Virus record (IMG/VR): IMGVR_UViG_3300046507_000357
Coordinates: 1 to 50,851 of that record
Reading direction: 5' to 3' (one strand)
Origin: a virus
DNA: 50,851 nt
The notes beneath the pieces were generated by a model. The model searched no databases. It was not told where the DNA came from and was given only the letters and a program-made list of their open reading frames with translations. The translations under genes were made by a program, and so were the position numbers. Shown here piece by piece: positions 1-50,851 of the stretch. The stretch's first letter is position 1, and each line of letters opens with the position of its first letter.

Positions 1-8
1 TGCGACTC

Positions 9-440
9 ATGCCTGTAAATGGCTTTAACGTAGGCCGCGACTACGCGGTGAACGTCCAGACGCCGAGCGGCCCGCTGCAATTCAACCTCGTGACCAAGTT
101 CACGAAGAAACAAGACCTGATCGACAAGAAGATCAAGGGCTTGGACGGCCGCACGCGTCACGTCGTGTTCCCGGACGGCTGGAATGGCACGTTCGAGATC
201 GAGCGGCAAGACAGTTCGGTCGACGACTACTTCGCAGCGCAGGAAGCCGCGTATTACGCCGGCCAGAACACGCTGCCGTCGACGATCACCGAAACGATCA
301 CCGAAGTGAGCGGCGCCATCACGCAATACCAGTACACGAATGTCATGCTGAAGTTCCCGAATCCGGGCGATGCCGCCGGCGACGAGACCGTTCACATGAC
401 GGTGGACTGGCTGGCTGAACGCCGCATCAAGTTGGCGTAA
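9..440 (+). CDS. phage tail tube protein
   Basis: A 143-residue acidic-basic mixed protein with no signal peptide or membrane segment. Size, composition and position directly before the overlapping tail-assembly chaperone genes and the tape measure fit a contractile-tail tube protein, whose hexameric rings form the inner tail channel. The start ATG follows only eight bases of window, so its ribosome site cannot be judged. The sheath gene expected just upstream is not in the window. Assignment rests on gene order and general resemblance, not on a diagnostic motif. Confidence 0.75.
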   Translation: MPVNGFNVGRDYAVNVQTPSGPLQFNLVTKFTKKQDLIDKKIKGLDGRTRHVVFPDGWNGTFEIERQDSSVDDYFAAQEAAYYAGQNTLPSTITETITEVSGAITQYQYTNVMLKFPNPGDAAGDETVHMTVDWLAERRIKLA

Positions 441-504
441 GCAGCGCGGCCGCGCTCTCAATGATGTGCGGCCGCATCCCGAATAATCTCACCAAAGAGC
501 CAAC

Positions 505-900
505 ATGAAAGTCAATGTGAAGCAGCCCGGCGCGACGCCGGCAGAAAACATCGAACGCCCGAGCGACATGATCGTCAAGCAGGCTGCGCAGTCTCTGACG
601 GTCGAGGACAACACCGGCCGATCGATTGGCCTGCGCCTGCCGAAACCGCTCCAGCGTTTGCGCTTCATCGACGCGATGGGCGAAAGCTCGAGCAATTCGC
701 TGTGGGCAGGCACCGTAGCGCCGCTGATGTATGTGGGATCGATCGACGGCGAGGCAGTCAATGTGCCGGTGACAAAGCGTGAAATTGAGGCGCTGTATCA
801 GCGACTCGACGAACACGGTCTCGACGCGGCGACGGAAGGAATCCAGCAGCTTCTCGGCATCTCGAAGGTGGAGGTCGACGAGGAAGCGGCAAAAAAATAG
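505..900 (+). CDS. tail assembly chaperone, short form (gpG-like)
   Basis: A 131-residue soluble protein between tube and tape measure, the position of lambda gpG and equivalents, which bind the tape measure and guide tube polymerisation. It ends in two Lys codons and TAG directly on a run of seven A (891-897), where a second open frame begins. A short form plus a frameshifted long form is the normal arrangement for this gene pair. Confidence 0.75.
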   Translation: MKVNVKQPGATPAENIERPSDMIVKQAAQSLTVEDNTGRSIGLRLPKPLQRLRFIDAMGESSSNSLWAGTVAPLMYVGSIDGEAVNVPVTKREIEALYQRLDEHGLDAATEGIQQLLGISKVEVDEEAAKK

Positions 901-1073
901 TCGGCAACGCGGCGATTCGCGAGGCTCTGTGGCTGACGCAGCATAACGTTCCATTCGACGTTTCGTTCTCGCTCGACGACACGACGCGCTATGCGTGGTC
1001 GATCATCGTTTCAGAGCAGCAGAGCAATCGCACGTTCGACTGGAACAAGAAAGAGTTCGTTGAGCGCACATGA
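505..1073 (+). CDS. tail assembly chaperone, predicted -1 frameshift fusion (gpGT-like)
   Basis: Reading to base 897, slipping back one base on A-AAA-AAA and continuing in the -1 frame gives 58 more codons (I-V-G-N-A-A-I-R-E...) up to TGA at 1071-1073. The extension is open throughout, has no start codon or ribosome site of its own, and its stop overlaps the ATG of the next gene (ATGA). The predicted fusion is about 189 residues. The slippery run and open extension are seen in the sequence; the use of frameshifting is inferred from known tail chaperones. Confidence 0.7.
891..897 (+). other. A7 slippery site for -1 frameshift
   Basis: The heptamer A AAA AAA lies in the zero-frame register expected for tandem tRNA-Lys slippage, immediately before the TAG stop at 898-900. 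No strong downstream pseudoknot was resolved by eye. Confidence 0.65.
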
Positions 1074-1552
1074 AAACCTTCCATAGCTTCGCCGCGTTCG
1101 CAACGCATCTGCAAGTTCTCGCCATCGAGACGAAAGTCGTCAAGCATGAAGTGCTGGAGGCCGCCGCCGAGGAAGTGCAGGAAACGGCGAAGGGAATGAT
1201 CGGCTTTTACCATGCTGACCCGCATTGGCAGGCTTTGTCACCCGAGTACGAAGCCGCAAAGGTTGCGGCCGGCTATGAGCCTGACGCGCCTCTGCTGAGA
1301 ACCGGCGAAATGCGCGAGAGCATCACTTACGTGGTGTCGACGGACGGAAACAGCGCGGTCGTCGGCACTGACGATCAGAAGATGGTCTGGCACGAACTAG
1401 GCACGGACAAGATGCCGCCGCGCCCCGTCATGGGACCGGCGGGCGTCCACAGCGCGCCGCGAATCGCGTTGATCGCGTCGAAAATGATTACCTCGTGGCT
1501 ATCCGGGCGCGGCGCCAAGAAGCCGGTTATCCACAAAAAACAGACGGCGTGA
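1070..1552 (+). CDS. virion morphogenesis / tail completion protein (HK97 gp10-like)
   Basis: A 160-residue protein with a helical N-terminal half and a C-terminal segment W-H-E-L-G-T-D-K-M-P-P-R-P. The H-E-x-G-T...P-P-R-P pattern is typical of phage virion morphogenesis proteins (gpS/HK97 gp10-type) that complete the head-tail or tail-end interface. Its ATG overlaps the stop of the frameshift extension, so translation is probably coupled to the chaperone. Its place before the tape measure is slightly unusual for a tail-completion gene. Confidence 0.6.
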   Translation: MKTFHSFAAFATHLQVLAIETKVVKHEVLEAAAEEVQETAKGMIGFYHADPHWQALSPEYEAAKVAAGYEPDAPLLRTGEMRESITYVVSTDGNSAVVGTDDQKMVWHELGTDKMPPRPVMGPAGVHSAPRIALIASKMITSWLSGRGAKKPVIHKKQTA

Positions 1553-1555
1553 TCG

Positions 1556-3604
1556 ATGATCGAAGCATTTAAGGTAGGCACCGTCCTTCATCTGACGGAC
1601 CTGATAACGCCCAAGCTGCTCGAACTGTCGAAGCAGATGCTGAAGGTCGAAGTGCAGGTTGCTGCGCTTGATCGGCAGTTCAAGCAGATCGGCAAGGCAA
1701 ACGGCGGCATCAAGCAGGCAACGAATTACGCCAACGCGCTCGACAAGGCGATTGGCAAGACTGACCAGCACGCGAAGATCCTCGTCAAGACGTTCGGCAA
1801 GTTGACGGCGTTCGATGGCAAGGCAATCGACGGCGTGAACAAGCTGCTCGTCGAACTGAACAAGTCGGACGGTGCGGCGGGGCGCTTGTCTGGCCACCTC
1901 GGCAAGATTTCCGCATTCAACCCTGAAGTGCGCGAGTTGGCGCGCTCGACAAAGGCGCTCAGTGACGCGCTGCGGTCATCGTCGAGCAATGCTGCGACGC
2001 TCGCGCATCAGATCAAGTCGATTCACTCGCTCGGTGCGCTTCCTTCCATTCCGGTGATGCCGGGCGGTGGGGGCGGGCGCGGTGGCAGTGGTGGCGGAGG
2101 CGGACGCAGGGGCGGCCACGGCGGCAACATCCACGCCCGCGGGCACATCGGGCCGGGCGGCGTAGGTCTCGGTGGCGTAGGCTTCGGCCTGCCGGGCGGC
2201 ATGGCAACGATGGGGGCGCTCGCCGCTGGCTACATGGCTTACGCGGGCGTCAAGTCGAGCGCAGAGGCGGCCGGCGACTTCGAGTTACAGAAACGCCGCT
2301 TCGAAATGTTCGGCATGAGCGGCGCGCAGAATCAAAGCGCGTTCGACTTCGTGAAAAACTCGAATCTGCCCGGCGCATCGCTGTCGGACAAGATGCGCTA
2401 CATGATCGAAGGTCAGGGCGCGTTTCGCGAGTCTGGCATGGCCGGCGAGGATGCATTGCGCGCGGCGAAGATGGCGATGCCGATGCTCGCCAAGATCCAC
2501 TACGCCAGCATCCTATCGGGGCATGAACTGACCGAATCGCAGGAGATGGACATGCTGCGGTTTGCCGAACAGCGTGGCGCCATCCGTGATCCATCGCTGT
2601 TCAACAAGACCATCGAGAACGCGTACCGCACGACGGTGACATCTGGCGGCCAAGTGGACTTCTCGAACCTGCGCCAATTCATGCGTACATCGCAGGGCGC
2701 TGGCATGACGATCAGCGATGACGGCTTGCTAGGTTGGGCAGAACCGTTGCTCGGCGAATTGAAGGGCGGCCCGGCCGGTACGGCGTTGGCGACCGCGCGC
2801 AAACGCCTGATGGGTATCACGAAGGCGACGAAGGCCCAATTGCAGACAATTCGCATGATGGGCGCGTGGGACATGAGCAAGGTCGTGCTCAACAAGTCTG
2901 GCGGCGTTGACCATTTCACCGGCGACGGAATCCCACTGATGCACGCCAAGGAATTCGGCGAGAACCCGTTCAAGTGGTACTCGGACTACATCCTGCCGTT
3001 CTACAAGGCGAAGGGATACGACATCAACCAGCAGTCGAAGCTGAACAGTGACCTGTTTGGCGGTACTGGCGGTGCGATGTTCGATAAGGTCGGCGTCCAG
3101 TTGCCGACGATCCTTGAAGGTCTGCATGCACGCGCAATCGTGCCGGGCATCGATTCCGCAGTGGACAAGTCGAAGCAGACGCTGACCGGCCAAGAGAAGG
3201 AATTCGAGGCAGCTTGGACAGACTTCAAGACGGTTTTCGGTGAAAACGTTCTGCCTGGCGTCATTCAGGTGCTCAAGGGCGGCACGGAGCTATTCAAGAA
3301 ACTTGCCGACTTCAACAACGAGCAAGGGACTGGTGTTGCGGCCGTGCAAAACGCTCACGGCATCTTCGGCAAGATCGGCGCGGCATGGGATTGGGCGAAT
3401 GGCAACGTGCCGGCAAAAACCGACACGACGGTTGCCGGGCGCGCGAGTGCTGCACCGAACCTCAACGTCAATGTCGCTGTTGACGGCACGCCGCTTCACG
3501 CCAAGTTCGTCAACACCATCGTGCGCAAGACAAGCTCATCGCTCGGAACCGGCTTCTTCGACCCGAACGCGTCGCCGATCAACCAATTCGTAACCGGACA
3601 CTGA
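1556..3604 (+). CDS. tail tape measure protein
   Basis: At 682 residues this is the longest product of the tail operon and directly follows the chaperones. Tape measure proteins set tail length and exit with the DNA. The N-terminal ~150 residues are helical and Lys/Ala-rich. A strongly glycine-rich linker spans about residues 165-215, followed by a short hydrophobic Ala/Gly segment and a helical C-terminal part. By the common rule of about 0.15 nm per residue the tail would be near 100 nm. It starts three bases after the previous stop. Confidence 0.85.
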   Translation: MIEAFKVGTVLHLTDLITPKLLELSKQMLKVEVQVAALDRQFKQIGKANGGIKQATNYANALDKAIGKTDQHAKILVKTFGKLTAFDGKAIDGVNKLLVELNKSDGAAGRLSGHLGKISAFNPEVRELARSTKALSDALRSSSSNAATLAHQIKSIHSLGALPSIPVMPGGGGGRGGSGGGGGRRGGHGGNIHARGHIGPGGVGLGGVGFGLPGGMATMGALAAGYMAYAGVKSSAEAAGDFELQKRRFEMFGMSGAQNQSAFDFVKNSNLPGASLSDKMRYMIEGQGAFRESGMAGEDALRAAKMAMPMLAKIHYASILSGHELTESQEMDMLRFAEQRGAIRDPSLFNKTIENAYRTTVTSGGQVDFSNLRQFMRTSQGAGMTISDDGLLGWAEPLLGELKGGPAGTALATARKRLMGITKATKAQLQTIRMMGAWDMSKVVLNKSGGVDHFTGDGIPLMHAKEFGENPFKWYSDYILPFYKAKGYDINQQSKLNSDLFGGTGGAMFDKVGVQLPTILEGLHARAIVPGIDSAVDKSKQTLTGQEKEFEAAWTDFKTVFGENVLPGVIQVLKGGTELFKKLADFNNEQGTGVAAVQNAHGIFGKIGAAWDWANGNVPAKTDTTVAGRASAAPNLNVNVAVDGTPLHAKFVNTIVRKTSSSLGTGFFDPNASPINQFVTGH

Positions 3605-3605
3605 T

Positions 3606-4568
3606 ATGGCTGTAGTTTTGCAGCTCGGCGACTTCACGTTTTCCGAGTACGAAATCCCCGATCGCATCACTATGGTGACGGCAATCCGCACCGTCGTCCG
3701 CAAGATGGTCGGCGGTGCGCGCAACGTCAACATGATGGGCTATGACCCGGCGCCGCTCGAGTGGTCCGGCATGCTGCTCGGCTCCAATGCGCTTGACCGC
3801 GCGCGCACTCTCAAGCAGATGGCGCTTGCGCAGAAGATGCTGACGCTGACGTTCAGCGAATACAGCTACGCGGTCGTCATCAGCGAGTTTGTCGAGGACT
3901 TCCAGCGCGAGTACGAGATTTACTATCGGCTGCGGCTTGAAATCGTCGCTGACAACGCGGCGCAAGGTCCGACCGCGGCGCCCGGCATTGACTCGCTGAT
4001 CGGCGCTGACATTTCGACTGCGAACGGCATCTGCTCGAAGATCGGCAATGCTGGCCTCACGTCGAGCATGGGAACGCTGACGACGGCGATCGGTGCGGTG
4101 TCGAGCTTTGCGACGGCAGCAAAAAGCACGCTGCAAAGCGTCCTCGCGCCGCTCGCCACGGTTCAGGCGCAGGTGACTACGCTGATCGCCGCCGGCGAGA
4201 ACACGCTGCAAAGCGTCGCGACGGTTGGCGGCCTGCTGCCGAACAATCCGATCGCGCAGCAAGTGTCGAAACTCAGCGCGCAGGTCAACACGATGACGCA
4301 GCAGCCTCAATTGCTGCAGCTACAAGGCGTTCTGTCCCGCGTCAGTACGAACATCGGCCAGATCGGCTCTGCGTCCAAGACGATCACTGTCGTGGGCGGC
4401 AACCTGTATGACCTCGCAGCCAAGTATTACAAGGATGCGACCGGATGGGTGAGCCTTTCGAAGGCCAATCCGTCGCTCGGCGGCGATCCGAACATCAGCG
4501 GCACGCAGAACATCGCTCTGCCGGCAACGAATACCGCGGCATCTTCAGACGGAGTACCTAATGCCTAG
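3606..4568 (+). CDS. baseplate/tail protein with gpU-like N-terminus and LysM-like C-terminus
   Basis: A 320-residue protein. The first ~100 residues resemble the P2 gpU/DNA-circularisation-N type tail fold. Residues ~105-250 are an Ala/Thr/Gln-rich helical region. The C-terminal ~60 residues carry N-L-Y-D-L-A-A-K-Y-Y-K-D-A-T-G-W, a LysM-like peptidoglycan-binding module of the gpX type. It probably joins tape measure and hub and may touch cell wall during injection. Its stop overlaps the next start by 8 bp. Confidence 0.65.
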   Translation: MAVVLQLGDFTFSEYEIPDRITMVTAIRTVVRKMVGGARNVNMMGYDPAPLEWSGMLLGSNALDRARTLKQMALAQKMLTLTFSEYSYAVVISEFVEDFQREYEIYYRLRLEIVADNAAQGPTAAPGIDSLIGADISTANGICSKIGNAGLTSSMGTLTTAIGAVSSFATAAKSTLQSVLAPLATVQAQVTTLIAAGENTLQSVATVGGLLPNNPIAQQVSKLSAQVNTMTQQPQLLQLQGVLSRVSTNIGQIGSASKTITVVGGNLYDLAAKYYKDATGWVSLSKANPSLGGDPNISGTQNIALPATNTAASSDGVPNA

Positions 4569-5730
4569 TGCTGATCGCATTCTCGTGACACAGCCTGCCG
4601 GATTGGTGACTGTGCCGCGAGGTGCGGTCACGCTCGGCACTTCGCTATCCGACCAAATGACGCTGTGTACCGCATGGCTCGATTGGGAAGTTGAAAACAA
4701 CGCGCTTTCGTCTGCGGACACGTTTTCCATCCGGTTCGCGGGTTCATCACTGCCGCCAGCTACTGACGTGAACTGGTTCAGCGGCCAGAAAGACATGTTC
4801 GTCGAGATATTCGCGGGCTTTCCCGAGGACTACGACTATTTCACGCCGCAGGAGTTGACGAAGCTCATCTTCGGTCAGGTTGACACGATCGACTACGACA
4901 TAGCAAGCGACACAGTGACCGTGCACGGCCGCGATCTGACGCGCGTTTTCATCGATACCAAGACGACCGAGAAGTTTCAGAACCAGACGTCGAGCCAGAT
5001 CGCAACGACGCTCGCGAAGCGCCGCGGACTGACGCCGCAAGTGACGGCCACCAAGACAAAAGCCGGCGCTTACTACGACATAGAGCACGTCAACCTGATG
5101 GATGAGCGCACGGAGTGGGACATCCTCTCATTTCTCGCGCAGCAGGAAGGCTTCATCGTTACCGTGAAGGACAAGACGCTGTATTTCGGGCCGCCACCGG
5201 CCGCCGATTCTGCGCCTTACCCGATCGTCTGGACGCAGGTCAATCCGACGCAGCTTGACTATCGAGCGATGGCCGGCAATGTCGAGGATATGCAGTTTCA
5301 GCGCACGCTAACGGTCTCGCGCGGCGTGACGGTCATCGTTCGGTCGTGGAATGACAAGAACCAGTACGGCTTCAACGCCACATACCCGCCAAAGAAGGTC
5401 GGCAGCTTGCAACCCGGCCAGGCGACGACGGCCGGCGGCGGCCAGGTGTTCACGTTTTTCTACCCGAACATCGACAAGCAGCGCGCGCTTCAGATCGCAC
5501 AGCAGAAATACGACCTGATCGTTGCGCACGAGATGAAGTTCTCATGCCGCATCCCGGGCGACGTGACGCTGAACGCGCAGACGATCATTCAGGTGTCTGG
5601 CACCGGCACTGCGTTCGACCAGACGTATTACCCGTCGCAGATCGTGCGCCGCATGTCGTTCGACGGCGGCTTCGAGATGACCGTACACGGCAAGAACCAT
5701 GCTGCAACCTCACAGGCGGTCCCGCTCTGA
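4561..5730 (+). CDS. baseplate hub protein (P2 gpD / Mu gp44-like)
   Basis: A 389-residue protein with a beta-rich N-terminal barrel and a central D-I-L-S-F-L-A-Q-Q-E-G-F segment typical of the gpD/gp44/VgrG-N hub family. The trimeric hub caps the tube and carries the spike. It is translationally coupled on both sides: 8-bp overlap upstream and a TGATG overlap with the spike gene. Confidence 0.75.
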   Translation: MPSADRILVTQPAGLVTVPRGAVTLGTSLSDQMTLCTAWLDWEVENNALSSADTFSIRFAGSSLPPATDVNWFSGQKDMFVEIFAGFPEDYDYFTPQELTKLIFGQVDTIDYDIASDTVTVHGRDLTRVFIDTKTTEKFQNQTSSQIATTLAKRRGLTPQVTATKTKAGAYYDIEHVNLMDERTEWDILSFLAQQEGFIVTVKDKTLYFGPPPAADSAPYPIVWTQVNPTQLDYRAMAGNVEDMQFQRTLTVSRGVTVIVRSWNDKNQYGFNATYPPKKVGSLQPGQATTAGGGQVFTFFYPNIDKQRALQIAQQKYDLIVAHEMKFSCRIPGDVTLNAQTIIQVSGTGTAFDQTYYPSQIVRRMSFDGGFEMTVHGKNHAATSQAVPL

Positions 5731-6374
5731 TGAATTACCACGAACTAGCGAACAACATGCGCTCGCATGCGGAAGCGGCTGCCGGTCGCATTCCCAAGCC
5801 GCGCATGGCGCAGATCAGCAGCTACAACGCGTCGACGCACTCGGTCAAGGTCACGTTTCAGGGCGTTGGCGACTCGGATTTCACCGAAACCGGCTGGATT
5901 CCGCTCGGCGCGGTAGGTGTAGGCAATGGCTTCGGCGTGCTGACGGCACCGAATATCGGCGATATGGTGATGGTGTCGTTTTCCGACGGCTCCAATGCTG
6001 CGCCGAAGATCGTTGGGCGGTTTTTCTCGAACGTGAACGTGCCGCCGGCGGTGCCGGCCGGTGAGACGTGGATCGTGCACAAGTCGGGATCGCTGCTCAA
6101 GTTTCACAACGACGGTTCTGTCGAGTTGAAAGCTGCCGCTGGCGCGACGTACACCGCCACGCAACATCACTTCGTCGGCCCGGTGCTGATGGACAACACG
6201 CTGACCGGTAACGGCGGCATCGCGATCAGTGGCGACAACGGATCAGGCAACGCGTCAACCGTCAATGGCAACTTCAACACGACGGGCACGATCACGAACA
6301 ACGGCCACGACATCGGCAGCACGCACAAACACGTCAATTCCGGCGGCTCTGGCCTCGGTGGAGTACCGCAGTGA
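5730..6374 (+). CDS. baseplate spike protein (gpV / Mu gp45-like)
   Basis: 214 residues from the ATG that overlaps the hub stop. An OB-fold-like N-terminal half (I-G-D-M-V-M-V-S-F near residue 80) leads into a repetitive Gly/Asn/Thr beta-helix and ends with G-S-T-H-K-H-V-N-S-G. The H-x-H tip matches the iron-binding apex known in gpV-type membrane-piercing spikes. A longer reading frame upstream is open but lies over the hub gene and was not used. Confidence 0.8.
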   Translation: MNYHELANNMRSHAEAAAGRIPKPRMAQISSYNASTHSVKVTFQGVGDSDFTETGWIPLGAVGVGNGFGVLTAPNIGDMVMVSFSDGSNAAPKIVGRFFSNVNVPPAVPAGETWIVHKSGSLLKFHNDGSVELKAAAGATYTATQHHFVGPVLMDNTLTGNGGIAISGDNGSGNASTVNGNFNTTGTITNNGHDIGSTHKHVNSGGSGLGGVPQ

Positions 6375-6772
6375 CAGACCTGAATCATTTCTGGAGCAAC
6401 GACCTATCGATTGCATCGAACGGCGATCTGTCGGTCGCGAACGATGACACGCTCGCGCAACAGGAACTGCTCCGCGCGCTGATGACGAACCCGCAACTTG
6501 CCGACTCGGCCGGCAACCCGATGGCCTCGCCCGATTACACCTGGCACGCAGACTTCGGCGCAGGCATTCCGCGGCGCATCGGCAAGACGCTGAACGTGTC
6601 CGAGCTGCGCGGCACGATCCAATCGACGATCAAGACGATTGCAGGCATCGCCACATCCCCGACGCAGGTTGTCACGGTAACGCCGTTCAACAACGGCGCC
6701 GCGGTGACGATCCAGTATGCCGACGCCGTGACGGGCCAGGTATCGACCCTATCCTTCGACATCAATCAATAA
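6371..6772 (+). CDS. baseplate wedge protein (Mu gp46 / gp25-like)
   Basis: 133 residues starting at a GTG whose last two bases overlap the spike stop. The segment Y-T-W-H-A-D-F-G-A-G-I-P and the following helical region match small wedge proteins that sit between spike and gpJ/gp47 in contractile baseplates. Order (spike, wedge, J, gp48) is conserved in Mu- and P2-type phages. Confidence 0.7.
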   Translation: MTDLNHFWSNDLSIASNGDLSVANDDTLAQQELLRALMTNPQLADSAGNPMASPDYTWHADFGAGIPRRIGKTLNVSELRGTIQSTIKTIAGIATSPTQVVTVTPFNNGAAVTIQYADAVTGQVSTLSFDINQ

Positions 6773-7903
6773 ATGGCAAACGTACAGACGCAATCGCTGA
6801 CGCAGATGCTTCAAAACTTTGCGTCTACGGTGCAGGGTTCGGTGACGTCCGCGATCCTGAACTTCAACATCGGCACGGTGTTCCGCGCGCTCGGCGAGGC
6901 GGTGTCAGGCATCGCGCTCTGGCTGCAAGGTCTGATCCTGCAAATGCTTGCGCTCACGCGGGCATCGACGTCGACAGGATCGGATCTCGATTCGTGGTTT
7001 GCTGACTTCGGCTTTGCGCGGCTGGCTGCGTCGTATGCGACCGGCACTGTGACGTTCTCGCGCTTCACGCCAACGTCGCAGGCGGTCGTTCCGGTCGGCA
7101 CTGTCGTTCAGACGACGGATGGCACGCAGCAATTCACAGTCAACACCGACACGACGAACCCTGCATACAGTGCGGCGCTTGGCGGCTATGTGCTGGCGGC
7201 AGGCACGGCAAGCCTCAGCGTCACGGTGACAGCCGTAACGGCCGGCACAGGCGGCAATGTGCTCGCCGGAACGATCTCGCAACTGTCGCAGTCGGTGCCC
7301 GGCGTCGATACGGTGACGAACGCCGCAGCCTTCACGAACGCGGTCAATGCGGAGTCTGATGCGACCGCGCTTGCTCGCTTCCAATCGTGGCTACTGAGCC
7401 TGTCGAAGGCGACGAAAGCAGCTATCGGTAACGCTATCACGTCGCTGCAACAAGGTCTGACATACACGATCACCGAGAATTACACCTACGGCGGCGTCTA
7501 CCAGCCGGGTACGTTTTATATCGTCGCGGACGATGGGAGTGGTGCGCCATCTTCGACGCTTCTCTCGACGATTTATAACGCCGTTGATGCGGTCCGGCCT
7601 TTCACGTCAACATTCAACGTCTTTGCGCCGGTCGTCGTCAACGCCAGCGTTGCAATGACGATTTCCACGGCATCAGGTTACACGCACAGTACGGTTGCCG
7701 CCGCGGTGCAATCTGCGCTTCAGAACTACATCAACACGCTGCCGCTCGGCAGTTCGCTGGCTTACTCGCGCCTCGCGCAGGTCGCGTATGACGCCTCGCC
7801 CGGCGTGACGAACGTCACAGGTGTGACGCTGAACGGTGGAACGTCCGATGTGACCGCCGATGCAAAAACTGTCGTGAAAGCGGCAACTATCACGGTGACC
7901 TAA
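6773..7903 (+). CDS. baseplate J-like protein (Mu gp47-like)
   Basis: 376 residues with the beta-rich repeated V-P-V-G-T-V-V-Q-T and G-T-G-G-N-V-L-A-G motifs typical of baseplate J (PF04865) proteins, the wedge arm linking hub to fibres. It begins immediately after the preceding stop and overlaps the next start by 1 bp (TAATG). Confidence 0.85.
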   Translation: MANVQTQSLTQMLQNFASTVQGSVTSAILNFNIGTVFRALGEAVSGIALWLQGLILQMLALTRASTSTGSDLDSWFADFGFARLAASYATGTVTFSRFTPTSQAVVPVGTVVQTTDGTQQFTVNTDTTNPAYSAALGGYVLAAGTASLSVTVTAVTAGTGGNVLAGTISQLSQSVPGVDTVTNAAAFTNAVNAESDATALARFQSWLLSLSKATKAAIGNAITSLQQGLTYTITENYTYGGVYQPGTFYIVADDGSGAPSSTLLSTIYNAVDAVRPFTSTFNVFAPVVVNASVAMTISTASGYTHSTVAAAVQSALQNYINTLPLGSSLAYSRLAQVAYDASPGVTNVTGVTLNGGTSDVTADAKTVVKAATITVT

Positions 7904-8628
7904 TGGCGACTGGCGATCAGCAGGACATGTTGGCGCGCTTGCAAGCGCTCCTGCCGCGCGGCTGGTTCGGCGATGCGCCGCCCATCCTGACGGCGTTGCT
8001 CAACGGCTTCGCGGCCATTCTCGCGAACGTCTACGCGGTGCTTTCATACGCGCGGCTCCAGTTGCGCATTGCGACGGCGACGGACGGCTGGCTCGACATC
8101 ATATCGGCCGACTTCTTCGGCACGACTCTGCCGCGCAAGACGGGCGAGAGCGACACGGCGTTTCGCAATCGGATCACGGTGAACCTGTTCCGCGAGCGCG
8201 CGACGCGCAAGGCAGTCGTGCAAGTGCTGACGACGCTGACAGGACGCGCGCCGCTCATCATCGAGCCTATGCGCCCGGCTGACACAGGCGGATATGGCAT
8301 CGCATGCGGCTACGGTGTGGCCGGCGCGTATGGCTCGCTCGTTCACCAGTATCAGGCGTTTGTGACTGCATATAGGCCGCGCGGCATCGGCATCCCGAAC
8401 ATCGCCGGCTATGGCGGTTCGTCATCTGGCTACAGCATCGCATCACGCGGCGAATACGCCAGCATGAGCATGGTTCAGCAGTCGGTGAGCGACGCTGACA
8501 TCTATGCGGCCGTCGCCTCGGTGATCCCGGCCGGAACGATTGTCTGGATGCGTATCTCGGCAGACGTTCCTGCACCACCGACGTTCCTCGATAGCACATT
8601 CATCCTGGACAGTGGGACGCTTGCATAG
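7903..8628 (+). CDS. baseplate wedge protein (gpI / Mu gp48-like)
   Basis: 241 residues beginning M-A-T-G-D-Q-Q-D-M-L-A-R-L-Q-A-L-L-P-R-G-W-F, typical of gpI/gp48-type tail-end proteins that attach fibres to the wedge. A central Gly/Tyr repeat (G-Y-G-I-A-C-G-Y-G) gives an unusually glycine-rich middle. It is the last gene of the tight tail operon and is followed by a terminator. Confidence 0.7.
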   Translation: MATGDQQDMLARLQALLPRGWFGDAPPILTALLNGFAAILANVYAVLSYARLQLRIATATDGWLDIISADFFGTTLPRKTGESDTAFRNRITVNLFRERATRKAVVQVLTTLTGRAPLIIEPMRPADTGGYGIACGYGVAGAYGSLVHQYQAFVTAYRPRGIGIPNIAGYGGSSSGYSIASRGEYASMSMVQQSVSDADIYAAVASVIPAGTIVWMRISADVPAPPTFLDSTFILDSGTLA

Positions 8629-8680
8629 CAGCATCATCGCGACGAATCAAAGCTGCCATGTGGCGGCATCCAATTCCACA

Positions 8681-8706
8681 AGCCCGCCACAGTGCGGGCT
8701 TTTTTT
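8681..8706 (+). terminator. rho-independent terminator after tail operon
   Basis: Perfect 7-bp stem AGCCCGC/GCGGGCT (8681-8687 with 8694-8700), six-base loop, then six T. It separates the baseplate genes from the fibre genes and may let the fibres be expressed at a different level. Confidence 0.8.
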
Positions 8707-8717
8707 ATGGCTAAAGC

Positions 8718-10082
8718 ATGAAACGACAAACCGTCTACGCAGGTCAAGTTCCTCTCGAAACCGACCTGCTGAACACGAACAAGAACGTGCTGACCGCAAT
8801 CGGCCACGTGCTGCAAGACATGCTCGGCACGTCGACGCTGTTCTCGGGGCTCGCCTGCGTGCCGACTGCGCCCGCCGGCATGACGGTCAACGTCAACCCT
8901 GGCCGCGCTTACTCGCTGCAAGCGATCGACACTGGCGCATGGTCGTCGCTGGCCGCTGACACGCATCAGATCATGAAGCAAGGCATCTTGCTCGACGCGC
9001 AGAACTTTTCGTGCCCGGCCCCGACGACGGCCGGATTCTCGATCAACTACCTGATCCAGGGCGCGTTTCAAGAGGTAGACACTGGATCGACTGTGCTGCC
9101 TTACTACAATGCGACGAACCCGTCGCAAGCATACAACGGGCCGAACGGCACCGGCACGTCGCAGACGACCGCGCGCGACAACACAGTGCAGCTTCAGGTG
9201 AAAGCTGGCGTCGCAGCCACGACCGGCTCGCAGATCACGCCGACGCCTGATGCTGGTTTCAATGGCTTGTGGGTCGTCACGGTGCCGTTTGGCGCCTCGA
9301 CTATCACGTCGGCCAACATCAGCCAGTACATCGGTGCGCCTTTCCTTACGGCGCCGCTTCTGTCGCAGATTCAATCGTCTCCGGGGCGCCTGCTTCGCAC
9401 AAGCATTTATACCAACGTCGGTGGCACGCAATACGTGTCCGTCAATGGTGCGACGCCGACGACAACCGGTGCCTCTTCGTGGACCGCGCTATCGACTACG
9501 AATGCTATCGAATACGAAGGTTGCGGGGGTGGTGCAGGTGCCAGTGGTGCGGGCGGCCAGGGCTCCTCGACAGTCGGCATTGGTGCCTCGGGCGGCAGTG
9601 GATCATGGGGCAGAGGCAGGTTGCTTGCTGGATTTAGCGGCACCCAATCCGTTACGGTAGGCGCTGGTGGAACGGCTGGCACATCGGCCCCCTCCAATGG
9701 CGGGAGCGGTTCGGCCACTTCGTTGGGAGCATTAGCGTCATGGCCCGGCGGCGGAGCGTCGACGTTTGTGAATGGCGTCACGACACCAGCGATCGTAGGA
9801 GCTGGGGCCGGCGGCGCGGCACCGACAGGATGCAACATATTTGGCAGCGCGGGCAATTCTGCTGAAGCGGGAATTTTCGCTTCGACATCAGTCGGAGTTA
9901 GCGGAAAAGGTGGCGACACGCCGTATGGAGCCGGTGGCCAATCGGTGGCCGCCGGGGCTCCCGGCCAGCCAGGTTCGGGGTATGGGTCGGGCGCCAGCGG
10001 TGCTGCCGTAGGAGGTTCGGGCACGGGCCAACCGGGCGCAGTCGGTGCAAACGGCATTCTCATCATCCGCGAATATTCCTAA
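8718..10082 (+). CDS. tail fibre with glycine-rich C-terminal domain
   Basis: 454 residues. The N-terminal ~240 residues look like a baseplate-binding and shaft region. From about residue 265 the chain is strongly Gly/Ala/Ser-rich and ends G-I-L-I-I-R-E-Y-S, the signature ending of glycine-rich tip domains found in phage fibres and adhesins, where polyglycine-II layers form the receptor-binding tip. It is the best candidate for the host-range determinant. The ribosome site is weak (AAAG ahead of ATG). Confidence 0.75.
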   Translation: MKRQTVYAGQVPLETDLLNTNKNVLTAIGHVLQDMLGTSTLFSGLACVPTAPAGMTVNVNPGRAYSLQAIDTGAWSSLAADTHQIMKQGILLDAQNFSCPAPTTAGFSINYLIQGAFQEVDTGSTVLPYYNATNPSQAYNGPNGTGTSQTTARDNTVQLQVKAGVAATTGSQITPTPDAGFNGLWVVTVPFGASTITSANISQYIGAPFLTAPLLSQIQSSPGRLLRTSIYTNVGGTQYVSVNGATPTTTGASSWTALSTTNAIEYEGCGGGAGASGAGGQGSSTVGIGASGGSGSWGRGRLLAGFSGTQSVTVGAGGTAGTSAPSNGGSGSATSLGALASWPGGGASTFVNGVTTPAIVGAGAGGAAPTGCNIFGSAGNSAEAGIFASTSVGVSGKGGDTPYGAGGQSVAAGAPGQPGSGYGSGASGAAVGGSGTGQPGAVGANGILIIREYS

Positions 10083-10105
10083 CCAGGTTTCACGACAATC
10101 CGTTC

Positions 10106-11710
10106 ATGGTCAACAAAATACTCGGCGCATTCGGCGCCATGCTCGCGCTCGTCTGCGCGCAGGCTAATGCGCAATTTATTCAAGGTCAAATCCTGACTGC
10201 CGCGCAACTCAACAATGCATTGGCGGCGCCGACGATCACGAGCGGATCGATTAATGGCGCAGCGATAGGCGCCACCGTTCCGTCAACGGCCTCATTCACC
10301 ACTCTCTTGTCTAGCGGCGTGGCCACCCTCCATGGCGTCGTCACGCCGTCTACCGGCCAGTTCTATCAGAACATGGGCGCGACGGTGAATCGCGTTAGCG
10401 ATCGGCTCTTCGTCGGCCCCGCCGTTTTGAACAATGCCACGAACGTCGCTTCGCAACCGGACTGGCTCACGACCTATCAGCTTGCGAAGGGCCGTACCTA
10501 CGGGTACGTTCAGACGTCGCAAATGTCCGTGCTCAACGGCCCTGCGTCGCAAGACTCGCTCACCACGCTTGTTGTCGGTGCACAGACAACCGGTCGATCG
10601 GGCGGCAGTCAGGTGATCGCGGTTACCGGCATGGGCGTCAATAATCAAACATCGGGAGGCCTTGGCAACCAGGCTTGGGGCGGATACTTCGAAGCGTTTC
10701 GCGACACTGGCACGGCAGGCAATGGCGGGGCATACGGAATCGAAGTCGATACGATGAACTATGTCGGCTCCGCTGCAGTGACTGACCCATATGTGCAATC
10801 GAGTGATCAGACAGTATCTGCGCAACTAGCGGCTGGCGGCGGATTCCCTGGAACCATGTACCCGACGACGGTCGGTATCAATTTCCAGAACAACAACTCG
10901 ACCTTTGACAAGGGAATCGTATTCGGCTCCAACGCGATTACGGGTGCGACAGGCACTTCGGGAACTGGAATCGCGATAGCGCTTGGGAAGGGTCACGAAC
11001 TGCAATGGTATGGCGCGGCATCGACTCCCACGTCAAATATTCTCGGACTTGGGACCACCTCCGCAGGAGGCGTATCGCAGCAGTTCAGCGACAACCTCGT
11101 GCAGTGGATGAATTCAGCGAACGCGCCGATCTTTGGCGCTTCAGGCACATCCGGTTCTGCCAACTACATCCTGGCATCCAATGCGACGTCGGGCAACGCA
11201 CCGGCTTTTGCGGCACAAGGTACTGATGCCAACATCTCGATTGCCATCGCGGGAAAAGGAACTGGTGGGGCGCTGCTGCAAGGTGGAACGTCGGGGACCG
11301 CCGCGCCGGCTGGGTACATGGGGCAGGTCGTCGGTTCGGATGTACCGGCACCGGGATCGTCAGTTACATCTGCTGCCATTGCCAATGTAACCTCGGCGAG
11401 CGTTCCGGCTGGCAATTGGATGTGCTACGGAAACGTCCAGCAAATCCCCGGTGCTAGCACGGCAATTGGTCAGAACGCTGCGTGGATCAGCACCACTTCA
11501 GCAGCGCTGCCGAGTGCCCTTGAAAACGCCGGATATGCCAAGCGCGTGACAACGGCGAGCGCCACCGCGACCATCGAAGGCATGAACGTTGGTCCGGTCT
11601 TCTACACCTTTACATCGAGCACGCCGGTTTACCTATCGTCTCAGGTGAACTACAGCAGCGGCACAACGGGCACGCAATACGGTGCTCTAAACTGTGTGCG
11701 ATTCCATTGA
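10106..11710 (+). CDS. fibre-like protein with Sec signal peptide
   Basis: 534 residues. The first 23 form a classical Sec signal (M-V-N-K-I, Ala/Leu core, A-Q-A-N-A then Q). After it comes I-T-S-G-S-I-N-G-A-A-I-G, a repeat style common in phage fibre shafts, followed by a Gly/Ser/Thr-rich beta domain with few charges. The gene is in the late direction, 23 bp after the tail fibre, so a second fibre is the default reading. An export signal on a virion protein is unexpected. It could instead be an exported phage product that acts at the cell surface. The function is not established. Confidence 0.55.
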   Translation: MVNKILGAFGAMLALVCAQANAQFIQGQILTAAQLNNALAAPTITSGSINGAAIGATVPSTASFTTLLSSGVATLHGVVTPSTGQFYQNMGATVNRVSDRLFVGPAVLNNATNVASQPDWLTTYQLAKGRTYGYVQTSQMSVLNGPASQDSLTTLVVGAQTTGRSGGSQVIAVTGMGVNNQTSGGLGNQAWGGYFEAFRDTGTAGNGGAYGIEVDTMNYVGSAAVTDPYVQSSDQTVSAQLAAGGGFPGTMYPTTVGINFQNNNSTFDKGIVFGSNAITGATGTSGTGIAIALGKGHELQWYGAASTPTSNILGLGTTSAGGVSQQFSDNLVQWMNSANAPIFGASGTSGSANYILASNATSGNAPAFAAQGTDANISIAIAGKGTGGALLQGGTSGTAAPAGYMGQVVGSDVPAPGSSVTSAAIANVTSASVPAGNWMCYGNVQQIPGASTAIGQNAAWISTTSAALPSALENAGYAKRVTTASATATIEGMNVGPVFYTFTSSTPVYLSSQVNYSSGTTGTQYGALNCVRFH

Positions 11711-11714
11711 TTTC

Positions 11715-12803
11715 CTAGGCGCTTTGGGCGCGCTCTAGTGGGCGCTCAGATCCAGTCTCGCCAGAGTGCAATTCTCGGGGGCGTCGGCGCATGAACGGTT
11801 GCTCGATCAGCCTGTGTGCTACCTCGGCGATCAGCATGCAGCCGGGGAAAAATATCAGAGCCGACGCAACGGGGTCCGTCTGGAACAGCCCATGGTGCAA
11901 CATCGTTTTCAGCATCGTCACGTTGCATAGATAGAGCGCGTAGCTCCGGGTGCTTATCCATTTAACGACTGGCACGTTATCGAGTTTCTGGAAGCTGGCC
12001 CACAGCACGATCGCGGCGAATGACGCAGAGGCCACGCTCATCGTCATCGTCCGCGTGAAAAAGTCTCCAAATTTGATGACGTAAAGCATGAGCAATATCG
12101 TTACGTCGGCGCCGACGAATCCTAGGACACCAATCCAACTGGCCAACTTTCTCAGATCGAAAGTGTGCGCCGCCCACGCGGCCAGGATGCCATAGGCGAT
12201 TGCGTCAAGCCTGAAGACGACGACGCGTCGGAAATGCAGATCAAAGTCGACGTTCGGGTTGTAAGCGATCATGCGCAATGCCATGGGCACGACCATGAGG
12301 ATCAGCGCAATCAGAAGGATTCGTGTGCGAGGCTTAACTCCAGCGCATATCGCAAACAGCGCGGGGAATAGAAGGTAGAACCATTCTTCGACGGCCAGTG
12401 ACCAACTTTCCTCGAACCAATGGGGCATCGGCCACGCAAGGTTTTGCAGGAAGACGAGGTACCCCAGGCATTTCGCAGTCCAGCCGTGGTCGAGAGTGAG
12501 CCCCCAAAATGTGACAAACATCGAGACCAGGAAGAACGTCCAGTAGAGCGGCACCGTCCGCATCCAGCGACGAACGTAGAAGTTTCGCGCGACCTTCCAT
12601 GAAAAGCCATTCTCGAAGTCGCGCAGGATGATGCCGCCGATCAGGAACCCGCTTAGCGCAAAAAACAGCACGACGCCGAGGTCACCGAGTACGTAGAAAA
12701 TCCTCGGAGTTTCTTTGACTGCACAGGACATGTAGTGGGCAACGAGCACCGGCAGAATCGCGCACATTCGCACAACGTCAAGGCCGAAATTCCTGTTCTT
12801 CAT
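11715..12803 (-). CDS. acyltransferase 3 family integral membrane protein (OafA-like)
   Basis: 362 residues with about ten hydrophobic segments. Near the N-terminus H23 lies in V-A-H-Y; R78, R79 and R82 form the R-R-W-M-R motif, and E-S-W-S-L-A-V-E-E-W-F-Y-L-L-F-P follows. These are hallmarks of acyltransferase-3 (PF01757) enzymes that O-acetylate LPS O-antigen or other glycans across the inner membrane. Phage copies usually change the receptor and block superinfection. It lies downstream of the SGNH gene, convergent with the fibre genes, and probably shares the operator-bearing promoter at 13852-13880. Confidence 0.85.
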   Translation of the reverse strand: MKNRNFGLDVVRMCAILPVLVAHYMSCAVKETPRIFYVLGDLGVVLFFALSGFLIGGIILRDFENGFSWKVARNFYVRRWMRTVPLYWTFFLVSMFVTFWGLTLDHGWTAKCLGYLVFLQNLAWPMPHWFEESWSLAVEEWFYLLFPALFAICAGVKPRTRILLIALILMVVPMALRMIAYNPNVDFDLHFRRVVVFRLDAIAYGILAAWAAHTFDLRKLASWIGVLGFVGADVTILLMLYVIKFGDFFTRTMTMSVASASFAAIVLWASFQKLDNVPVVKWISTRSYALYLCNVTMLKTMLHHGLFQTDPVASALIFFPGCMLIAEVAHRLIEQPFMRRRPRELHSGETGSERPLERAQSA

Positions 12804-12836
12804 GGTTTACGCTGGATAGTTATGCGTGATGGCTGG

Positions 12837-12854
12837 CGCCCGCGCAGACGGGCG
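12837..12854 (-). other. GC-rich hairpin between SGNH and acyltransferase genes
   Basis: Perfect 6-bp stem CGCCCG/CGGGCG with a six-base loop and no T-run, within the 103-bp gap of the two-gene operon. It may stabilise or attenuate the transcript. Nothing else is seen in the gap. Confidence 0.4.
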
Positions 12855-12906
12855 GACCATGTTACAACATTTCGCGATCTTTCCAGCGCAAACAGAATGA
12901 CGCAGA

Positions 12907-13809
12907 TTAGTGCATCGCGGATTGCAGGCGATAAGCAACCAGCTCGGCTAGTACCTCGTGACCCAGGTCGTTCGGATGAACTGCGTCCTGGGTGATGTCG
13001 ATCGCATTGAGTGCGCCAGACTGCTCTTCCGGCAGCAGCGCGTTCTTTTCGCTGACGTATGGCAGGTTGAATTCCTGCATTACCGGCATGTGCCAGTCCT
13101 GCGCGTTATGCCCTGACCGATCCATGACGGCTAGCATCACGAGGGCCGGGTGCGAAGGCGCGTTGAGGATCTGCTGGACCAGATCGCGATAGCTAACCGT
13201 GCTGTTGCTGTTCCATTGGTCGTTGACGTCGAAGTCGACCATGACGAGATCCGGGCTGTAGCTAAGGACATCGTTCTGGACGCGCTGCGCGCCGAAAGCC
13301 GAATCGGTCTGGCCGATTCCCGCATTGATAAGTGTCATCTTTGATTGCGGGAATGTGGCCTGCCACCAGCCGAAAACGCGATTGACGTAGCAGTATTTCG
13401 GCTCAGTACACCACGCGCCTTGCGTCACGCTTCCGCCGATGGCTGCGATCGTGATTGGCTGGCCGGCGGCCGCCTTAGCGAGCACTGCCTTGATGCGAGT
13501 GTCGTCGCCATAGTTGACGACCGACCTGTTCAGGACCGCGGCGTCAACAATGCACGTCGGGTTTGCCTTGGCGTCGCTGACGTAGCAGGGTTGCGCGGGC
13601 TTCACGGTATTTCCCGATGAGCTGGCGGAGGCCTGTGTACTCGACCCTCCCCCGCCACCGCCGCAGGCAGACAGCAACAGCGCTGCGCAAACCATAAATG
13701 CGCATGTAACGGATACTACAATAGTATCCTTTATGGACAAATTTTTTGAGCCGATCAACAGCGTAAGCAGGCTGATTGGTCGATGAGCCCTGTACCGATT
13801 CGGTTTCAT
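12907..13809 (-). CDS. SGNH/GDSL-family hydrolase lipoprotein
   Basis: 300 residues. A signal segment ends in lipobox L-L-S-A-C (C49), followed by poly-Gly/Ser. SGNH blocks are present: G-G-S-V-T-Q (catalytic S127), N-A-G-I-G (block II), V-D-F-D-V-N-D (N196) and D-A-V-H-P-N-D (D275, H278). The family hydrolyses or transfers acyl esters on lipids and glycans. Beside an acyltransferase, a surface-glycan modifying or trimming role is likely. The start was set by GGAGA seven bases before ATG at 13809; an in-frame ATG pair lies just upstream. The n-region of ~30 residues is long for a lipoprotein. Confidence 0.8.
   Translation of the reverse strand: MKPNRYRAHRPISLLTLLIGSKNLSIKDTIVVSVTCAFMVCAALLLSACGGGGGGSSTQASASSSGNTVKPAQPCYVSDAKANPTCIVDAAVLNRSVVNYGDDTRIKAVLAKAAAGQPITIAAIGGSVTQGAWCTEPKYCYVNRVFGWWQATFPQSKMTLINAGIGQTDSAFGAQRVQNDVLSYSPDLVMVDFDVNDQWNSNSTVSYRDLVQQILNAPSHPALVMLAVMDRSGHNAQDWHMPVMQEFNLPYVSEKNALLPEEQSGALNAIDITQDAVHPNDLGHEVLAELVAYRLQSAMH
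13711..13729. promoter_or_regulatory. 19-bp operator repeat inside SGNH gene start
   Basis: GGATACT-N5-AGTATCC, a perfect 7-bp inverted repeat of the dispersed operator family. It is the only strong copy inside a coding region, about 27 codons into the SGNH gene and 124 bp from the promoter copy. The spacing could allow looping or a road-block. No good -35 box lies at the usual offset. Confidence 0.55.
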
Positions 13810-13851
13810 GGTGTTTTCTCCGTTCATCATTTTGATGTTGTGGCGATACGA

Positions 13852-13880
13852 AGGATACTAATGCAGTATCGCAAACGCAA
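13852..13880 (-). promoter_or_regulatory. promoter with operator repeat for surface-modification operon
   Basis: On the minus strand TTGCGT (13880-13875), 17-bp spacer and TATCCT (13857-13852). The operator GGATACT-N5-AGTATCG (13853-13871) fills the spacer and -10, so a bound protein would block this promoter. It is about 45 bp upstream of the SGNH start. Confidence 0.6.
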
Positions 13881-13902
13881 GCAGTTTTTGTATCGCAACC
13901 CC

Positions 13903-13924
13903 AAGCCGCCTAGCGCGGTTTTTT
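13903..13924 (+). terminator. short terminator-like hairpin before lysis genes
   Basis: CCGC/GCGG stem (extended by A-T and G-T pairs) with a 5-base loop, followed by six T. It could stop late transcripts reading antisense through the conversion operon. The stem is short, so it may be leaky. Confidence 0.45.
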
Positions 13925-13937
13925 CTTTGGAAGCCCG

Positions 13938-14204
13938 ATGGATCTCAACGTTTTGAACAGTTGGCTGCTCACGGCTGCCGGCGGCGCAGGAGTGGTCGTC
14001 TGGTGGCTATTCCGCACCGTTCACGCCCGCGTTGAGCGCGCAGAGACGGCGCTGGCTGAATTCAAGCTGCACTGTGCCGAGAATTTCGTCACGTCGAACA
14101 CGCTTGAAAAGGCGCTCGACAATCTGAACAAGACGATCGGCGCAGTGTTCGCGAAGTTGGAGCGCATCGAGGACAAGCTGGATCTCAAGGCGGACAAGCC
14201 ATGA
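13938..14204 (+). CDS. small membrane protein with coiled coil, holin-like candidate
   Basis: 88 residues: one hydrophobic segment (about residues 9-25, W-L-L-T-A-A-G-G-A-G-V-V-V-W-W-L-F) and then a charged heptad-like helix to the C-terminus. It overlaps the endolysin start by 4 bp. Single-TM coiled-coil proteins in this position are found in phage lysis cassettes as holins or holin regulators. The clearer two-TM holin lies 1.2 kb downstream, so this may be an antiholin or an unrelated membrane protein. Confidence 0.5.
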   Translation: MDLNVLNSWLLTAAGGAGVVVWWLFRTVHARVERAETALAEFKLHCAENFVTSNTLEKALDNLNKTIGAVFAKLERIEDKLDLKADKP

Positions 14205-14851
14205 CCATCACGCCAGCACTGCTTCAGGTTGCATGTGGTGCCAGCGCCGCCAATGCCGCCAAGTACGCGGCCCCCTTGCAAGCCGCATGCGATCGCTACT
14301 CGGTCAACACGCCGTTGCGCATCGCTGCGTTTCTCTCGCAAGTGGGCCACGAAAGCGCAGGGCTATCGGCGAGTCAGGAGTCGTTCAACTATGGCGTACC
14401 GGGATTGATGGCGACATGGCCGCGCAAGATGCCGTTCGCGCTGGCTAACACGCTCGGCCGGCAGCCCAATGAGCCGTTTGTGCCAGTCGCGCGCCAGCAG
14501 CGCATCGCGTCGATCGTGTACGCGAACCAGTACGGCAACGGCGACAGCATGACGGGCGACGGCTGGCGATACCGCGGCAGCGGCCTGATCCAGTTGACGT
14601 TTCACGACAACTTTGTCGCGTTCGGCCATGACATTTCGCTCGATCTGGTGACGGCGCCTGACAAGCTGCGCGCCGATCCCGCGCTGTGCGCTTTGTCGGC
14701 CGGCTGGTTTTGGGTCGAGCACGGCTGCAACACGCTGGCCGACGCTGGCGCGCTCGATTCGATCACGCGCCGGATCAATGGCCCCGCGATGAAAGGGAAG
14801 GGCGAGCGCGACGCGCTTTACGCCGCTGCAAAGAACGCGCTCGGCATCTGA
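14201..14851 (+). CDS. endolysin, glycoside hydrolase family 19 (chitinase-like)
   Basis: 216 residues. Catalytic Glu pair E51 (Q-V-G-H-E-S-A-G) and E60 (S-Q-E-S-F-N-Y), then G-D-G-W-R-Y-R-G-S-G-L-I-Q-L-T, the GH19 substrate cleft. Such phage enzymes cleave peptidoglycan glycan strands. There is no signal peptide, so release should depend on a holin. It ends I-N-G-P-A-M-K-G...A-L-Y typical of the group. Confidence 0.9.
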   Translation: MTITPALLQVACGASAANAAKYAAPLQAACDRYSVNTPLRIAAFLSQVGHESAGLSASQESFNYGVPGLMATWPRKMPFALANTLGRQPNEPFVPVARQQRIASIVYANQYGNGDSMTGDGWRYRGSGLIQLTFHDNFVAFGHDISLDLVTAPDKLRADPALCALSAGWFWVEHGCNTLADAGALDSITRRINGPAMKGKGERDALYAAAKNALGI

Positions 14852-14894
14852 TCACCGGCGGCGCAGCCTCTTGCAGCCGGAATTGCTGTTCCAC

Positions 14895-14917
14895 AAGCCG
14901 CCTCCGGGCGGTTTTTT
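14895..14917 (+). terminator. rho-independent terminator after endolysin
   Basis: AAGCCGCC-TCCG-GGCGGTTTTTT. The 5-bp GC core (14898-14902 with 14907-14911) is extended by G-T and A-T pairs, with a four-base loop and T-run. Located between endolysin and the HNH-like gene. Confidence 0.65.
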
Positions 14918-14927
14918 ACGCCCGCAC

Positions 14928-15413
14928 ATGACCGACGTTACCCAAATTCACGAAGAGAAAGAGACGTTGACCGTCGCCGTCAACATCCCAGGCCACGAGC
15001 CGCGCAAGACGACGGCTCTATTCGAGCGCACACGCAAGCAACTGATCGCGCGCGACGGCGGCCGCTGTTTCGTTTGCAACGCGACCGCAGAGCAGAGCGG
15101 CCATCCGCTCGAGGCGCATCACCATCCGATCGAGCGCTCATTCGCCGAAATGATCGATTGGGACCGCTTCAAGCTCGACGCGCAAGCCGGCGTATGGGGC
15201 GCTGCAATCAAGGCGTTCGATTGGGACGACTTCACCGACTGGACGCAGTTTGTCGACGACATGACCGTCAACGGCATGTTGCTCTGTAAGGCGCACCACA
15301 TCGGGAAAGATGAGGGCATGCATGCGCTGCCTTTCCCCATCTGGATCGCGCAAAAGTACGGCAAAGAGGGCTACCAGTTCTCGGCCGCAGAAGTCATCCA
15401 CCACGCAGCATAG
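14928..15413 (+). CDS. HNH-like zinc-binding nuclease-type protein
   Basis: 161 residues from the ATG at 14928. C47-x2-C50 (C-F-V-C-N) is followed by E-A-H-H-H-P-I-E-R, then after ~60 residues L-L-C-K-A-H-H-I-G-K-D-E-G-M-H. This is the layout of a divergent His-Cys/HNH fold with a Zn site. Nuclease activity is plausible, but the catalytic Asn is not obvious. It sits within the lysis region of unrelated genes, as a moron might. The upstream in-frame ATG lies inside the terminator and was rejected. Confidence 0.6.
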   Translation: MTDVTQIHEEKETLTVAVNIPGHEPRKTTALFERTRKQLIARDGGRCFVCNATAEQSGHPLEAHHHPIERSFAEMIDWDRFKLDAQAGVWGAAIKAFDWDDFTDWTQFVDDMTVNGMLLCKAHHIGKDEGMHALPFPIWIAQKYGKEGYQFSAAEVIHHAA

Positions 15414-15423
15414 GAGCATTCTC

Positions 15424-15642
15424 ATGGCCCAAAATTCCGCAGTCATCACCGGCGGCGTCGCGATCTCGACCGCGACTCTCATGCCCGCAATTGAATGGGC
15501 GCTCGGCCTGGCATTTCATGTGCCGGTGCCCGCCAGCGTTTCGTCGCTCGTCGCCGGCGTCGTGGTGGCTGGCGCTCATGCTGCCATCAACTACGTGAAC
15601 GCGCGTCTCGCTTCAAAGCAAGCCGCAACTCTCGCGCAGTAA
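15424..15642 (+). CDS. holin
   Basis: 72 residues with two hydrophobic segments (about 5-27 and 35-57) joined by a short turn V-P-V-P-A-S and a short polar C-terminus. Size, topology and location between endolysin and a lysis lipoprotein fit a class II holin. Good ribosome site (TAGGAG) seven bases before ATG. Confidence 0.7.
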   Translation: MAQNSAVITGGVAISTATLMPAIEWALGLAFHVPVPASVSSLVAGVVVAGAHAAINYVNARLASKQAATLAQ

Positions 15643-15682
15643 TCACCCACGCCGCGCCGCGGCACTCTCTGGACACAATCCC

Positions 15683-16135
15683 ATGAAGAAGATTCTCGCC
15701 GCTCTTGCGGCTGGCCTCGTCGCGCTCGCTCTCTGTGCATGCGCCGGCGCCCCGACGCTCACGTTCGCTCAGCAGGTAAGCATCGCATGCGGCGCTGCCA
15801 ACGGCGAAATCGCCATCCTGAAGGGTGACGGCGTATTCACTGGCGGCGCAGAAAAGACGCTGACCGAGACCGTTCAGCCTGCAGTTGACAAGGTTTGCTC
15901 TGCCGGCGCATCGGTCGCGAAACCGGACTTGCAGTCGATCGTCAATGCGACGCTGCCGCTCGTCAAGTCGCTGGTGGACTCGTCGTCGCTGTCGCCTGAC
16001 AAGATCAGAGCCGCCGACGCAGCGATTGATACGGGCGTTCTGGCGTTCAACATTGCCATCAGCCTCGCTCCTGCTGTCACGGCCACGGCGCCGGTTGCAG
16101 CATCGACGCCGCTCGCTGGTGCGCCGCTGCAATGA
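15683..16135 (+). CDS. phage lipoprotein in lysis region
   Basis: 150 residues: M-K-K-I start, hydrophobic core and lipobox A-L-C-A-C (mature C20). The rest is Ala-rich and helical with a second hydrophobic stretch near residues 120-140. No overlapping Rz/Rz1 pair or unimolecular spanin with a C-terminal TM was recognised in this cassette, so this lipoprotein is a candidate for the outer-membrane step. That is inference only. It overlaps the next start by 4 bp. Confidence 0.6.
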   Translation: MKKILAALAAGLVALALCACAGAPTLTFAQQVSIACGAANGEIAILKGDGVFTGGAEKTLTETVQPAVDKVCSAGASVAKPDLQSIVNATLPLVKSLVDSSSLSPDKIRAADAAIDTGVLAFNIAISLAPAVTATAPVAASTPLAGAPLQ

Positions 16136-16524
16136 GCAAGTTCCTCTCCGGCGACCTGGACGCGGATCTGATCAAGGAGTCGCCGCCGACTTGGCGGCTG
16201 AATGAGCCGGTTGTCTACCAGTCCGACGTAGCAGGGCAGACGTTCACCGTGCCGGCCGGTTTTGTCACCGACCTTGCGTCAGTGCCGCGCTGGCCTCTGG
16301 TCTACCTGCTGGCGGGCGGAACAGCCAATCAGGCTAGCGTCGTCCATGATTTTCTGTACTCGACGCACCTCGTCACGCGCGATGTAGCCGACGCTGTTCT
16401 GCGTGAGGCGTCCTTGCTGACTGGCGTTGCAGCGTGGCGCGCGGCCCTCATGTTCTATGGCGTGCGCGCTTTCGGCTGGTCGCATTGGGGCAGCGGGGCG
16501 GCTGCAAAGCAGGGCAGCGCCTAG
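16132..16524 (+). CDS. DUF1353 family phage protein
   Basis: 130 residues containing P-A-G-F-V-T-D-L-A-S-V-P-R and S-V-V-H-D-F-L-Y, the conserved motifs of DUF1353 (PF07087). The family is common beside phage lysis genes and of unknown function. The conserved His/Asp residues suggest a small enzyme. Its stop overlaps the end of the opposite-strand 40-residue gene. Confidence 0.8.
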   Translation: MSKFLSGDLDADLIKESPPTWRLNEPVVYQSDVAGQTFTVPAGFVTDLASVPRWPLVYLLAGGTANQASVVHDFLYSTHLVTRDVADAVLREASLLTGVAAWRAALMFYGVRAFGWSHWGSGAAAKQGSA

Positions 16525-16643
16525 TCTAGCCGACCGTTTTTCAGGTCGTCTTTCGCCATGCGATACCCGCGGATTGCACTTACCAAGAGAAGGGCAGAAA
16601 GTGCGCCCAAAAACGAGAAAAAAAGTGTAGTCAAATCGCTCAT
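16521..16643 (-). CDS. 40-residue single-pass membrane protein
   Basis: Begins M-S-D-L-T-T-L-F-F with one hydrophobic segment (about residues 6-24) and a charged tail K-D-D-L-K-N-G-R-L-D. Ribosome site GGAGAGG three bases before ATG at 16643. It is the last gene of the leftward moron operon and lies next to the superinfection-immunity gene. It may assist that protein, but no family was recognised. Confidence 0.6.
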   Translation of the reverse strand: MSDLTTLFFSFLGALSALLLVSAIRGYRMAKDDLKNGRLD

Positions 16644-16656
16644 CGACCTCTCCAAG

Positions 16657-16848
16657 TTATGCGGCGCTGGCTGCCTTCGTGGCGGTCAGCGCCCATACGA
16701 GCGACGCAACCCAACCGATGAACGTCCAGCCAAGGAAGATGTTTAGCGCCACAATCGCACCGTAGTTGTGATGCCGGCGCGATCGCGCGACGAAAGTCGG
16801 AATGAAGTAGATCAGCAGCGATACGATCAGCAGGAGTATGGCGCTCAT
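16657..16848 (-). CDS. superinfection immunity protein (Imm family)
   Basis: 63 residues with two membrane segments and the pattern Y-F-I-P-T-F-V-A-R...H-H-N-Y-G-A-I...N-I-F-L-G-W-T-F-I-G-W. This matches the superinfection-immunity family (PF14373), named for T4 Imm, which blocks DNA entry of related phages at the inner membrane. In a prophage it would protect the lysogen. GGGG five bases ahead of ATG. Confidence 0.85.
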   Translation of the reverse strand: MSAILLLIVSLLIYFIPTFVARSRRHHNYGAIVALNIFLGWTFIGWVASLVWALTATKAASAA

Positions 16849-16873
16849 GTTTTCCCCGTATTTGGTCTTGTAG

Positions 16874-17125
16874 TTACTTGCCTAGCGCTTCGCGAACCGC
16901 TTCCGGTACACCCGCATGTATTGGCAAGCCATCTTCGCGATAATCGACCATCTTGCCGATCTGTTCAAGTGCTCTTTGCCCCTTGATCGCCTTGTCGCGC
17001 CAGTAGTCGTGTCGCTCCTGCAATTCTTCGAGCGAGCGCACGTACTCGACGCGAGCTTCGATCAACTGGTCGTTGACCAGCTCGCAGCGCGAACTGAGCG
17101 GGCATTCATGCTCGGGCGGTTTCAT
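16874..17125 (-). CDS. hypothetical protein, Cys-containing helical
   Basis: 83 residues, M-K-P-P-E-H-E-C-P-L-S-S-R-C then a charged helical region. Start at 17125 chosen for AAAGG eight bases upstream; the longer open frame lies over the next gene. Overlaps the upstream gene by 20 bp. Similar small proteins with a C-P-x4-C N-terminus occur in phage early operons. Function unknown. Confidence 0.6.
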   Translation of the reverse strand: MKPPEHECPLSSRCELVNDQLIEARVEYVRSLEELQERHDYWRDKAIKGQRALEQIGKMVDYREDGLPIHAGVPEAVREALGK

Positions 17126-17342
17126 GTTGGAACCTTTGCGCCGCACTCGTGCCGCTAGATGGCATGAACAGCCACGCTTCAAATCTCGCCCGGTAGTCGC
17201 TGACCGACTCACCGCGCCTACGCGGCCACTCGAACGGCCTCGGGCCGCCATGCTCGGCATAGACGCGCGCGAATTGGTCGATCCATATGTCGACATCAGT
17301 ACGCATAACGCGAGCGATCAGCCGCTCAATAATCCCTCTCAT
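17106..17342 (-). CDS. hypothetical protein
   Basis: 78 residues, mixed charge, Trp/Arg-rich (D-I-W-I-D-Q-F...P-F-E-W-P-R-R-R). Strong ribosome site GGGAGGA three bases before ATG. No family recognised. Part of the leftward operon from the promoter near 19120. Confidence 0.6.
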   Translation of the reverse strand: MRGIIERLIARVMRTDVDIWIDQFARVYAEHGGPRPFEWPRRRGESVSDYRARFEAWLFMPSSGTSAAQRFQHETARA

Positions 17343-17370
17343 CTTTCCTCCCGCTCCTCAGCGCATCTGG

Positions 17371-17634
17371 CTACGCCCATCCTTCCTCTGCTGGGCGATG
17401 ATCGTCATTGCTCGCAGATTTCTTTGCGTTGACAGAGTCAATCCATTGGGTGAGTGCGTCTCTCAGGCGGATCGCCTCGTCTTTCCCGATCGAATACTCC
17501 AGTGTCGCTCCGAATCCCGTTTCCGACGATCCGTACATCGGATGGTCGATCTTGAATTCGAGCATGCCGTCGCTATAGGCCATGACGCCCATCGAATCGC
17601 CGCAGGCACCGCCAGTCACCTCGAAAATCATCAC
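17371..17634 (-). CDS. hypothetical protein
   Basis: 87 residues with a beta-rich first half (M-I-F-E-V-T-G-G...L-E-F-K-I-D-H-P) and a helical acidic second half. GGAGGGAG precedes two consecutive ATG codons. Function unknown. Confidence 0.6.
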   Translation of the reverse strand: MMIFEVTGGACGDSMGVMAYSDGMLEFKIDHPMYGSSETGFGATLEYSIGKDEAIRLRDALTQWIDSVNAKKSASNDDHRPAEEGWA

Positions 17635-17670
17635 ACTCCCTCCTCAGTCTGCCATCCGGCAGCGCGCCAG

Positions 17671-18300
17671 TTACTTCCTTCCCCATCCCAAAGCCGCCGG
17701 CCGGCCATATCCCTGAAATTTGATCTTCAACCAATCCCGCGACCTACCCCGCTGATACGGCGAATCCATCCGCTTGGCAACCATGCCTTCAAGGCCAAGC
17801 TCTTCGACGTGCTCAAAGACCAGTTTCCCCTCATCCTCAATCCCGCTCGCGTAGATCAGCGTGTCGGTATTGTCGAACGACTTGCGAAGCTTCAGCTTGC
17901 GTTCGGTAAGCGGCATTCCGCGAATGTCGGCGCCGTCGATCGATAGCGCATCGAAGACATAGAGTCGTGCCGGGTCAGTCTTCGCCGCAGCGCGGACATT
18001 CTTCGGCGTCTTCGTGACGGCACGTTGTCGTAGCCGATCGAATGACGAGCGTCCGGTGTCGTCGTCAACGGTCAGTTCCGCATCCCATACGAAGTCGCCA
18101 GACACGCTTTCGACCGCTTGCACGACCTCGGGAAACGATCCGTTGAACAGGTTGCCATTGCGGCTCCAAAGCTTCACGTCCTCGCCGGCTTTGACTACCA
18201 GGCAGCGGAATCCGTCGTACTTAAGTTCGAACAGCCAGTCAGGATCGGAGAACGGTCGACCGTGGAGCGTCGCCAGCATCAAATCCGACGCGTCAATCAC
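17671..18300 (-). CDS. ATP-dependent DNA ligase, minimal catalytic domain
   Basis: 209 residues from GTG at 18300, which overlaps the previous stop by 8 bp; an ATG at 18279 is the alternative start. Nucleotidyltransferase motifs: K27-Y-D-G (AMP-attachment Lys), W-D-A-E-L, Y-V-F-D-A-L, E-G-M-V-A-K-R and D-W-L-K-I-K. It ends right after motif V, so the OB-fold domain of larger ligases is absent and nick binding must rely on the core or a partner. It lies among moron genes rather than replication genes. Confidence 0.85.
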   Translation of the reverse strand: MIDASDLMLATLHGRPFSDPDWLFELKYDGFRCLVVKAGEDVKLWSRNGNLFNGSFPEVVQAVESVSGDFVWDAELTVDDDTGRSSFDRLRQRAVTKTPKNVRAAAKTDPARLYVFDALSIDGADIRGMPLTERKLKLRKSFDNTDTLIYASGIEDEGKLVFEHVEELGLEGMVAKRMDSPYQRGRSRDWLKIKFQGYGRPAALGWGRK

Positions 18301-18481
18301 GGTATTGCGAAGTCCACGCCCACGCAAGCGCGAGCTTCGCCCACGCATCGTCTGTAGGGCAGCCGGTCACTGAGCAGAAGTGTTCAAAGTCCTCGGCAAG
18401 AGTGTGCCCATGCGGATTCCGTTTGTCCGGATCGGGCAGCACGACTTCCAGAATCGCTTCAGGGTTGCGGTACTCGAACAT
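18293..18481 (-). CDS. hypothetical small protein
   Basis: 62 residues, M-F-E-Y-R-N-P-E..., with two Cys-free acidic stretches and a Trp/Ala-rich end. Start set by AAGGAGG six bases before ATG at 18481. Overlap with the ligase start suggests coupled translation. Family not recognised. Confidence 0.6.
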   Translation of the reverse strand: MFEYRNPEAILEVVLPDPDKRNPHGHTLAEDFEHFCSVTGCPTDDAWAKLALAWAWTSQYRD

Positions 18482-18533
18482 GGCGTTACCTCCTTGCCTT
18501 GTGACCAGCATGATTCGGACCTATCGTGACCGA

Positions 18534-18878
18534 TCAGACGGCAGGCGTGGACGCCTCCATTTTCTTTCCAATCTCGGCAGCAGCGCGGACAATCGCCCGG
18601 CGAGTAGCAGCGCAAGGGTCGCCTCCGTGAAGTTCGAGCGCCATTTCCTTGTCGCTGTCCAGAAGCCCATCAACCGATGTCGACATGCATCCGACATCTA
18701 GGGCGAAATGTAGCTTCACCGCCAGCCGCAGCGCGTCGCCGTCGTCCTGAAGAGGACGCCAGTACGCGTGCTTTCCGGTCTTGCAATACGGGCCGATCCC
18801 ATCGTCTTCGTCGTAAATGATCGCAGTCTCAATTCCCGCCGCCTTCACCGCCAGTTCCAACAATTCCCTGTCGTTCAT
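18534..18878 (-). CDS. phage hypothetical protein (M-N-D-R-E-L-L-E-L type)
   Basis: 114 residues. N-terminal M-N-D-R-E-L-L-E-L-A-V-K-A-A-G-I and internal W-R-P-L-Q-D-D-G-D-A-L-R-L-A form a pattern frequent in phage early genes. C-terminal A-A-T-R-R-A-I-V-R-A-A-A-E-I is helical. AAAGGA six bases before ATG. No function known. Confidence 0.65.
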   Translation of the reverse strand: MNDRELLELAVKAAGIETAIIYDEDDGIGPYCKTGKHAYWRPLQDDGDALRLAVKLHFALDVGCMSTSVDGLLDSDKEMALELHGGDPCAATRRAIVRAAAEIGKKMEASTPAV

Positions 18879-19075
18879 CGCTTGTCCTTTGGTTGTTCTT
18901 CGTCGTCGGCGCCGATCGCACGAACCCAATGAACACAACCGCGCTTAGGCTGTGCCTGCACATACGGCTTACCTTCGTGCATGCAGAGGATGGCCGAGCC
19001 ACCCGCGCGCCACTCCGCGAAGTGCTCGCAGCCAAGGCAGTGGCGATCCGTCTCCGGCGCATTGAACAGACCCAT
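18875..19075 (-). CDS. small Cys/His-rich protein
   Basis: 66 residues with H-C-x2-C-E-H-F near residue 15, C-M-H near 31 and G-C-V-H-W near 47, which is a possible Zn site. It is the first gene of the leftward moron operon and follows a promoter with a degenerate operator. No family recognised. Confidence 0.55.
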   Translation of the reverse strand: MGLFNAPETDRHCLGCEHFAEWRAGGSAILCMHEGKPYVQAQPKRGCVHWVRAIGADDEEQPKDKR

Positions 19076-19106
19076 GTCGACTGATTCCGATTATCGCTTC
19101 ATAGCA

Positions 19107-19135
19107 ACGATACCACAGCGGGATTGCAAAGCAAA
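19107..19135 (-). promoter_or_regulatory. promoter with degenerate operator for moron operon
   Basis: Minus-strand TTTGCT (19135-19130), 17-bp spacer and TATCGT (19112-19107), in the same geometry as the other operator promoters. Only one arm of the inverted repeat is intact (CGATACC, 19108-19114), so regulator affinity should be weaker and leaky expression in a lysogen is plausible. Confidence 0.45.
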
Positions 19136-19341
19136 TACTAATTCTGCGATGGTATTGGTACACTCGGCATGTACCAGGGCATTTCGGCTGAAATCCATAG
19201 CCAGCAATGGTTTGAGGCGCATTTACTGCGCCAACTGTACCAAGTTGGAAGCGAGAGAGATTGAGTGCGGAGCGATGCGCGCCCGGTGATCCGAGCGGCG
19301 TGAAAGAGGGTGCCTTTAAACTTCAGAGAGCAGATACAATT

Positions 19342-19364
19342 AAGCCGGCAACGGGTGCCGGCTT
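19342..19364. other. strong hairpin in attP region
   Basis: AAGCCGGCA-ACGGG-TGCCGGCTT, a perfect 9-bp stem. A T-rich stretch follows only seven bases later on the plus strand, so termination is possible but not certain. It may insulate int from leftward genes. Confidence 0.5.
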
Positions 19365-19503
19365 GCATGTTTTCCTGCTGTATTTGATGCGACTGTACCA
19401 AATTCGTACCAATCGCCCGCAGAGCCTTATTCTATAAGGGTGCTTGGTGCCCAGGAGAGGACACCTATCTGGTATCCGTTCGCCTCGAAACCCTGATGTA
19501 ACC

Positions 19504-19532
19504 GTGATTTACGGATACTGTCATGGTATCAT
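19504..19532 (+). promoter_or_regulatory. integrase promoter with operator
   Basis: Plus-strand GTGATT, 17-bp spacer, TATCAT, with operator GGATACT-N5-GGTATCA (19513-19531) covering spacer and -10. The start codon of int is 74 bp downstream, and two TGTACC motifs lie between, so integrase might also repress itself. Confidence 0.5.
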
Positions 19533-19605
19533 TTGGTCAATTTAAGAGTGCGACTGTACCGGCTACTGTACCAGGGCGGTCGCCATACCAAAAGGAACCG
19601 AAAAC

Positions 19606-20616
19606 GTGGCGACATACCAGAAACGCGGCGAGAGCTGGCGTGCGATAGTTCGCAAAGCTGGACACAAACCCATCAGCGCATCATTCAACACCAAGCCGGA
19701 GGCGATGGCGTGGGCGACGGCGACAGAAGCCAAGCTGAACGAAGGCGGCCAGGTGGTCGACGACAACACTGTCACGCTACCAACCGTTGCCAGGCTGCTG
19801 ACCCGATACGCGCTCGAAGTGAGCCCGACAAAGCGGGGCGAGCGGTGGGAGGTGATTCGCCTTGAAATGCTGGCGCGCAACTTTCCAGTGTTCCAGAAGC
19901 CGCTTTCCCGGTTCTCGCCGCAAGACGTCGCCGACTGGCGCGATGATCGCTTGCGCGTCGTTTCTGCATCATCGGTCAATCGGGAGTTGAACCTGATCTC
20001 GGCTGTTTTCACGACTTCGATCAAAGAATGGCGCATGCCGCTCAAGGAAAACCCGGTGCATCTGATCCGCCGGCCCAAGAGCGCGCGTCCGCGTAAGCGC
20101 CGGGTCGACAATACCGAAGTGCAGACCATCTGCAACGCGCTCGGTTGGGATATGAAAGCCACGCCGGAAATCTCAAAGCATCTGATCGCGTGGTCGTTCG
20201 CATTTGCCGTCGAGACAGCCATGCGCCGCGGCGAGATCCTGAACATCAGGCATCGCGACGTGAACATCGCAGAGCGCTATATCCATCTGCCACAGACCAA
20301 GAATGACGACGCGCGCAATGTGCCGCTGTCGTCGCGCGCGGTCGATCTGCTGTCGTTGCTCGCAAAGGGAAAGCCGGACGACCATCTGGTGCCGGTGAAT
20401 GCTGGATCGTTCGACACGCTTTTCCGCGAGGCGAAAAAAAAGGTCGGCTTGACCGACCTGCATTTTCACGACTCACGCCGCGAAGCCGCGACGCGCATGT
20501 CTAAGTTGCTGCCGAACGTTTTAGAACTGTCGGCGGTGACAGGGCACAAGACCCTGAAGATGCTGCAAATCTACTATGAGCCGGAGGCGACGGACATCGC
20601 CGCCAAGCTCGGCTAA
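19606..20616 (+). CDS. int: tyrosine recombinase integrase
   Basis: 336 residues from GTG at 19606, with AAAGGA nine bases upstream. Catalytic set: R207 (E-T-A-M-R-R-G-E), K232 (Q-T-K-N), H288-x2-R291 (F-H-D-S-R-R), H314 (T-G-H-K) and nucleophile Y323 (Q-I-Y-Y). The N-terminal ~60 residues look like an arm-binding/AP2-like domain (Y-Q-K-R-G-E-S-W-R-A). It integrates and, with an excisionase, excises the prophage. It is convergent with the excisionase-like gene, overlapping by 4 bp. Confidence 0.92.
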   Translation: MATYQKRGESWRAIVRKAGHKPISASFNTKPEAMAWATATEAKLNEGGQVVDDNTVTLPTVARLLTRYALEVSPTKRGERWEVIRLEMLARNFPVFQKPLSRFSPQDVADWRDDRLRVVSASSVNRELNLISAVFTTSIKEWRMPLKENPVHLIRRPKSARPRKRRVDNTEVQTICNALGWDMKATPEISKHLIAWSFAFAVETAMRRGEILNIRHRDVNIAERYIHLPQTKNDDARNVPLSSRAVDLLSLLAKGKPDDHLVPVNAGSFDTLFREAKKKVGLTDLHFHDSRREAATRMSKLLPNVLELSAVTGHKTLKMLQIYYEPEATDIAAKLG

Positions 20617-20840
20617 ACCACGGTGGGCGTCCTGCGCGGGCGCCCACGTTGCGCGGGCGCTGGTTGCATGCTCTGCGCTATCACCCAATCCCTCACCACT
20701 GACGGAACCCAACGCGGCCGGCCAAGACCTGCGACGCGCGGCGGCAGGCTGGCCGGCTTCTTCGTGACCATCGTCGCCACAGATGCCGGGCTGTAGCCTA
20801 AAAACTTAGCCAGTTCCTTGTGCGTCCAGAGTTCTTCCAT
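20613..20840 (-). CDS. helix-turn-helix protein, excisionase candidate
   Basis: 75 residues: W-T-H-K-E-L-A-K-F-L-G-Y-S-P-A-S-V near the N-terminus is a MerR/AlpA-like HTH, followed by P-P-R-V-A-G-L-G-R-P-R-W and a basic tail. Small size, basicity and convergent position next to int suggest a Xis. GGAGAAAGG precedes ATG. It could equally be an early transcription regulator. Confidence 0.6.
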   Translation of the reverse strand: MEELWTHKELAKFLGYSPASVATMVTKKPASLPPRVAGLGRPRWVPSVVRDWVIAQSMQPAPAQRGRPRRTPTVV

Positions 20841-20851
20841 CGCCTTTCTCC

Positions 20852-21361
20852 CTATGCCGCGGCGCGCAGCGCGAATCTTTCTGTCGCCTGGCCGCGCTTA
20901 ATTTGAACCGCCTTGCCAGCGTGAAGGCGTCGCGTATATTCAGCGCACGCCCGCACATACTGACGCCGGCTAACTGTGTCGACCAGTTGCTCGAACAGTG
21001 CTATGCCGCCATTCATTGCTTGCAGCTCGTCGCCGGTCAGCACGAAGCGGCCGATCTCCTGGAAGCGCTCGCATACCGCGATCATCGCGTTTTGCATGGC
21101 ATACAGCGGCTCGAGCCCGACATTGCGGTTGCCAGCCGTCTCGCACAGCACGATCGCAATATTGCCCGTGACGACAAGCGTGTCCCATTCGTTCTTCGTG
21201 CCTGTGCCGCGGGAGAGGGCAAGCGCAGCCATATGAACGCTGGTCAGCACCTCCAATTTTTCCTCTCCCTGCATCGGCTCGTCTGCGTTGAATAGCGTCG
21301 AGATGATGTCTTTGGGCGTCACTAACTTGCGGGCCTTGCGCGGTTTGCGGTTGCTTGGCAT
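20852..21361 (-). CDS. phage hypothetical protein
   Basis: 169 residues, basic N-terminus (M-P-S-N-R-K-P-R-K-A-R-K) and a helical body with T-G-D-E-L-Q-A-M-N. Related proteins of unknown role are seen near the integrase end of beta-proteobacterial phages. GGAAAG precedes ATG. No catalytic motif seen. Confidence 0.65.
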   Translation of the reverse strand: MPSNRKPRKARKLVTPKDIISTLFNADEPMQGEEKLEVLTSVHMAALALSRGTGTKNEWDTLVVTGNIAIVLCETAGNRNVGLEPLYAMQNAMIAVCERFQEIGRFVLTGDELQAMNGGIALFEQLVDTVSRRQYVRACAEYTRRLHAGKAVQIKRGQATERFALRAAA

Positions 21362-21362
21362 A

Positions 21363-21422
21363 TCACACTTTCCATTTTGCGCGGGTCAACTCGATGACCC
21401 GCTTTGCTGCTGCTTCAATCAT
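21363..21422 (-). CDS. 19-residue coupled micro-ORF
   Basis: M-I-E-A-A-A-K-R-V-I-E-L-T-R-A-K-W-K-V. Its ATG overlaps the stop of the upstream gene (ATGA), and its stop lies two bases before the next start. This head-to-tail fit is the main support. It may serve mainly to couple translation across the gap. Confidence 0.35.
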   Translation of the reverse strand: MIEAAAKRVIELTRAKWKV

Positions 21423-21670
21423 TGCGGCTCTCCCGCTTTCTGAGACAGCGACGCGTCTCTTGCCGACTCGAAATCTTCGCGATTGACACTGATGACGAAG
21501 ACGATGTTTTCCCATTGACCCGTCGCAACATCGCGCATCGAAACGCAGTCCGTCCCGAATGAGACATCGACATAGCCCTTACGCTGCTTCGCGCCTGTGA
21601 TCGACTCGTGCAGGACTTGCACGGCGACGTTATCCACGCCGACACGCTGAATCAGTTCGTCAAGTTTCAT
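21419..21670 (-). CDS. hypothetical protein
   Basis: 83 residues, M-K-L-D-E-L-I-Q-R-V-G-V-D-N-V, beta-rich core and acidic tail. It overlaps the upstream gene by 11 bp. A competing frame at 21415-21645 lacks plausible protein character. No family recognised. Confidence 0.55.
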   Translation of the reverse strand: MKLDELIQRVGVDNVAVQVLHESITGAKQRKGYVDVSFGTDCVSMRDVATGQWENIVFVISVNREDFESARDASLSQKAGEPQ

Positions 21671-22238
21671 TGTTCTCTCCCGCTTTCTGTGACAGGGCGG
21701 CCGGTGCTGCGGGTAGTGGCTGCCAGTGCGTCGGCTGATTAGGTTCCGGGTCTACGTCGCTCAACAGTTCGTCGGCCCAGACCCACAAAGCCCACTGATT
21801 GCCCTCAGACCAGAGCATTCGGGCCTGTTCACCGTTGAACGCCCAAATTTCCTTATCCTTCGGCGCTGTCTCAATCGGCTGCCACGCATCCCGTCCGGCT
21901 CCCTTCTCAGGAGCGGCGGTGGGAACGGTGTATCCGATCTGCTCGTATGCCTTGGCAATGACCTCGTGTGCCCTGCCGCGAGCCTTGGAATCAGCCAGGG
22001 TCGAAGGCGTTTTTGTGAAGTGCTTCACCATCATTTGCAGTGTTTCGAGAAGGTCTCTGGTCAAGGCATCCCCTGATTGCGCGGACTGTTGCGGGGCGGC
22101 GTTGACATTTCGCAGTTCGGCGATGATTTGCCGGGCCGCGTCGGCACGGTGATCTGACGCGCCAGTGTTATCGCCACCGCGCGCTTGTGTCTCCCATTGC
22201 TCAGCAAATTCCTCGCAAATATTGATGGCGACCTTCAT
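21660..22238 (-). CDS. DUF551-containing phage protein
   Basis: 192 residues from ATG at 22238. The C-terminal part has A-W-Q-P-I-E-T-A-P-K-D-K-E-I-W and T-H-W-Q-P-L-P-A-A-P, the two ends of DUF551 (PF04448), a small domain of unknown function common in lambdoid phages. An N-terminal helical domain is joined by a linker N-A-A-P-Q-Q-S-A-Q-S similar to linkers in neighbouring proteins. Confidence 0.7.
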   Translation of the reverse strand: MKVAINICEEFAEQWETQARGGDNTGASDHRADAARQIIAELRNVNAAPQQSAQSGDALTRDLLETLQMMVKHFTKTPSTLADSKARGRAHEVIAKAYEQIGYTVPTAAPEKGAGRDAWQPIETAPKDKEIWAFNGEQARMLWSEGNQWALWVWADELLSDVDPEPNQPTHWQPLPAAPAALSQKAGENNET

Positions 22239-22248
22239 GATTGGCGAC

Positions 22249-22737
22249 TCACTCAGACTTGGCATATTCGGCCCCATTGACGATGATGATCTCGTTGACG
22301 AAGCCGCGAAGGGCGTCGAGTCGAGGATTGCCGAGGTCGTATTTGCCAGCAATCTCGCAAATCTTCTCGGTGCTTATGGCGATCGCCACCGCCTCTTTCC
22401 CTGCTGCCGCGAGTAGAGCGTCGCGCTCGGACTCAAGGGCGGTTAGGCGGGCGGTGAGCCGTTCGTTTTCCTCGGTTAGCAGCGCGTTTGCCTGTCGCTC
22501 AGACGCGAGCACTTCGGGCGACGACTCGGCATACGCCTTATCTGCCAACCCTTGACGAATCGACGCGTCACGGATCGTCGCGTCGGCGAGAGACCGGGCG
22601 GCGTTAGCCTGCTTGCGAATCGCTGCTCCCAACTCGGCAATGCGGGCGGATTGCTGCTCGAGCAGGTCTGCGGCTTCGTCCACTTCCGTGAGTCCCACCA
22701 GACGGAGACTCTTTGCTACTTCGCTGACGTCAACCAT
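22249..22737 (-). CDS. Ea22/Ead-like coiled-coil protein
   Basis: 162 residues, predicted mostly coiled coil (E-E-N-E-R-L-T-A-R-L-T-A-L-E-S-E-R). Similar Glu/Ala/Leu-rich proteins (Ea22/Ead type) are early, non-essential products of lambdoid phages. AGGAGA six bases before ATG. It overlaps the HNH gene by 8 bp. Confidence 0.6.
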   Translation of the reverse strand: MVDVSEVAKSLRLVGLTEVDEAADLLEQQSARIAELGAAIRKQANAARSLADATIRDASIRQGLADKAYAESSPEVLASERQANALLTEENERLTARLTALESERDALLAAAGKEAVAIAISTEKICEIAGKYDLGNPRLDALRGFVNEIIIVNGAEYAKSE

Positions 22738-23137
22738 TATTTGTCTCCTTGGCGAGGCGCTCGAAGTGGAACGTTACCGTTGCACCTGTTTCCGCAACTA
22801 ATCCGAAGCGCTTGGCATGTCGATATGTCGGATAATTTTTGGCGAGAACATCGGTGGAGCGAGCCAATTTTTGCCGCCAAGATTCCAGGGGCATCGCGTG
22901 CTTATCGATGTTGCAGGGCGGGCATGAAGGCATCAAGTTTTCAACTCGGTCATTCTCGGGACGCCACAGTTCGCCGGTCGGAACGAAACCGCGACCGTGT
23001 ATGTAAGTCATCTTTCGATTCACGGCTTCAACATGGTCAGCGTGCCAGCGATCACTCAGAGGCTCGCCGCAGTATGCGCACCGGCCATCGAACATCTGCC
23101 GGATCTTTTCTCGCTGCGCTTTGGTCAATCGGCTCAC
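22730..23137 (-). CDS. HNH endonuclease
   Basis: 135 residues from GTG at 23137, chosen for GGAGGG five bases upstream and a GTGA overlap with the previous stop. C20-x2-C23, then W-H-A-D-H-V-E-A-V-N, then E-N-L-M-P-S-C-P-P-C-N with C72-x2-C75, ending D-K-H-A-M-P-L-E-S-W. This is a complete Zn-stabilised beta-beta-alpha metal nuclease. It lies in the early region, away from terL, so a role in packaging is unlikely. Confidence 0.85.
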   Translation of the reverse strand: MSRLTKAQREKIRQMFDGRCAYCGEPLSDRWHADHVEAVNRKMTYIHGRGFVPTGELWRPENDRVENLMPSCPPCNIDKHAMPLESWRQKLARSTDVLAKNYPTYRHAKRFGLVAETGATVTFHFERLAKETNNG

Positions 23138-23913
23138 GATTTCCCTCCGCTCACAGGTTGCGCGGCGAGAAGGGCGGCTAGAACGGGTATGCGATGCGTC
23201 CAGCCGCAAGTCGTCATAGCTTTGATGCCCGTTGCAATAGCCTCGCGCTGCTCGTCAGTCAGCGCCACCTGTGTCTGTGCTGGTTGCGGTGCCGTGGATT
23301 GCGGGCAGTCGCTTTCATGTTGGCCGTCGATGGGTTCGCCGCAGAAGAAACAGATTCCGGTAGAGCGCTCGCCCTGCTCGGCAGATTGCGCAGGCTGTTG
23401 TGGGGCGGCAAGTTGCCGAATCCAATCAGCCATGTTGACGCCATCAGGACAGCCAGAGTCGGTGCATGCGCTCATAAGCCGTTCGCAACATTCTTCAGCA
23501 ACTTTTAGCCTGTATGCGCTGAAAGGGATGCTAGTCGGCTCCGCCGCCACCTTTTCGGCGGTGAGAGCGGCGCGGGCCATCCATCCGGACAGCGCAGCTT
23601 CTGCTAATCTTGTGCGCTCGCAAGCATCTGCTGTGCGCTCCATATAAGTTCCAATGTAGCGTGTTAAGTACCGGCCTTTTGCCCACGCCTCAAACGCTTC
23701 CCGCTCCCCAATCGCCCCATTTGCGGCGGCTGCTGCGGCGCGAAACTCACGGATAACGCGAGCGCAGTCAAACAGGGTCGCCGCAGCCGTGCCCTTGTAT
23801 TTTCCCAGGCGATCAACGTCCTCTAGTAGCGCGTCGAGTTGCGCAGGCGTCCAACTAATCGCCACATTGGCGGCGTCCTCACCGATCGGCGAAGTGTGAT
23901 TTGTCGCGGTCAT
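23134..23913 (-). CDS. mosaic early protein with zinc ribbon
   Basis: 259 residues. Helical N-terminal half, linker A-P-Q-Q-P-A-Q-S-A-E-Q, a C-F-F-C-G-E-P zinc-ribbon start with a later D-C-P, and a module Q-V-A-L-T-D-E-Q. The linker and last module recur in the 37155-38075 gene at protein and DNA level, which points to modular shuffling. AAAGGA before ATG. Function unknown. Confidence 0.6.
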   Translation of the reverse strand: MTATNHTSPIGEDAANVAISWTPAQLDALLEDVDRLGKYKGTAAATLFDCARVIREFRAAAAAANGAIGEREAFEAWAKGRYLTRYIGTYMERTADACERTRLAEAALSGWMARAALTAEKVAAEPTSIPFSAYRLKVAEECCERLMSACTDSGCPDGVNMADWIRQLAAPQQPAQSAEQGERSTGICFFCGEPIDGQHESDCPQSTAPQPAQTQVALTDEQREAIATGIKAMTTCGWTHRIPVLAALLAAQPVSGGKS

Positions 23914-24590
23914 TTGCTGTCCTTTGCGCGTGCGGCGTCGAGGGAGGCGTCCAACTCGATAGCGGCATCCGGCGCGACATACGTCGGATCGAGGTTAAGT
24001 ATTTGAAACTTGTCTCCCACTATGCAGACCTTGCGCCGCAATAGCCGATACCGCTCTGCATCATCCGTCACCGCCTCGTCTGCTTGCTCGGCGTCACCGC
24101 ACGATTGCGCGGGAGCGGTGGCGTCTTTCGCTGTGCAGCGGCGAACGCTCGAGCAAAATGCAGGGGAATCGCAGCACTGGGAATAGTCGGCGCATTGCGC
24201 GGGAGCGGTGGGAAGGAGCCCGCTGCAATTCATCACGCAGCCGGTCCCGTCACAATCGAAGCACTTGTTATGCGCCAGCACGATGCCCTCCACGGTCTCG
24301 CTCGAAATAGTCTCGCCAAACCAGATAACCTCGTCTCGGCCCTGCCGGATCGACCAGCCCTTATAGGGATTGGACCCGGACCAATGCGCGATCCACGGCA
24401 CGGCCGTCTTGCTTTCAAGCAGGGCGCTGGCCTGACTCTTCAGTGCTGCATGCCAGCCGGCGGCGAACTCGTTGCGCATCCCCGACATGAAGTGCTCGGG
24501 ATAAACATCAAACTCGTGCCGCTCGTCAAATGCAGCGCGCCATTCATCCGTCATATCCTCTCCAGCGATCTTGGTAGTGGTGGTATTCAT
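23910..24590 (-). CDS. mosaic early protein, Cys-rich
   Basis: 226 residues from ATG at 24590 (AAGGA four bases upstream). N-terminal W-R-A-A-F-D-E-R...F-A-A-G-W-H-A-A-L is common in phage early proteins. C-F-D-C-D-G-T-G-C resembles a DnaJ-type Zn repeat, and the C-terminal part has D-D-A-E-R-Y-R-L-L-R-R-K. Its start lies 18 bp beyond the TnpB element end, so the gene was not broken by the insertion. Confidence 0.6.
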   Translation of the reverse strand: MNTTTTKIAGEDMTDEWRAAFDERHEFDVYPEHFMSGMRNEFAAGWHAALKSQASALLESKTAVPWIAHWSGSNPYKGWSIRQGRDEVIWFGETISSETVEGIVLAHNKCFDCDGTGCVMNCSGLLPTAPAQCADYSQCCDSPAFCSSVRRCTAKDATAPAQSCGDAEQADEAVTDDAERYRLLRRKVCIVGDKFQILNLDPTYVAPDAAIELDASLDAARAKDSK

Positions 24591-24607
24591 GGGTTCCTTG
24601 CGGGTGG

Positions 24608-24760
24608 TTGACGTCTTCTCCGCCGCTAAACAGCGGAGATTCCTACTGCTAGCGATGCACGCCCGCATCGGAGAATGTTGCGTGCTGCATTCACGTCTCG
24701 GTCATGAACCGTTCCGCAGTCGCTGCACGTCCATTCTCTTATTCCAAGTCCTGCGATACC
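24608..24760 (-). ncRNA. candidate TnpB right-end guide RNA (reRNA/omega RNA)
   Basis: TnpB-associated RNAs derive from the 3' end of tnpB through the right end, with the guide lying just outside. The terminal hairpin CTCCGC/GCGGAG (24618-24638) overlaps the tnpB stop, as expected. The predicted guide would be the flank read leftward from 24607 (C-C-A-C-C-C-G-C-A-A-G-G...). The 5' limit is a guess. Confidence 0.4.
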
Positions 24761-25720
24761 TTTCGGCCGCGAGTCGGGCAAAGCACCACAACTCGAACAG
24801 GTTTGGGATGAAAACGCTTCGTTGACTTCCTCGAACACCACACAATGCCTGATGGCTTTGTACTTGAGTTGTGTCCGGAACGCGGTCCACGCGGCATCGT
24901 GTACGGACTTGGCCATACTCGTTTTTGCCAGCGATTTCGCGTTCACGTTGCCTACGAAGATTGCTGCATGTTTCTTGACCAGCGCGGTCGTTTCCTTGTG
25001 GATAGCGTCCTTGCGCTGATTTTTGATCTTGGCGTGGATAGTCTTGACGCGGTGCTTCTTGTTCGCGCGCTGCGCCATGCCGAGCACCTTCTCTGATTGC
25101 CGATACCAGCGTGGCATATCGAATGCCGTGCCGTCGCTGTAGGTCGCCATTGTCTTGATGCCTAGATCGATGCCGATCGACGTTGCGCCGTCCGGGACAT
25201 GCTTTTCCTCAATCTTCACCTTGACGGCGATATTGATATACCAACGCCCGCGTGAGTCCTCATTGAACGAGCCGCTGCACAGTTCGTACTTCGAGAGACC
25301 ATATGAGTCCCACAGTCCGATCTTGAGACCATTGAAGTGGAGTTGCCCGGCCTGGTGTTTGATGTGTGCGCCCTTGAACGGCACCCATCCGAGCGAGTAT
25401 TTCGGCGACTTTCGATTGCTCGCGCGCCAATTTAGCTTCTGACGCTTGAACTGCTTTAGGCGAGTTGCGAATTCCTTGCATACCTCCTGAGCCGTTCCCG
25501 ATCCCACTGCGACGCCTTCACACTTGCTGAATCCAGCCGTTAGGGCGCACAGATCAAATCCACTCAACCAAATCTTCGGACGATTGCAATATCGCTTAAG
25601 GCTGCGGTACTGCGTTTCGTTGCAAAAGTTCCAAACCATATTGACGTCTCGAGCCATCGCAAGCATGGCTTTCGCGTGCTTGTCTTTGATTCTCAGCTTC
25701 AGAGTCTTTACGGTTTCCAT
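24626..25720 (-). CDS. tnpB: TnpB-like RNA-guided endonuclease with altered RuvC-II
   Basis: 364 residues from ATG at 25720 (GGAAAG just upstream). RuvC-I G-I-D-L-G-I-K (D185), zinc finger C308-x2-C311...C332-x2-C335, RuvC-III D-R-D-V-N-A-A (D342). At the usual RuvC-II position (I-E-D-L-N-V in classical TnpB) this protein has F-V-G-N-V-N, so the catalytic Glu is replaced by G257. E297, E298 or E301 in F-E-E-V-N-E-A-F could supply a relocated Glu. Cleavage activity is uncertain. Confidence 0.8.
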   Translation of the reverse strand: METVKTLKLRIKDKHAKAMLAMARDVNMVWNFCNETQYRSLKRYCNRPKIWLSGFDLCALTAGFSKCEGVAVGSGTAQEVCKEFATRLKQFKRQKLNWRASNRKSPKYSLGWVPFKGAHIKHQAGQLHFNGLKIGLWDSYGLSKYELCSGSFNEDSRGRWYINIAVKVKIEEKHVPDGATSIGIDLGIKTMATYSDGTAFDMPRWYRQSEKVLGMAQRANKKHRVKTIHAKIKNQRKDAIHKETTALVKKHAAIFVGNVNAKSLAKTSMAKSVHDAAWTAFRTQLKYKAIRHCVVFEEVNEAFSSQTCSSCGALPDSRPKGIAGLGIREWTCSDCGTVHDRDVNAARNILRCGRASLAVGISAV

Positions 25721-25738
25721 GTCTTTCCGAACAGTTGT

Positions 25739-25757
25739 AAAAAACGGGCGCTGCGCC
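25739..25757 (-). terminator. terminator after the 25758-26195 gene
   Basis: Minus strand GGCG-CAG-CGCC, then CGTTTTTT. The T-run abuts the inferred left end of the TnpB element, so the element inserted into or just past this terminator. Confidence 0.6.
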
Positions 25758-26195
25758 TCAAAACGGCAGATCCGAGTCGAACTCGTCGGCGGCCGCCGCA
25801 TGCTTGATCTTCGGAACGGCCTTCACGCGAATCCTGATCAGGTCTTTGCCTTTCAGGTCGTAGCAGTCGCTCAGGTCGATGAATGCCTTGTATCGGGCCT
25901 TGCTGCGCGTGCTGGCCGTCACGGTGAAGACCGATGGGTGGCTCCAGTCATCCCACCTGTCTCGCGGTAGAAGACACTTCCACTCCCGCAGCGCCGGCGA
26001 ATCGACGATCTCGCCATACACAACTTTGTCGGTCGGGTGATAACGACGCTCTTCCTCGCTGGCGTCGCCGTCGATGACAACTCGCAGGTAATGACCGTCC
26101 GCACCCACGATCACGCCGCGCTCGCCGTAGCAGGTAACTTGACGGCCTCGCTCGGCCGGCACGCCGTAGTACTTGCAGATGTAGTCGAAACTCAT
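25758..26195 (-). CDS. early protein with KOW-like N-terminus and SSB-like C-terminal tip
   Basis: 145 residues. The first ~60 (Y-Y-G-V-P-A-E-R-G-R-Q-V...G-H-Y-L-R-V-V...Y-H-P-T-D-K-V) match a small domain common in phages. The rest is beta-rich. It ends D-E-F-D-S-D-L-P-F, strikingly like the acidic tip of bacterial SSB (D-D-D-I-P-F) that recruits repair and replication proteins. GAGG six bases before ATG. Confidence 0.6.
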   Translation of the reverse strand: MSFDYICKYYGVPAERGRQVTCYGERGVIVGADGHYLRVVIDGDASEEERRYHPTDKVVYGEIVDSPALREWKCLLPRDRWDDWSHPSVFTVTASTRSKARYKAFIDLSDCYDLKGKDLIRIRVKAVPKIKHAAAADEFDSDLPF

Positions 26196-26214
26196 GTCTT
26201 GCCTCGATGCGTCG

Positions 26215-26259
26215 AAAAACGGGCGTAGCCGCCCTAAGCACGCCGCGCTGTCTGCGCGG
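26215..26259 (-). terminator. double terminator hairpins upstream of 26195 gene
   Basis: Two minus-strand hairpins: CCGCGC-N5-GCGCGG (26243-26259) and GGGCG-GCTA-CGCCC followed by GTTTTT (26215-26234). They should stop transcription from the operator promoter at 26664-26692, limiting that unit to one gene. Confidence 0.7.
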
Positions 26260-26272
26260 TTCGTGGTAAGCG

Positions 26273-26614
26273 TTATGCTGCCGCCGTACTTGCGATCGGC
26301 TTGCGCGTGATCGCTGGAATGCTGCCGATGCGGATGCTGACCTGCTCGCCGTTGTCACGCGCCAGTAGTTGAGCTGCGGATACGATCAGGTTGTGTGTGA
26401 GTTGATGCGTTGGCTTGATGGCCCGCAGATATGCGTCTGTCGCTTGTGCAAGCGCGCGGCCGAGTTCGTCTTGCTTCACTGTGCCGTTTCCCGTATGGCG
26501 CGTTGAAACTGCCGCCCGGTGCGCTTTCTGTGCGTTTCGGCACGCGCTTACACGAGCGGCCATGATGGCGTTCGCTGGCGAGCGTAATAATGCTGAGAAT
26601 TTCGTGTAGAGCAT
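26273..26614 (-). CDS. hypothetical early protein
   Basis: 113 residues from ATG at 26614, with AAGGA nine bases upstream. A longer frame starting in the operator was rejected because it would remove the leader. Helical, Ala/Arg-rich, ending V-S-I-R-I-G-S-I-P-A-I. It is alone between an operator promoter and a double terminator, so it may be made early and in quantity. Function unknown. Confidence 0.6.
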   Translation of the reverse strand: MLYTKFSALLRSPANAIMAARVSACRNAQKAHRAAVSTRHTGNGTVKQDELGRALAQATDAYLRAIKPTHQLTHNLIVSAAQLLARDNGEQVSIRIGSIPAITRKPIASTAAA

Positions 26615-26663
26615 GGTTTCCGTTCCTTTTTGTTGGTTTTGATCAAGTTCTGCTATGTGCGTA

Positions 26664-26692
26664 ACGATACCGCAAGAGTATCCGTAACGCAA
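26664..26692 (-). promoter_or_regulatory. early promoter with operator repeat
   Basis: Minus strand TTGCGT, 17-bp spacer, TATCGT, with operator CGATACC-N5-AGTATCC at 26665-26683 covering the spacer and -10. It drives the single-gene unit 26273-26614. Confidence 0.65.
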
Positions 26693-26695
26693 TAC

Positions 26696-27058
26696 CTAAT
26701 TTCGTGCTTTCATGCAAAGTTCACGGAAGCGCCGCTGTTCCGCGTCGTATCCGGCCAGGTTGGCATGCATCCATGCTGGCGATGCACTACGTTTTGTCTT
26801 GCGTTCGATTGCCTCGCGTAACGCGTCGCCTTCGAGCAGCGCATACTTGACGCGCGAATGGCTGACGGAATCGCGCCAGATCACGCCCTTGGCGACGAGC
26901 GCATGCAGAGCGTCGCGCACTGCTGATCGCGGGCTCTCATGCAGCAGGTCGCAGATCTCGTCTTGCGTGTAGCGGTAGTTCTGCACCATTGCGCCGATCA
27001 GTTCTTCGTGAGCGACGGTTTCGGCTTGGCGTGAGCTGCTGATTGCGATGTTTTTCAT
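26696..27058 (-). CDS. winged-helix DNA-binding protein candidate
   Basis: 120 residues: R-Y-T-Q-D-E-I-C-D-L-L-H-E-S-P-R-S-A-V-R fits a recognition-helix region, followed by a wing-like V-S-H-S-R-V-K-Y-A-L. A C-terminal R-K-T-K-R tail is basic. Probably an early regulator. It is 5 bp after the disrupted lipoprotein gene. Confidence 0.55.
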   Translation of the reverse strand: MKNIAISSSRQAETVAHEELIGAMVQNYRYTQDEICDLLHESPRSAVRDALHALVAKGVIWRDSVSHSRVKYALLEGDALREAIERKTKRSASPAWMHANLAGYDAEQRRFRELCMKARN

Positions 27059-27063
27059 GGTGC

Positions 27064-27379
27064 TCAGTTGTTCCCTTGCGTTACGATCGTTTCCGACTTG
27101 TGGACGGTTGTCTTGCCATGCCGTTCCGAGTAGTTACGCTCGGTCGTAACGGTCCCGTCGCTGCATCGCGTGAAGTAATGCCAATCTCCCGGACCTGAAT
27201 GCATAAACTTTGCAGCCATCCGCCTCGCGAATCACGTGCGGAGTCGAATCGGCTCGCTCTTGCGCTTGGCGCTGCTCCATATCGTGTTTCGCCCAATCTG
27301 AGAAGAAGCAGCCATACAGCAGGCTGGAGCTTGCGGCCACCATGAAAATCCATTGCAACAGCGTGCTAATGCGGATCAT
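27064..27379 (-). pseudogene. small lipoprotein gene with apparent +1 frameshift
   Basis: Starts at 27379 with AAAGGAG: M-I-R-I-S-T-L-L-Q-W, hydrophobic core, lipobox L-L-Y-G-C, then E-A-D-G-C-K-V-Y-A-F. In this frame it ends at 27134 with an unlikely tail. Skipping one base near 27185-27200 gives G-D-W-H-Y-F-T-R-C-S-D-G-T-V-T-T to a stop at 27064-27066, which reads like the natural C-terminus. The span is 3n+1 bases. A sequencing error, a mutation or recoding could each explain it. Confidence 0.55.
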
Positions 27380-27687
27380 GCTTGCTCCTTTGGATGCGCT
27401 TTCAGGAATGCCTTGCCAGTTTTGAAGGTTCGTTTGGTGCCGTAATAGACCGTGACTGAATTCGTGCTCGGCGCGTCTGGTCTCAAGGCATCTTCTGCCA
27501 GGTACCGCGAGAAGCCGCTGTACATGCTTTCGCTCATCGCCGAAAACCTGACCTTCATTGCTATCGGAGTGCCAAGCGCCGCCCGCAACTGCTCGCACTC
27601 AGCCTCAAGCGCCGCATAGTCTGAATGGCGCACGTATAAGCCATTGGGGCAGGGCGCCGAACTGGTGCCGAATCGTTGAACTGTCAT
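27376..27687 (-). CDS. hypothetical early protein
   Basis: 103 residues from ATG at 27687 (GGAGA four bases upstream), overlapping the lipoprotein start by 4 bp. The N-terminal P-C-P-N-G-L-Y-V-R-H-S-D-Y-A-A-L-E-A resembles the C-A-D-G-L-Y-V-H-A-E-D-A motif of the 33653-34090 product, so the two may share a small domain. Function unknown. Confidence 0.55.
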   Translation of the reverse strand: MTVQRFGTSSAPCPNGLYVRHSDYAALEAECEQLRAALGTPIAMKVRFSAMSESMYSGFSRYLAEDALRPDAPSTNSVTVYYGTKRTFKTGKAFLKAHPKEQA

Positions 27688-28130
27688 GCTGTCTCCATCT
27701 GTGGTTGTGTGGTGCCCATCTTCATTGCGCGCGCCGGCTCCCATAACTCATAGGCGCGATCCCATGCTGCGAACTTTTCCTCGCGCGGCGCTTTGCCCTG
27801 ATCCAGCCATTGATGGCACCAGTGGCAGCCCGGCACAGTGCGCGAGTGGCTTGCCTTGAGGCCCATTCCTTTGCCGTCTCGCGCCTGATTGCTATGGCAC
27901 GGCACAACGATGTCTGGGGATGCTTCGCCGCCACAGACGACGCGCAGATAGCAGGCTTCACCGCGGCAAGCTGCCAGATACTTCGATCCCTCGGCGACGG
28001 TCGGCCGCTTCCGCGCGCGCTTCTTCATCGGCTTGCGCTCCAGTTCCTTCGTCGCGCTGCGAAAGCTGCTGAATGACGCGCCGGGCTTGCGTGCGAATGC
28101 GGAGCGTTTGAGTGGTGCTGATCGCTTCAT
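27684..28130 (-). CDS. DUF1364 family protein, nuclease-like (NinX region type)
   Basis: 148 residues. Basic N-terminus, then Y-L-A-A-C-R-G-E-A-C-Y-L-R, V-P-C-H-S-N-Q-A-R-D-G-K-G-M-G-L-K-A and V-P-G-C-H-W-C-H-Q-W-L-D-Q-G. These are the Cys/His motifs of DUF1364 (PF07102), a Zn-binding, HNH-related domain found in phage recombination (nin) regions. Start at 28130; overlaps the upstream gene by 4 bp. Confidence 0.8.
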   Translation of the reverse strand: MKRSAPLKRSAFARKPGASFSSFRSATKELERKPMKKRARKRPTVAEGSKYLAACRGEACYLRVVCGGEASPDIVVPCHSNQARDGKGMGLKASHSRTVPGCHWCHQWLDQGKAPREEKFAAWDRAYELWEPARAMKMGTTQPQMETA

Positions 28131-28522
28131 CGCGCCCCCGCCAGCAATCCGGCGAACGGATGCGCCCGACCATCGCAAGCAGTCCTACGCGCCTTGTACA
28201 CGCCAGCGTATTTGCGGTAGTGACGAGCCGATGCCTGTTTGCGCGCTTCGACCAGATCCGGCTGCGGCTTGTCGCGCTTGTCGCCAGCCCGGTAAACCGC
28301 GCCCCACAATCCGCTCTTGCCGACCATGCGGTGCCAGTCGCAGATGTAGACCTTCTTCGGCGTCTCGGCGCGCAACATGCGCAGATGCCGACGCACGCCA
28401 GTCTCGGCGATGCCGACGAGCGCTTCAAGTTCCTTGGCGGTCAGCGCTTCCTGCTCGAGCAGTTCGAGGATCTTGTTGCGCGTGGCGTGGCGCACGCTGT
28501 TGGCGTTGAGTTTGCCGGTCAT
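28127..28522 (-). CDS. winged-helix protein
   Basis: 131 residues from ATG at 28522 (AAAGGA upstream). The stretch R-N-K-I-L-E-L-L-E-Q-E-A-L-T-A-K-E-L-E-A to R-R-H-L-R-M-L is an ArsR-like winged helix, and the C-terminal half is basic. Likely a DNA-binding early regulator or replication accessory. Confidence 0.6.
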   Translation of the reverse strand: MTGKLNANSVRHATRNKILELLEQEALTAKELEALVGIAETGVRRHLRMLRAETPKKVYICDWHRMVGKSGLWGAVYRAGDKRDKPQPDLVEARKQASARHYRKYAGVYKARRTACDGRAHPFAGLLAGAR

Positions 28523-29184
28523 GCTGCGATCCTTTGCGTGCGCAGGTGGGGCGCATTGGCGGCATATACGGCGTAAGCGAATCCGCGTGGCGTCGCGCTG
28601 CGAATGTTGCCGCGCTCGGCGCTCGGGGGCGCCTTGTGAATTCGATCGTCTGGCGCCCCAAGGGTGGGGTCGATGCACGGCGCAGGCATGATGAAATCCC
28701 CAATAGGCCAGATCTGCGTGTTCTTCGTGTAGTTGTCGTCCCTACAAAACGCCGTGAAGTGGTGCGGATGGAACGAGTATTTGGCCTTTCCAAACACGCG
28801 CGACAGCACACTCACAGGGTTTTCCAATAGACCCGGCGCGCCGAACATTTCCAGCACCGTGCGGCATTGCTCCGCTATAGCGACAGCTTTCGCCTGGAAC
28901 ATCGGGTCGATCTTTCGCTTGTGCTCAAACCAGCGCGCGCCAGAGACGGCCATGTCGGTGCAGGGCGGGAATGCTGCTCCGAACACGACGCGCTCAGTTC
29001 TGGATATGTGGCGAAGGATCGGCATCGCCTCCAGTACGGTGGCCTTGATGCGGAAGATGCGGCCATCATCTTCGGTGCGCTCGTGCTGCGGATCGACCAT
29101 GACAACGCGATAGCCTGCATCAAGCCAAGGCTGCGCCATGTTGAGCGTCAGATTGCAAAGGAGAATTACTGTTCCGCGGCTCAT
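28519..29184 (-). CDS. DNA cytosine methyltransferase-like protein
   Basis: 221 residues. N-terminal Rossmann-like start with L-L-C-N-L-T-L-N-M-A-Q-P-W-L-D-A-G-Y and V-V-M-V-D-P-Q-H, P-P-C (C75) in A-F-P-P-C-T-D-M and L-E-N-P-V-S. These match the divergent Dcm-like family of phages, where the F-x-G-x-G loop is replaced by an L-C-x-x-T-x-N-M type loop. Only 221 residues and no clear target-recognition domain. Methylation could protect phage DNA, but activity is unproven. Confidence 0.65.
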   Translation of the reverse strand: MSRGTVILLCNLTLNMAQPWLDAGYRVVMVDPQHERTEDDGRIFRIKATVLEAMPILRHISRTERVVFGAAFPPCTDMAVSGARWFEHKRKIDPMFQAKAVAIAEQCRTVLEMFGAPGLLENPVSVLSRVFGKAKYSFHPHHFTAFCRDDNYTKNTQIWPIGDFIMPAPCIDPTLGAPDDRIHKAPPSAERGNIRSATPRGFAYAVYAANAPHLRTQRIAA

Positions 29185-29627
29185 GCTGCGATCTCCGCAT
29201 ATCCTGCCGGCGCGGGATCTTTCCATTTGACGTTGTGCTCGGCACCCCAGGCATACAGGAATTCGATGAACTCGGACGCGTGGCGCTTGCTGAACTTCCG
29301 CGTCTGTACACCAAGCTGTACGAAGCCTGTCCCGTCGAGATTGGGGATAATCGCGCCGACGCCTTGAACTGGATCGCCTTCGGCGGCTTTGATGCGCGCG
29401 AATGCGTCGACTAATAGGCGCTTCCATGTTTCGAGGTCGCGCATAGCGCCCATAAACGGAACCTGCGCGGCTACTTCCGCAAACATCGCGTGATACTTCG
29501 CTTGCTGATCGCTGGATTTCGTCGGCGCCTTGATTTCGACGATGAATCCGTCTGGCGCCTGAATGCAAGCGCGGCTGGCTAACTGGCGGGCGGTAGGGTG
29601 GACAAGGCGAAACGATTGCTTGTCCAT
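29181..29627 (-). CDS. ninB: NinB-like recombination protein
   Basis: 148 residues from ATG at 29627, overlapping the RusA stop by 1 bp. R-L-V-H-P-T-A-R near the start, K-S-S-D-Q-Q-A-K-Y-H-A-M, W-K-R-L-L-V-D-A-F and R-K-F-S-K-R-H-A-S-E-F-I-E-F-L match NinB/lambda Orf (PF05772), a recombination mediator that binds ssDNA and SSB. Confidence 0.85.
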   Translation of the reverse strand: MDKQSFRLVHPTARQLASRACIQAPDGFIVEIKAPTKSSDQQAKYHAMFAEVAAQVPFMGAMRDLETWKRLLVDAFARIKAAEGDPVQGVGAIIPNLDGTGFVQLGVQTRKFSKRHASEFIEFLYAWGAEHNVKWKDPAPAGYAEIAA

Positions 29628-30001
29628 CACGCCCCCATCACCATGACGCCGAGCCGGCCGCCCTTGACGATCTCGCCGCGGCATACCAGCAGTTCGTCAA
29701 TTTGGCTGTCGTCGTCATAGACGCCGGCGTGCGTCAGCGCATCGAGCGCCGCCTTCACACGATTGTCAATATCGGCAATGCGCCGATCGCGCATGCTCAC
29801 ATGCAGCGCCACGCATAGGCGAGCGGTGCCGAACTTGATAGCGTTGCGCTCGGCGACGATCTCGGCGACACGCTTGCGGAAGTCTTTGCCTTCTGCGGTG
29901 ATATACATTCCGCGCTGCGACTTCCTCCAATACGAGTTAATCGACGGGGGAAGGGGAAGCGTCAGGAACTGCGCAACGCCGGATAATGGATGGTCTGTCA
30001 T
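29627..30001 (-). CDS. rusA: RusA family Holliday junction resolvase
   Basis: 124 residues from ATG at 30001 (ATGA overlap). L-P-L-P-P-S-I-N-S-Y-W, then R-I-A-D-I-D-N-R-V-K-A-A-L-D-A-L and V-Y-D-D-D-S-Q-I-D, the acidic metal-binding residues of RusA. Dimeric resolvase that cuts four-way junctions in phage recombination or clears junctions before packaging. Confidence 0.9.
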   Translation of the reverse strand: MTDHPLSGVAQFLTLPLPPSINSYWRKSQRGMYITAEGKDFRKRVAEIVAERNAIKFGTARLCVALHVSMRDRRIADIDNRVKAALDALTHAGVYDDDSQIDELLVCRGEIVKGGRLGVMVMGA

Positions 30002-30180
30002 GCTTTCTTCTCTGAGCGGATATAAGCCCATAATTCGCGCTTGGCGATCTCTGCCGCTGCATCGCCAGCCGCCTGCCGCACGCGCTCGACAATCGCACTG
30101 GCTTTCGCAAACTGGCCGCTTCGCCCGTCGCGCACTGCGGCGAGGAAGCGCGCTAAACAGTCGGATTGCGTCAGCACCAT
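29998..30180 (-). CDS. hypothetical small helical protein
   Basis: 60 residues, M-V-L-T-Q-S-D-C-L-A-R-F, Ala/Arg-rich, ending R-S-E-K-K-A. ATGA overlap with rusA supports it. No family recognised. Confidence 0.55.
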   Translation of the reverse strand: MVLTQSDCLARFLAAVRDGRSGQFAKASAIVERVRQAAGDAAAEIAKRELWAYIRSEKKA

Positions 30181-30284
30181 GGAATAGCCGCAAACGAAAC
30201 GGTGCGCAGGATGTACCAGTAGCCATGATCCACAGAGCCGTATTCGCTATAGGCGTCGAACTTGATGCGGATCATGGTGTGCAT
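30171..30284 (-). CDS. 37-residue small protein
   Basis: M-H-T-M-I-R-I-K-F-D-A-Y-S-E-Y-G, Tyr/Trp-rich, overlapping the next start by 10 bp. It fills an otherwise empty 116-bp gap. The ribosome site is weak, so the call is tentative; M4 is an alternative start. Confidence 0.4.
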   Translation of the reverse strand: MHTMIRIKFDAYSEYGSVDHGYWYILRTVSFAAIPWC

Positions 30285-30296
30285 GGCGGGCTCGGT

Positions 30297-30797
30297 TTAG
30301 CGAATGTCCAAGCGTTGGCCGCGCACGAGTCGGCAGCCCGGCACTTCGAAGCCGTCTTTCAACGCTGCTGCGATCAGCTTTTTATCGGGCGCGGGAACCG
30401 GCGGCAGCGGGTCTGTCTTGTACTCGGCGGGGATGACGGACTCGTCATCGATCTGGACGCTCGGCGGGTTGTCGCGGATCGCCAGCTTGAAATACGGCGT
30501 GTCGATCTTCGGCACGTTCGCGAGCCGCATGCCGTCGAACAGGTATTGCTTTACCGACGAAGCGCGGTTCTCCAGAGCCTTCGCGCGGTCCATCATCGCT
30601 TTCGCGTGCGCCTTGATCTGCTCTGCGCTCGCTTCGATGTTCTTGATCACGAAGCCGATGTTTTGTGCCTTCGTTTCCAGATCGCCGCTGATCGACTCAA
30701 GCGTGTCTTTCAACGTTTCTTCGTCCAGATCCAGCTCGACCAGCGTGTCGGCTGCAGCGCGGTATTCGCGGGAAATCTCAAACAGGTTCAGTGACAT
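30297..30797 (-). CDS. Gp157-like protein
   Basis: 166 residues from ATG at 30797 (AAAGGA seven bases upstream). M-S-L-N-L-F-E-I, a long helical region with D-L-E-T-K-A-Q-N-I-G-F-V-I-K-N-I-E and A-L-E-N-R-A-S-S-V-K, then Y-F-K-L-A-I-R-D-N-P-P-S-V. This is the Siphovirus Gp157 family (PF05565), often found beside ssDNA-binding and recombination genes. Confidence 0.8.
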   Translation of the reverse strand: MSLNLFEISREYRAAADTLVELDLDEETLKDTLESISGDLETKAQNIGFVIKNIEASAEQIKAHAKAMMDRAKALENRASSVKQYLFDGMRLANVPKIDTPYFKLAIRDNPPSVQIDDESVIPAEYKTDPLPPVPAPDKKLIAAALKDGFEVPGCRLVRGQRLDIR

Positions 30798-30843
30798 TTT
30801 GGTTCCTTTTGATTGTGTGTGCTGCGGTATCGGTGCATGCATA

Positions 30844-30872
30844 AAGATACCATGACGGTATCCTTAGCGGTA
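30844..30872 (-). promoter_or_regulatory. early promoter with operator repeat before Gp157
   Basis: Operator AGATACC-N5-GGTATCC (30845-30863). The minus-strand -10 is TATCTT; the element at the -35 position (TACCGC) is poor, so an activator or extended contacts may be needed. It overlaps the end of the upstream gene. Confidence 0.5.
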
Positions 30873-31112
30873 AAATTTTTTACGTCGCAGGCCGCGCCAT
30901 TCGAAGCCGCCTTGGCGCTCTGCTTCACTGCTTGGCCGGTGCTTGCACGACTCGGCACCGTGTGGCGTCTGCGCCGTGTATGACCATCGCTTGCCGGTCC
31001 AGTAGCTGAACAGGCGAAAGATGGTCTTGCCGTTCGGCTTGCGGCGCACTTCATAGACGCCGATGTGCCGCGGCTTTATGCTCTTGTCAAACCAGTCTGT
31101 GAACTCTTGCAT
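30864..31112 (-). CDS. small W-R-G-L family protein, copy 1
   Basis: 82 residues: W-F-D-K-S-I-K-P-R-H-I-G-V-Y-E-V, then W-T-G-K-R-W-S, and near the end W-R-G-L-R-R-K. The same skeleton occurs in 36420-36659, so the phage has two paralogues. AGGAG seven bases before ATG. Function unknown. Confidence 0.65.
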   Translation of the reverse strand: MQEFTDWFDKSIKPRHIGVYEVRRKPNGKTIFRLFSYWTGKRWSYTAQTPHGAESCKHRPSSEAERQGGFEWRGLRRKKFYR

Positions 31113-31166
31113 GTGAGGTCTCCTGGCTGACGCCGGCGCGGGCCGGCGACGCGGTTTAATGCGTGG

Positions 31167-31808
31167 TCAGAATGGGATGTCGTCCGGCATGGTGTCGAAC
31201 CCGCCGAAGTTCTCGTCAGCAATGTGGCTGCCGTTGCTGGCTGCCGACGACTTCTTCAGTGGCCGATCCTTCAAGGCTGCGACGAGCTGCGGCAACTTGG
31301 TCGGCGTCGTCTTGCGGTCAAGGATTTCGGATGCCGTCAGTTCGGTTTCGGCCTGGAACACGGCATTCAGACGCGCGCTCCAGCCGGTACCACCGCCGTT
31401 GCGCTTTTCGTATTCCTCCATTGCGATCAGGATGCCGACGCGCTTGTTCAGCAGTTCCGGGAATTGGCTCAGCGTCTTGCTGACGTTGGCCGAAGCATCC
31501 TTGTCCCAGACCATCGATGCAACCTGCGCCGGCTTGATGTCTTTCACGCCGAGGCACGTCATCAGCGCCATCAGGGTTCCGAAGTCGCCAAGCTTTTCGC
31601 CATTCGACTTGATCGTGTAGATCGAGAAGTTCGCCTTCTGGCCGTCGTCACTCTCGAACGTGAAGGCGATGCCGCGCGTACCGCTCGCCGCGGTGATGTC
31701 CTCGGCCCGCGTGAATTTGCCGACGTACTTGCCTTTCTCGTCGATGAAGCTCGTCCGTTGCTCGGCCTTGCGTGCTGCTTGCGCGGACTCGTTGTTCAGT
31801 GCGTACAT
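31167..31808 (-). CDS. ssDNA-binding-type protein with canonical SSB tip
   Basis: 213 residues. A beta-rich core (Y-V-G-K-F-T-R-A-E-D-I...I-A-F-T-F-E-S-D-D-G) is followed by a flexible Ser/Asn-rich tail ending D-T-M-P-D-D-I-P-F, the exact style of the SSB C-terminal peptide. Position next to a P-loop ATPase and the Gp157, NinB and RusA genes supports a replication/recombination SSB. The core fold was not identified with certainty. Confidence 0.7.
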   Translation of the reverse strand: MYALNNESAQAARKAEQRTSFIDEKGKYVGKFTRAEDITAASGTRGIAFTFESDDGQKANFSIYTIKSNGEKLGDFGTLMALMTCLGVKDIKPAQVASMVWDKDASANVSKTLSQFPELLNKRVGILIAMEEYEKRNGGGTGWSARLNAVFQAETELTASEILDRKTTPTKLPQLVAALKDRPLKKSSAASNGSHIADENFGGFDTMPDDIPF

Positions 31809-31832
31809 GGTGCGTTTTCCTGTGGTTGCTTG

Positions 31833-32483
31833 TTAGGCCGTAGCCGTGAGGGAGTAATACTCAGTGATAGCCGCGTCGACCGCCGCCAGGTCGTTCGGGA
31901 TCGTGTCATCGTCGAACAGGCCCATTGGCGATTTGCAGGTGTTGCGGCCGTTGTTTTGCGTGATGAACCGGTAGTCACGATCCATCACATCGGTTTGCAG
32001 GACGATCGTCACCATGCCTTCAAGGCAAATCTTGTCGTCCAGCATTTTCCCGATGCTTTTCATCTTCGTGCTGCCGTCGTCGTTTTTCTCGGTGTGCGAC
32101 AGGACGTAGACGCGCACATCGTCGGGCAGGGCTGTCGCCGCGTTCAGAATGTCCCATGCGTGCCGGCCGATTTCGGTGAACTTCTCGTAACCCTTCTCGT
32201 CACTGCGGCGCATGAATTCCGACGACATAACGTACTGAAAGTCGTCGAGCACGATCACCTTGCGCTGCGTGCGCGTCATGTACTTGATGATGCTGTCCGA
32301 TTGGTCGCAGACGATTACGTTGCCGCGCGGCGACTCTTTCGACAGATAGCCCCAACCGCTAGAACGGAAGGGCAGCGGCTTTTTCAGCGCCTGGATCAAA
32401 AGGGTCGACGAAGGATCGAGATTGCGCATTGACGTGCTCTTGCCGGTTCCCGATGCGCCGAGAATGAAGGTTACGATTGCCAT
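31833..32483 (-). CDS. P-loop ATPase, recombinase-like (Sak4-type candidate)
   Basis: 216 residues. Walker A G9-A-S-G-T-G-K-S-T and Walker B K-V-I-V-L-D-D (residues 75-81). Single-domain RecA-core ATPases beside a phage SSB are often Sak4-type annealases/recombinases, which fits here. A plain AAA ATPase remains possible. AGGAG six bases before ATG. Confidence 0.7.
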   Translation of the reverse strand: MAIVTFILGASGTGKSTSMRNLDPSSTLLIQALKKPLPFRSSGWGYLSKESPRGNVIVCDQSDSIIKYMTRTQRKVIVLDDFQYVMSSEFMRRSDEKGYEKFTEIGRHAWDILNAATALPDDVRVYVLSHTEKNDDGSTKMKSIGKMLDDKICLEGMVTIVLQTDVMDRDYRFITQNNGRNTCKSPMGLFDDDTIPNDLAAVDAAITEYYSLTATA

Positions 32484-32583
32484 TTATTTCTCCTGTGCGT
32501 TCAGTTCGTTCGTTCAGTTCGATTTGCTGCTGTTCTTCAAGCTCGGCTTGCCACTGCCAGCCGTCGTCGTCTGGCGCGTCCAT
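32359..32583 (-). CDS. small acidic ORF overlapping the ATPase gene
   Basis: 74 residues, starting on the ATG directly after the upstream TAG. The first ~33 residues (M-D-A-P-D-D-D-G-W-Q-W-Q-A-E-L-E-E-Q-Q-Q) are protein-like and fill a 100-bp gap. The rest runs 125 bp out of frame through the ATPase gene. Only the first half may matter. Confidence 0.35.
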   Translation of the reverse strand: MDAPDDDGWQWQAELEEQQQIELNERTERTGEINGNRNLHSRRIGNRQEHVNAQSRSFVDPFDPGAEKAAALPF

Positions 32584-32820
32584 CTAGGACACCTTGCAGC
32601 GTTGGTATTGGCGAGACACATTCGGCGGGACATACGCACCGCTGATCCGAACGCGGGGCTCAATGCCACGCCGCGTAAGGTCCTGCTTCGCCGCACGCTG
32701 GCGCTGTTCCGTGCGCGCTTGCAGTGCTGCAAATTCGGCGTCGAGGATCTCGGCTTGCGAGAGGCGCACATTCGTCTGGACGTGGCGCAGATCATTCAGT
32801 GACTTGGTGATCAGTTGCAT
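32584..32820 (-). CDS. hypothetical protein
   Basis: 78 residues from ATG at 32820 (GGAG upstream). Helical (L-S-Q-A-E-I-L-D-A-E-F-A-A-L-Q-A-R-T-E-Q) with a basic end R-Q-Y-Q-R-C-K-V-S. Overlaps the upstream gene by 10 bp. Function unknown. Confidence 0.55.
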   Translation of the reverse strand: MQLITKSLNDLRHVQTNVRLSQAEILDAEFAALQARTEQRQRAAKQDLTRRGIEPRVRISGAYVPPNVSRQYQRCKVS

Positions 32821-33038
32821 ACCGGGCTCCGGGAGAAAGTAAGTACGATCATCACGGCGAGAGCCATTGCGCACGCGCCAGCAGAGAAAGCGAGGAACAG
32901 GTCGTTGACCTTGCAAACGCTAGCTACTACGGTATCCGTCGCGTGCAAATTTTTTTCGACGACGTCGGCCTGACGCGGGCGGGAAATCGCTGCGGAGCAC
33001 AATAATAACGCGGACTTCAGTTGCGATGCAGTGTTCAT
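32811..33038 (-). CDS. small membrane protein
   Basis: 75 residues with one strong hydrophobic segment near the C-terminus (F-L-A-F-S-A-G-A-C-A-M-A-L-A-V-M-I-V). First gene behind the operator promoter at 33092-33120. A host-takeover or membrane role is possible; no family recognised. Confidence 0.55.
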   Translation of the reverse strand: MNTASQLKSALLLCSAAISRPRQADVVEKNLHATDTVVASVCKVNDLFLAFSAGACAMALAVMIVLTFSRSPVCN

Positions 33039-33091
33039 GATGATTTCGTTCCGTTCGTGGTTTTGGTTTGTGTTTTGTCCTGCTGAGATGA

Positions 33092-33120
33092 AGGATACTA
33101 AAACGGTATCCGTAGCGCAA
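33092..33120 (-). promoter_or_regulatory. early promoter with operator repeat
   Basis: Minus strand TTGCGC, 17-bp spacer, TATCCT with operator GGATACT-N5-GGTATCC (33093-33111). One of the clearest matches to the shared promoter-operator pattern. Confidence 0.65.
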
Positions 33121-33150
33121 GTGTTTTTTGCGGGAAAAATGTGCGGGTGC

Positions 33151-33351
33151 CTACAAGCGCATCCACGTCTGATAGTCGGCTTCGCTCAGTCGGTCACCTG
33201 GCAGCGCTGGCTTGGCATCCGGCTTGTGCGCGTCGCAATACTCGCGGCCTTCGTGCTGCCAATGCGCTTTCACGCGCGGGCCAAGCTTCTTGCACTCGCA
33301 GCAGTAGCGCCAGCCGCCGCGCTCGACCATTGCTTTCGTGATCCGCTTCAT
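33151..33351 (-). CDS. small zinc-finger-like protein
   Basis: 66 residues: Y-C-C-E-C-K-K near residue 16 and Y-C-D-A-H-K-P near 38 give a C-x2-C / C-x2-H pattern. GGAG before ATG. Short Zn-finger proteins of this type are common in phage early operons. Confidence 0.6.
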   Translation of the reverse strand: MKRITKAMVERGGWRYCCECKKLGPRVKAHWQHEGREYCDAHKPDAKPALPGDRLSEADYQTWMRL

Positions 33352-33656
33352 GCTGGCTCCTCGCCGATTTCGATACAGTTGACGCCAGCAGAGAAAACCG
33401 GCGGTTTCCAGTTCGGATTCGCTCTGCGCACAATGTTGACGCGCACGACGCTATCGTCGCGGCCATAGCTGCGCGCATCAGGGTGCATGCAGGCGGGGCG
33501 CTTCACGTCGGCCGAGTAGTAATATCGGTTGCGGTAGCTGTCCGCACGCTGGCGCATGATGCGCGCCACCTCAACCTCCATAACTTCACAGCGAAACGTG
33601 AATGTGCTCGCGCTGAGTTGGATGCGCTCGACCTCGATGCTGGCTAGGATCTTCAT
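33348..33656 (-). CDS. hypothetical early protein
   Basis: 102 residues from ATG at 33656 (AAGGAG). Beta-rich, ending N-W-K-P-P-V-F-S-A-G-V-N-C-I-E-I. Tyr/Arg-rich centre Y-R-N-R-Y-Y-Y-S-A-D. Function unknown. Confidence 0.55.
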   Translation of the reverse strand: MKILASIEVERIQLSASTFTFRCEVMEVEVARIMRQRADSYRNRYYYSADVKRPACMHPDARSYGRDDSVVRVNIVRRANPNWKPPVFSAGVNCIEIGEEPA

Positions 33657-34090
33657 GCTGGCTCCTTCGGTGCGGCCAGCAGCGCGAGAACTGAGCGGCC
33701 CATGCGAATCCAATGCTGATAGTCGCCATCGTCGCTGTACGCCGGCGTCAGAATCATCGCCATTCGGATTTGCTCGTCACTCACGATCACGGTGCTACGT
33801 TCCTGCTTCGCAATCCATTCGATGAGAGATACCTGGTCGCGCTTCCAGTCCTTGTCGTCGTGCACATAACCGAAGCGTTCGCACAATTGGCGATGGAAGT
33901 TCTTAAAGTCGGCATCGGCGGCCTTCGCATCTTTCAATCGCGCCTGCAACGTGCGGATCTCAGCTTGGAGCACGGCTTCACGGTTTATTGCATCTTCGGC
34001 GTGCACGTATAGGCCGTCAGCGCAAGGAATTTGCTCGTTCGAATCGTATTTATCGATGTCGAAGCGTTTGTATGCGAAGGTCGATGTCAT
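33653..34090 (-). CDS. hypothetical early protein
   Basis: 145 residues from ATG at 34090 (GGGAG upstream). C-A-D-G-L-Y-V-H-A-E-D-A then a coiled coil, and a C-terminal module D-E-Q-I-R-M-A...W-I-R-M-G-R-S-V-L-A, a pattern frequent in phage proteins of unknown role. 4-bp overlap downstream. Confidence 0.55.
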   Translation of the reverse strand: MTSTFAYKRFDIDKYDSNEQIPCADGLYVHAEDAINREAVLQAEIRTLQARLKDAKAADADFKNFHRQLCERFGYVHDDKDWKRDQVSLIEWIAKQERSTVIVSDEQIRMAMILTPAYSDDGDYQHWIRMGRSVLALLAAPKEPA

Positions 34091-34091
34091 T

Positions 34092-34280
34092 TCAGTGAAC
34101 TCCCGTCGCGTGAAACGTGCGATGCGTCTGGCCGGCGATCTGTACGGATGCTTGCAGGGCAGAGGCGGATTCGATGCAGCGCGCGGCGATGTCGTGCGAT
34201 GCGCTGGCATGGAGCGCGTCGGCGGCAGCTTTCAGCGCGTCAATTGCGTCGATGATCTTTTCGGGGCTGACTTGCATCAT
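34092..34280 (-). CDS. small helical protein
   Basis: 62 residues, Ala-rich helices (I-D-A-I-D-A-L-K-A-A-A-D-A-L-H-A). GAGGTGA before paired ATG codons and an overlap with the upstream stop. Function unknown. Confidence 0.5.
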   Translation of the reverse strand: MMQVSPEKIIDAIDALKAAADALHASASHDIAARCIESASALQASVQIAGQTHRTFHATGVH

Positions 34281-34534
34281 TCACCTCGCTCGCGGAGCAT
34301 GGAATCCGCCATCTGATAGCAGAACTTCGCGACCACATCAGGCGTGTTATCGTTGCGACCGGCGTGGCTCATCAGGTCGAAGCGCATAGCAACGCCTTGC
34401 ATCGCCTTCGCCGCGAAGTAGTCACGCAGCGTCATGCCGGGTTCGCAGGCAGTTATCTGAGGACCTTTTTCGTCACTCTTGATCTCGGTCCACATAACCG
34501 GAAACGCGTATCCACCGTCTTTGATCTCGCTCAT
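34277..34534 (-). CDS. phage hypothetical protein (G-M-T-L-R-D-Y-F-A type)
   Basis: 85 residues with G-G-Y-A-F-P near the N-terminus and P-G-M-T-L-R-D-Y-F-A-A-K-A-M-Q in the middle, a conserved combination in many phage and prophage early genes. Function unknown. Confidence 0.7.
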   Translation of the reverse strand: MSEIKDGGYAFPVMWTEIKSDEKGPQITACEPGMTLRDYFAAKAMQGVAMRFDLMSHAGRNDNTPDVVAKFCYQMADSMLRERGE

Positions 34535-34833
34535 GCTTTGCTCCCGGTAGCTTTGGCGATTGCTTCACGCGCAACCTCGCATGCCATGCCAATTAGAGCC
34601 ATTAGCTCAACTGGGCTTCCGTGGTCACATGCCTCAACTAATTCCTGGCATGCATCAAAAAGCTCCGGCGCGGCAGCGATTAGGCGAGCGTTCGCAGCCT
34701 GGGGCTTGTCGCTATCACCGGCCACCACTGCGATGCAAAGGTCGCCGGCCATTACGCACAGGCCACCGCCTGGAGCGCGATAGCCACTTGCGTCAACTTC
34801 CCACTCTCCAAACGTATGCTTGATCTCGCTCAT
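34531..34833 (-). CDS. phage hypothetical protein (N-A-R-L-I-A-A-A-P-E-L family), copy 1
   Basis: 100 residues: G-E-W-E-V near the start, then A-N-A-R-L-I-A-A-A-P-E-L-F-D-A. This is a widespread phage family of unknown role. The next gene upstream is a paralogue. Confidence 0.7.
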   Translation of the reverse strand: MSEIKHTFGEWEVDASGYRAPGGGLCVMAGDLCIAVVAGDSDKPQAANARLIAAAPELFDACQELVEACDHGSPVELMALIGMACEVAREAIAKATGSKA

Positions 34834-35126
34834 TGCTCGCCCCTTGCTTTAGCCAGAGCAGCACGCGCCTTCACGAAGCCGCCTTTGCCGCCGATCCATT
34901 CGGTGTTTATGATCTCTTGCAGGGCTTCGTACAGATCTGGAGCTGCAGACATTAGCCGAGCGTTCGCAAGCGCCTCTTCGTATGTCGTGCCTCGAACTCC
35001 GGCATCGTCATCGCTTGTTCCCCAGACAACGACTGAAACACCAGCACGGGATTCGATTCCGGCGATCGCGTTATGGGGCTTGTACACGTACCATTCTCCC
35101 GGCGTGTAATTGACGTCGCTCATCAC
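34830..35126 (-). CDS. phage hypothetical protein (N-A-R-L-I-A-A-A-P-E-L family), copy 2
   Basis: 98 residues: Y-T-P-G-E-W-Y-V, A-N-A-R-L-M-S-A-A-P-D-L-Y-E-A, same architecture as copy 1. Tandem divergence of the two copies suggests an old duplication or repeated acquisition. Confidence 0.7.
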   Translation of the reverse strand: MMSDVNYTPGEWYVYKPHNAIAGIESRAGVSVVVWGTSDDDAGVRGTTYEEALANARLMSAAPDLYEALQEIINTEWIGGKGGFVKARAALAKARGEQ

Positions 35127-35422
35127 TCACCTCCAGCCAGACGGCGCTTGACGATGACTTCCTTCGCATCGGTCAGCAGCGTGTGAATCGTATGCAGGTC
35201 GTCTTTGTTGCCACGCGCCAGCGCAGTCATGAACGACTCGCGTTGCGGGCCGGTCAGCTCGACCAGCAGTTCCATCAGGTCATCAAACGTGACCTCGCGC
35301 TCGACCTGCTCGCGGCGATCTTCTGCGGCCAATGCTGCATTGTCGGCTGCTTCGAGATCCCGGTCGAACAGCCAATTGCCATATGCTTGCGTGCGGGAAA
35401 CTAACTGCGGTACGTGGCTCAT
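35123..35422 (-). CDS. hypothetical early protein
   Basis: 99 residues, acidic and helical (D-D-L-M-E-L-L-V-E-L-T-G-P-Q-R-E-S-F), ending K-R-R-L-A-G-G-E. First gene behind the 35478-35506 promoter. Family not recognised. Confidence 0.55.
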   Translation of the reverse strand: MSHVPQLVSRTQAYGNWLFDRDLEAADNAALAAEDRREQVEREVTFDDLMELLVELTGPQRESFMTALARGNKDDLHTIHTLLTDAKEVIVKRRLAGGE

Positions 35423-35477
35423 GATTCCTTCCTTGTTGTTTGGCTACGAATACTGCGTTGGTGTGTCGATGAGTTGA

Positions 35478-35506
35478 ACGATACCAAAATAGTATCCGTA
35501 GCGCAA
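35478..35506 (-). promoter_or_regulatory. early promoter with operator repeat
   Basis: Minus strand TTGCGC, 17-bp spacer, TATCGT with operator CGATACC-N5-AGTATCC (35479-35497). Drives the 35422-33151 gene group. Confidence 0.65.
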
Positions 35507-35514
35507 GCAAAGAA

Positions 35515-36114
35515 TCACTGTTGTGTTTCTGCCTCACGCTCGATCCAATTGCGGCGTTCAAACGCCGGCCGTAATTTCTCGTGCGCGGACTTGCGTAAAT
35601 CCGCGATTGCTGGCGTCACCTTGGCGGCTGCTCGCGCGACGGTCTGCGGGTGGATGGCGCACTCGCGCGCAATGCGATTCAGGCTAGGGCAATATCCTTC
35701 GCCAAATACAAACTCGCGCACGACCAGCATGCGGACCATCGTGCGATTGCGGTGCGCGCCTTCTACCATGCACACAAGCCGCTCAACGCCCGCGTGACGC
35801 TCTCCGCGCTCTCCGCCATAGGTGGCATCCAGCAGGGCGCGCTGATCGATCGACAGGTGCGATTCAATGACGTCGTGCACGTACTGCGCCTGTGCTTTCT
35901 TCTCGTGCACGGAGAGCAACAGGGCGGCACCATCAGGGCCGGTGTATTCGCCAATCTGCCCGATCTTGACGCCGGGCCGCGCGCGCCATGTGTAGGCAAA
36001 GGACAATGCCGCGTCCATCGAGCGGAACATCGGCGCGCGACTGTCATCTTCCGGCTTAGGGGTGCGAAGGGTGAGCCGGCCAAGCGAGCTTTCGTGTGCG
36101 GTGCATACTTGCAT
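35515..36114 (-). CDS. HTH protein, possible regulator
   Basis: 199 residues. A C-terminal segment S-L-N-R-I-A-R-E-C-A-I-H-P-Q-T-V-A-R fits a sigma-like HTH, with a helical centre L-S-I-D-Q-R-A-L-L-D-A-T-Y. Size and architecture would suit a late-gene regulator or antiterminator, but no specific family could be named. AAGGA five bases before ATG. Confidence 0.5.
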   Translation of the reverse strand: MQVCTAHESSLGRLTLRTPKPEDDSRAPMFRSMDAALSFAYTWRARPGVKIGQIGEYTGPDGAALLLSVHEKKAQAQYVHDVIESHLSIDQRALLDATYGGERGERHAGVERLVCMVEGAHRNRTMVRMLVVREFVFGEGYCPSLNRIARECAIHPQTVARAAAKVTPAIADLRKSAHEKLRPAFERRNWIEREAETQQ

Positions 36115-36126
36115 ATCGGTCCTTGG

Positions 36127-36423
36127 TCAGTGGAGCGGGGCGGTCAGCAGATCGGGCGCGGCTTGGATTACCTTGACGGTTTTATTTGTGTGCGGGCATC
36201 GTTGCGTCCCTGGCTCGATGACGTGGCCCTCGGCGCGCAGCTCGGCAACTCTCGCGCAGACGCTAGACAGGCGTATGCCGGTCAGGTTCGCAATGTCGAG
36301 CCGGGATAACGCCGTTGCCGGGATCGTGCGGAGCAGCGCGAGGATTTTCGCTTGCTGGTTGGCGACCGTGCCGTCGTCGCGCACGGATAAGTACGCGAGC
36401 AGGCTCGTTTGTCCGGTGATCAT
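36127..36423 (-). CDS. winged-helix protein
   Basis: 98 residues from ATG at 36423 (GGAG). A-K-I-L-A-L-L-R-T-I-P, S-R-L-D-I-A-N-L-T-G-I-R-L-S-S-V and R-V-A-E-L-R-A-E-G-H-V read as a small wHTH. Possible early regulator. Overlaps the upstream stop. Confidence 0.6.
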   Translation of the reverse strand: MITGQTSLLAYLSVRDDGTVANQQAKILALLRTIPATALSRLDIANLTGIRLSSVCARVAELRAEGHVIEPGTQRCPHTNKTVKVIQAAPDLLTAPLH

Positions 36424-36659
36424 GCTGGCTCCATCAGGCCGCGCCATACTTTGCGCTGATGGCCATAATCATTCGCCCCGTACCGTTTCCGAAATTCCGC
36501 GGCGTCCTCCGCATTTCGGCGGACATTCCCCCAGACTTTGCCGTCCCAATGGGCGTAACCCCTGGCCCATATCCCACTGTCGCTCCAAACATTGTGAGCC
36601 TCGTACACGCCAACATTGACGGGCTTGACGTCAGCCGGGAACCATTCAGTTTTCTTCAT
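36420..36659 (-). CDS. small W-R-G-L family protein, copy 2
   Basis: 79 residues: W-F-P-A-D-V-K-P-V-N-V-G-V-Y-E-A, Y-A-H-W-D-G-K-V-W and V-W-R-G-L-M-E. Paralogue of 30864-31112. Function unknown. Confidence 0.65.
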   Translation of the reverse strand: MKKTEWFPADVKPVNVGVYEAHNVWSDSGIWARGYAHWDGKVWGNVRRNAEDAAEFRKRYGANDYGHQRKVWRGLMEPA

Positions 36660-37030
36660 TGCCCCACCCCCATGCGAACAATCGCGTTGACAGCGTTCAG
36701 CAGCGTCGAATCAATTTTTGGGAACCGGCGGTTGTCGCGGCGGAATTTGGCGTCGACCTCGGCTTCAGTCAGCTTCGGCCGCGGCGCCGGCGTCGGTCGC
36801 AGCGGTACGTTCTCGCCCTTGCCGATCACGTACCGTACAGCGCGGCGATAGCCGTTGTTGTCGATTGCGCGGAACTCCTGGTCGCGGCCCGGAACGCGCG
36901 CGCGGCGTAAGTATTCGTTGACCACTGATAATTCGCGCCCAATGCCCTCGGATATTTCCTGCGCAGTGCGCGGCTTGCCGTCAGCCATCAGATTGCGAAT
37001 TAAGTCGGCAGTGAATACGCGTGTGGTCAT
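36656..37030 (-). CDS. HTH-containing early protein
   Basis: 124 residues: T-A-Q-E-I-S-E-G-I-G-R-E-L-S-V-V-N-E-Y-L near the N-terminus is a wHTH, followed by a basic Pro-rich linker and a charged C-terminal helix. Likely DNA-binding. Confidence 0.55.
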   Translation of the reverse strand: MTTRVFTADLIRNLMADGKPRTAQEISEGIGRELSVVNEYLRRARVPGRDQEFRAIDNNGYRRAVRYVIGKGENVPLRPTPAPRPKLTEAEVDAKFRRDNRRFPKIDSTLLNAVNAIVRMGVGQ

Positions 37031-37158
37031 GCTTGCTCCGCCATGCAGGAAAGAGGGTGGGCGCCGTAGTAGAGGCGGAAGTGGCCGATTCCAAATGTGC
37101 CGAGCACGGCGAGCGCGAGCACAATTCCGCCGATGACCGAGAGGATGGTTTTAGTCAT
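37027..37158 (-). CDS. 43-residue single-pass membrane protein
   Basis: M-T-K-T-I-L-S-V-I-G-G-I-V-L-A-L-A-V-L then a short polar tail. Both ends overlap neighbours by 4 bp (ATGA), a strong sign that it is translated. Role unknown. Confidence 0.6.
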   Translation of the reverse strand: MTKTILSVIGGIVLALAVLGTFGIGHFRLYYGAHPLSCMAEQA

Positions 37159-38075
37159 TGCGCATCCATGCTGCGGAGAATGGCGCCAAGCGCTTCTGCA
37201 TAGGTCGCCATGCGGTCGTGCGATACGCCGTTGGCGAAGCGCCCCGCTTCCAGATGCATATGCAGTCGGCGCACTATGGAAATCTGCTCATCCGTCAGCG
37301 CCACCTGCGTCTGTGCTTGCTGCGTTGCCGTGGACTTCGTTGCGGCGCTGATCGGGCTACGAAGCGCCCACAGGAACATGCAGAAGTTAGCCACGTCGCG
37401 CGGATCGCCTTTATCGACATGCTCACGCAACATGTGTGAAAGCGATTCCGGGGCGCAGTCTTGCCACCCGCCGCGCCCCTTATCGCGCGCTTTCGCCAGC
37501 TTGTCTTTCATTTCCTTGGCGAACAGATCGACCCACCAATCGTCAAGATGAACTAGGCCCGCCCGCTCGTCCTGCTCGGCAGATTGCGCGGGAACTGGGG
37601 ATGCGATGCGTCGAAGTGTCTCTTCGACCGCCGCCTCTGCTGCAATGTAGAGCGTCGTCATCCCGGAGCATGCCTTGCATTCATCCTCGACATATCCTGC
37701 TATTTCCTCGATCTCGCGACGCGTCAAGGTGCGAGCGACCGGATAGAGCTTTGTGCCGACCGGAATATCTTCTGCGTCCTCGATGTCGAACTGAACGTAT
37801 TTCGTCCCGTCCTTGTCTTCGTACACGGACGCTATGTGCTCCACTTCCTCTTGCCGCGAACCAGCGTCGGCAATAACTTCGCAATCTGCGATGCAGTTCC
37901 TCAATTCAGCCATCGCCAGGCGAATTTCTGAGGCCGCCTGCATTGGATCGCATGCGTTTTCCAGCCATCGAGCCGTGCATTCCATCGAAAAAAGCACGCC
38001 GTCGAACGCGCGTTTTTGACGACTACTGTATGTTTGTACAGTAGTACGACTTAAAGATGCCTCGTTAGTGTTCAT
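37155..38075 (-). CDS. mosaic early protein
   Basis: 306 residues. Helical N-terminal part, Y-E-D-K-D-G-T-K-Y-V-Q-F, linker P-V-P-A-Q-S-A-E-Q-D-E-R and final module Q-T-Q-V-A-L-T-D-E-Q. The last two elements match the 23134-23913 gene in protein and DNA. AAGGA before ATG. First gene of its unit behind the 38138-38184 control region. Confidence 0.55.
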   Translation of the reverse strand: MNTNEASLSRTTVQTYSSRQKRAFDGVLFSMECTARWLENACDPMQAASEIRLAMAELRNCIADCEVIADAGSRQEEVEHIASVYEDKDGTKYVQFDIEDAEDIPVGTKLYPVARTLTRREIEEIAGYVEDECKACSGMTTLYIAAEAAVEETLRRIASPVPAQSAEQDERAGLVHLDDWWVDLFAKEMKDKLAKARDKGRGGWQDCAPESLSHMLREHVDKGDPRDVANFCMFLWALRSPISAATKSTATQQAQTQVALTDEQISIVRRLHMHLEAGRFANGVSHDRMATYAEALGAILRSMDAQ

Positions 38076-38137
38076 TCTCAGTTCCTTTTTTTATTTGTTC
38101 ATATGAAAGATTTTTAGGCGATTTCGGACCTAAAAAC

Positions 38138-38184
38138 CGATACCGTAAGTATAGACGGATACCGCCACGGTATCCATCAAATTC
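38138..38184 (-). promoter_or_regulatory. tandem operators and promoter
   Basis: Perfect operator GGATACC-N5-GGTATCC (38157-38175) plus a half-site CGATACC (38138-38144). A minus-strand -10 TATACT (38153-38148) lies between them, giving a repressor-covered promoter for 38075 and downstream genes. The rest of the 121-bp gap is AT-rich and has no gene. Confidence 0.6.
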
Positions 38185-38196
38185 GCAAAGAATTGT

Positions 38197-38853
38197 TCAG
38201 TCTATTGCTGCCTGCGCGAGCCGCAGAGTAGGGCGCATTGCCGAATCCGATACATGCATGCGCGTAAATTCAAGTTGCGGCTTGTCTGATCCCGCAAGCA
38301 TGACTCGTTTTGCCTGCTCGGAATTCCCGATCAGAACTGGCGGCTGGCTTTTGTGCCCCGCGCGCGAATTCTGAGCCTCACAGATACCGATCAGCACAGG
38401 CAGATAGTCGGGCGTCTCACTGCGCATCTTGTAGCCGCGGTAGCGGTTTTCAAACTCTTTTGCGACGAACGGCCACTCTTTTTCCTCCCTGCTGCCAATC
38501 TGAACCCATCCTCCCATATCCATGATGACGCGATGAATTATCGGATCGTCGAACACAACGCTGTTGTACGTTCCGCAAGAGCGCACAGCTCGATCGACTT
38601 TTGTCCATGCCACTAGCGCCGAATCCTGCGTCGAGCCCTGTAGCATCTTCACGACGTCAGCGGGCTTAGGTGCGAACTGTCCGCTATCCGGGTTCACGCA
38701 ATGCCGGTTCAGCGCGTCGGCAACGGCGCGATAGTCGTATGGCTTCATCGCCTCCCACCAGACGCTGCCGGCAAACTCGGACAAGTCCTTGCCGTAGAAG
38801 GCCTGGACGTCAGCTACAAGTGCGATGAAAGCGCTGTGTTCGTTCGTGTTCAC
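38197..38853 (-). CDS. DUF6475-like replication-region protein
   Basis: 218 residues from GTG at 38853 (GGAGGA upstream, GTGA overlap). F-Y-G-K-D-L-S-E-F-A...V-W-W-E-A-M, C-V-N-P-D-S-G-Q-F-A-P-K-P-A-D-V-V and S-V-V-F-D-D-P-I-I-H fit DUF6475, which sits after replication initiators in beta-proteobacterial phages, where lambda has P. A helicase-loader role is inferred from position only. Confidence 0.65.
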   Translation of the reverse strand: MNTNEHSAFIALVADVQAFYGKDLSEFAGSVWWEAMKPYDYRAVADALNRHCVNPDSGQFAPKPADVVKMLQGSTQDSALVAWTKVDRAVRSCGTYNSVVFDDPIIHRVIMDMGGWVQIGSREEKEWPFVAKEFENRYRGYKMRSETPDYLPVLIGICEAQNSRAGHKSQPPVLIGNSEQAKRVMLAGSDKPQLEFTRMHVSDSAMRPTLRLAQAAID

Positions 38854-39761
38854 AATTGCTGTCCTCCCTGCGCCGCCTGAAATTTCGCTGAGAGGCGCGC
38901 CGCAACTTCGCGATTACGCGCCTCCAGCGCCTCTTGTTTATTCATCGTCTGCGCTCCAGGTCGGCCAGCGGCTCCCGGTTGAGCTTTGGCAAGCCAGCTT
39001 GCATTGAAGCCTGCCCATCCATTCTCAACCGAGATGCGCACCGCATCATCGAACGAGACGCCGGCCGTTTCTGCGTGCCGCTTCACGTTGTCCCACGCGG
39101 TCTGGGTCAGCGGCTGATTCTTTGCCTTGCGCACCTTGAGCCAGTCATCGGCGTGTTGCAGAGAAACACCATCAGCGACGAGGAGCGCCAGCTCCGCGCT
39201 CGCGGCAGCGCCACGCTTGCGTGGTGCGCGTTTTTTATCTTCTGGTTCTTCTCTGCTCTTATCTTCTCTCTTCTTATCTAGCGGTGTTATTCCTCCGTCA
39301 CGTAACGCGTTACTGTCTGCGTTACTGTCGTCGCCGTCACGTTGATCCGTTTGGCGCGGCGTCCGGTCGTCCAGACGGTGGTCGGCTGCATCCGTTTGCG
39401 AGGCGCCCTCATCGGCTGCCTGACGTTCGCGGTATCGACGCTGGCGTTCGGCGCCGGTCGGGTCGCCATCGCTCGGTTTTTGATTCTTGTCCCACGCGAT
39501 AGGTTGCCACGTCGCGTCGATCAGGCCGGATGCGACAAGGCGCTTCTTCACGTCGCGGATGATGGAGTGGTCGATCCAAAGGCGCTGCGCAACGATCCGG
39601 TCACGCAGGTCGGGATCGCACTGTTGGTCGAGCACGCCCGCGCGCTTGAGCGCGAGCACACCGATGAAGTGACGCTGATCCTCGAACGCAAGGGCGATAA
39701 TCTTCGGATCATTGAGGAAGTCCACGTACATGCGGAACCACGGCATTGATTTCGTGCTCAT
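38850..39761 (-). CDS. replication initiator-like protein (O-type position)
   Basis: 303 residues. N-terminal wHTH-like region (W-F-R-M-Y-V-D-F-L-N-D-P-K-I, then L-K-R-A-G-V...K-K-R-L-V-A-S-G-L-I), a charged low-complexity centre (residues ~95-180) and a helical C-terminus. Initiator followed by a loader-like gene is the lambdoid O-P order. The central coding region contains iteron-like repeats beside an AT/purine-rich tract. Confidence 0.65.
   Translation of the reverse strand: MSTKSMPWFRMYVDFLNDPKIIALAFEDQRHFIGVLALKRAGVLDQQCDPDLRDRIVAQRLWIDHSIIRDVKKRLVASGLIDATWQPIAWDKNQKPSDGDPTGAERQRRYRERQAADEGASQTDAADHRLDDRTPRQTDQRDGDDSNADSNALRDGGITPLDKKREDKSREEPEDKKRAPRKRGAAASAELALLVADGVSLQHADDWLKVRKAKNQPLTQTAWDNVKRHAETAGVSFDDAVRISVENGWAGFNASWLAKAQPGAAGRPGAQTMNKQEALEARNREVAARLSAKFQAAQGGQQL
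39228..39342. other. candidate replication origin inside initiator gene
   Basis: Two 11-bp direct repeats GCGTTACTGTC (39307-39317, 39319-39329) spaced 12 bp, flanked by direct repeats CCGTCACGT (39295-39303, 39334-39342) and an inverted GTAACGC (39302-39308). Beside them, 39228-39290 is an AT-rich polypyrimidine/polypurine tract. Iterons plus an AT-rich tract within the initiator gene is the lambda-type origin plan. Confidence 0.5.
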
Positions 39762-39841
39762 TGCTGCTCACCTTCTTGTGTGCGATTCGGATGCGTTGCG
39801 TGAGCCGATATGGCCCGCGCGGGTACGCGGGCGTCGCTCAT
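39758..39841 (-). CDS. 27-residue coupled micro-ORF
   Basis: M-S-D-A-R-V-P-A-R-A-I-S-A-H-A-T. Start and stop each overlap a neighbour by 4 bp (ATGA), and GGAAACAG precedes the ATG. It bridges the Cro-like and initiator genes. It may act in coupling rather than as a folded protein. Confidence 0.4.
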   Translation of the reverse strand: MSDARVPARAISAHATHPNRTQEGEQQ

Positions 39842-40158
39842 TCTGTTTCCTGTTCGGTTTGTTCAAGCGGAACATCAGGCAGATTGGGGATCGGCTCGAT
39901 CACGGCCGGCCCGCGCGCTTTGCCTACGAGCTTCGGCATTTCGTGGCGCAATCCGATCATGTCGATCACGGTCAGGTGCGGCTTGTTCGGTCCAACTAAC
40001 TGCGCGCTGACTCGAGCGAATTCGAGCGCCCGCTTTTTGCCGACCACCTTGTGACCGTTGCGGATGTTGCTCCAGTAGATCGCGCCGATTCCGATCACGT
40101 CGAGCAATTGATTGACGACCTTCGCCCCGTATGCGTCGTGAAATTCTTGTGCGTTCAA
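39838..40158 (-). CDS. Cro-like DNA-binding protein
   Basis: 106 residues from TTG at 40158, chosen because AAAGGAG lies seven bases upstream; earlier in-frame starts lie in the promoter. A-Y-G-A-K-V-V-N-Q-L-L-D-V-I-G-I-G-A-I-Y-W and N-G-H-K-V-V-G-K-K-R-A form a compact HTH. Divergent to the repressor and first in the leftward early operon, it has the position of Cro. Confidence 0.6.
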   Translation of the reverse strand: MNAQEFHDAYGAKVVNQLLDVIGIGAIYWSNIRNGHKVVGKKRALEFARVSAQLVGPNKPHLTVIDMIGLRHEMPKLVGKARGPAVIEPIPNLPDVPLEQTEQETE

Positions 40159-40193
40159 GTTATGGCTCCTTTGCCGGGTTATAATTGCACTAC

Positions 40194-40223
40194 AGTATAG
40201 CATCGGATACCGTTACGGTTAGC
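40194..40223 (-). promoter_or_regulatory. early leftward promoter in the switch region
   Basis: Minus-strand extended -10 TGCTATACT (TATACT at 40199-40194), with an operator GGATACC-N5-GGTTAGC (40205-40223, one arm degenerate) over the spacer/-35. On the plus strand TTGCCG-N18-GTATAG may serve the repressor. The 250-bp gap holds no supported gene. Confidence 0.5.
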
Positions 40224-40408
40224 GAGTTGCACGAAATTTTGGCGGGCGATAACCCTATGAACTTATTGAACAATGATGCTTTTACGGTTGCACTAAGCGC
40301 GGGAAACCTTCAAGATTCGAAGAACGGATGCCGCAATTTAATCGGGGTCGGCATCCGGCTAAGTGGCGTGCCTTGACGCGCCCTATACGACTAAGGATTG
40401 GGAATCAC

Positions 40409-40846
40409 ATGGCTATCGAAACGATCGACGCAGTGCGCGCACGAAACTTCCATCTGCTTTTCGAGCAGTTCAAGGAGGGGGTGAGAAGGGATGACCCGAC
40501 CGCGCCGGATCGGGGAATGCTGAGGCGCTTTGCCGCTCATCTGGAGATGAACCCCGTCTACCTGTCGAACCTGAACACAGGTTCCAAGACGATCGGTTTG
40601 CGGACGGCGCGTGAGATCGAGGCCCGGCTAAAGCTGCCGGAAGGTTGGATGGACACCGACCACACCAACAACGAAGCGGAAATGAGCGATGACGACCTGG
40701 CGTTCCGTGATTCGGTGATGGCAATGTACCGGCAGGCGCCCGAGGCGTCGCGCGCGGCCGTTTTGCGGGTGCTCCAAGCGCTGGTTCTGGGTAAACCCAT
40801 AGAGGACGTAGTTTCTACCGACAAATCGCGCAAGAAAGCGAATTAG
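40409..40846 (+). CDS. CI-like repressor (HTH, no peptidase domain)
   Basis: 145 residues from ATG at 40409. R-F-A-A-H-L-E-M-N-P-V-Y-L-S-N-L-N-T-G fits an HTH, followed by E-I-E-A-R-L-K-L-P-E-G-W-M-D, a signature of prophage repressors in this host group. The C-terminal ~55 residues are helical, perhaps for oligomerisation. There is no S24/LexA-like autocleavage domain. It is the best candidate to bind the 19-bp operators. Confidence 0.65.
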   Translation: MAIETIDAVRARNFHLLFEQFKEGVRRDDPTAPDRGMLRRFAAHLEMNPVYLSNLNTGSKTIGLRTAREIEARLKLPEGWMDTDHTNNEAEMSDDDLAFRDSVMAMYRQAPEASRAAVLRVLQALVLGKPIEDVVSTDKSRKKAN

Positions 40847-40912
40847 ACTCTCGCAAACATTTGCGGATTGTTGCAAACGCTGAAAATGTAAAAGATTGTA
40901 TCGAAACTTGTT

Positions 40913-40937
40913 GCGCGAGCGGGACTGGTGCGGATAC
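40913..40937 (+). promoter_or_regulatory. promoter-like sequence before 41003 gene
   Basis: TTGCGC, 16-bp spacer and GATACT on the plus strand; GGATACT forms one operator half-site. The rest of the gap 40847-41002 contains a small inverted repeat CGCAAA/TTTGCG and AT-rich sequence. Confidence 0.35.
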
Positions 40938-41002
40938 TCTTACATCACCGCGACGCCGTAGCGGGTAAAAGATACCGTGTTTGCAATTCAGAGGGGCTCC
41001 AA

Positions 41003-41197
41003 ATGACGAGTTTTGGCACTGCTGGCAGTACAGAGAACAAAAATGCTGCCGCTGGTGTACTGGCAGAGGGCTTATGCAGCGAAGACGGCGAATACCAGGT
41101 CGTCGCCGCTGCAGCCGCCATCCCCGCGCACATGCGCCGGGAGGTTCTGGCTCACTTGCGCGAGCTTATTTGCGCCGATACAACGCACACCGTTTAG
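41003..41197 (+). CDS. hypothetical small protein downstream of repressor
   Basis: 64 residues, M-T-S-F-G-T-A-G-S, ending R-R-E-V-L-A-H-L-R-E-L-I. AGAGGGG six bases before ATG decided the start. Same strand as the repressor; may belong to the lysogenic transcript. Family not recognised. Confidence 0.55.
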   Translation: MTSFGTAGSTENKNAAAGVLAEGLCSEDGEYQVVAAAAAIPAHMRREVLAHLRELICADTTHTV

Positions 41198-41300
41198 GTA
41201 TGCAAATAGCGCTTGCGATACTGTGAAGGTTTTGATACGATTTATCTAACATGTCGTTTTTGCGTCCAGCTTTGATGATGTGTTCATGTTGGTTCCGTTC

Positions 41301-41392
41301 GTAGATCCCCAGATCTACTTTCCGCTCCCTTCCAAGGTCGAGCGGCTTTTTATTCCTGCAAGCCGTCGCATGAGCAATCTGCGGCGGCTTTT
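41301..41392 (+). terminator. two terminator hairpins after 41003 gene
   Basis: GTAGATC-CCCA-GATCTAC (41301-41318) followed by TTT, and a 10-bp stem AAGCCGTCGC/GCGGCGGCTT (41360-41369 with 41381-41390, one G-T pair) followed by TT. They close the repressor-side plus transcript. Confidence 0.55.
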
Positions 41393-41402
41393 GCATTTCT
41401 GA

Positions 41403-41485
41403 GCCGGACCCTGGCGGTCTGTGGCATCGACAAGCGCTTGTGCGATGTTGCGGTGGCGGTTCGATTCCGTTCTCGTCTGGCGCCA
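41403..41485 (+). other. tRNA-like element, not a standard tRNA
   Basis: A 7-bp end stem GCCGGAC (41403-41409)/GTCTGGC (41475-41481) is followed by G and CCA (41483-41485). Inside is GGTTCGATTCC, a textbook T-arm sequence, and a long central hairpin (CATCG...CGATG around ACAAGCGCTTGT). The T stem is about 8 bp instead of 5, no D-arm is visible and there is no proper anticodon arm. It is a tRNA mimic or relic, not a decoding tRNA. Confidence 0.45.
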
Positions 41486-41487
41486 AA

Positions 41488-41511
41488 CAAAAAGCCAGCG
41501 CAAGGCTGGCT
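41488..41511 (-). terminator. minus-strand terminator
   Basis: AGCCAGC-N5-GCTGGCT stem (41493-41511); on the minus strand it is followed by TTTTTG. It ends the leftward unit with the 41701-41829 and 41572-41664 genes. Confidence 0.65.
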
Positions 41512-41571
41512 CTCTGCGGTCTATAACCGCAGCACAGGGTTCCGCTGACGGCGCGCCATCATGGCAGCCGC

Positions 41572-41664
41572 CTACGCGTTAGCGATCTGCTGTTCTCGCC
41601 GGTCGGTTGGTGGACTGTCGACCGGCTGACGTAATAAGCGGTTGGGCAGGTTGATCGTGTTCAT
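41572..41664 (-). CDS. 30-residue small protein
   Basis: M-N-T-I-N-L-P-N-R-L-L-R-Q-P-V-D-S-P. AAAGGA nine bases before ATG. Lies between the acidic 42-residue gene and a terminator. Function unknown. Confidence 0.5.
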   Translation of the reverse strand: MNTINLPNRLLRQPVDSPPTDRREQQIANA

Positions 41665-41700
41665 GGCTTCCGTTCCTTTTGGTTATTGCTTCGTGGTGAT

Positions 41701-41829
41701 TCAGTTGCTGTCGGCGTCGCTATCGTCTGTGTCGTCGTCCAGCTCAGGCTCGCCATAGCTCTCGTCGCAGTAGCGAGCGGCAACCCGCGCAAGGTCGGAT
41801 TCGCCTGCGGTGCTGAAAGCTGATTTCAT
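41701..41829 (-). CDS. 42-residue acidic protein
   Basis: M-K-S-A-F-S-T-A-G-E-S-D-L-A then a strongly acidic tail E-L-D-D-D-T-D-D-S-D-A-D. AGGAG six bases before ATG. Acidic tails in phage micro-proteins can mimic DNA, but nothing here proves it. Confidence 0.6.
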   Translation of the reverse strand: MKSAFSTAGESDLARVAARYCDESYGEPELDDDTDDSDADSN

Positions 41830-41955
41830 GGCGCACTCCTAATGATCCTGAGATACGTTGAAGAAGGCCCGCGGTGCTTCTGGTGCGCGCGACCGTTGAA
41901 CGGCCTGCGCTGCTGCAATCCGCTCGACAAGCTGGATTAACTGTCAAGCCAGCAT

Positions 41956-41984
41956 TTGATCGAAGGATGCCATAACAGTATCGG
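41956..41984 (+). promoter_or_regulatory. rightward promoter with variant operator
   Basis: Plus-strand TTGATC, 17-bp spacer, TATCGG, with operator GGATGCC-N5-AGTATCG (41965-41983), one base off the consensus arm. It probably starts the 42103-42870 genes and could continue into the structured RNA. The interval 41830-42102 holds no supported gene. Confidence 0.45.
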
Positions 41985-42062
41985 ACAGTGTGAGAAGTTT
42001 TCGTTACAAGTTGTATTCGTGGATACTGTTGCGCGCTTTGTGTTCGTTGGCGCACATTGCAC

Positions 42063-42081
42063 AGATGCCGTGACAGCATCA
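42063..42081. promoter_or_regulatory. variant operator AGATGCC-N5-AGCATCA
   Basis: An imperfect inverted repeat with the same 7-5-7 spacing but GATGC/GCATC arms, 22 bp upstream of the 42103 start. A further half-site GGATACT lies near 42024. The pair suggests a second-affinity site of the same regulator. Confidence 0.4.
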
Positions 42082-42102
42082 CTACAGTTGCGAGAGGACG
42101 CC

Positions 42103-42318
42103 ATGCTCACAAGTTTCCTGATTGCTGCCGTCGTGCTGCTCGCCGTTGCGTTGACCGTTTCAGTGCTGATGATGCACATGCCGCGTATTCGCGAGCGTGA
42201 CGCGCAGGCAAGGGCAAACCGACGCCGGCGAGAGATCGAGGATGCGAAGTGGCGCGAGCTTGAATCTTGCGCGGACTGGCGCGCTGAGCGGCATCGCAAT
42301 TCAACGGAGGCCGTATGA
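42103..42318 (+). CDS. small membrane-anchored basic protein
   Basis: 71 residues: M-L-T-S-F-L-I-A-A-V-V-L-L-A-V-A-L-T-V membrane segment, then a basic helix R-R-R-R-E-I-E-D-A-K-W-R. AGAGG before ATG at 42103. ATGA overlap with the next gene. Confidence 0.55.
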   Translation: MLTSFLIAAVVLLAVALTVSVLMMHMPRIRERDAQARANRRRREIEDAKWRELESCADWRAERHRNSTEAV

Positions 42319-42458
42319 GATGCGCTGTTGGTCTTATGTGCTGGCCGCTGCTCGGCTTGATGTGGTTCGCCGCGACGCTTGGTGATTCGATGGGCGATCT
42401 CGTCTACTACCTGGACGATCTGACCGATCGGATGCTTGAGTATGCGGAGGGCGAATGA
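42315..42458 (+). CDS. 47-residue small protein
   Basis: M-R-C-A-V-G-L-M-C-W-P-L-L-G-L-M-W then acidic L-D-D-L-T-D-R-M-L-E. GGAGG four bases before ATG and overlaps with both neighbours. Possible membrane-associated peptide. Confidence 0.55.
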   Translation: MRCAVGLMCWPLLGLMWFAATLGDSMGDLVYYLDDLTDRMLEYAEGE

Positions 42459-42655
42459 AGCTGACCGAAGCTATCGCCGTTGCTCGCCGCGTGATGATCG
42501 AGCATGCCGGGATCGAGGTATCGACCATTGAGATGCGCCCGCATGCGCAGCCGGTGAATCCCGACAACGTGCAGCAGGCAGAAGCCGCGGCGGCTTACAA
42601 CGCAATGTATGCGTTCACGTCGATGCTGAACACGATCGCGCCGGAGTCGGTATGA
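42455..42655 (+). CDS. hypothetical small protein
   Basis: 66 residues, M-K-L-T-E-A-I-A-V-A-R-R-V-M-I, helical with a His/Pro centre. 4-bp overlaps both sides. Function unknown. Confidence 0.55.
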   Translation: MKLTEAIAVARRVMIEHAGIEVSTIEMRPHAQPVNPDNVQQAEAAAAYNAMYAFTSMLNTIAPESV

Positions 42656-42870
42656 GCGCAGGCGCTAATGATCCGCACGACGACATCGACAAACTGTGCG
42701 ACACGATCGCCGTGTTGATGCTCGCTCTGTGCGAGAACGAATTGCTGGAGCTACCAGAAGATGCGGCCGACGCTGCGAACAAGCGCCTGCTATCGCTGCA
42801 AGGCGAGAGCCAGGTCGATGTAATCAAGGCTGGCGTCGAGGTGCTGATGCGCAGCCGGGTAGTGCACTAA
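42652..42870 (+). CDS. hypothetical small acidic protein
   Basis: 72 residues, acidic helices (D-P-H-D-D-I-D-K-L-C-D-T-I...L-E-L-P-E-D-A-A-D). GGAG five bases before ATG. Last gene before the noncoding structured region, whose first hairpin starts 4 bp later. Confidence 0.55.
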   Translation: MSAGANDPHDDIDKLCDTIAVLMLALCENELLELPEDAADAANKRLLSLQGESQVDVIKAGVEVLMRSRVVH

Positions 42871-43795
42871 AGAATTCCCTGTGTGGGAATAGCGTCGCAC
42901 GATGCTCCCCGCATCTGCGCGCAAGCAAAGGGACCGCTCAACGCAGCTAACCGTCAAACGTCGGCTCTGTGCCGCGAGCGGGTCTCTACACACTTTCATG
43001 ATTGGCGATTGGCATCCGGTCCGATTGGCCAAAGGATTGCGGTCGAAGCGGCCAGTTGCCAACCATGAGAGTGCAAACCCGATACAACCTAGCCGCCGCT
43101 GGTTAGAGACTGGGACAGCCGAAAGGCGCAGACAGCGGCCACTCTCAACGAAATCGGTCTGGGCTGATCGGGCTCCGTGGTGCACCGCGACCCGCGAGGA
43201 AGGCATCAACACAGACGCCGCATAATCGTAAGCGGCAGATTCGGAGTCGCACCGTGTGCCAGCGCTTGGCCCCGAGTGTTATGTGCGACAGGGGCAAGAA
43301 CATGCCGAGAGCAGAGACCGGACACGATTGAGGCGGGATTGATCGCCCGCTACGCACCCGGTGCGCCGGGGTGAGCAACGGCAACAGACAGGAGCAATCG
43401 GGTGAAGCCGCCCGGCCCTCGCGGTCCGCGTCTAAGGTGATGCGCCAATTCATAAGCCCAAAGCGTATCCGGTGCCTCACGAAACGAGGCTCTTTCGCGC
43501 ATGAGCGCTGCTCAGCAGTTGGCACTGTTGCCGAGTCCCGGCATATACGGGGCCGCGCTCATGCGCAAATGATTTCCCCGCGCTGCTCCCGGCTGATTGC
43601 TGTCAACCCTGCGAACTCTCCGCGCAGGCGAGGCCGGTGAGCGCGCACCTACAACCGACTGCTTGCAGTCACGCGCCTGGCCGTGGAGTGGCGCGACGCA
43701 TCACGAATAACCCCGGCAGGCCACGATAGAGCGTAAGCCGTTCCTCCCTGACCTCGGTCAGTTTCTGCGGCGCTAGGCGTGGTCAACCCTACACA
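42871..43795 (+). ncRNA. candidate large structured phage RNA (~0.9 kb)
   Basis: About 930 bp with no credible gene. Helices seen: 42874-42890 (6 bp), 42901-42915 (5 bp), 42930-42939 with 42976-42986, 43066-43073 with 43140-43147 (8 bp), a GCC-GAAA-GGC tetraloop at 43118-43127, 43269-43295, 43333-43350, 43357-43370, 43474-43490, a 12-bp perfect helix 43497-43508 with 43555-43566 enclosing three hairpins, 43608-43628, 43657-43670 and 43748-43761. Size and phage late-region position recall GOLLD/ROOL-type RNAs, but no class is assigned. Strand assumed from neighbours. Confidence 0.55.
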
Positions 43796-43804
43796 GAGGA
43801 CGCA

Positions 43805-44050
43805 ATGAACAAACTTTCACTGTTGGCCGCTGCTGCGATGGCGGCCAGCGTATGCGGTGGATACGGATTGTCGTTCTCGACGAGTGGCGGCTATCCGCAG
43901 CATGGCTTTCGAACGGATGGGCGCAGTTACAGGCAGGGAAAGTCTGCGTTTCAGGTCCGCGTCGACGATATGGTGCGCCGGAAGGCTGCGCAAACGCTCG
44001 AAGCAAACGCACGGCGAGACATGAGTCGGCAATTGAAGTCGATCAGTTGA
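43805..44050 (+). CDS. small exported protein
   Basis: 81 residues with a Sec-type N-terminus (M-N-K-L-S-L-L-A-A-A-A-M-A-A-S-V-C-G-G) and a basic mature part R-V-D-D-M-V-R-R-K-A-A-Q. AGAGGA four bases before ATG. Sits between the structured RNA and terminase. Periplasmic role unknown. Confidence 0.55.
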   Translation: MNKLSLLAAAAMAASVCGGYGLSFSTSGGYPQHGFRTDGRSYRQGKSAFQVRVDDMVRRKAAQTLEANARRDMSRQLKSIS

Positions 44051-44069
44051 GCAGGAAACGCTAACACGC

Positions 44070-44102
44070 ACCGAGCCGAGAGAAATAATCTTCCTCGGTT
44101 TT
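44070..44102 (+). terminator. terminator before terminase genes
   Basis: ACCGAG...CTCGGT stem (44070-44075 with 44094-44099) with an inner AGA/TCT pairing and a following TTTT. It separates upstream short genes from the packaging operon. Confidence 0.5.
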
Positions 44103-44133
44103 GCGAAACGATACCCCATGAACGAGGCCGCAC

Positions 44134-44691
44134 ATGGCGAAAGCATGTGGGGCGCTCACCAAATCAGGCTCGCCCTGCAAACGCGCCCCGTTAGAAGGTA
44201 AGGCGCGCTGCAAGCTGCACGGCGGCGCAAGTACAGGCCCGAAGAATCCGGCGCGTCCGATCGGCAATCAGAACGCCGCGAAGCACGGCATCTACAGCAC
44301 GGCGCTATTGCCGGGTGAGGATGAATGCGCGGGCGATCTGCGCAGTTCGATTGGCGCGGTCGAGGATGAGCTATTCATCACGCGCTTGCGGTTGCGCCGT
44401 GCACTGAAGGCAGAAGCCGACGCGATCCAATCGAACAACTTCCTGGTGATCGATAGCGAGGTTCAGCGTGACGGCGACGGTAAAGCGTATGCCGCGGCTG
44501 AGACGCATCTGAAGCGCGTCGACTACACGGCGATCATTGACCGGCTGACGGCTCGCATTGAATCGCTGGAAAAGACACGCGCGGATCTGATGAAAACGAA
44601 TGGCGGTGAGCCGCCGGCGCCGATTGGTCGCATTGAGATCGAGGTTGTCAGTGCGAAGCATAAAAATGACGATGACGGAACCGCAGGCTAG
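44134..44691 (+). CDS. terminase small subunit
   Basis: 185 residues. C-G-A-L-T-K-S-G-S-P-C-K at the start, H-G-G-A-S-T-G-P-K and G-N-Q-N-A-A-K-H-G-I-Y are typical of small terminase/packaging proteins in this phage group; a coiled-coil C-terminal half follows. It recognises the pac/cos site and recruits TerL. Overlaps terL by 26 bp. Confidence 0.8.
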   Translation: MAKACGALTKSGSPCKRAPLEGKARCKLHGGASTGPKNPARPIGNQNAAKHGIYSTALLPGEDECAGDLRSSIGAVEDELFITRLRLRRALKAEADAIQSNNFLVIDSEVQRDGDGKAYAAAETHLKRVDYTAIIDRLTARIESLEKTRADLMKTNGGEPPAPIGRIEIEVVSAKHKNDDDGTAG

Positions 44692-45919
44692 GTTCTTTCA
44701 GCTTGAGGCGAAATATCCCGGCTTCATTGGCGGCTTCGGCGTAGGTAAGACCGAGACGCTAGCCAATTGCGCGCTGCGTGACGCGATGCTGGCACCGAAC
44801 GGCATGATCGGCTTGTACGAGCCGACATATGACCTTGTGCGGCTGATTCTGGCGCCTCGGATGGAAGAAAAGCTGTCCGAGTTCGGCATCCGCTACAAGT
44901 ACAACAAGCAGGAAAACATCATCTATGCCAGCTCTGGCGGCTGTGCTGATTTCATTCTGCGCACGCTGGACAATCCGGCGCGTATAGTTGGCTACGAAAC
45001 GTATCGGGCGCATGTCGACGAGATCGACACGCTGAAAGAGGATCACGCCGAGCTTGCGTGGCAAAAGATCATCGCGCGGAATCGGCAAAAGCCCGATGGT
45101 GTGCGCGATCCGCTAAACCGCGTGTCGGTCTACACGACACCGGAAGGTTTCAGGTTCGTGTACCGGCGATGGGCTCGCGATCCTGCGCCCGGTTACGAGA
45201 TGGTGCAGGCGGCGACGATGAGCAACCCGTTCCTGCCTGATGACTATGTTGATAGTCTGCGCGCGTCATATCCGCCGCAATTGATCGAAGCGTACCTGGA
45301 AGGCCGGTTCGTCAATCTGACGAGCGGTGCTGTGTATCCAGAATTCTCGCGCACGCTCAACCATGCCGGCGTGACGCCAGAGAAGGGCGAGCCACTGCAT
45401 GCGGGCCTCGACTTCAACGTTCTAAAAATGAGTGCCGTGCTGTTCGTTGTCCGCGACGACAAGCCGTATGCGGTTGCGGAGGCAACCGGAGTGCGCGATA
45501 CGCCGGCGATGGCTGAATTGCTGGATGAGCGGTTCCGCAAACAGGGGCATAGCGTCACGATCTACCCCGACGCCAGCGGACAGAACACGACGAGCAAGAA
45601 CGCATCCGAGTCGGATCTATCCATCCTGAAGCAAAAAGGCTTCACGATTCGCGTCGACTCGACCAACCCAAGCGTCAAAGACCGAGTGAATGCGGTCAAT
45701 GCGCTGATCTTGAACGACAAAGGCGAGCGACGCCTGATGGTGAACACGCACGCGTGTCCCGTCTTTACCGAATCGCTCGAACAGCAGGCTTACGACAAAA
45801 ACGGCGCGCCGGATAAATCGAGTGGTCACGACCACACGAACGACGCCGGCGGCTACTTCCTGGTGAAGAGCTGGCCGATCGTGAAGCGCCAGACGACCGT
45901 CAGACCGCTCCACATGTAA
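44666..45919 (+). CDS. terL: terminase large subunit
   Basis: 417 residues. Walker A G-G-F-G-V-G-K-T (22-29) and Walker B A-H-V-D-E (115-119), then the nuclease domain with A-G-L-D-F-N and Y-P-D-A-S-G. ATP-driven motor that packages DNA. Start set inside the small-subunit gene at M-T-M-T-E-P-Q; M3 is the alternative. Confidence 0.9.
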   Translation: MTMTEPQARFFQLEAKYPGFIGGFGVGKTETLANCALRDAMLAPNGMIGLYEPTYDLVRLILAPRMEEKLSEFGIRYKYNKQENIIYASSGGCADFILRTLDNPARIVGYETYRAHVDEIDTLKEDHAELAWQKIIARNRQKPDGVRDPLNRVSVYTTPEGFRFVYRRWARDPAPGYEMVQAATMSNPFLPDDYVDSLRASYPPQLIEAYLEGRFVNLTSGAVYPEFSRTLNHAGVTPEKGEPLHAGLDFNVLKMSAVLFVVRDDKPYAVAEATGVRDTPAMAELLDERFRKQGHSVTIYPDASGQNTTSKNASESDLSILKQKGFTIRVDSTNPSVKDRVNAVNALILNDKGERRLMVNTHACPVFTESLEQQAYDKNGAPDKSSGHDHTNDAGGYFLVKSWPIVKRQTTVRPLHM

Positions 45920-45970
45920 CCGAACAACGGGGCGGCGCGGCCGAATATAAAGATGCTGAAACGCAAAAAA

Positions 45971-46084
45971 GCCCAAGGGCTCAGCACGTTGCGGGATGGT
46001 TGCAACGGCTTACTGCCAAGGGCTGGATGGCATCCATCTTACCAACGCGTCATTGAGTTGGCAATCGATATTGCCGCCCTCAAT
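45971..46084. other. structured terL-portal spacer
   Basis: No gene in 45920-46102. It holds an AGCC-CTTG-GGCT hairpin with T-run on the minus strand, GTTGC-N9-GCAAC (45988-46006, GGGATGG in the loop), TGGAT-GGC-ATCCA (46024-46036), and a two-part stem ATTGAG/CTCAAT enclosing GGCAAT-CGAT-ATTGCC (46052-46084). It could be a packaging site, a terminator set or an RNA leader of the portal. Confidence 0.5.
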
Positions 46085-46102
46085 AGGTAACCGAACACAC
46101 AC

Positions 46103-47503
46103 ATGACGACAACAGTGCGCGACCAGTCCGCCGCAGTGGAAGCGATGGCCGAGAACTGGCCGATCGTCGATGCGCTGCTCGGCGGCACGCCTGCCATGCG
46201 CAAGGCTGGCAAGACCTATTTACCGCAGTGGCCCGGCGAATCCGACGACGCATACAAGGCGCGCAAGGACACGGCCACGCTGTTCCCTGCATTCCCCCGC
46301 ACGGTCGAGGTGCTGGCCGGCAAGCCATTCAGCAAGCCTGTCACGCTGACCGACGATGTGCCCGCGCGCATCAAGGATTGGTGCGATACGGACATCGACC
46401 TGCAGGGGCGCAATTTGCACGCGTTCGCTGCGAGCCTGTCGGAGGAAGCGCTGTCGCACGGCATCACCGGCATTCTGGTGGACTACCCGAAAGCGACCGG
46501 CGTTCGCACCAAGGCAGAGGAAAACGCCGCTGGCATCCGGCCGTATTGGGTGCATATCCACGCTGGCAACATTCTCGGCTGGCGCTCGAAGCGCATCAAC
46601 GGCGCGGAAGTGTTCACGCAGTTGCGGCTGCTCGAGCAGGTCATCGAGGACGATGGCGAGTTCGGCGAGAAGCTGATCGAACAGGTGCGTGTGCTCACGC
46701 CGGGTGCATGGGCGACGTATCGCAAGTCAGAGAAGGTCGATCCGACGACCAACAAGCCCGAATGGATTTTGCATGAGGACGGCGTTACGACGCTCGACGT
46801 GATCCCGTTCGTGCCGATCTACGGCCGGCGCACTGGATTCATGACCGCGGTCCCGCCGCTGCTCGAACTGGCGCACATGAACGTCGAGCACTGGCAGAGT
46901 AAGAGCGACCAGCAGACGATTCTGCACGTCGCGCGCGTACCTATTCTGTTCGGCAAGCAACTCGGAGAAGCGCCGGTTGTGGTTGGCGCTGGCTCTATGG
47001 TCTCGTCGGACAACGAACACGGCGATTTGAAGTACGTCGAGCACTCTGGCGCGGCAATCGAAGCAGGGCGGCTCTCGCTGCTCGACCTTGAGGACCGCAT
47101 GCGCCAGGTCGGCGCCGAACTGCTCGTCATCAAGCCGGGCAAGACGACCGTCGCGCAGACCGTCGCCGAGAACGAAGCGGGCATGTGCGCGCTGCAACGT
47201 CTGATTGAGGACGTCGAAGATGGTATCGACGCCGCGCTAGACCTGACAGCGAAATGGATCAAGGAAGCGAAGGGTGGAAACGTCCAGATCTTCAAGGACT
47301 TCGGCGTTGCAACGCTGGCCGAGGCATCGATTGATCTGCTGCGCGACATGAACGTCGATGGCACGTTCTCCGACGAGTCGCTGTTCAACGAAGCGAAGCG
47401 TCGCGGCTACATCAGCCCCGAAACGACGTGGGACGACGAGAAGGTACGGATCAAGGCCAACGTCAAGAAGGCCGAACTCGGCGCGGTCGGTATCACTGAC
47501 TGA
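46103..47503 (+). CDS. portal protein (DUF4055 type)
   Basis: 466 residues: Y-L-P-Q-W-P-G-E-S-D-D-A-Y-K-A-R near residue 40, H-I-H-A-G-N-I-L-G-W, I-P-F-V-P-I-Y-G-R-R and T-V-A-Q-T-V-A-E-N-E. These fit the DUF4055 portal family. The dodecameric portal forms the DNA gate at one head vertex. No MuF-type gene follows. Confidence 0.85.
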   Translation: MTTTVRDQSAAVEAMAENWPIVDALLGGTPAMRKAGKTYLPQWPGESDDAYKARKDTATLFPAFPRTVEVLAGKPFSKPVTLTDDVPARIKDWCDTDIDLQGRNLHAFAASLSEEALSHGITGILVDYPKATGVRTKAEENAAGIRPYWVHIHAGNILGWRSKRINGAEVFTQLRLLEQVIEDDGEFGEKLIEQVRVLTPGAWATYRKSEKVDPTTNKPEWILHEDGVTTLDVIPFVPIYGRRTGFMTAVPPLLELAHMNVEHWQSKSDQQTILHVARVPILFGKQLGEAPVVVGAGSMVSSDNEHGDLKYVEHSGAAIEAGRLSLLDLEDRMRQVGAELLVIKPGKTTVAQTVAENEAGMCALQRLIEDVEDGIDAALDLTAKWIKEAKGGNVQIFKDFGVATLAEASIDLLRDMNVDGTFSDESLFNEAKRRGYISPETTWDDEKVRIKANVKKAELGAVGITD

Positions 47504-47540
47504 CGCTTGACATTTGATCGCAAGTAGTTGTCAGGCATTC

Positions 47541-47556
47541 GCTATTCGCGAATAGC
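47541..47556. repeat. perfect 16-bp palindrome
   Basis: GCTATTCGCGAATAGC, extended by ATT/AAT on either side (47537-47560, one mismatch). Just upstream TGACA...TGTCA (47508-47512 with 47529-47533) can also pair. It may be a protein-binding site or RNA hairpin between portal and scaffold. Confidence 0.5.
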
Positions 47557-47597
47557 AAATGACGCGATCACAGATTTACGAAATACGCAACACACCG

Positions 47598-47627
47598 GCC
47601 GCGCAGCTAACCCTGCGCGGCTTTTTT
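47598..47627 (+). terminator. strong rho-independent terminator after portal
   Basis: Perfect 9-bp stem GCCGCGCAG/CTGCGCGGC with loop CTAACC and six T. The scaffold-coat genes must then use read-through, antitermination or their own promoter. Confidence 0.85.
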
Positions 47628-47637
47628 ATTGCCGGTT

Positions 47638-47699
47638 CCTCGGATGAGGGTCGGTGCAAATCACGGCCGGATGGCCTAACAGCTCGGGTTGGATGACCT
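47638..47699 (+). promoter_or_regulatory. leader with three GGA-loop hairpins before scaffold gene
   Basis: CCTC-GGAT-GAGG (47638-47649), GGCC-GGAT-GGCC (47665-47676) and GGGT-TGGATG-ACCT (47686-47699) each expose GGA in the loop. The last overlaps the only ribosome-site candidate and ends at the ATG. This arrangement resembles CsrA/RsmA targets. Confidence 0.4.
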
Positions 47700-48455
47700 A
47701 TGAAACTCAAACTGAACGATGACGGATTCGCTGTAGTGCAAGACGGCAAGCCGGTGTATGTGAATGACGAAGGCAAGGAGATCGCTTTCGACGTCGCAGG
47801 CACGGTGCAAACCATCTCGCGTCTGAACGGCGAAGCGAAGCAGCACCGCGAACGCGCAGAAGCGGCCGAGAAGATTGCCAAGGCATTCGAAGGCATCACG
47901 GACGCAGCCGCGGCACGCAAGGCGCTCGAAACCGTTGCCAATCTCGATGCAAAGAAACTCGTCGACGCCGGCGAGATCGAGAAAGTGCGCTCGGAGGCTA
48001 TCAAGGCCGTCGAGGACAAGTATGCGCCGATCGTTGCCGAACGCGACACGCTTCAGCAGTCGCTCGTCAACGAGAAGGTCGGCGGCAGCTTTGCGCGCTC
48101 GAAGCTCATCGCGGAAAAGCTCGCGATTCCGGCTGACCTCGTGCAAGCGCGCTTTGGCGATGCGTTCAAGCTGGAAGGCAATGAAGTCGTCGCCTATGAC
48201 AAGGCCGGCAACAAGCTTTTCAGCCCGAGCAATCCCGGCAAGGTCGCGTCGTTCGACGAAGCGCTCGAACTCATCATCGATCAGTACCCGTATCGCGATT
48301 CGATCCTCAAGAGCACCGGCGCATCTGGCGGCGGCGCATCGGGTGGATCGGGTGGCGGCTCTGGCGGCAAAACCATGTCACGCGCCGCATTCGATGCGTT
48401 GCCTCCCGCCAAACAGGCGGAAGTCGCACGAAGCGGCACGACTTTCACCGATTGA
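47700..48455 (+). CDS. capsid scaffold protein (DUF6651-like)
   Basis: 251 residues, charged coiled coil (residues ~45-140), a small C-terminal domain, a Gly/Ser linker (G-G-A-S-G-G-S-G-G-G-S-G-G) and a final T-M-S-R-A-A-F-D-A-L-P-P hook. Position before the coat gene and composition fit an internal scaffold. Confidence 0.75.
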   Translation: MKLKLNDDGFAVVQDGKPVYVNDEGKEIAFDVAGTVQTISRLNGEAKQHRERAEAAEKIAKAFEGITDAAAARKALETVANLDAKKLVDAGEIEKVRSEAIKAVEDKYAPIVAERDTLQQSLVNEKVGGSFARSKLIAEKLAIPADLVQARFGDAFKLEGNEVVAYDKAGNKLFSPSNPGKVASFDEALELIIDQYPYRDSILKSTGASGGGASGGSGGGSGGKTMSRAAFDALPPAKQAEVARSGTTFTD

Positions 48456-48469
48456 TTTAGGAGCCTTCC

Positions 48470-49636
48470 TTGGCTAACACCCTTACCGGTCTCATTCCGA
48501 CTCTGTACGAAGCGCTGGACGTTGTTTCCCGCGAACAGGTCGGCCTCATCCCCGCCGTCTCGCGCAACAGCAATGGCGCGCGCGCTGCGGTGAACGAAAC
48601 GATCATGATCCCGATCGCGCCTCCGGGCACGATGGCGGACAACACGCCGGCCGTTACCGCGCCGAACACCGGCGACTCGTCGATCGGCAACGTGTCGATG
48701 ACCATCAGCAAGTCGAAGCACGTTCCGATCCGCTGGAACGGCGAAGAGCAGACTGGCCTGAACAACGCCGGCACGTATGGCGGCATTCTGATGAACCAGT
48801 TTGCGCAGGCGTTCCGCACGCTCGGCAACGCGATCGAAGCTGACATCTTCACGACCGCGTACCAGAACGCGTCGCGAGCCTACGGCACGCCGGGCACGGC
48901 ACCGTTCGGCACCGCTGGCGATCTGTCGGACATCGCTCAGGTTCGCAAGATCCTGGACGACAACGGCGCGCCGCAGTCTGACCTGCATCTGGCGCTCGGC
49001 TCGTCGGCTATCGCCAACCTGCGCGGTAAGCAGAACGTGCTGTTCAAGGTGAACGAAGCGGGCACCGACTCGCTGCTGCGCGATGGCGTGATCGGCCGCC
49101 TCGAAGGCATGAACCTGCACAACTCGGCAGCCATCAAGCCGGTTACGAAGGGCACTGGCGCGAGCTATACGACCGACACCGCTGGTTATGCTGTCGGCGC
49201 GACCGTGATCAACCTGATCACCGGCACCGGCACTGTGCTGGCAGGCGATACGGTCTCGTTCGCAGGCGACACCAACAAGTACGGCGTGGCAGTGGGCACT
49301 TCGGCGCCCGGCACTATCACGCTGGCCGCTCCGGGCCTGCTCCAAGCGATCCCCGGCTCGGCTACGGCTGTGACGGTCGGCGCAACGGCAACGTCGAACC
49401 TTGCGTTCAGCAAGTCGGCGATCCAACTGATCACGCGCGCTCCGAAAATGCCGATCGGCCCGGACGGCCGCGCAATGGACATGGCCGACGACCTGATCCA
49501 GATCACCGACCCGGTGACTGGCATCACCTACGACGTCGCTGTGTATCGCCAGTTCATGCAGCTCGTGTACCACGTGCGTCTCGCATGGGGCACGCAGGCG
49601 ATCAAGCAGAACCACATCGCGACCCTGCTCGGGTAA
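48470..49636 (+). CDS. major capsid protein, P22 coat-like
   Basis: 388 residues from TTG at 48470, set by TTAGGAG six bases upstream. M-A-N-T-L-T-G-L-I-P-T-L-Y-E-A-L-D-V-V and S-K-S-K-H-V-P-I-R-W-N-G-E-E fit the P22 coat family (HK97 fold with an inserted domain). The insertion and central region (residues ~220-310) are Thr/Gly/Val-rich. A TTG start for the most abundant virion protein is notable. Confidence 0.85.
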   Translation: MANTLTGLIPTLYEALDVVSREQVGLIPAVSRNSNGARAAVNETIMIPIAPPGTMADNTPAVTAPNTGDSSIGNVSMTISKSKHVPIRWNGEEQTGLNNAGTYGGILMNQFAQAFRTLGNAIEADIFTTAYQNASRAYGTPGTAPFGTAGDLSDIAQVRKILDDNGAPQSDLHLALGSSAIANLRGKQNVLFKVNEAGTDSLLRDGVIGRLEGMNLHNSAAIKPVTKGTGASYTTDTAGYAVGATVINLITGTGTVLAGDTVSFAGDTNKYGVAVGTSAPGTITLAAPGLLQAIPGSATAVTVGATATSNLAFSKSAIQLITRAPKMPIGPDGRAMDMADDLIQITDPVTGITYDVAVYRQFMQLVYHVRLAWGTQAIKQNHIATLLG

Positions 49637-49690
49637 GCGCGCGCGGGGCGGTGCTGTACGGCCGCCCCGGCTCAACACGGAGCCAATCAC

Positions 49691-49876
49691 ATGCACTGCC
49701 CGACTGTTCGTGTGGTGTCGCCGGTTTCCGACGATAACCCGCACGGTTTCATCGTGATTAATGAATCGGATCTGACCGACGATCACGAGATTTTCGCTGA
49801 AGGCGCCGACGAATCGGCTGGCGCTGATGATTCGCCCAAGCCGAAGCGCAAGTACACGAAGAAAACGGACGTTTGA
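49691..49876 (+). CDS. small acidic/basic head-region protein
   Basis: 61 residues, acidic centre (D-L-T-D-D-H-E-I-F-A-E-G-A-D-E) and basic tail K-P-K-R-K-Y-T-K-K. CGGAG before ATG. Short genes of this make-up often follow coat genes; role unknown. Confidence 0.55.
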   Translation: MHCPTVRVVSPVSDDNPHGFIVINESDLTDDHEIFAEGADESAGADDSPKPKRKYTKKTDV

Positions 49877-49877
49877 T

Positions 49878-50276
49878 ATGGCGCTGACCGACACGCAACT
49901 GACTGATGTGCGCCGCTTCATGGGATACCCGCTCAACGGTACGACCATGACGATCACCGACGACCAGGATCTCGTATATGGCTACTTCGGGATGGTCGTT
50001 ATGTCGCTGCACCAGCGGTTGACGACCTTGTCGGCCAGCGAAGAATCGGTTTTGATCAACACCTACCTGACGCCGCTTTACTCGCTGGAAACGGCTATTT
50101 TCGGCGCCGGCGACAACCTCGACACCGATCAAGCCGCGGTCTGGACGCGCAACAAGACCGAGGTGGGCGACCGATCGAAGCTATTCGACCAGTGGCGCCG
50201 CCGCATGTGCGGATTCCTCGGCTTCGCGCCCGGTCCCGCGCTCGGCAATGGTGGCGGCCAGGTCATTCGGGGGTAA
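49878..50276 (+). CDS. head-tail connector/adaptor protein
   Basis: 132 residues from ATG at 49878. M-A-L-T-D-T-Q-L-T-D-V-R-R-F-M-G-Y-P start and helical body fit head-completion adaptors binding the portal. Position after coat supports it. It ends G-N-G-G-G-Q-V-I-R-G. Confidence 0.6.
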   Translation: MALTDTQLTDVRRFMGYPLNGTTMTITDDQDLVYGYFGMVVMSLHQRLTTLSASEESVLINTYLTPLYSLETAIFGAGDNLDTDQAAVWTRNKTEVGDRSKLFDQWRRRMCGFLGFAPGPALGNGGGQVIRG

Positions 50277-50279
50277 CGG

Positions 50280-50851
50280 ATGGACGGCGCAAAGATTCAG
50301 CAAAAGGTCTACCGCGGCTACGCAATCGCCGCGTCGAAGATTGGCACCGCATACGGCCAGTATCGCCCCACATCAGCCGATCTGACCGGCCTCGCGCCGA
50401 TCTCGACGTCACTGCTCGCCAGTTTCAACGCCGAGGACATGACGTACAGCCGGCCGAACAAGTACGCGAAGCCGACCTGGTACGCGCTGGTCGACGGCAC
50501 GCAGACGCGGGTGGGCGATTACCTGATTGGCGCGGCCGGTACGTTCTTCATCGCTGCGCAACAGCCGTTGCTGCCGATCCTCGCGGTCGAATGCAATCGC
50601 ACGCTGTCGTTTGCGAGACCGCAGACGCAGGCGCAATTCGGCGCGGTGGCGAATTACGAAGGCAACACGCCGACGACGCAAACGCCGCTCGCAACAGGCT
50701 GGCATGCGTCGGTGCTGCAAGGCACGAAGGGCGAAAAGAACGAAGTCGGCTTGCCGAGCGATGTTCGCACGCCGTGGTGGGCGATCCTTTTGCCCGCGAT
50801 TCCCGGCGTAACGCTGCAGTCAGGCGATCTCGTGTCCGATGACATCGGGCG
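50280..50851 (+). CDS. head/tail structural protein, cut at window edge
   Basis: At least 190 residues from ATG at 50280, open to the last base. M-D-G-A-K-I-Q-Q-K-V-Y-R-G-Y-A-I-A-A then W-Y-A-L-V-D-G-T-Q-T-R-V-G-D-Y and T-P-W-W-A-I-L-L-P. Proteins of this type lie between connectors and tail genes in related phages. The C-terminus is beyond the window. Confidence 0.6.
   Translation, partial: MDGAKIQQKVYRGYAIAASKIGTAYGQYRPTSADLTGLAPISTSLLASFNAEDMTYSRPNKYAKPTWYALVDGTQTRVGDYLIGAAGTFFIAAQQPLLPILAVECNRTLSFARPQTQAQFGAVANYEGNTPTTQTPLATGWHASVLQGTKGEKNEVGLPSDVRTPWWAILLPAIPGVTLQSGDLVSDDIG

Follow-up and report, generated by a model that had tools for sequence, protein, structure and literature searches.

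A candidate array of RNA modules, one of them a probable divergent relative of Proteo-phage-1, upstream of the terminase genes of a soil phage

The 0.9-kb block at positions 42871-43804 of the genome of a soil phage probably represents, with confidence somewhat above even, an array of separate, independently folding plus-strand RNA modules that would be expressed with the late (packaging) genes and that includes an RNA of the Proteo-phage-1 type, module F. This reading is drawn from sequence comparison. The window, by which we mean the whole stretch of DNA analyzed, is a viral record of 50851 bases in which the tail genes come first, followed by replication and regulatory genes; the terminase, portal, and head genes are located at 44.1-49.6 kb on the plus strand. 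The block is found in the late gene region, flanked by small genes and directly upstream of a plus-strand gene for an 81-aa protein without a family assignment (43805-44050). This gene separates the array from the terminase, and in relatives it is absent or swapped for other genes. The small terminase subunit TerS (44134-44691, phrog_1889) and the large subunit TerL (44666-45919, phrog_2 and phrog_10250) follow on the same strand.

Relatives and database searches

About 35 phage contigs with parts of the block (identified below by L numbers) were gathered by terminase searches and module patterns. They share the block as a mosaic in which pieces up to 97-99% identical end at the same breakpoints and are separated by unrelated DNA, and these breakpoints define the modules A, B, D, E, and F, whose order is largely constant. 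No Rfam family, GOLLD and ROOL included, matched anywhere in the window at the gathering cut-off. At E <= 10 the region 42500-44200 returned a sub-threshold match to Proteo-phage-1 and two unrelated weak matches, with none to the GOLLD and ROOL models, and a blastn search with the block gave no match among phages or plasmids. Two other candidates, self-cleaving ribozymes and integron attC sites, were also set aside; to our knowledge neither has a core matching the block, and neither was matched in Rfam.

ARAGORN found no tRNA in the window, and no cloverleaf with an anticodon loop was seen. A tRNA-like element that was picked up by neither ARAGORN nor Rfam is present at 41403-41485. It has a 7-bp acceptor stem (GCCGGAC/GTCTGGC) followed by G-CCA and a T-arm with a TTCGATT loop; in place of an anticodon loop, the anticodon arm forms one longer stem (ACAAG/CTTGT, or TCGAG/CTCGA in L114 and L120). 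Its single-sequence folding z is only -0.6. Between genes at 41970-42030 there is also an inverted repeat, ACAGTATC/GATACTGT, with counterparts in relatives, which is possibly an operator and promoter for late small genes.

Coding potential and folding energy of the block

An earlier note on this DNA described the block as free of plausible genes and packed with RNA helices. The helices it named exist: TGAGAGTG at 43066-43073 can pair with CACTCTCA at 43140-43147 over 8 bp, and GCGCATGAGCGC at 43497-43508 forms a perfect 12-bp pair with GCGCTCATGCGC at 43555-43566 that closes three hairpins. However, the overall richness in helices proved to be barely above chance when judged by the folding energy of the single sequence. 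In 120-nt sliding windows on the plus strand, the block had a mean z of -0.19, no better than the terminase coding sequence (-0.61), so a dozen clean helices in G+C-rich DNA are not evidence alone. Folded as a whole, the block gave z = -3.4 versus -2.0 for an equal length of the terminase gene, each from only 20 shuffles. Individual modules A and D were better than their shuffles (z of -3.9 and -3.8, respectively), and module F reached only -1.1 despite its very strong covariation.

The description of the block as lacking a protein gene held up, in that no conserved protein frame was found. The longest plus-strand open reading frame (42902-43225, 107 aa) spans modules A and B and is crossed by length differences of 1 nt and of 6-7 nt among relatives. 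It is very improbable, in our view, that small unannotated proteins account for the conservation. One candidate is a 23-aa frame in module D (MSAAQQLALLPSPGIYGAALMRK, ATG at 43501), whose ATG, stop, and length are kept in 11 of 11 distinct complete D copies. Yet this ATG is not preceded by a ribosome site, the two types of D differ mostly by amino-acid changes, and modules A, E, and F contain frame-breaking length changes.

Covariation in module F

Module F (43657-43794, plus strand) consists of a 5' hairpin, a second hairpin (GCGCC../..GGCGCG), and a helix (GGCCACG/CGTGGTC) with inner stems. Its 19 distinct homologues were aligned over 152 columns. For a structure of 29 pairs, 97.2% of the cells were paired and 15 pairs showed two-sided changes. 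The covariation score was 0.409, compared with at most 0.083 when the partners were slid, and none of 500 shuffles scored as high. Covariation among homologues was one of the checks proposed in the earlier note, and in F it is strong. Helix 3 has been rewritten several times, appearing as GGCCACG/CGTGGTC, GGTCGCG/CGCGGCC, and GGCAGAC/GTCTGCC, and includes 16 G.U cells versus 0 A.C cells; across all pairs the counts are 24 and 8. This excess of G.U over A.C indicates that the folded molecule is RNA of the plus strand. From these comparative data, we conclude that F is a real structured RNA.

The same counts bear on the idea that the block is a DNA packaging site (cos or pac) in which TerS binds inverted repeats, which its place immediately upstream of the terminase genes might suggest. 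A DNA cruciform would be expected to show no difference between the strands, and the pairs of F do show one. Moreover, F is common to phages with two different TerS types, being retained where neighboring genes and TerS type differ, and Proteo-phage-1 is about 2.5 kb from TerL in relatives. We therefore regard a packaging site as a highly unlikely explanation.

A candidate pseudoknot joins the hairpin loop GCCG of F to a downstream CGGC. The two strands change jointly to GCGG/CCGC in L098, L114, L121, and L082, with L120 as an exception, and only 4 of 2000 shuffles were as good. The pseudoknot is weakly supported, because a single position varies. The RNA may thus be pictured as a hairpin with a possible loop pseudoknot, followed by a long helix. 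Separately, a DNA-pattern scan of genome contigs had yielded 119 stretches, none of which the F profile recovered at E 0.05; these look like chance matches.

Relationship of F to Proteo-phage-1

The Rfam model of Proteo-phage-1 (RF03044) scored 20.6 bits on F at 43663-43721, under the 42-bit gathering cut-off, and 16.4 bits at the corresponding place in L117. The matched sequence contains the motifs AGCCGGU-AGUG-CGCG and AAC-CCGGCAG. F has the second hairpin of Proteo-phage-1, and its AGCCGG and CCGGCAG are able to pair (4 bp, with one covarying position). The genomic position also agrees: the strong RF03044 matches in seven relatives are all on the plus strand and upstream of TerL, and in related phages Proteo-phage-1 is found about 2 to 3.7 kb upstream of that gene, often with tRNAs. 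The top matches of the F model in L031 and L044 (11.4 and 10.4 bits) coincide exactly with RF03044 loci scoring 86.8 and 81.1, and its best match in L033 and its match in L032 are RF03044 loci as well, though the F-model scores are weak overall (8.0-11.4 bits). In the reverse direction, an extended Proteo-phage-1 model found F weakly at 7.9 bits (E 3) and L117 at 12.3 bits. Given these weak reverse matches and the sub-threshold RF03044 score, F is a probable divergent relative of Proteo-phage-1, not a proven member. When 200 genomes of one bacterial family were searched with the F model, a single match was obtained (L246, 36 bits); this locus and L013 (32.9 bits) may be intermediates between the two forms. 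Four Burkholderia/Caballeronia genomes yielded no Proteo-phage-1, a result that says little since the control genomes gave no match either. Our literature search found no paper on the function of Proteo-phage-1, which is listed in Rfam.

Canonical Proteo-phage-1 units occur in L031 (2594-3018), L032 (2146-2419), L044 (2274-2690), L048 (2904-3225), and L247 (3974-4175). There, a middle domain containing a hairpin that resembles GGGGAAAGACCC comes after the canonical RNA; the slot beyond this domain is either empty or occupied by a tRNA, a tRNA-like element, or a B-type domain. Judging from these sequences, the RNA unit in the five phages is larger than the Rfam model covers. L247 is Pseudomonas phage phiAH14a (KU708004), in which the RNA is located between the nin genes and the terminase. 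An annotated 'hypothetical protein' on its minus strand (26084-26614), antisense over the RNA, is probably a spurious gene call.

Competing helices in module B

Module B spans 42990-43149 on the plus strand and contains two helices built on the same middle strand. In helix 1 (42991-43073), the upstream strand CACTTTCATG (42991-43000) pairs with the middle strand CATGAGAGTG (43064-43073). Helix 2 (43066-43147) is the 8-bp long-range pair described above, in which the middle strand pairs with the downstream strand CACTCTCA. The three strands were found in 8 variants, with 97.5% of the cells paired and 3 pairs changed on both sides for helix 1, and 98.4% paired and 2 pairs changed on both sides for helix 2. 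The long-range pair picked out in the earlier note is therefore conserved among relatives with two-sided changes. These counts are optimistic, as some variants came from a pattern requiring the strands, others were read from the A-D interval, and all were trimmed by hand. Since both helices use the same middle strand, they are mutually exclusive, and the module can be drawn in two folds, like a switch.

B also appears to be connected with the canonical Proteo-phage-1 phages. In L048 the inner motif GAATGCGCAGGCTGATGCG..GGAGATCAGCGCC, which is common to this phage and the B modules of L108, L103, L106, and L082, is enclosed by a different but matching outer stem (GCGGATG/CATCCGC). This L048 domain sits in the slot that holds tRNA-Gly in L032 and tRNA-like elements in L031 and L044. 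The B module of the window itself has a different interior within the same outer stem. Upstream of the B module in L091 (1500-1600) and L118 (5405-5500, minus strand), there are two tandem T-arm hairpins and no recognizable full tRNA.

Modules A, D, and E and segment C

For modules A, D, and E, this clade offers too little variation for a strong covariation test. Module A (42872-42991, plus strand), present in 15 relatives besides the window, begins with a 5' hairpin (ATTCCC-TGTGT-GGGAAT, 42874-42890), followed by a second hairpin and a long stem, AGGGACCGCTC/GAGCGGGTCTCT. The stems are preserved despite base substitutions in a diverged second copy in L091 (3746-3899), and L098, L105, and L110 contain A-like units with matching ends that likewise retain the hairpins and a GTCTCT stem although bases have changed. 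Module D (43488-43573, plus strand) resembles a four-way junction, with a long outer stem closing three hairpins. Its 11 distinct copies vary little, and the 12-bp pair that is perfect in the window is imperfect in relatives. Module E (43574-43646, plus strand) is conserved in over 20 contigs and has the stems CGCGCT/AGCGCG and CCGGC/GCCGG and an inner hairpin, CCTGCG..CGCAGG. In L111 and L112 the outer stem is kept and the inner part replaced, and in seven more distant contigs (L082, L114, L116, L117, L118, L120, and L121) the place of E is taken by E2 elements, whose stem reaches 11 bp at most. A, D, and E would accordingly be further small RNA folds.

Segment C (43150-43487, plus strand) makes up about a third of the block and has no comparative support: it was found in the window only, had no structure above chance (z +0.27), and gave no nhmmer match in the loci fetched at that stage. 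The earlier suggestion of a structured RNA of a new or divergent class thus survives in part. Structured RNA is present and no Rfam family matches at threshold, but F resembles a divergent Proteo-phage-1 and C lacks support.

Separate modules or one large RNA

The gaps between the modules have gained and lost small protein genes, tRNAs, and tRNA-like pieces across the relatives. The D-E gap holds either nothing or a small protein gene, while the gap between E (or E2) and F measures 8-17 nt or holds a small gene; in L091 it is 315 nt long and includes an A-like copy. Slots between modules are occupied by genes for proteins beginning MTPEQFAYW, MKYTPEEL, or MQINMTKK, or alternatively by 8 nt or tRNA-Trp, and the protein genes in the D-E and E-F gaps have ribosome sites. 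In L107 and L096/L001, a tRNA-Trp separates A from E. L091 and L112 have an isolated B about 1.4 kb upstream of A, and distant contigs lack A and D but contain F, alone or together with E2.

These arrangements speak against the single large ornate RNA proposed in the earlier note. A GOLLD/ROOL-like RNA that had received inserted genes and tRNAs, with F as its conserved 3' part and A-E as its variable 5' part, would fit the largely constant order A-B-D-E-F and the tRNAs nearby, as GOLLD is likewise conserved in its 3' part, variable in its 5' part, and located near tRNAs, and ROOL is found in tRNA islands (PMC12286853). When the block is folded as a whole, TGTGTGGG of A is also predicted to form a closing pair with CCCTACACAG in the F tail, where A-bearing relatives keep CCCATACA. 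This closing pair, however, never covaries in relatives with A and competes with A's own hairpin, and the Rfam models of both RNAs are unmatched even at E 10. With genes and tRNAs between the modules, one uninterrupted 0.9-kb RNA is unlikely. Together with the lone B and the F found apart from A and D, they favor separate RNA elements whose conserved sequences mark points of gene exchange.

Expression and possible functions

If the block is an array of separate RNAs, its position suggests that the modules would be transcribed from a late promoter. Position and the tRNA genes at the locus further suggest that the modules might be cut, or act as separate stable RNAs, as in a phage tRNA island. 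F would contribute its hairpin and long helix, and B a domain related to one in the tRNA slot of other phages, in which the middle strand could pair upstream or downstream. The conserved module sequences may at the same time serve as recombination anchors between which small genes are swapped.

The main functional rival would be a cis-acting role in late transcription. The putRNAs of phage HK022 are comparable in principle: folds in the nascent late leader would alter the RNA polymerase or govern whether transcription continues into the packaging genes. The block is on the same strand as the late genes and just upstream of them, and the Proteo-phage-1 of phiAH14a lies between the nin region and the terminase. 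Terminator-like hairpins, read from the sequence, flank the Proteo-phage-1 unit in L031, L044, and L048, and the competing helices in B would suit such a role. On the other hand, there are several different modules and not one repeated element, genes are gained and lost between the modules and the terminase, and scanning 41200-44300 for promoters and terminators gave no signal above chance. We consider this possibility an unlikely one overall.

A broader idea, doubtful but worth stating, is that Proteo-phage-1 belongs, as just one domain, to a broader modular system of phage RNAs. In such a system, a pseudoknotted domain would be joined to a domain that is a tRNA or resembles one, and an upstream strand could capture the acceptor-like strand of the latter, giving a two-state switch. 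The window clade would have expanded this system into the A, B, D, E, F array, which might control or accompany late gene expression. Whichever role applies, the relatives provide deep covariation for a divergent Proteo-phage-1 form, define its 3' domain, and locate it close to tRNAs in the late region, while the companion modules A, B, D, and E are covered by no Rfam family. Cultured phages, among them Pseudomonas phage phiAH14a, carry the canonical RNA and make its function accessible to experiment.

Comparison with known systems

The comparison with GOLLD and ROOL made in the earlier note stands as far as the block is phage-borne noncoding RNA near tRNA genes in related phages and, like GOLLD, combines a conserved 3' part with a variable 5' part. 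The block differs in that Rfam returned no match and that genes split the modules in relatives. Phage tRNA islands differ in another respect, as the window has no recognized tRNA and only the tRNA-like element at 41403-41485; in relatives, though, genes for tRNA-Trp, -Tyr, -Gly, -Met, -Asn, and -Thr are in or near the same place. From Proteo-phage-1, F is set apart by its sub-threshold score, short 5' hairpin, and longer 3' domain, and, unlike in L031, L044, and L048, the middle domain and tRNA slot do not follow it directly. It nevertheless shares with Proteo-phage-1 the motifs AGCCGG..AGUG..GCG and AAC.CCGGCAG, the possible loop-downstream pseudoknot, the next helix, the strand, and the place upstream of TerL.
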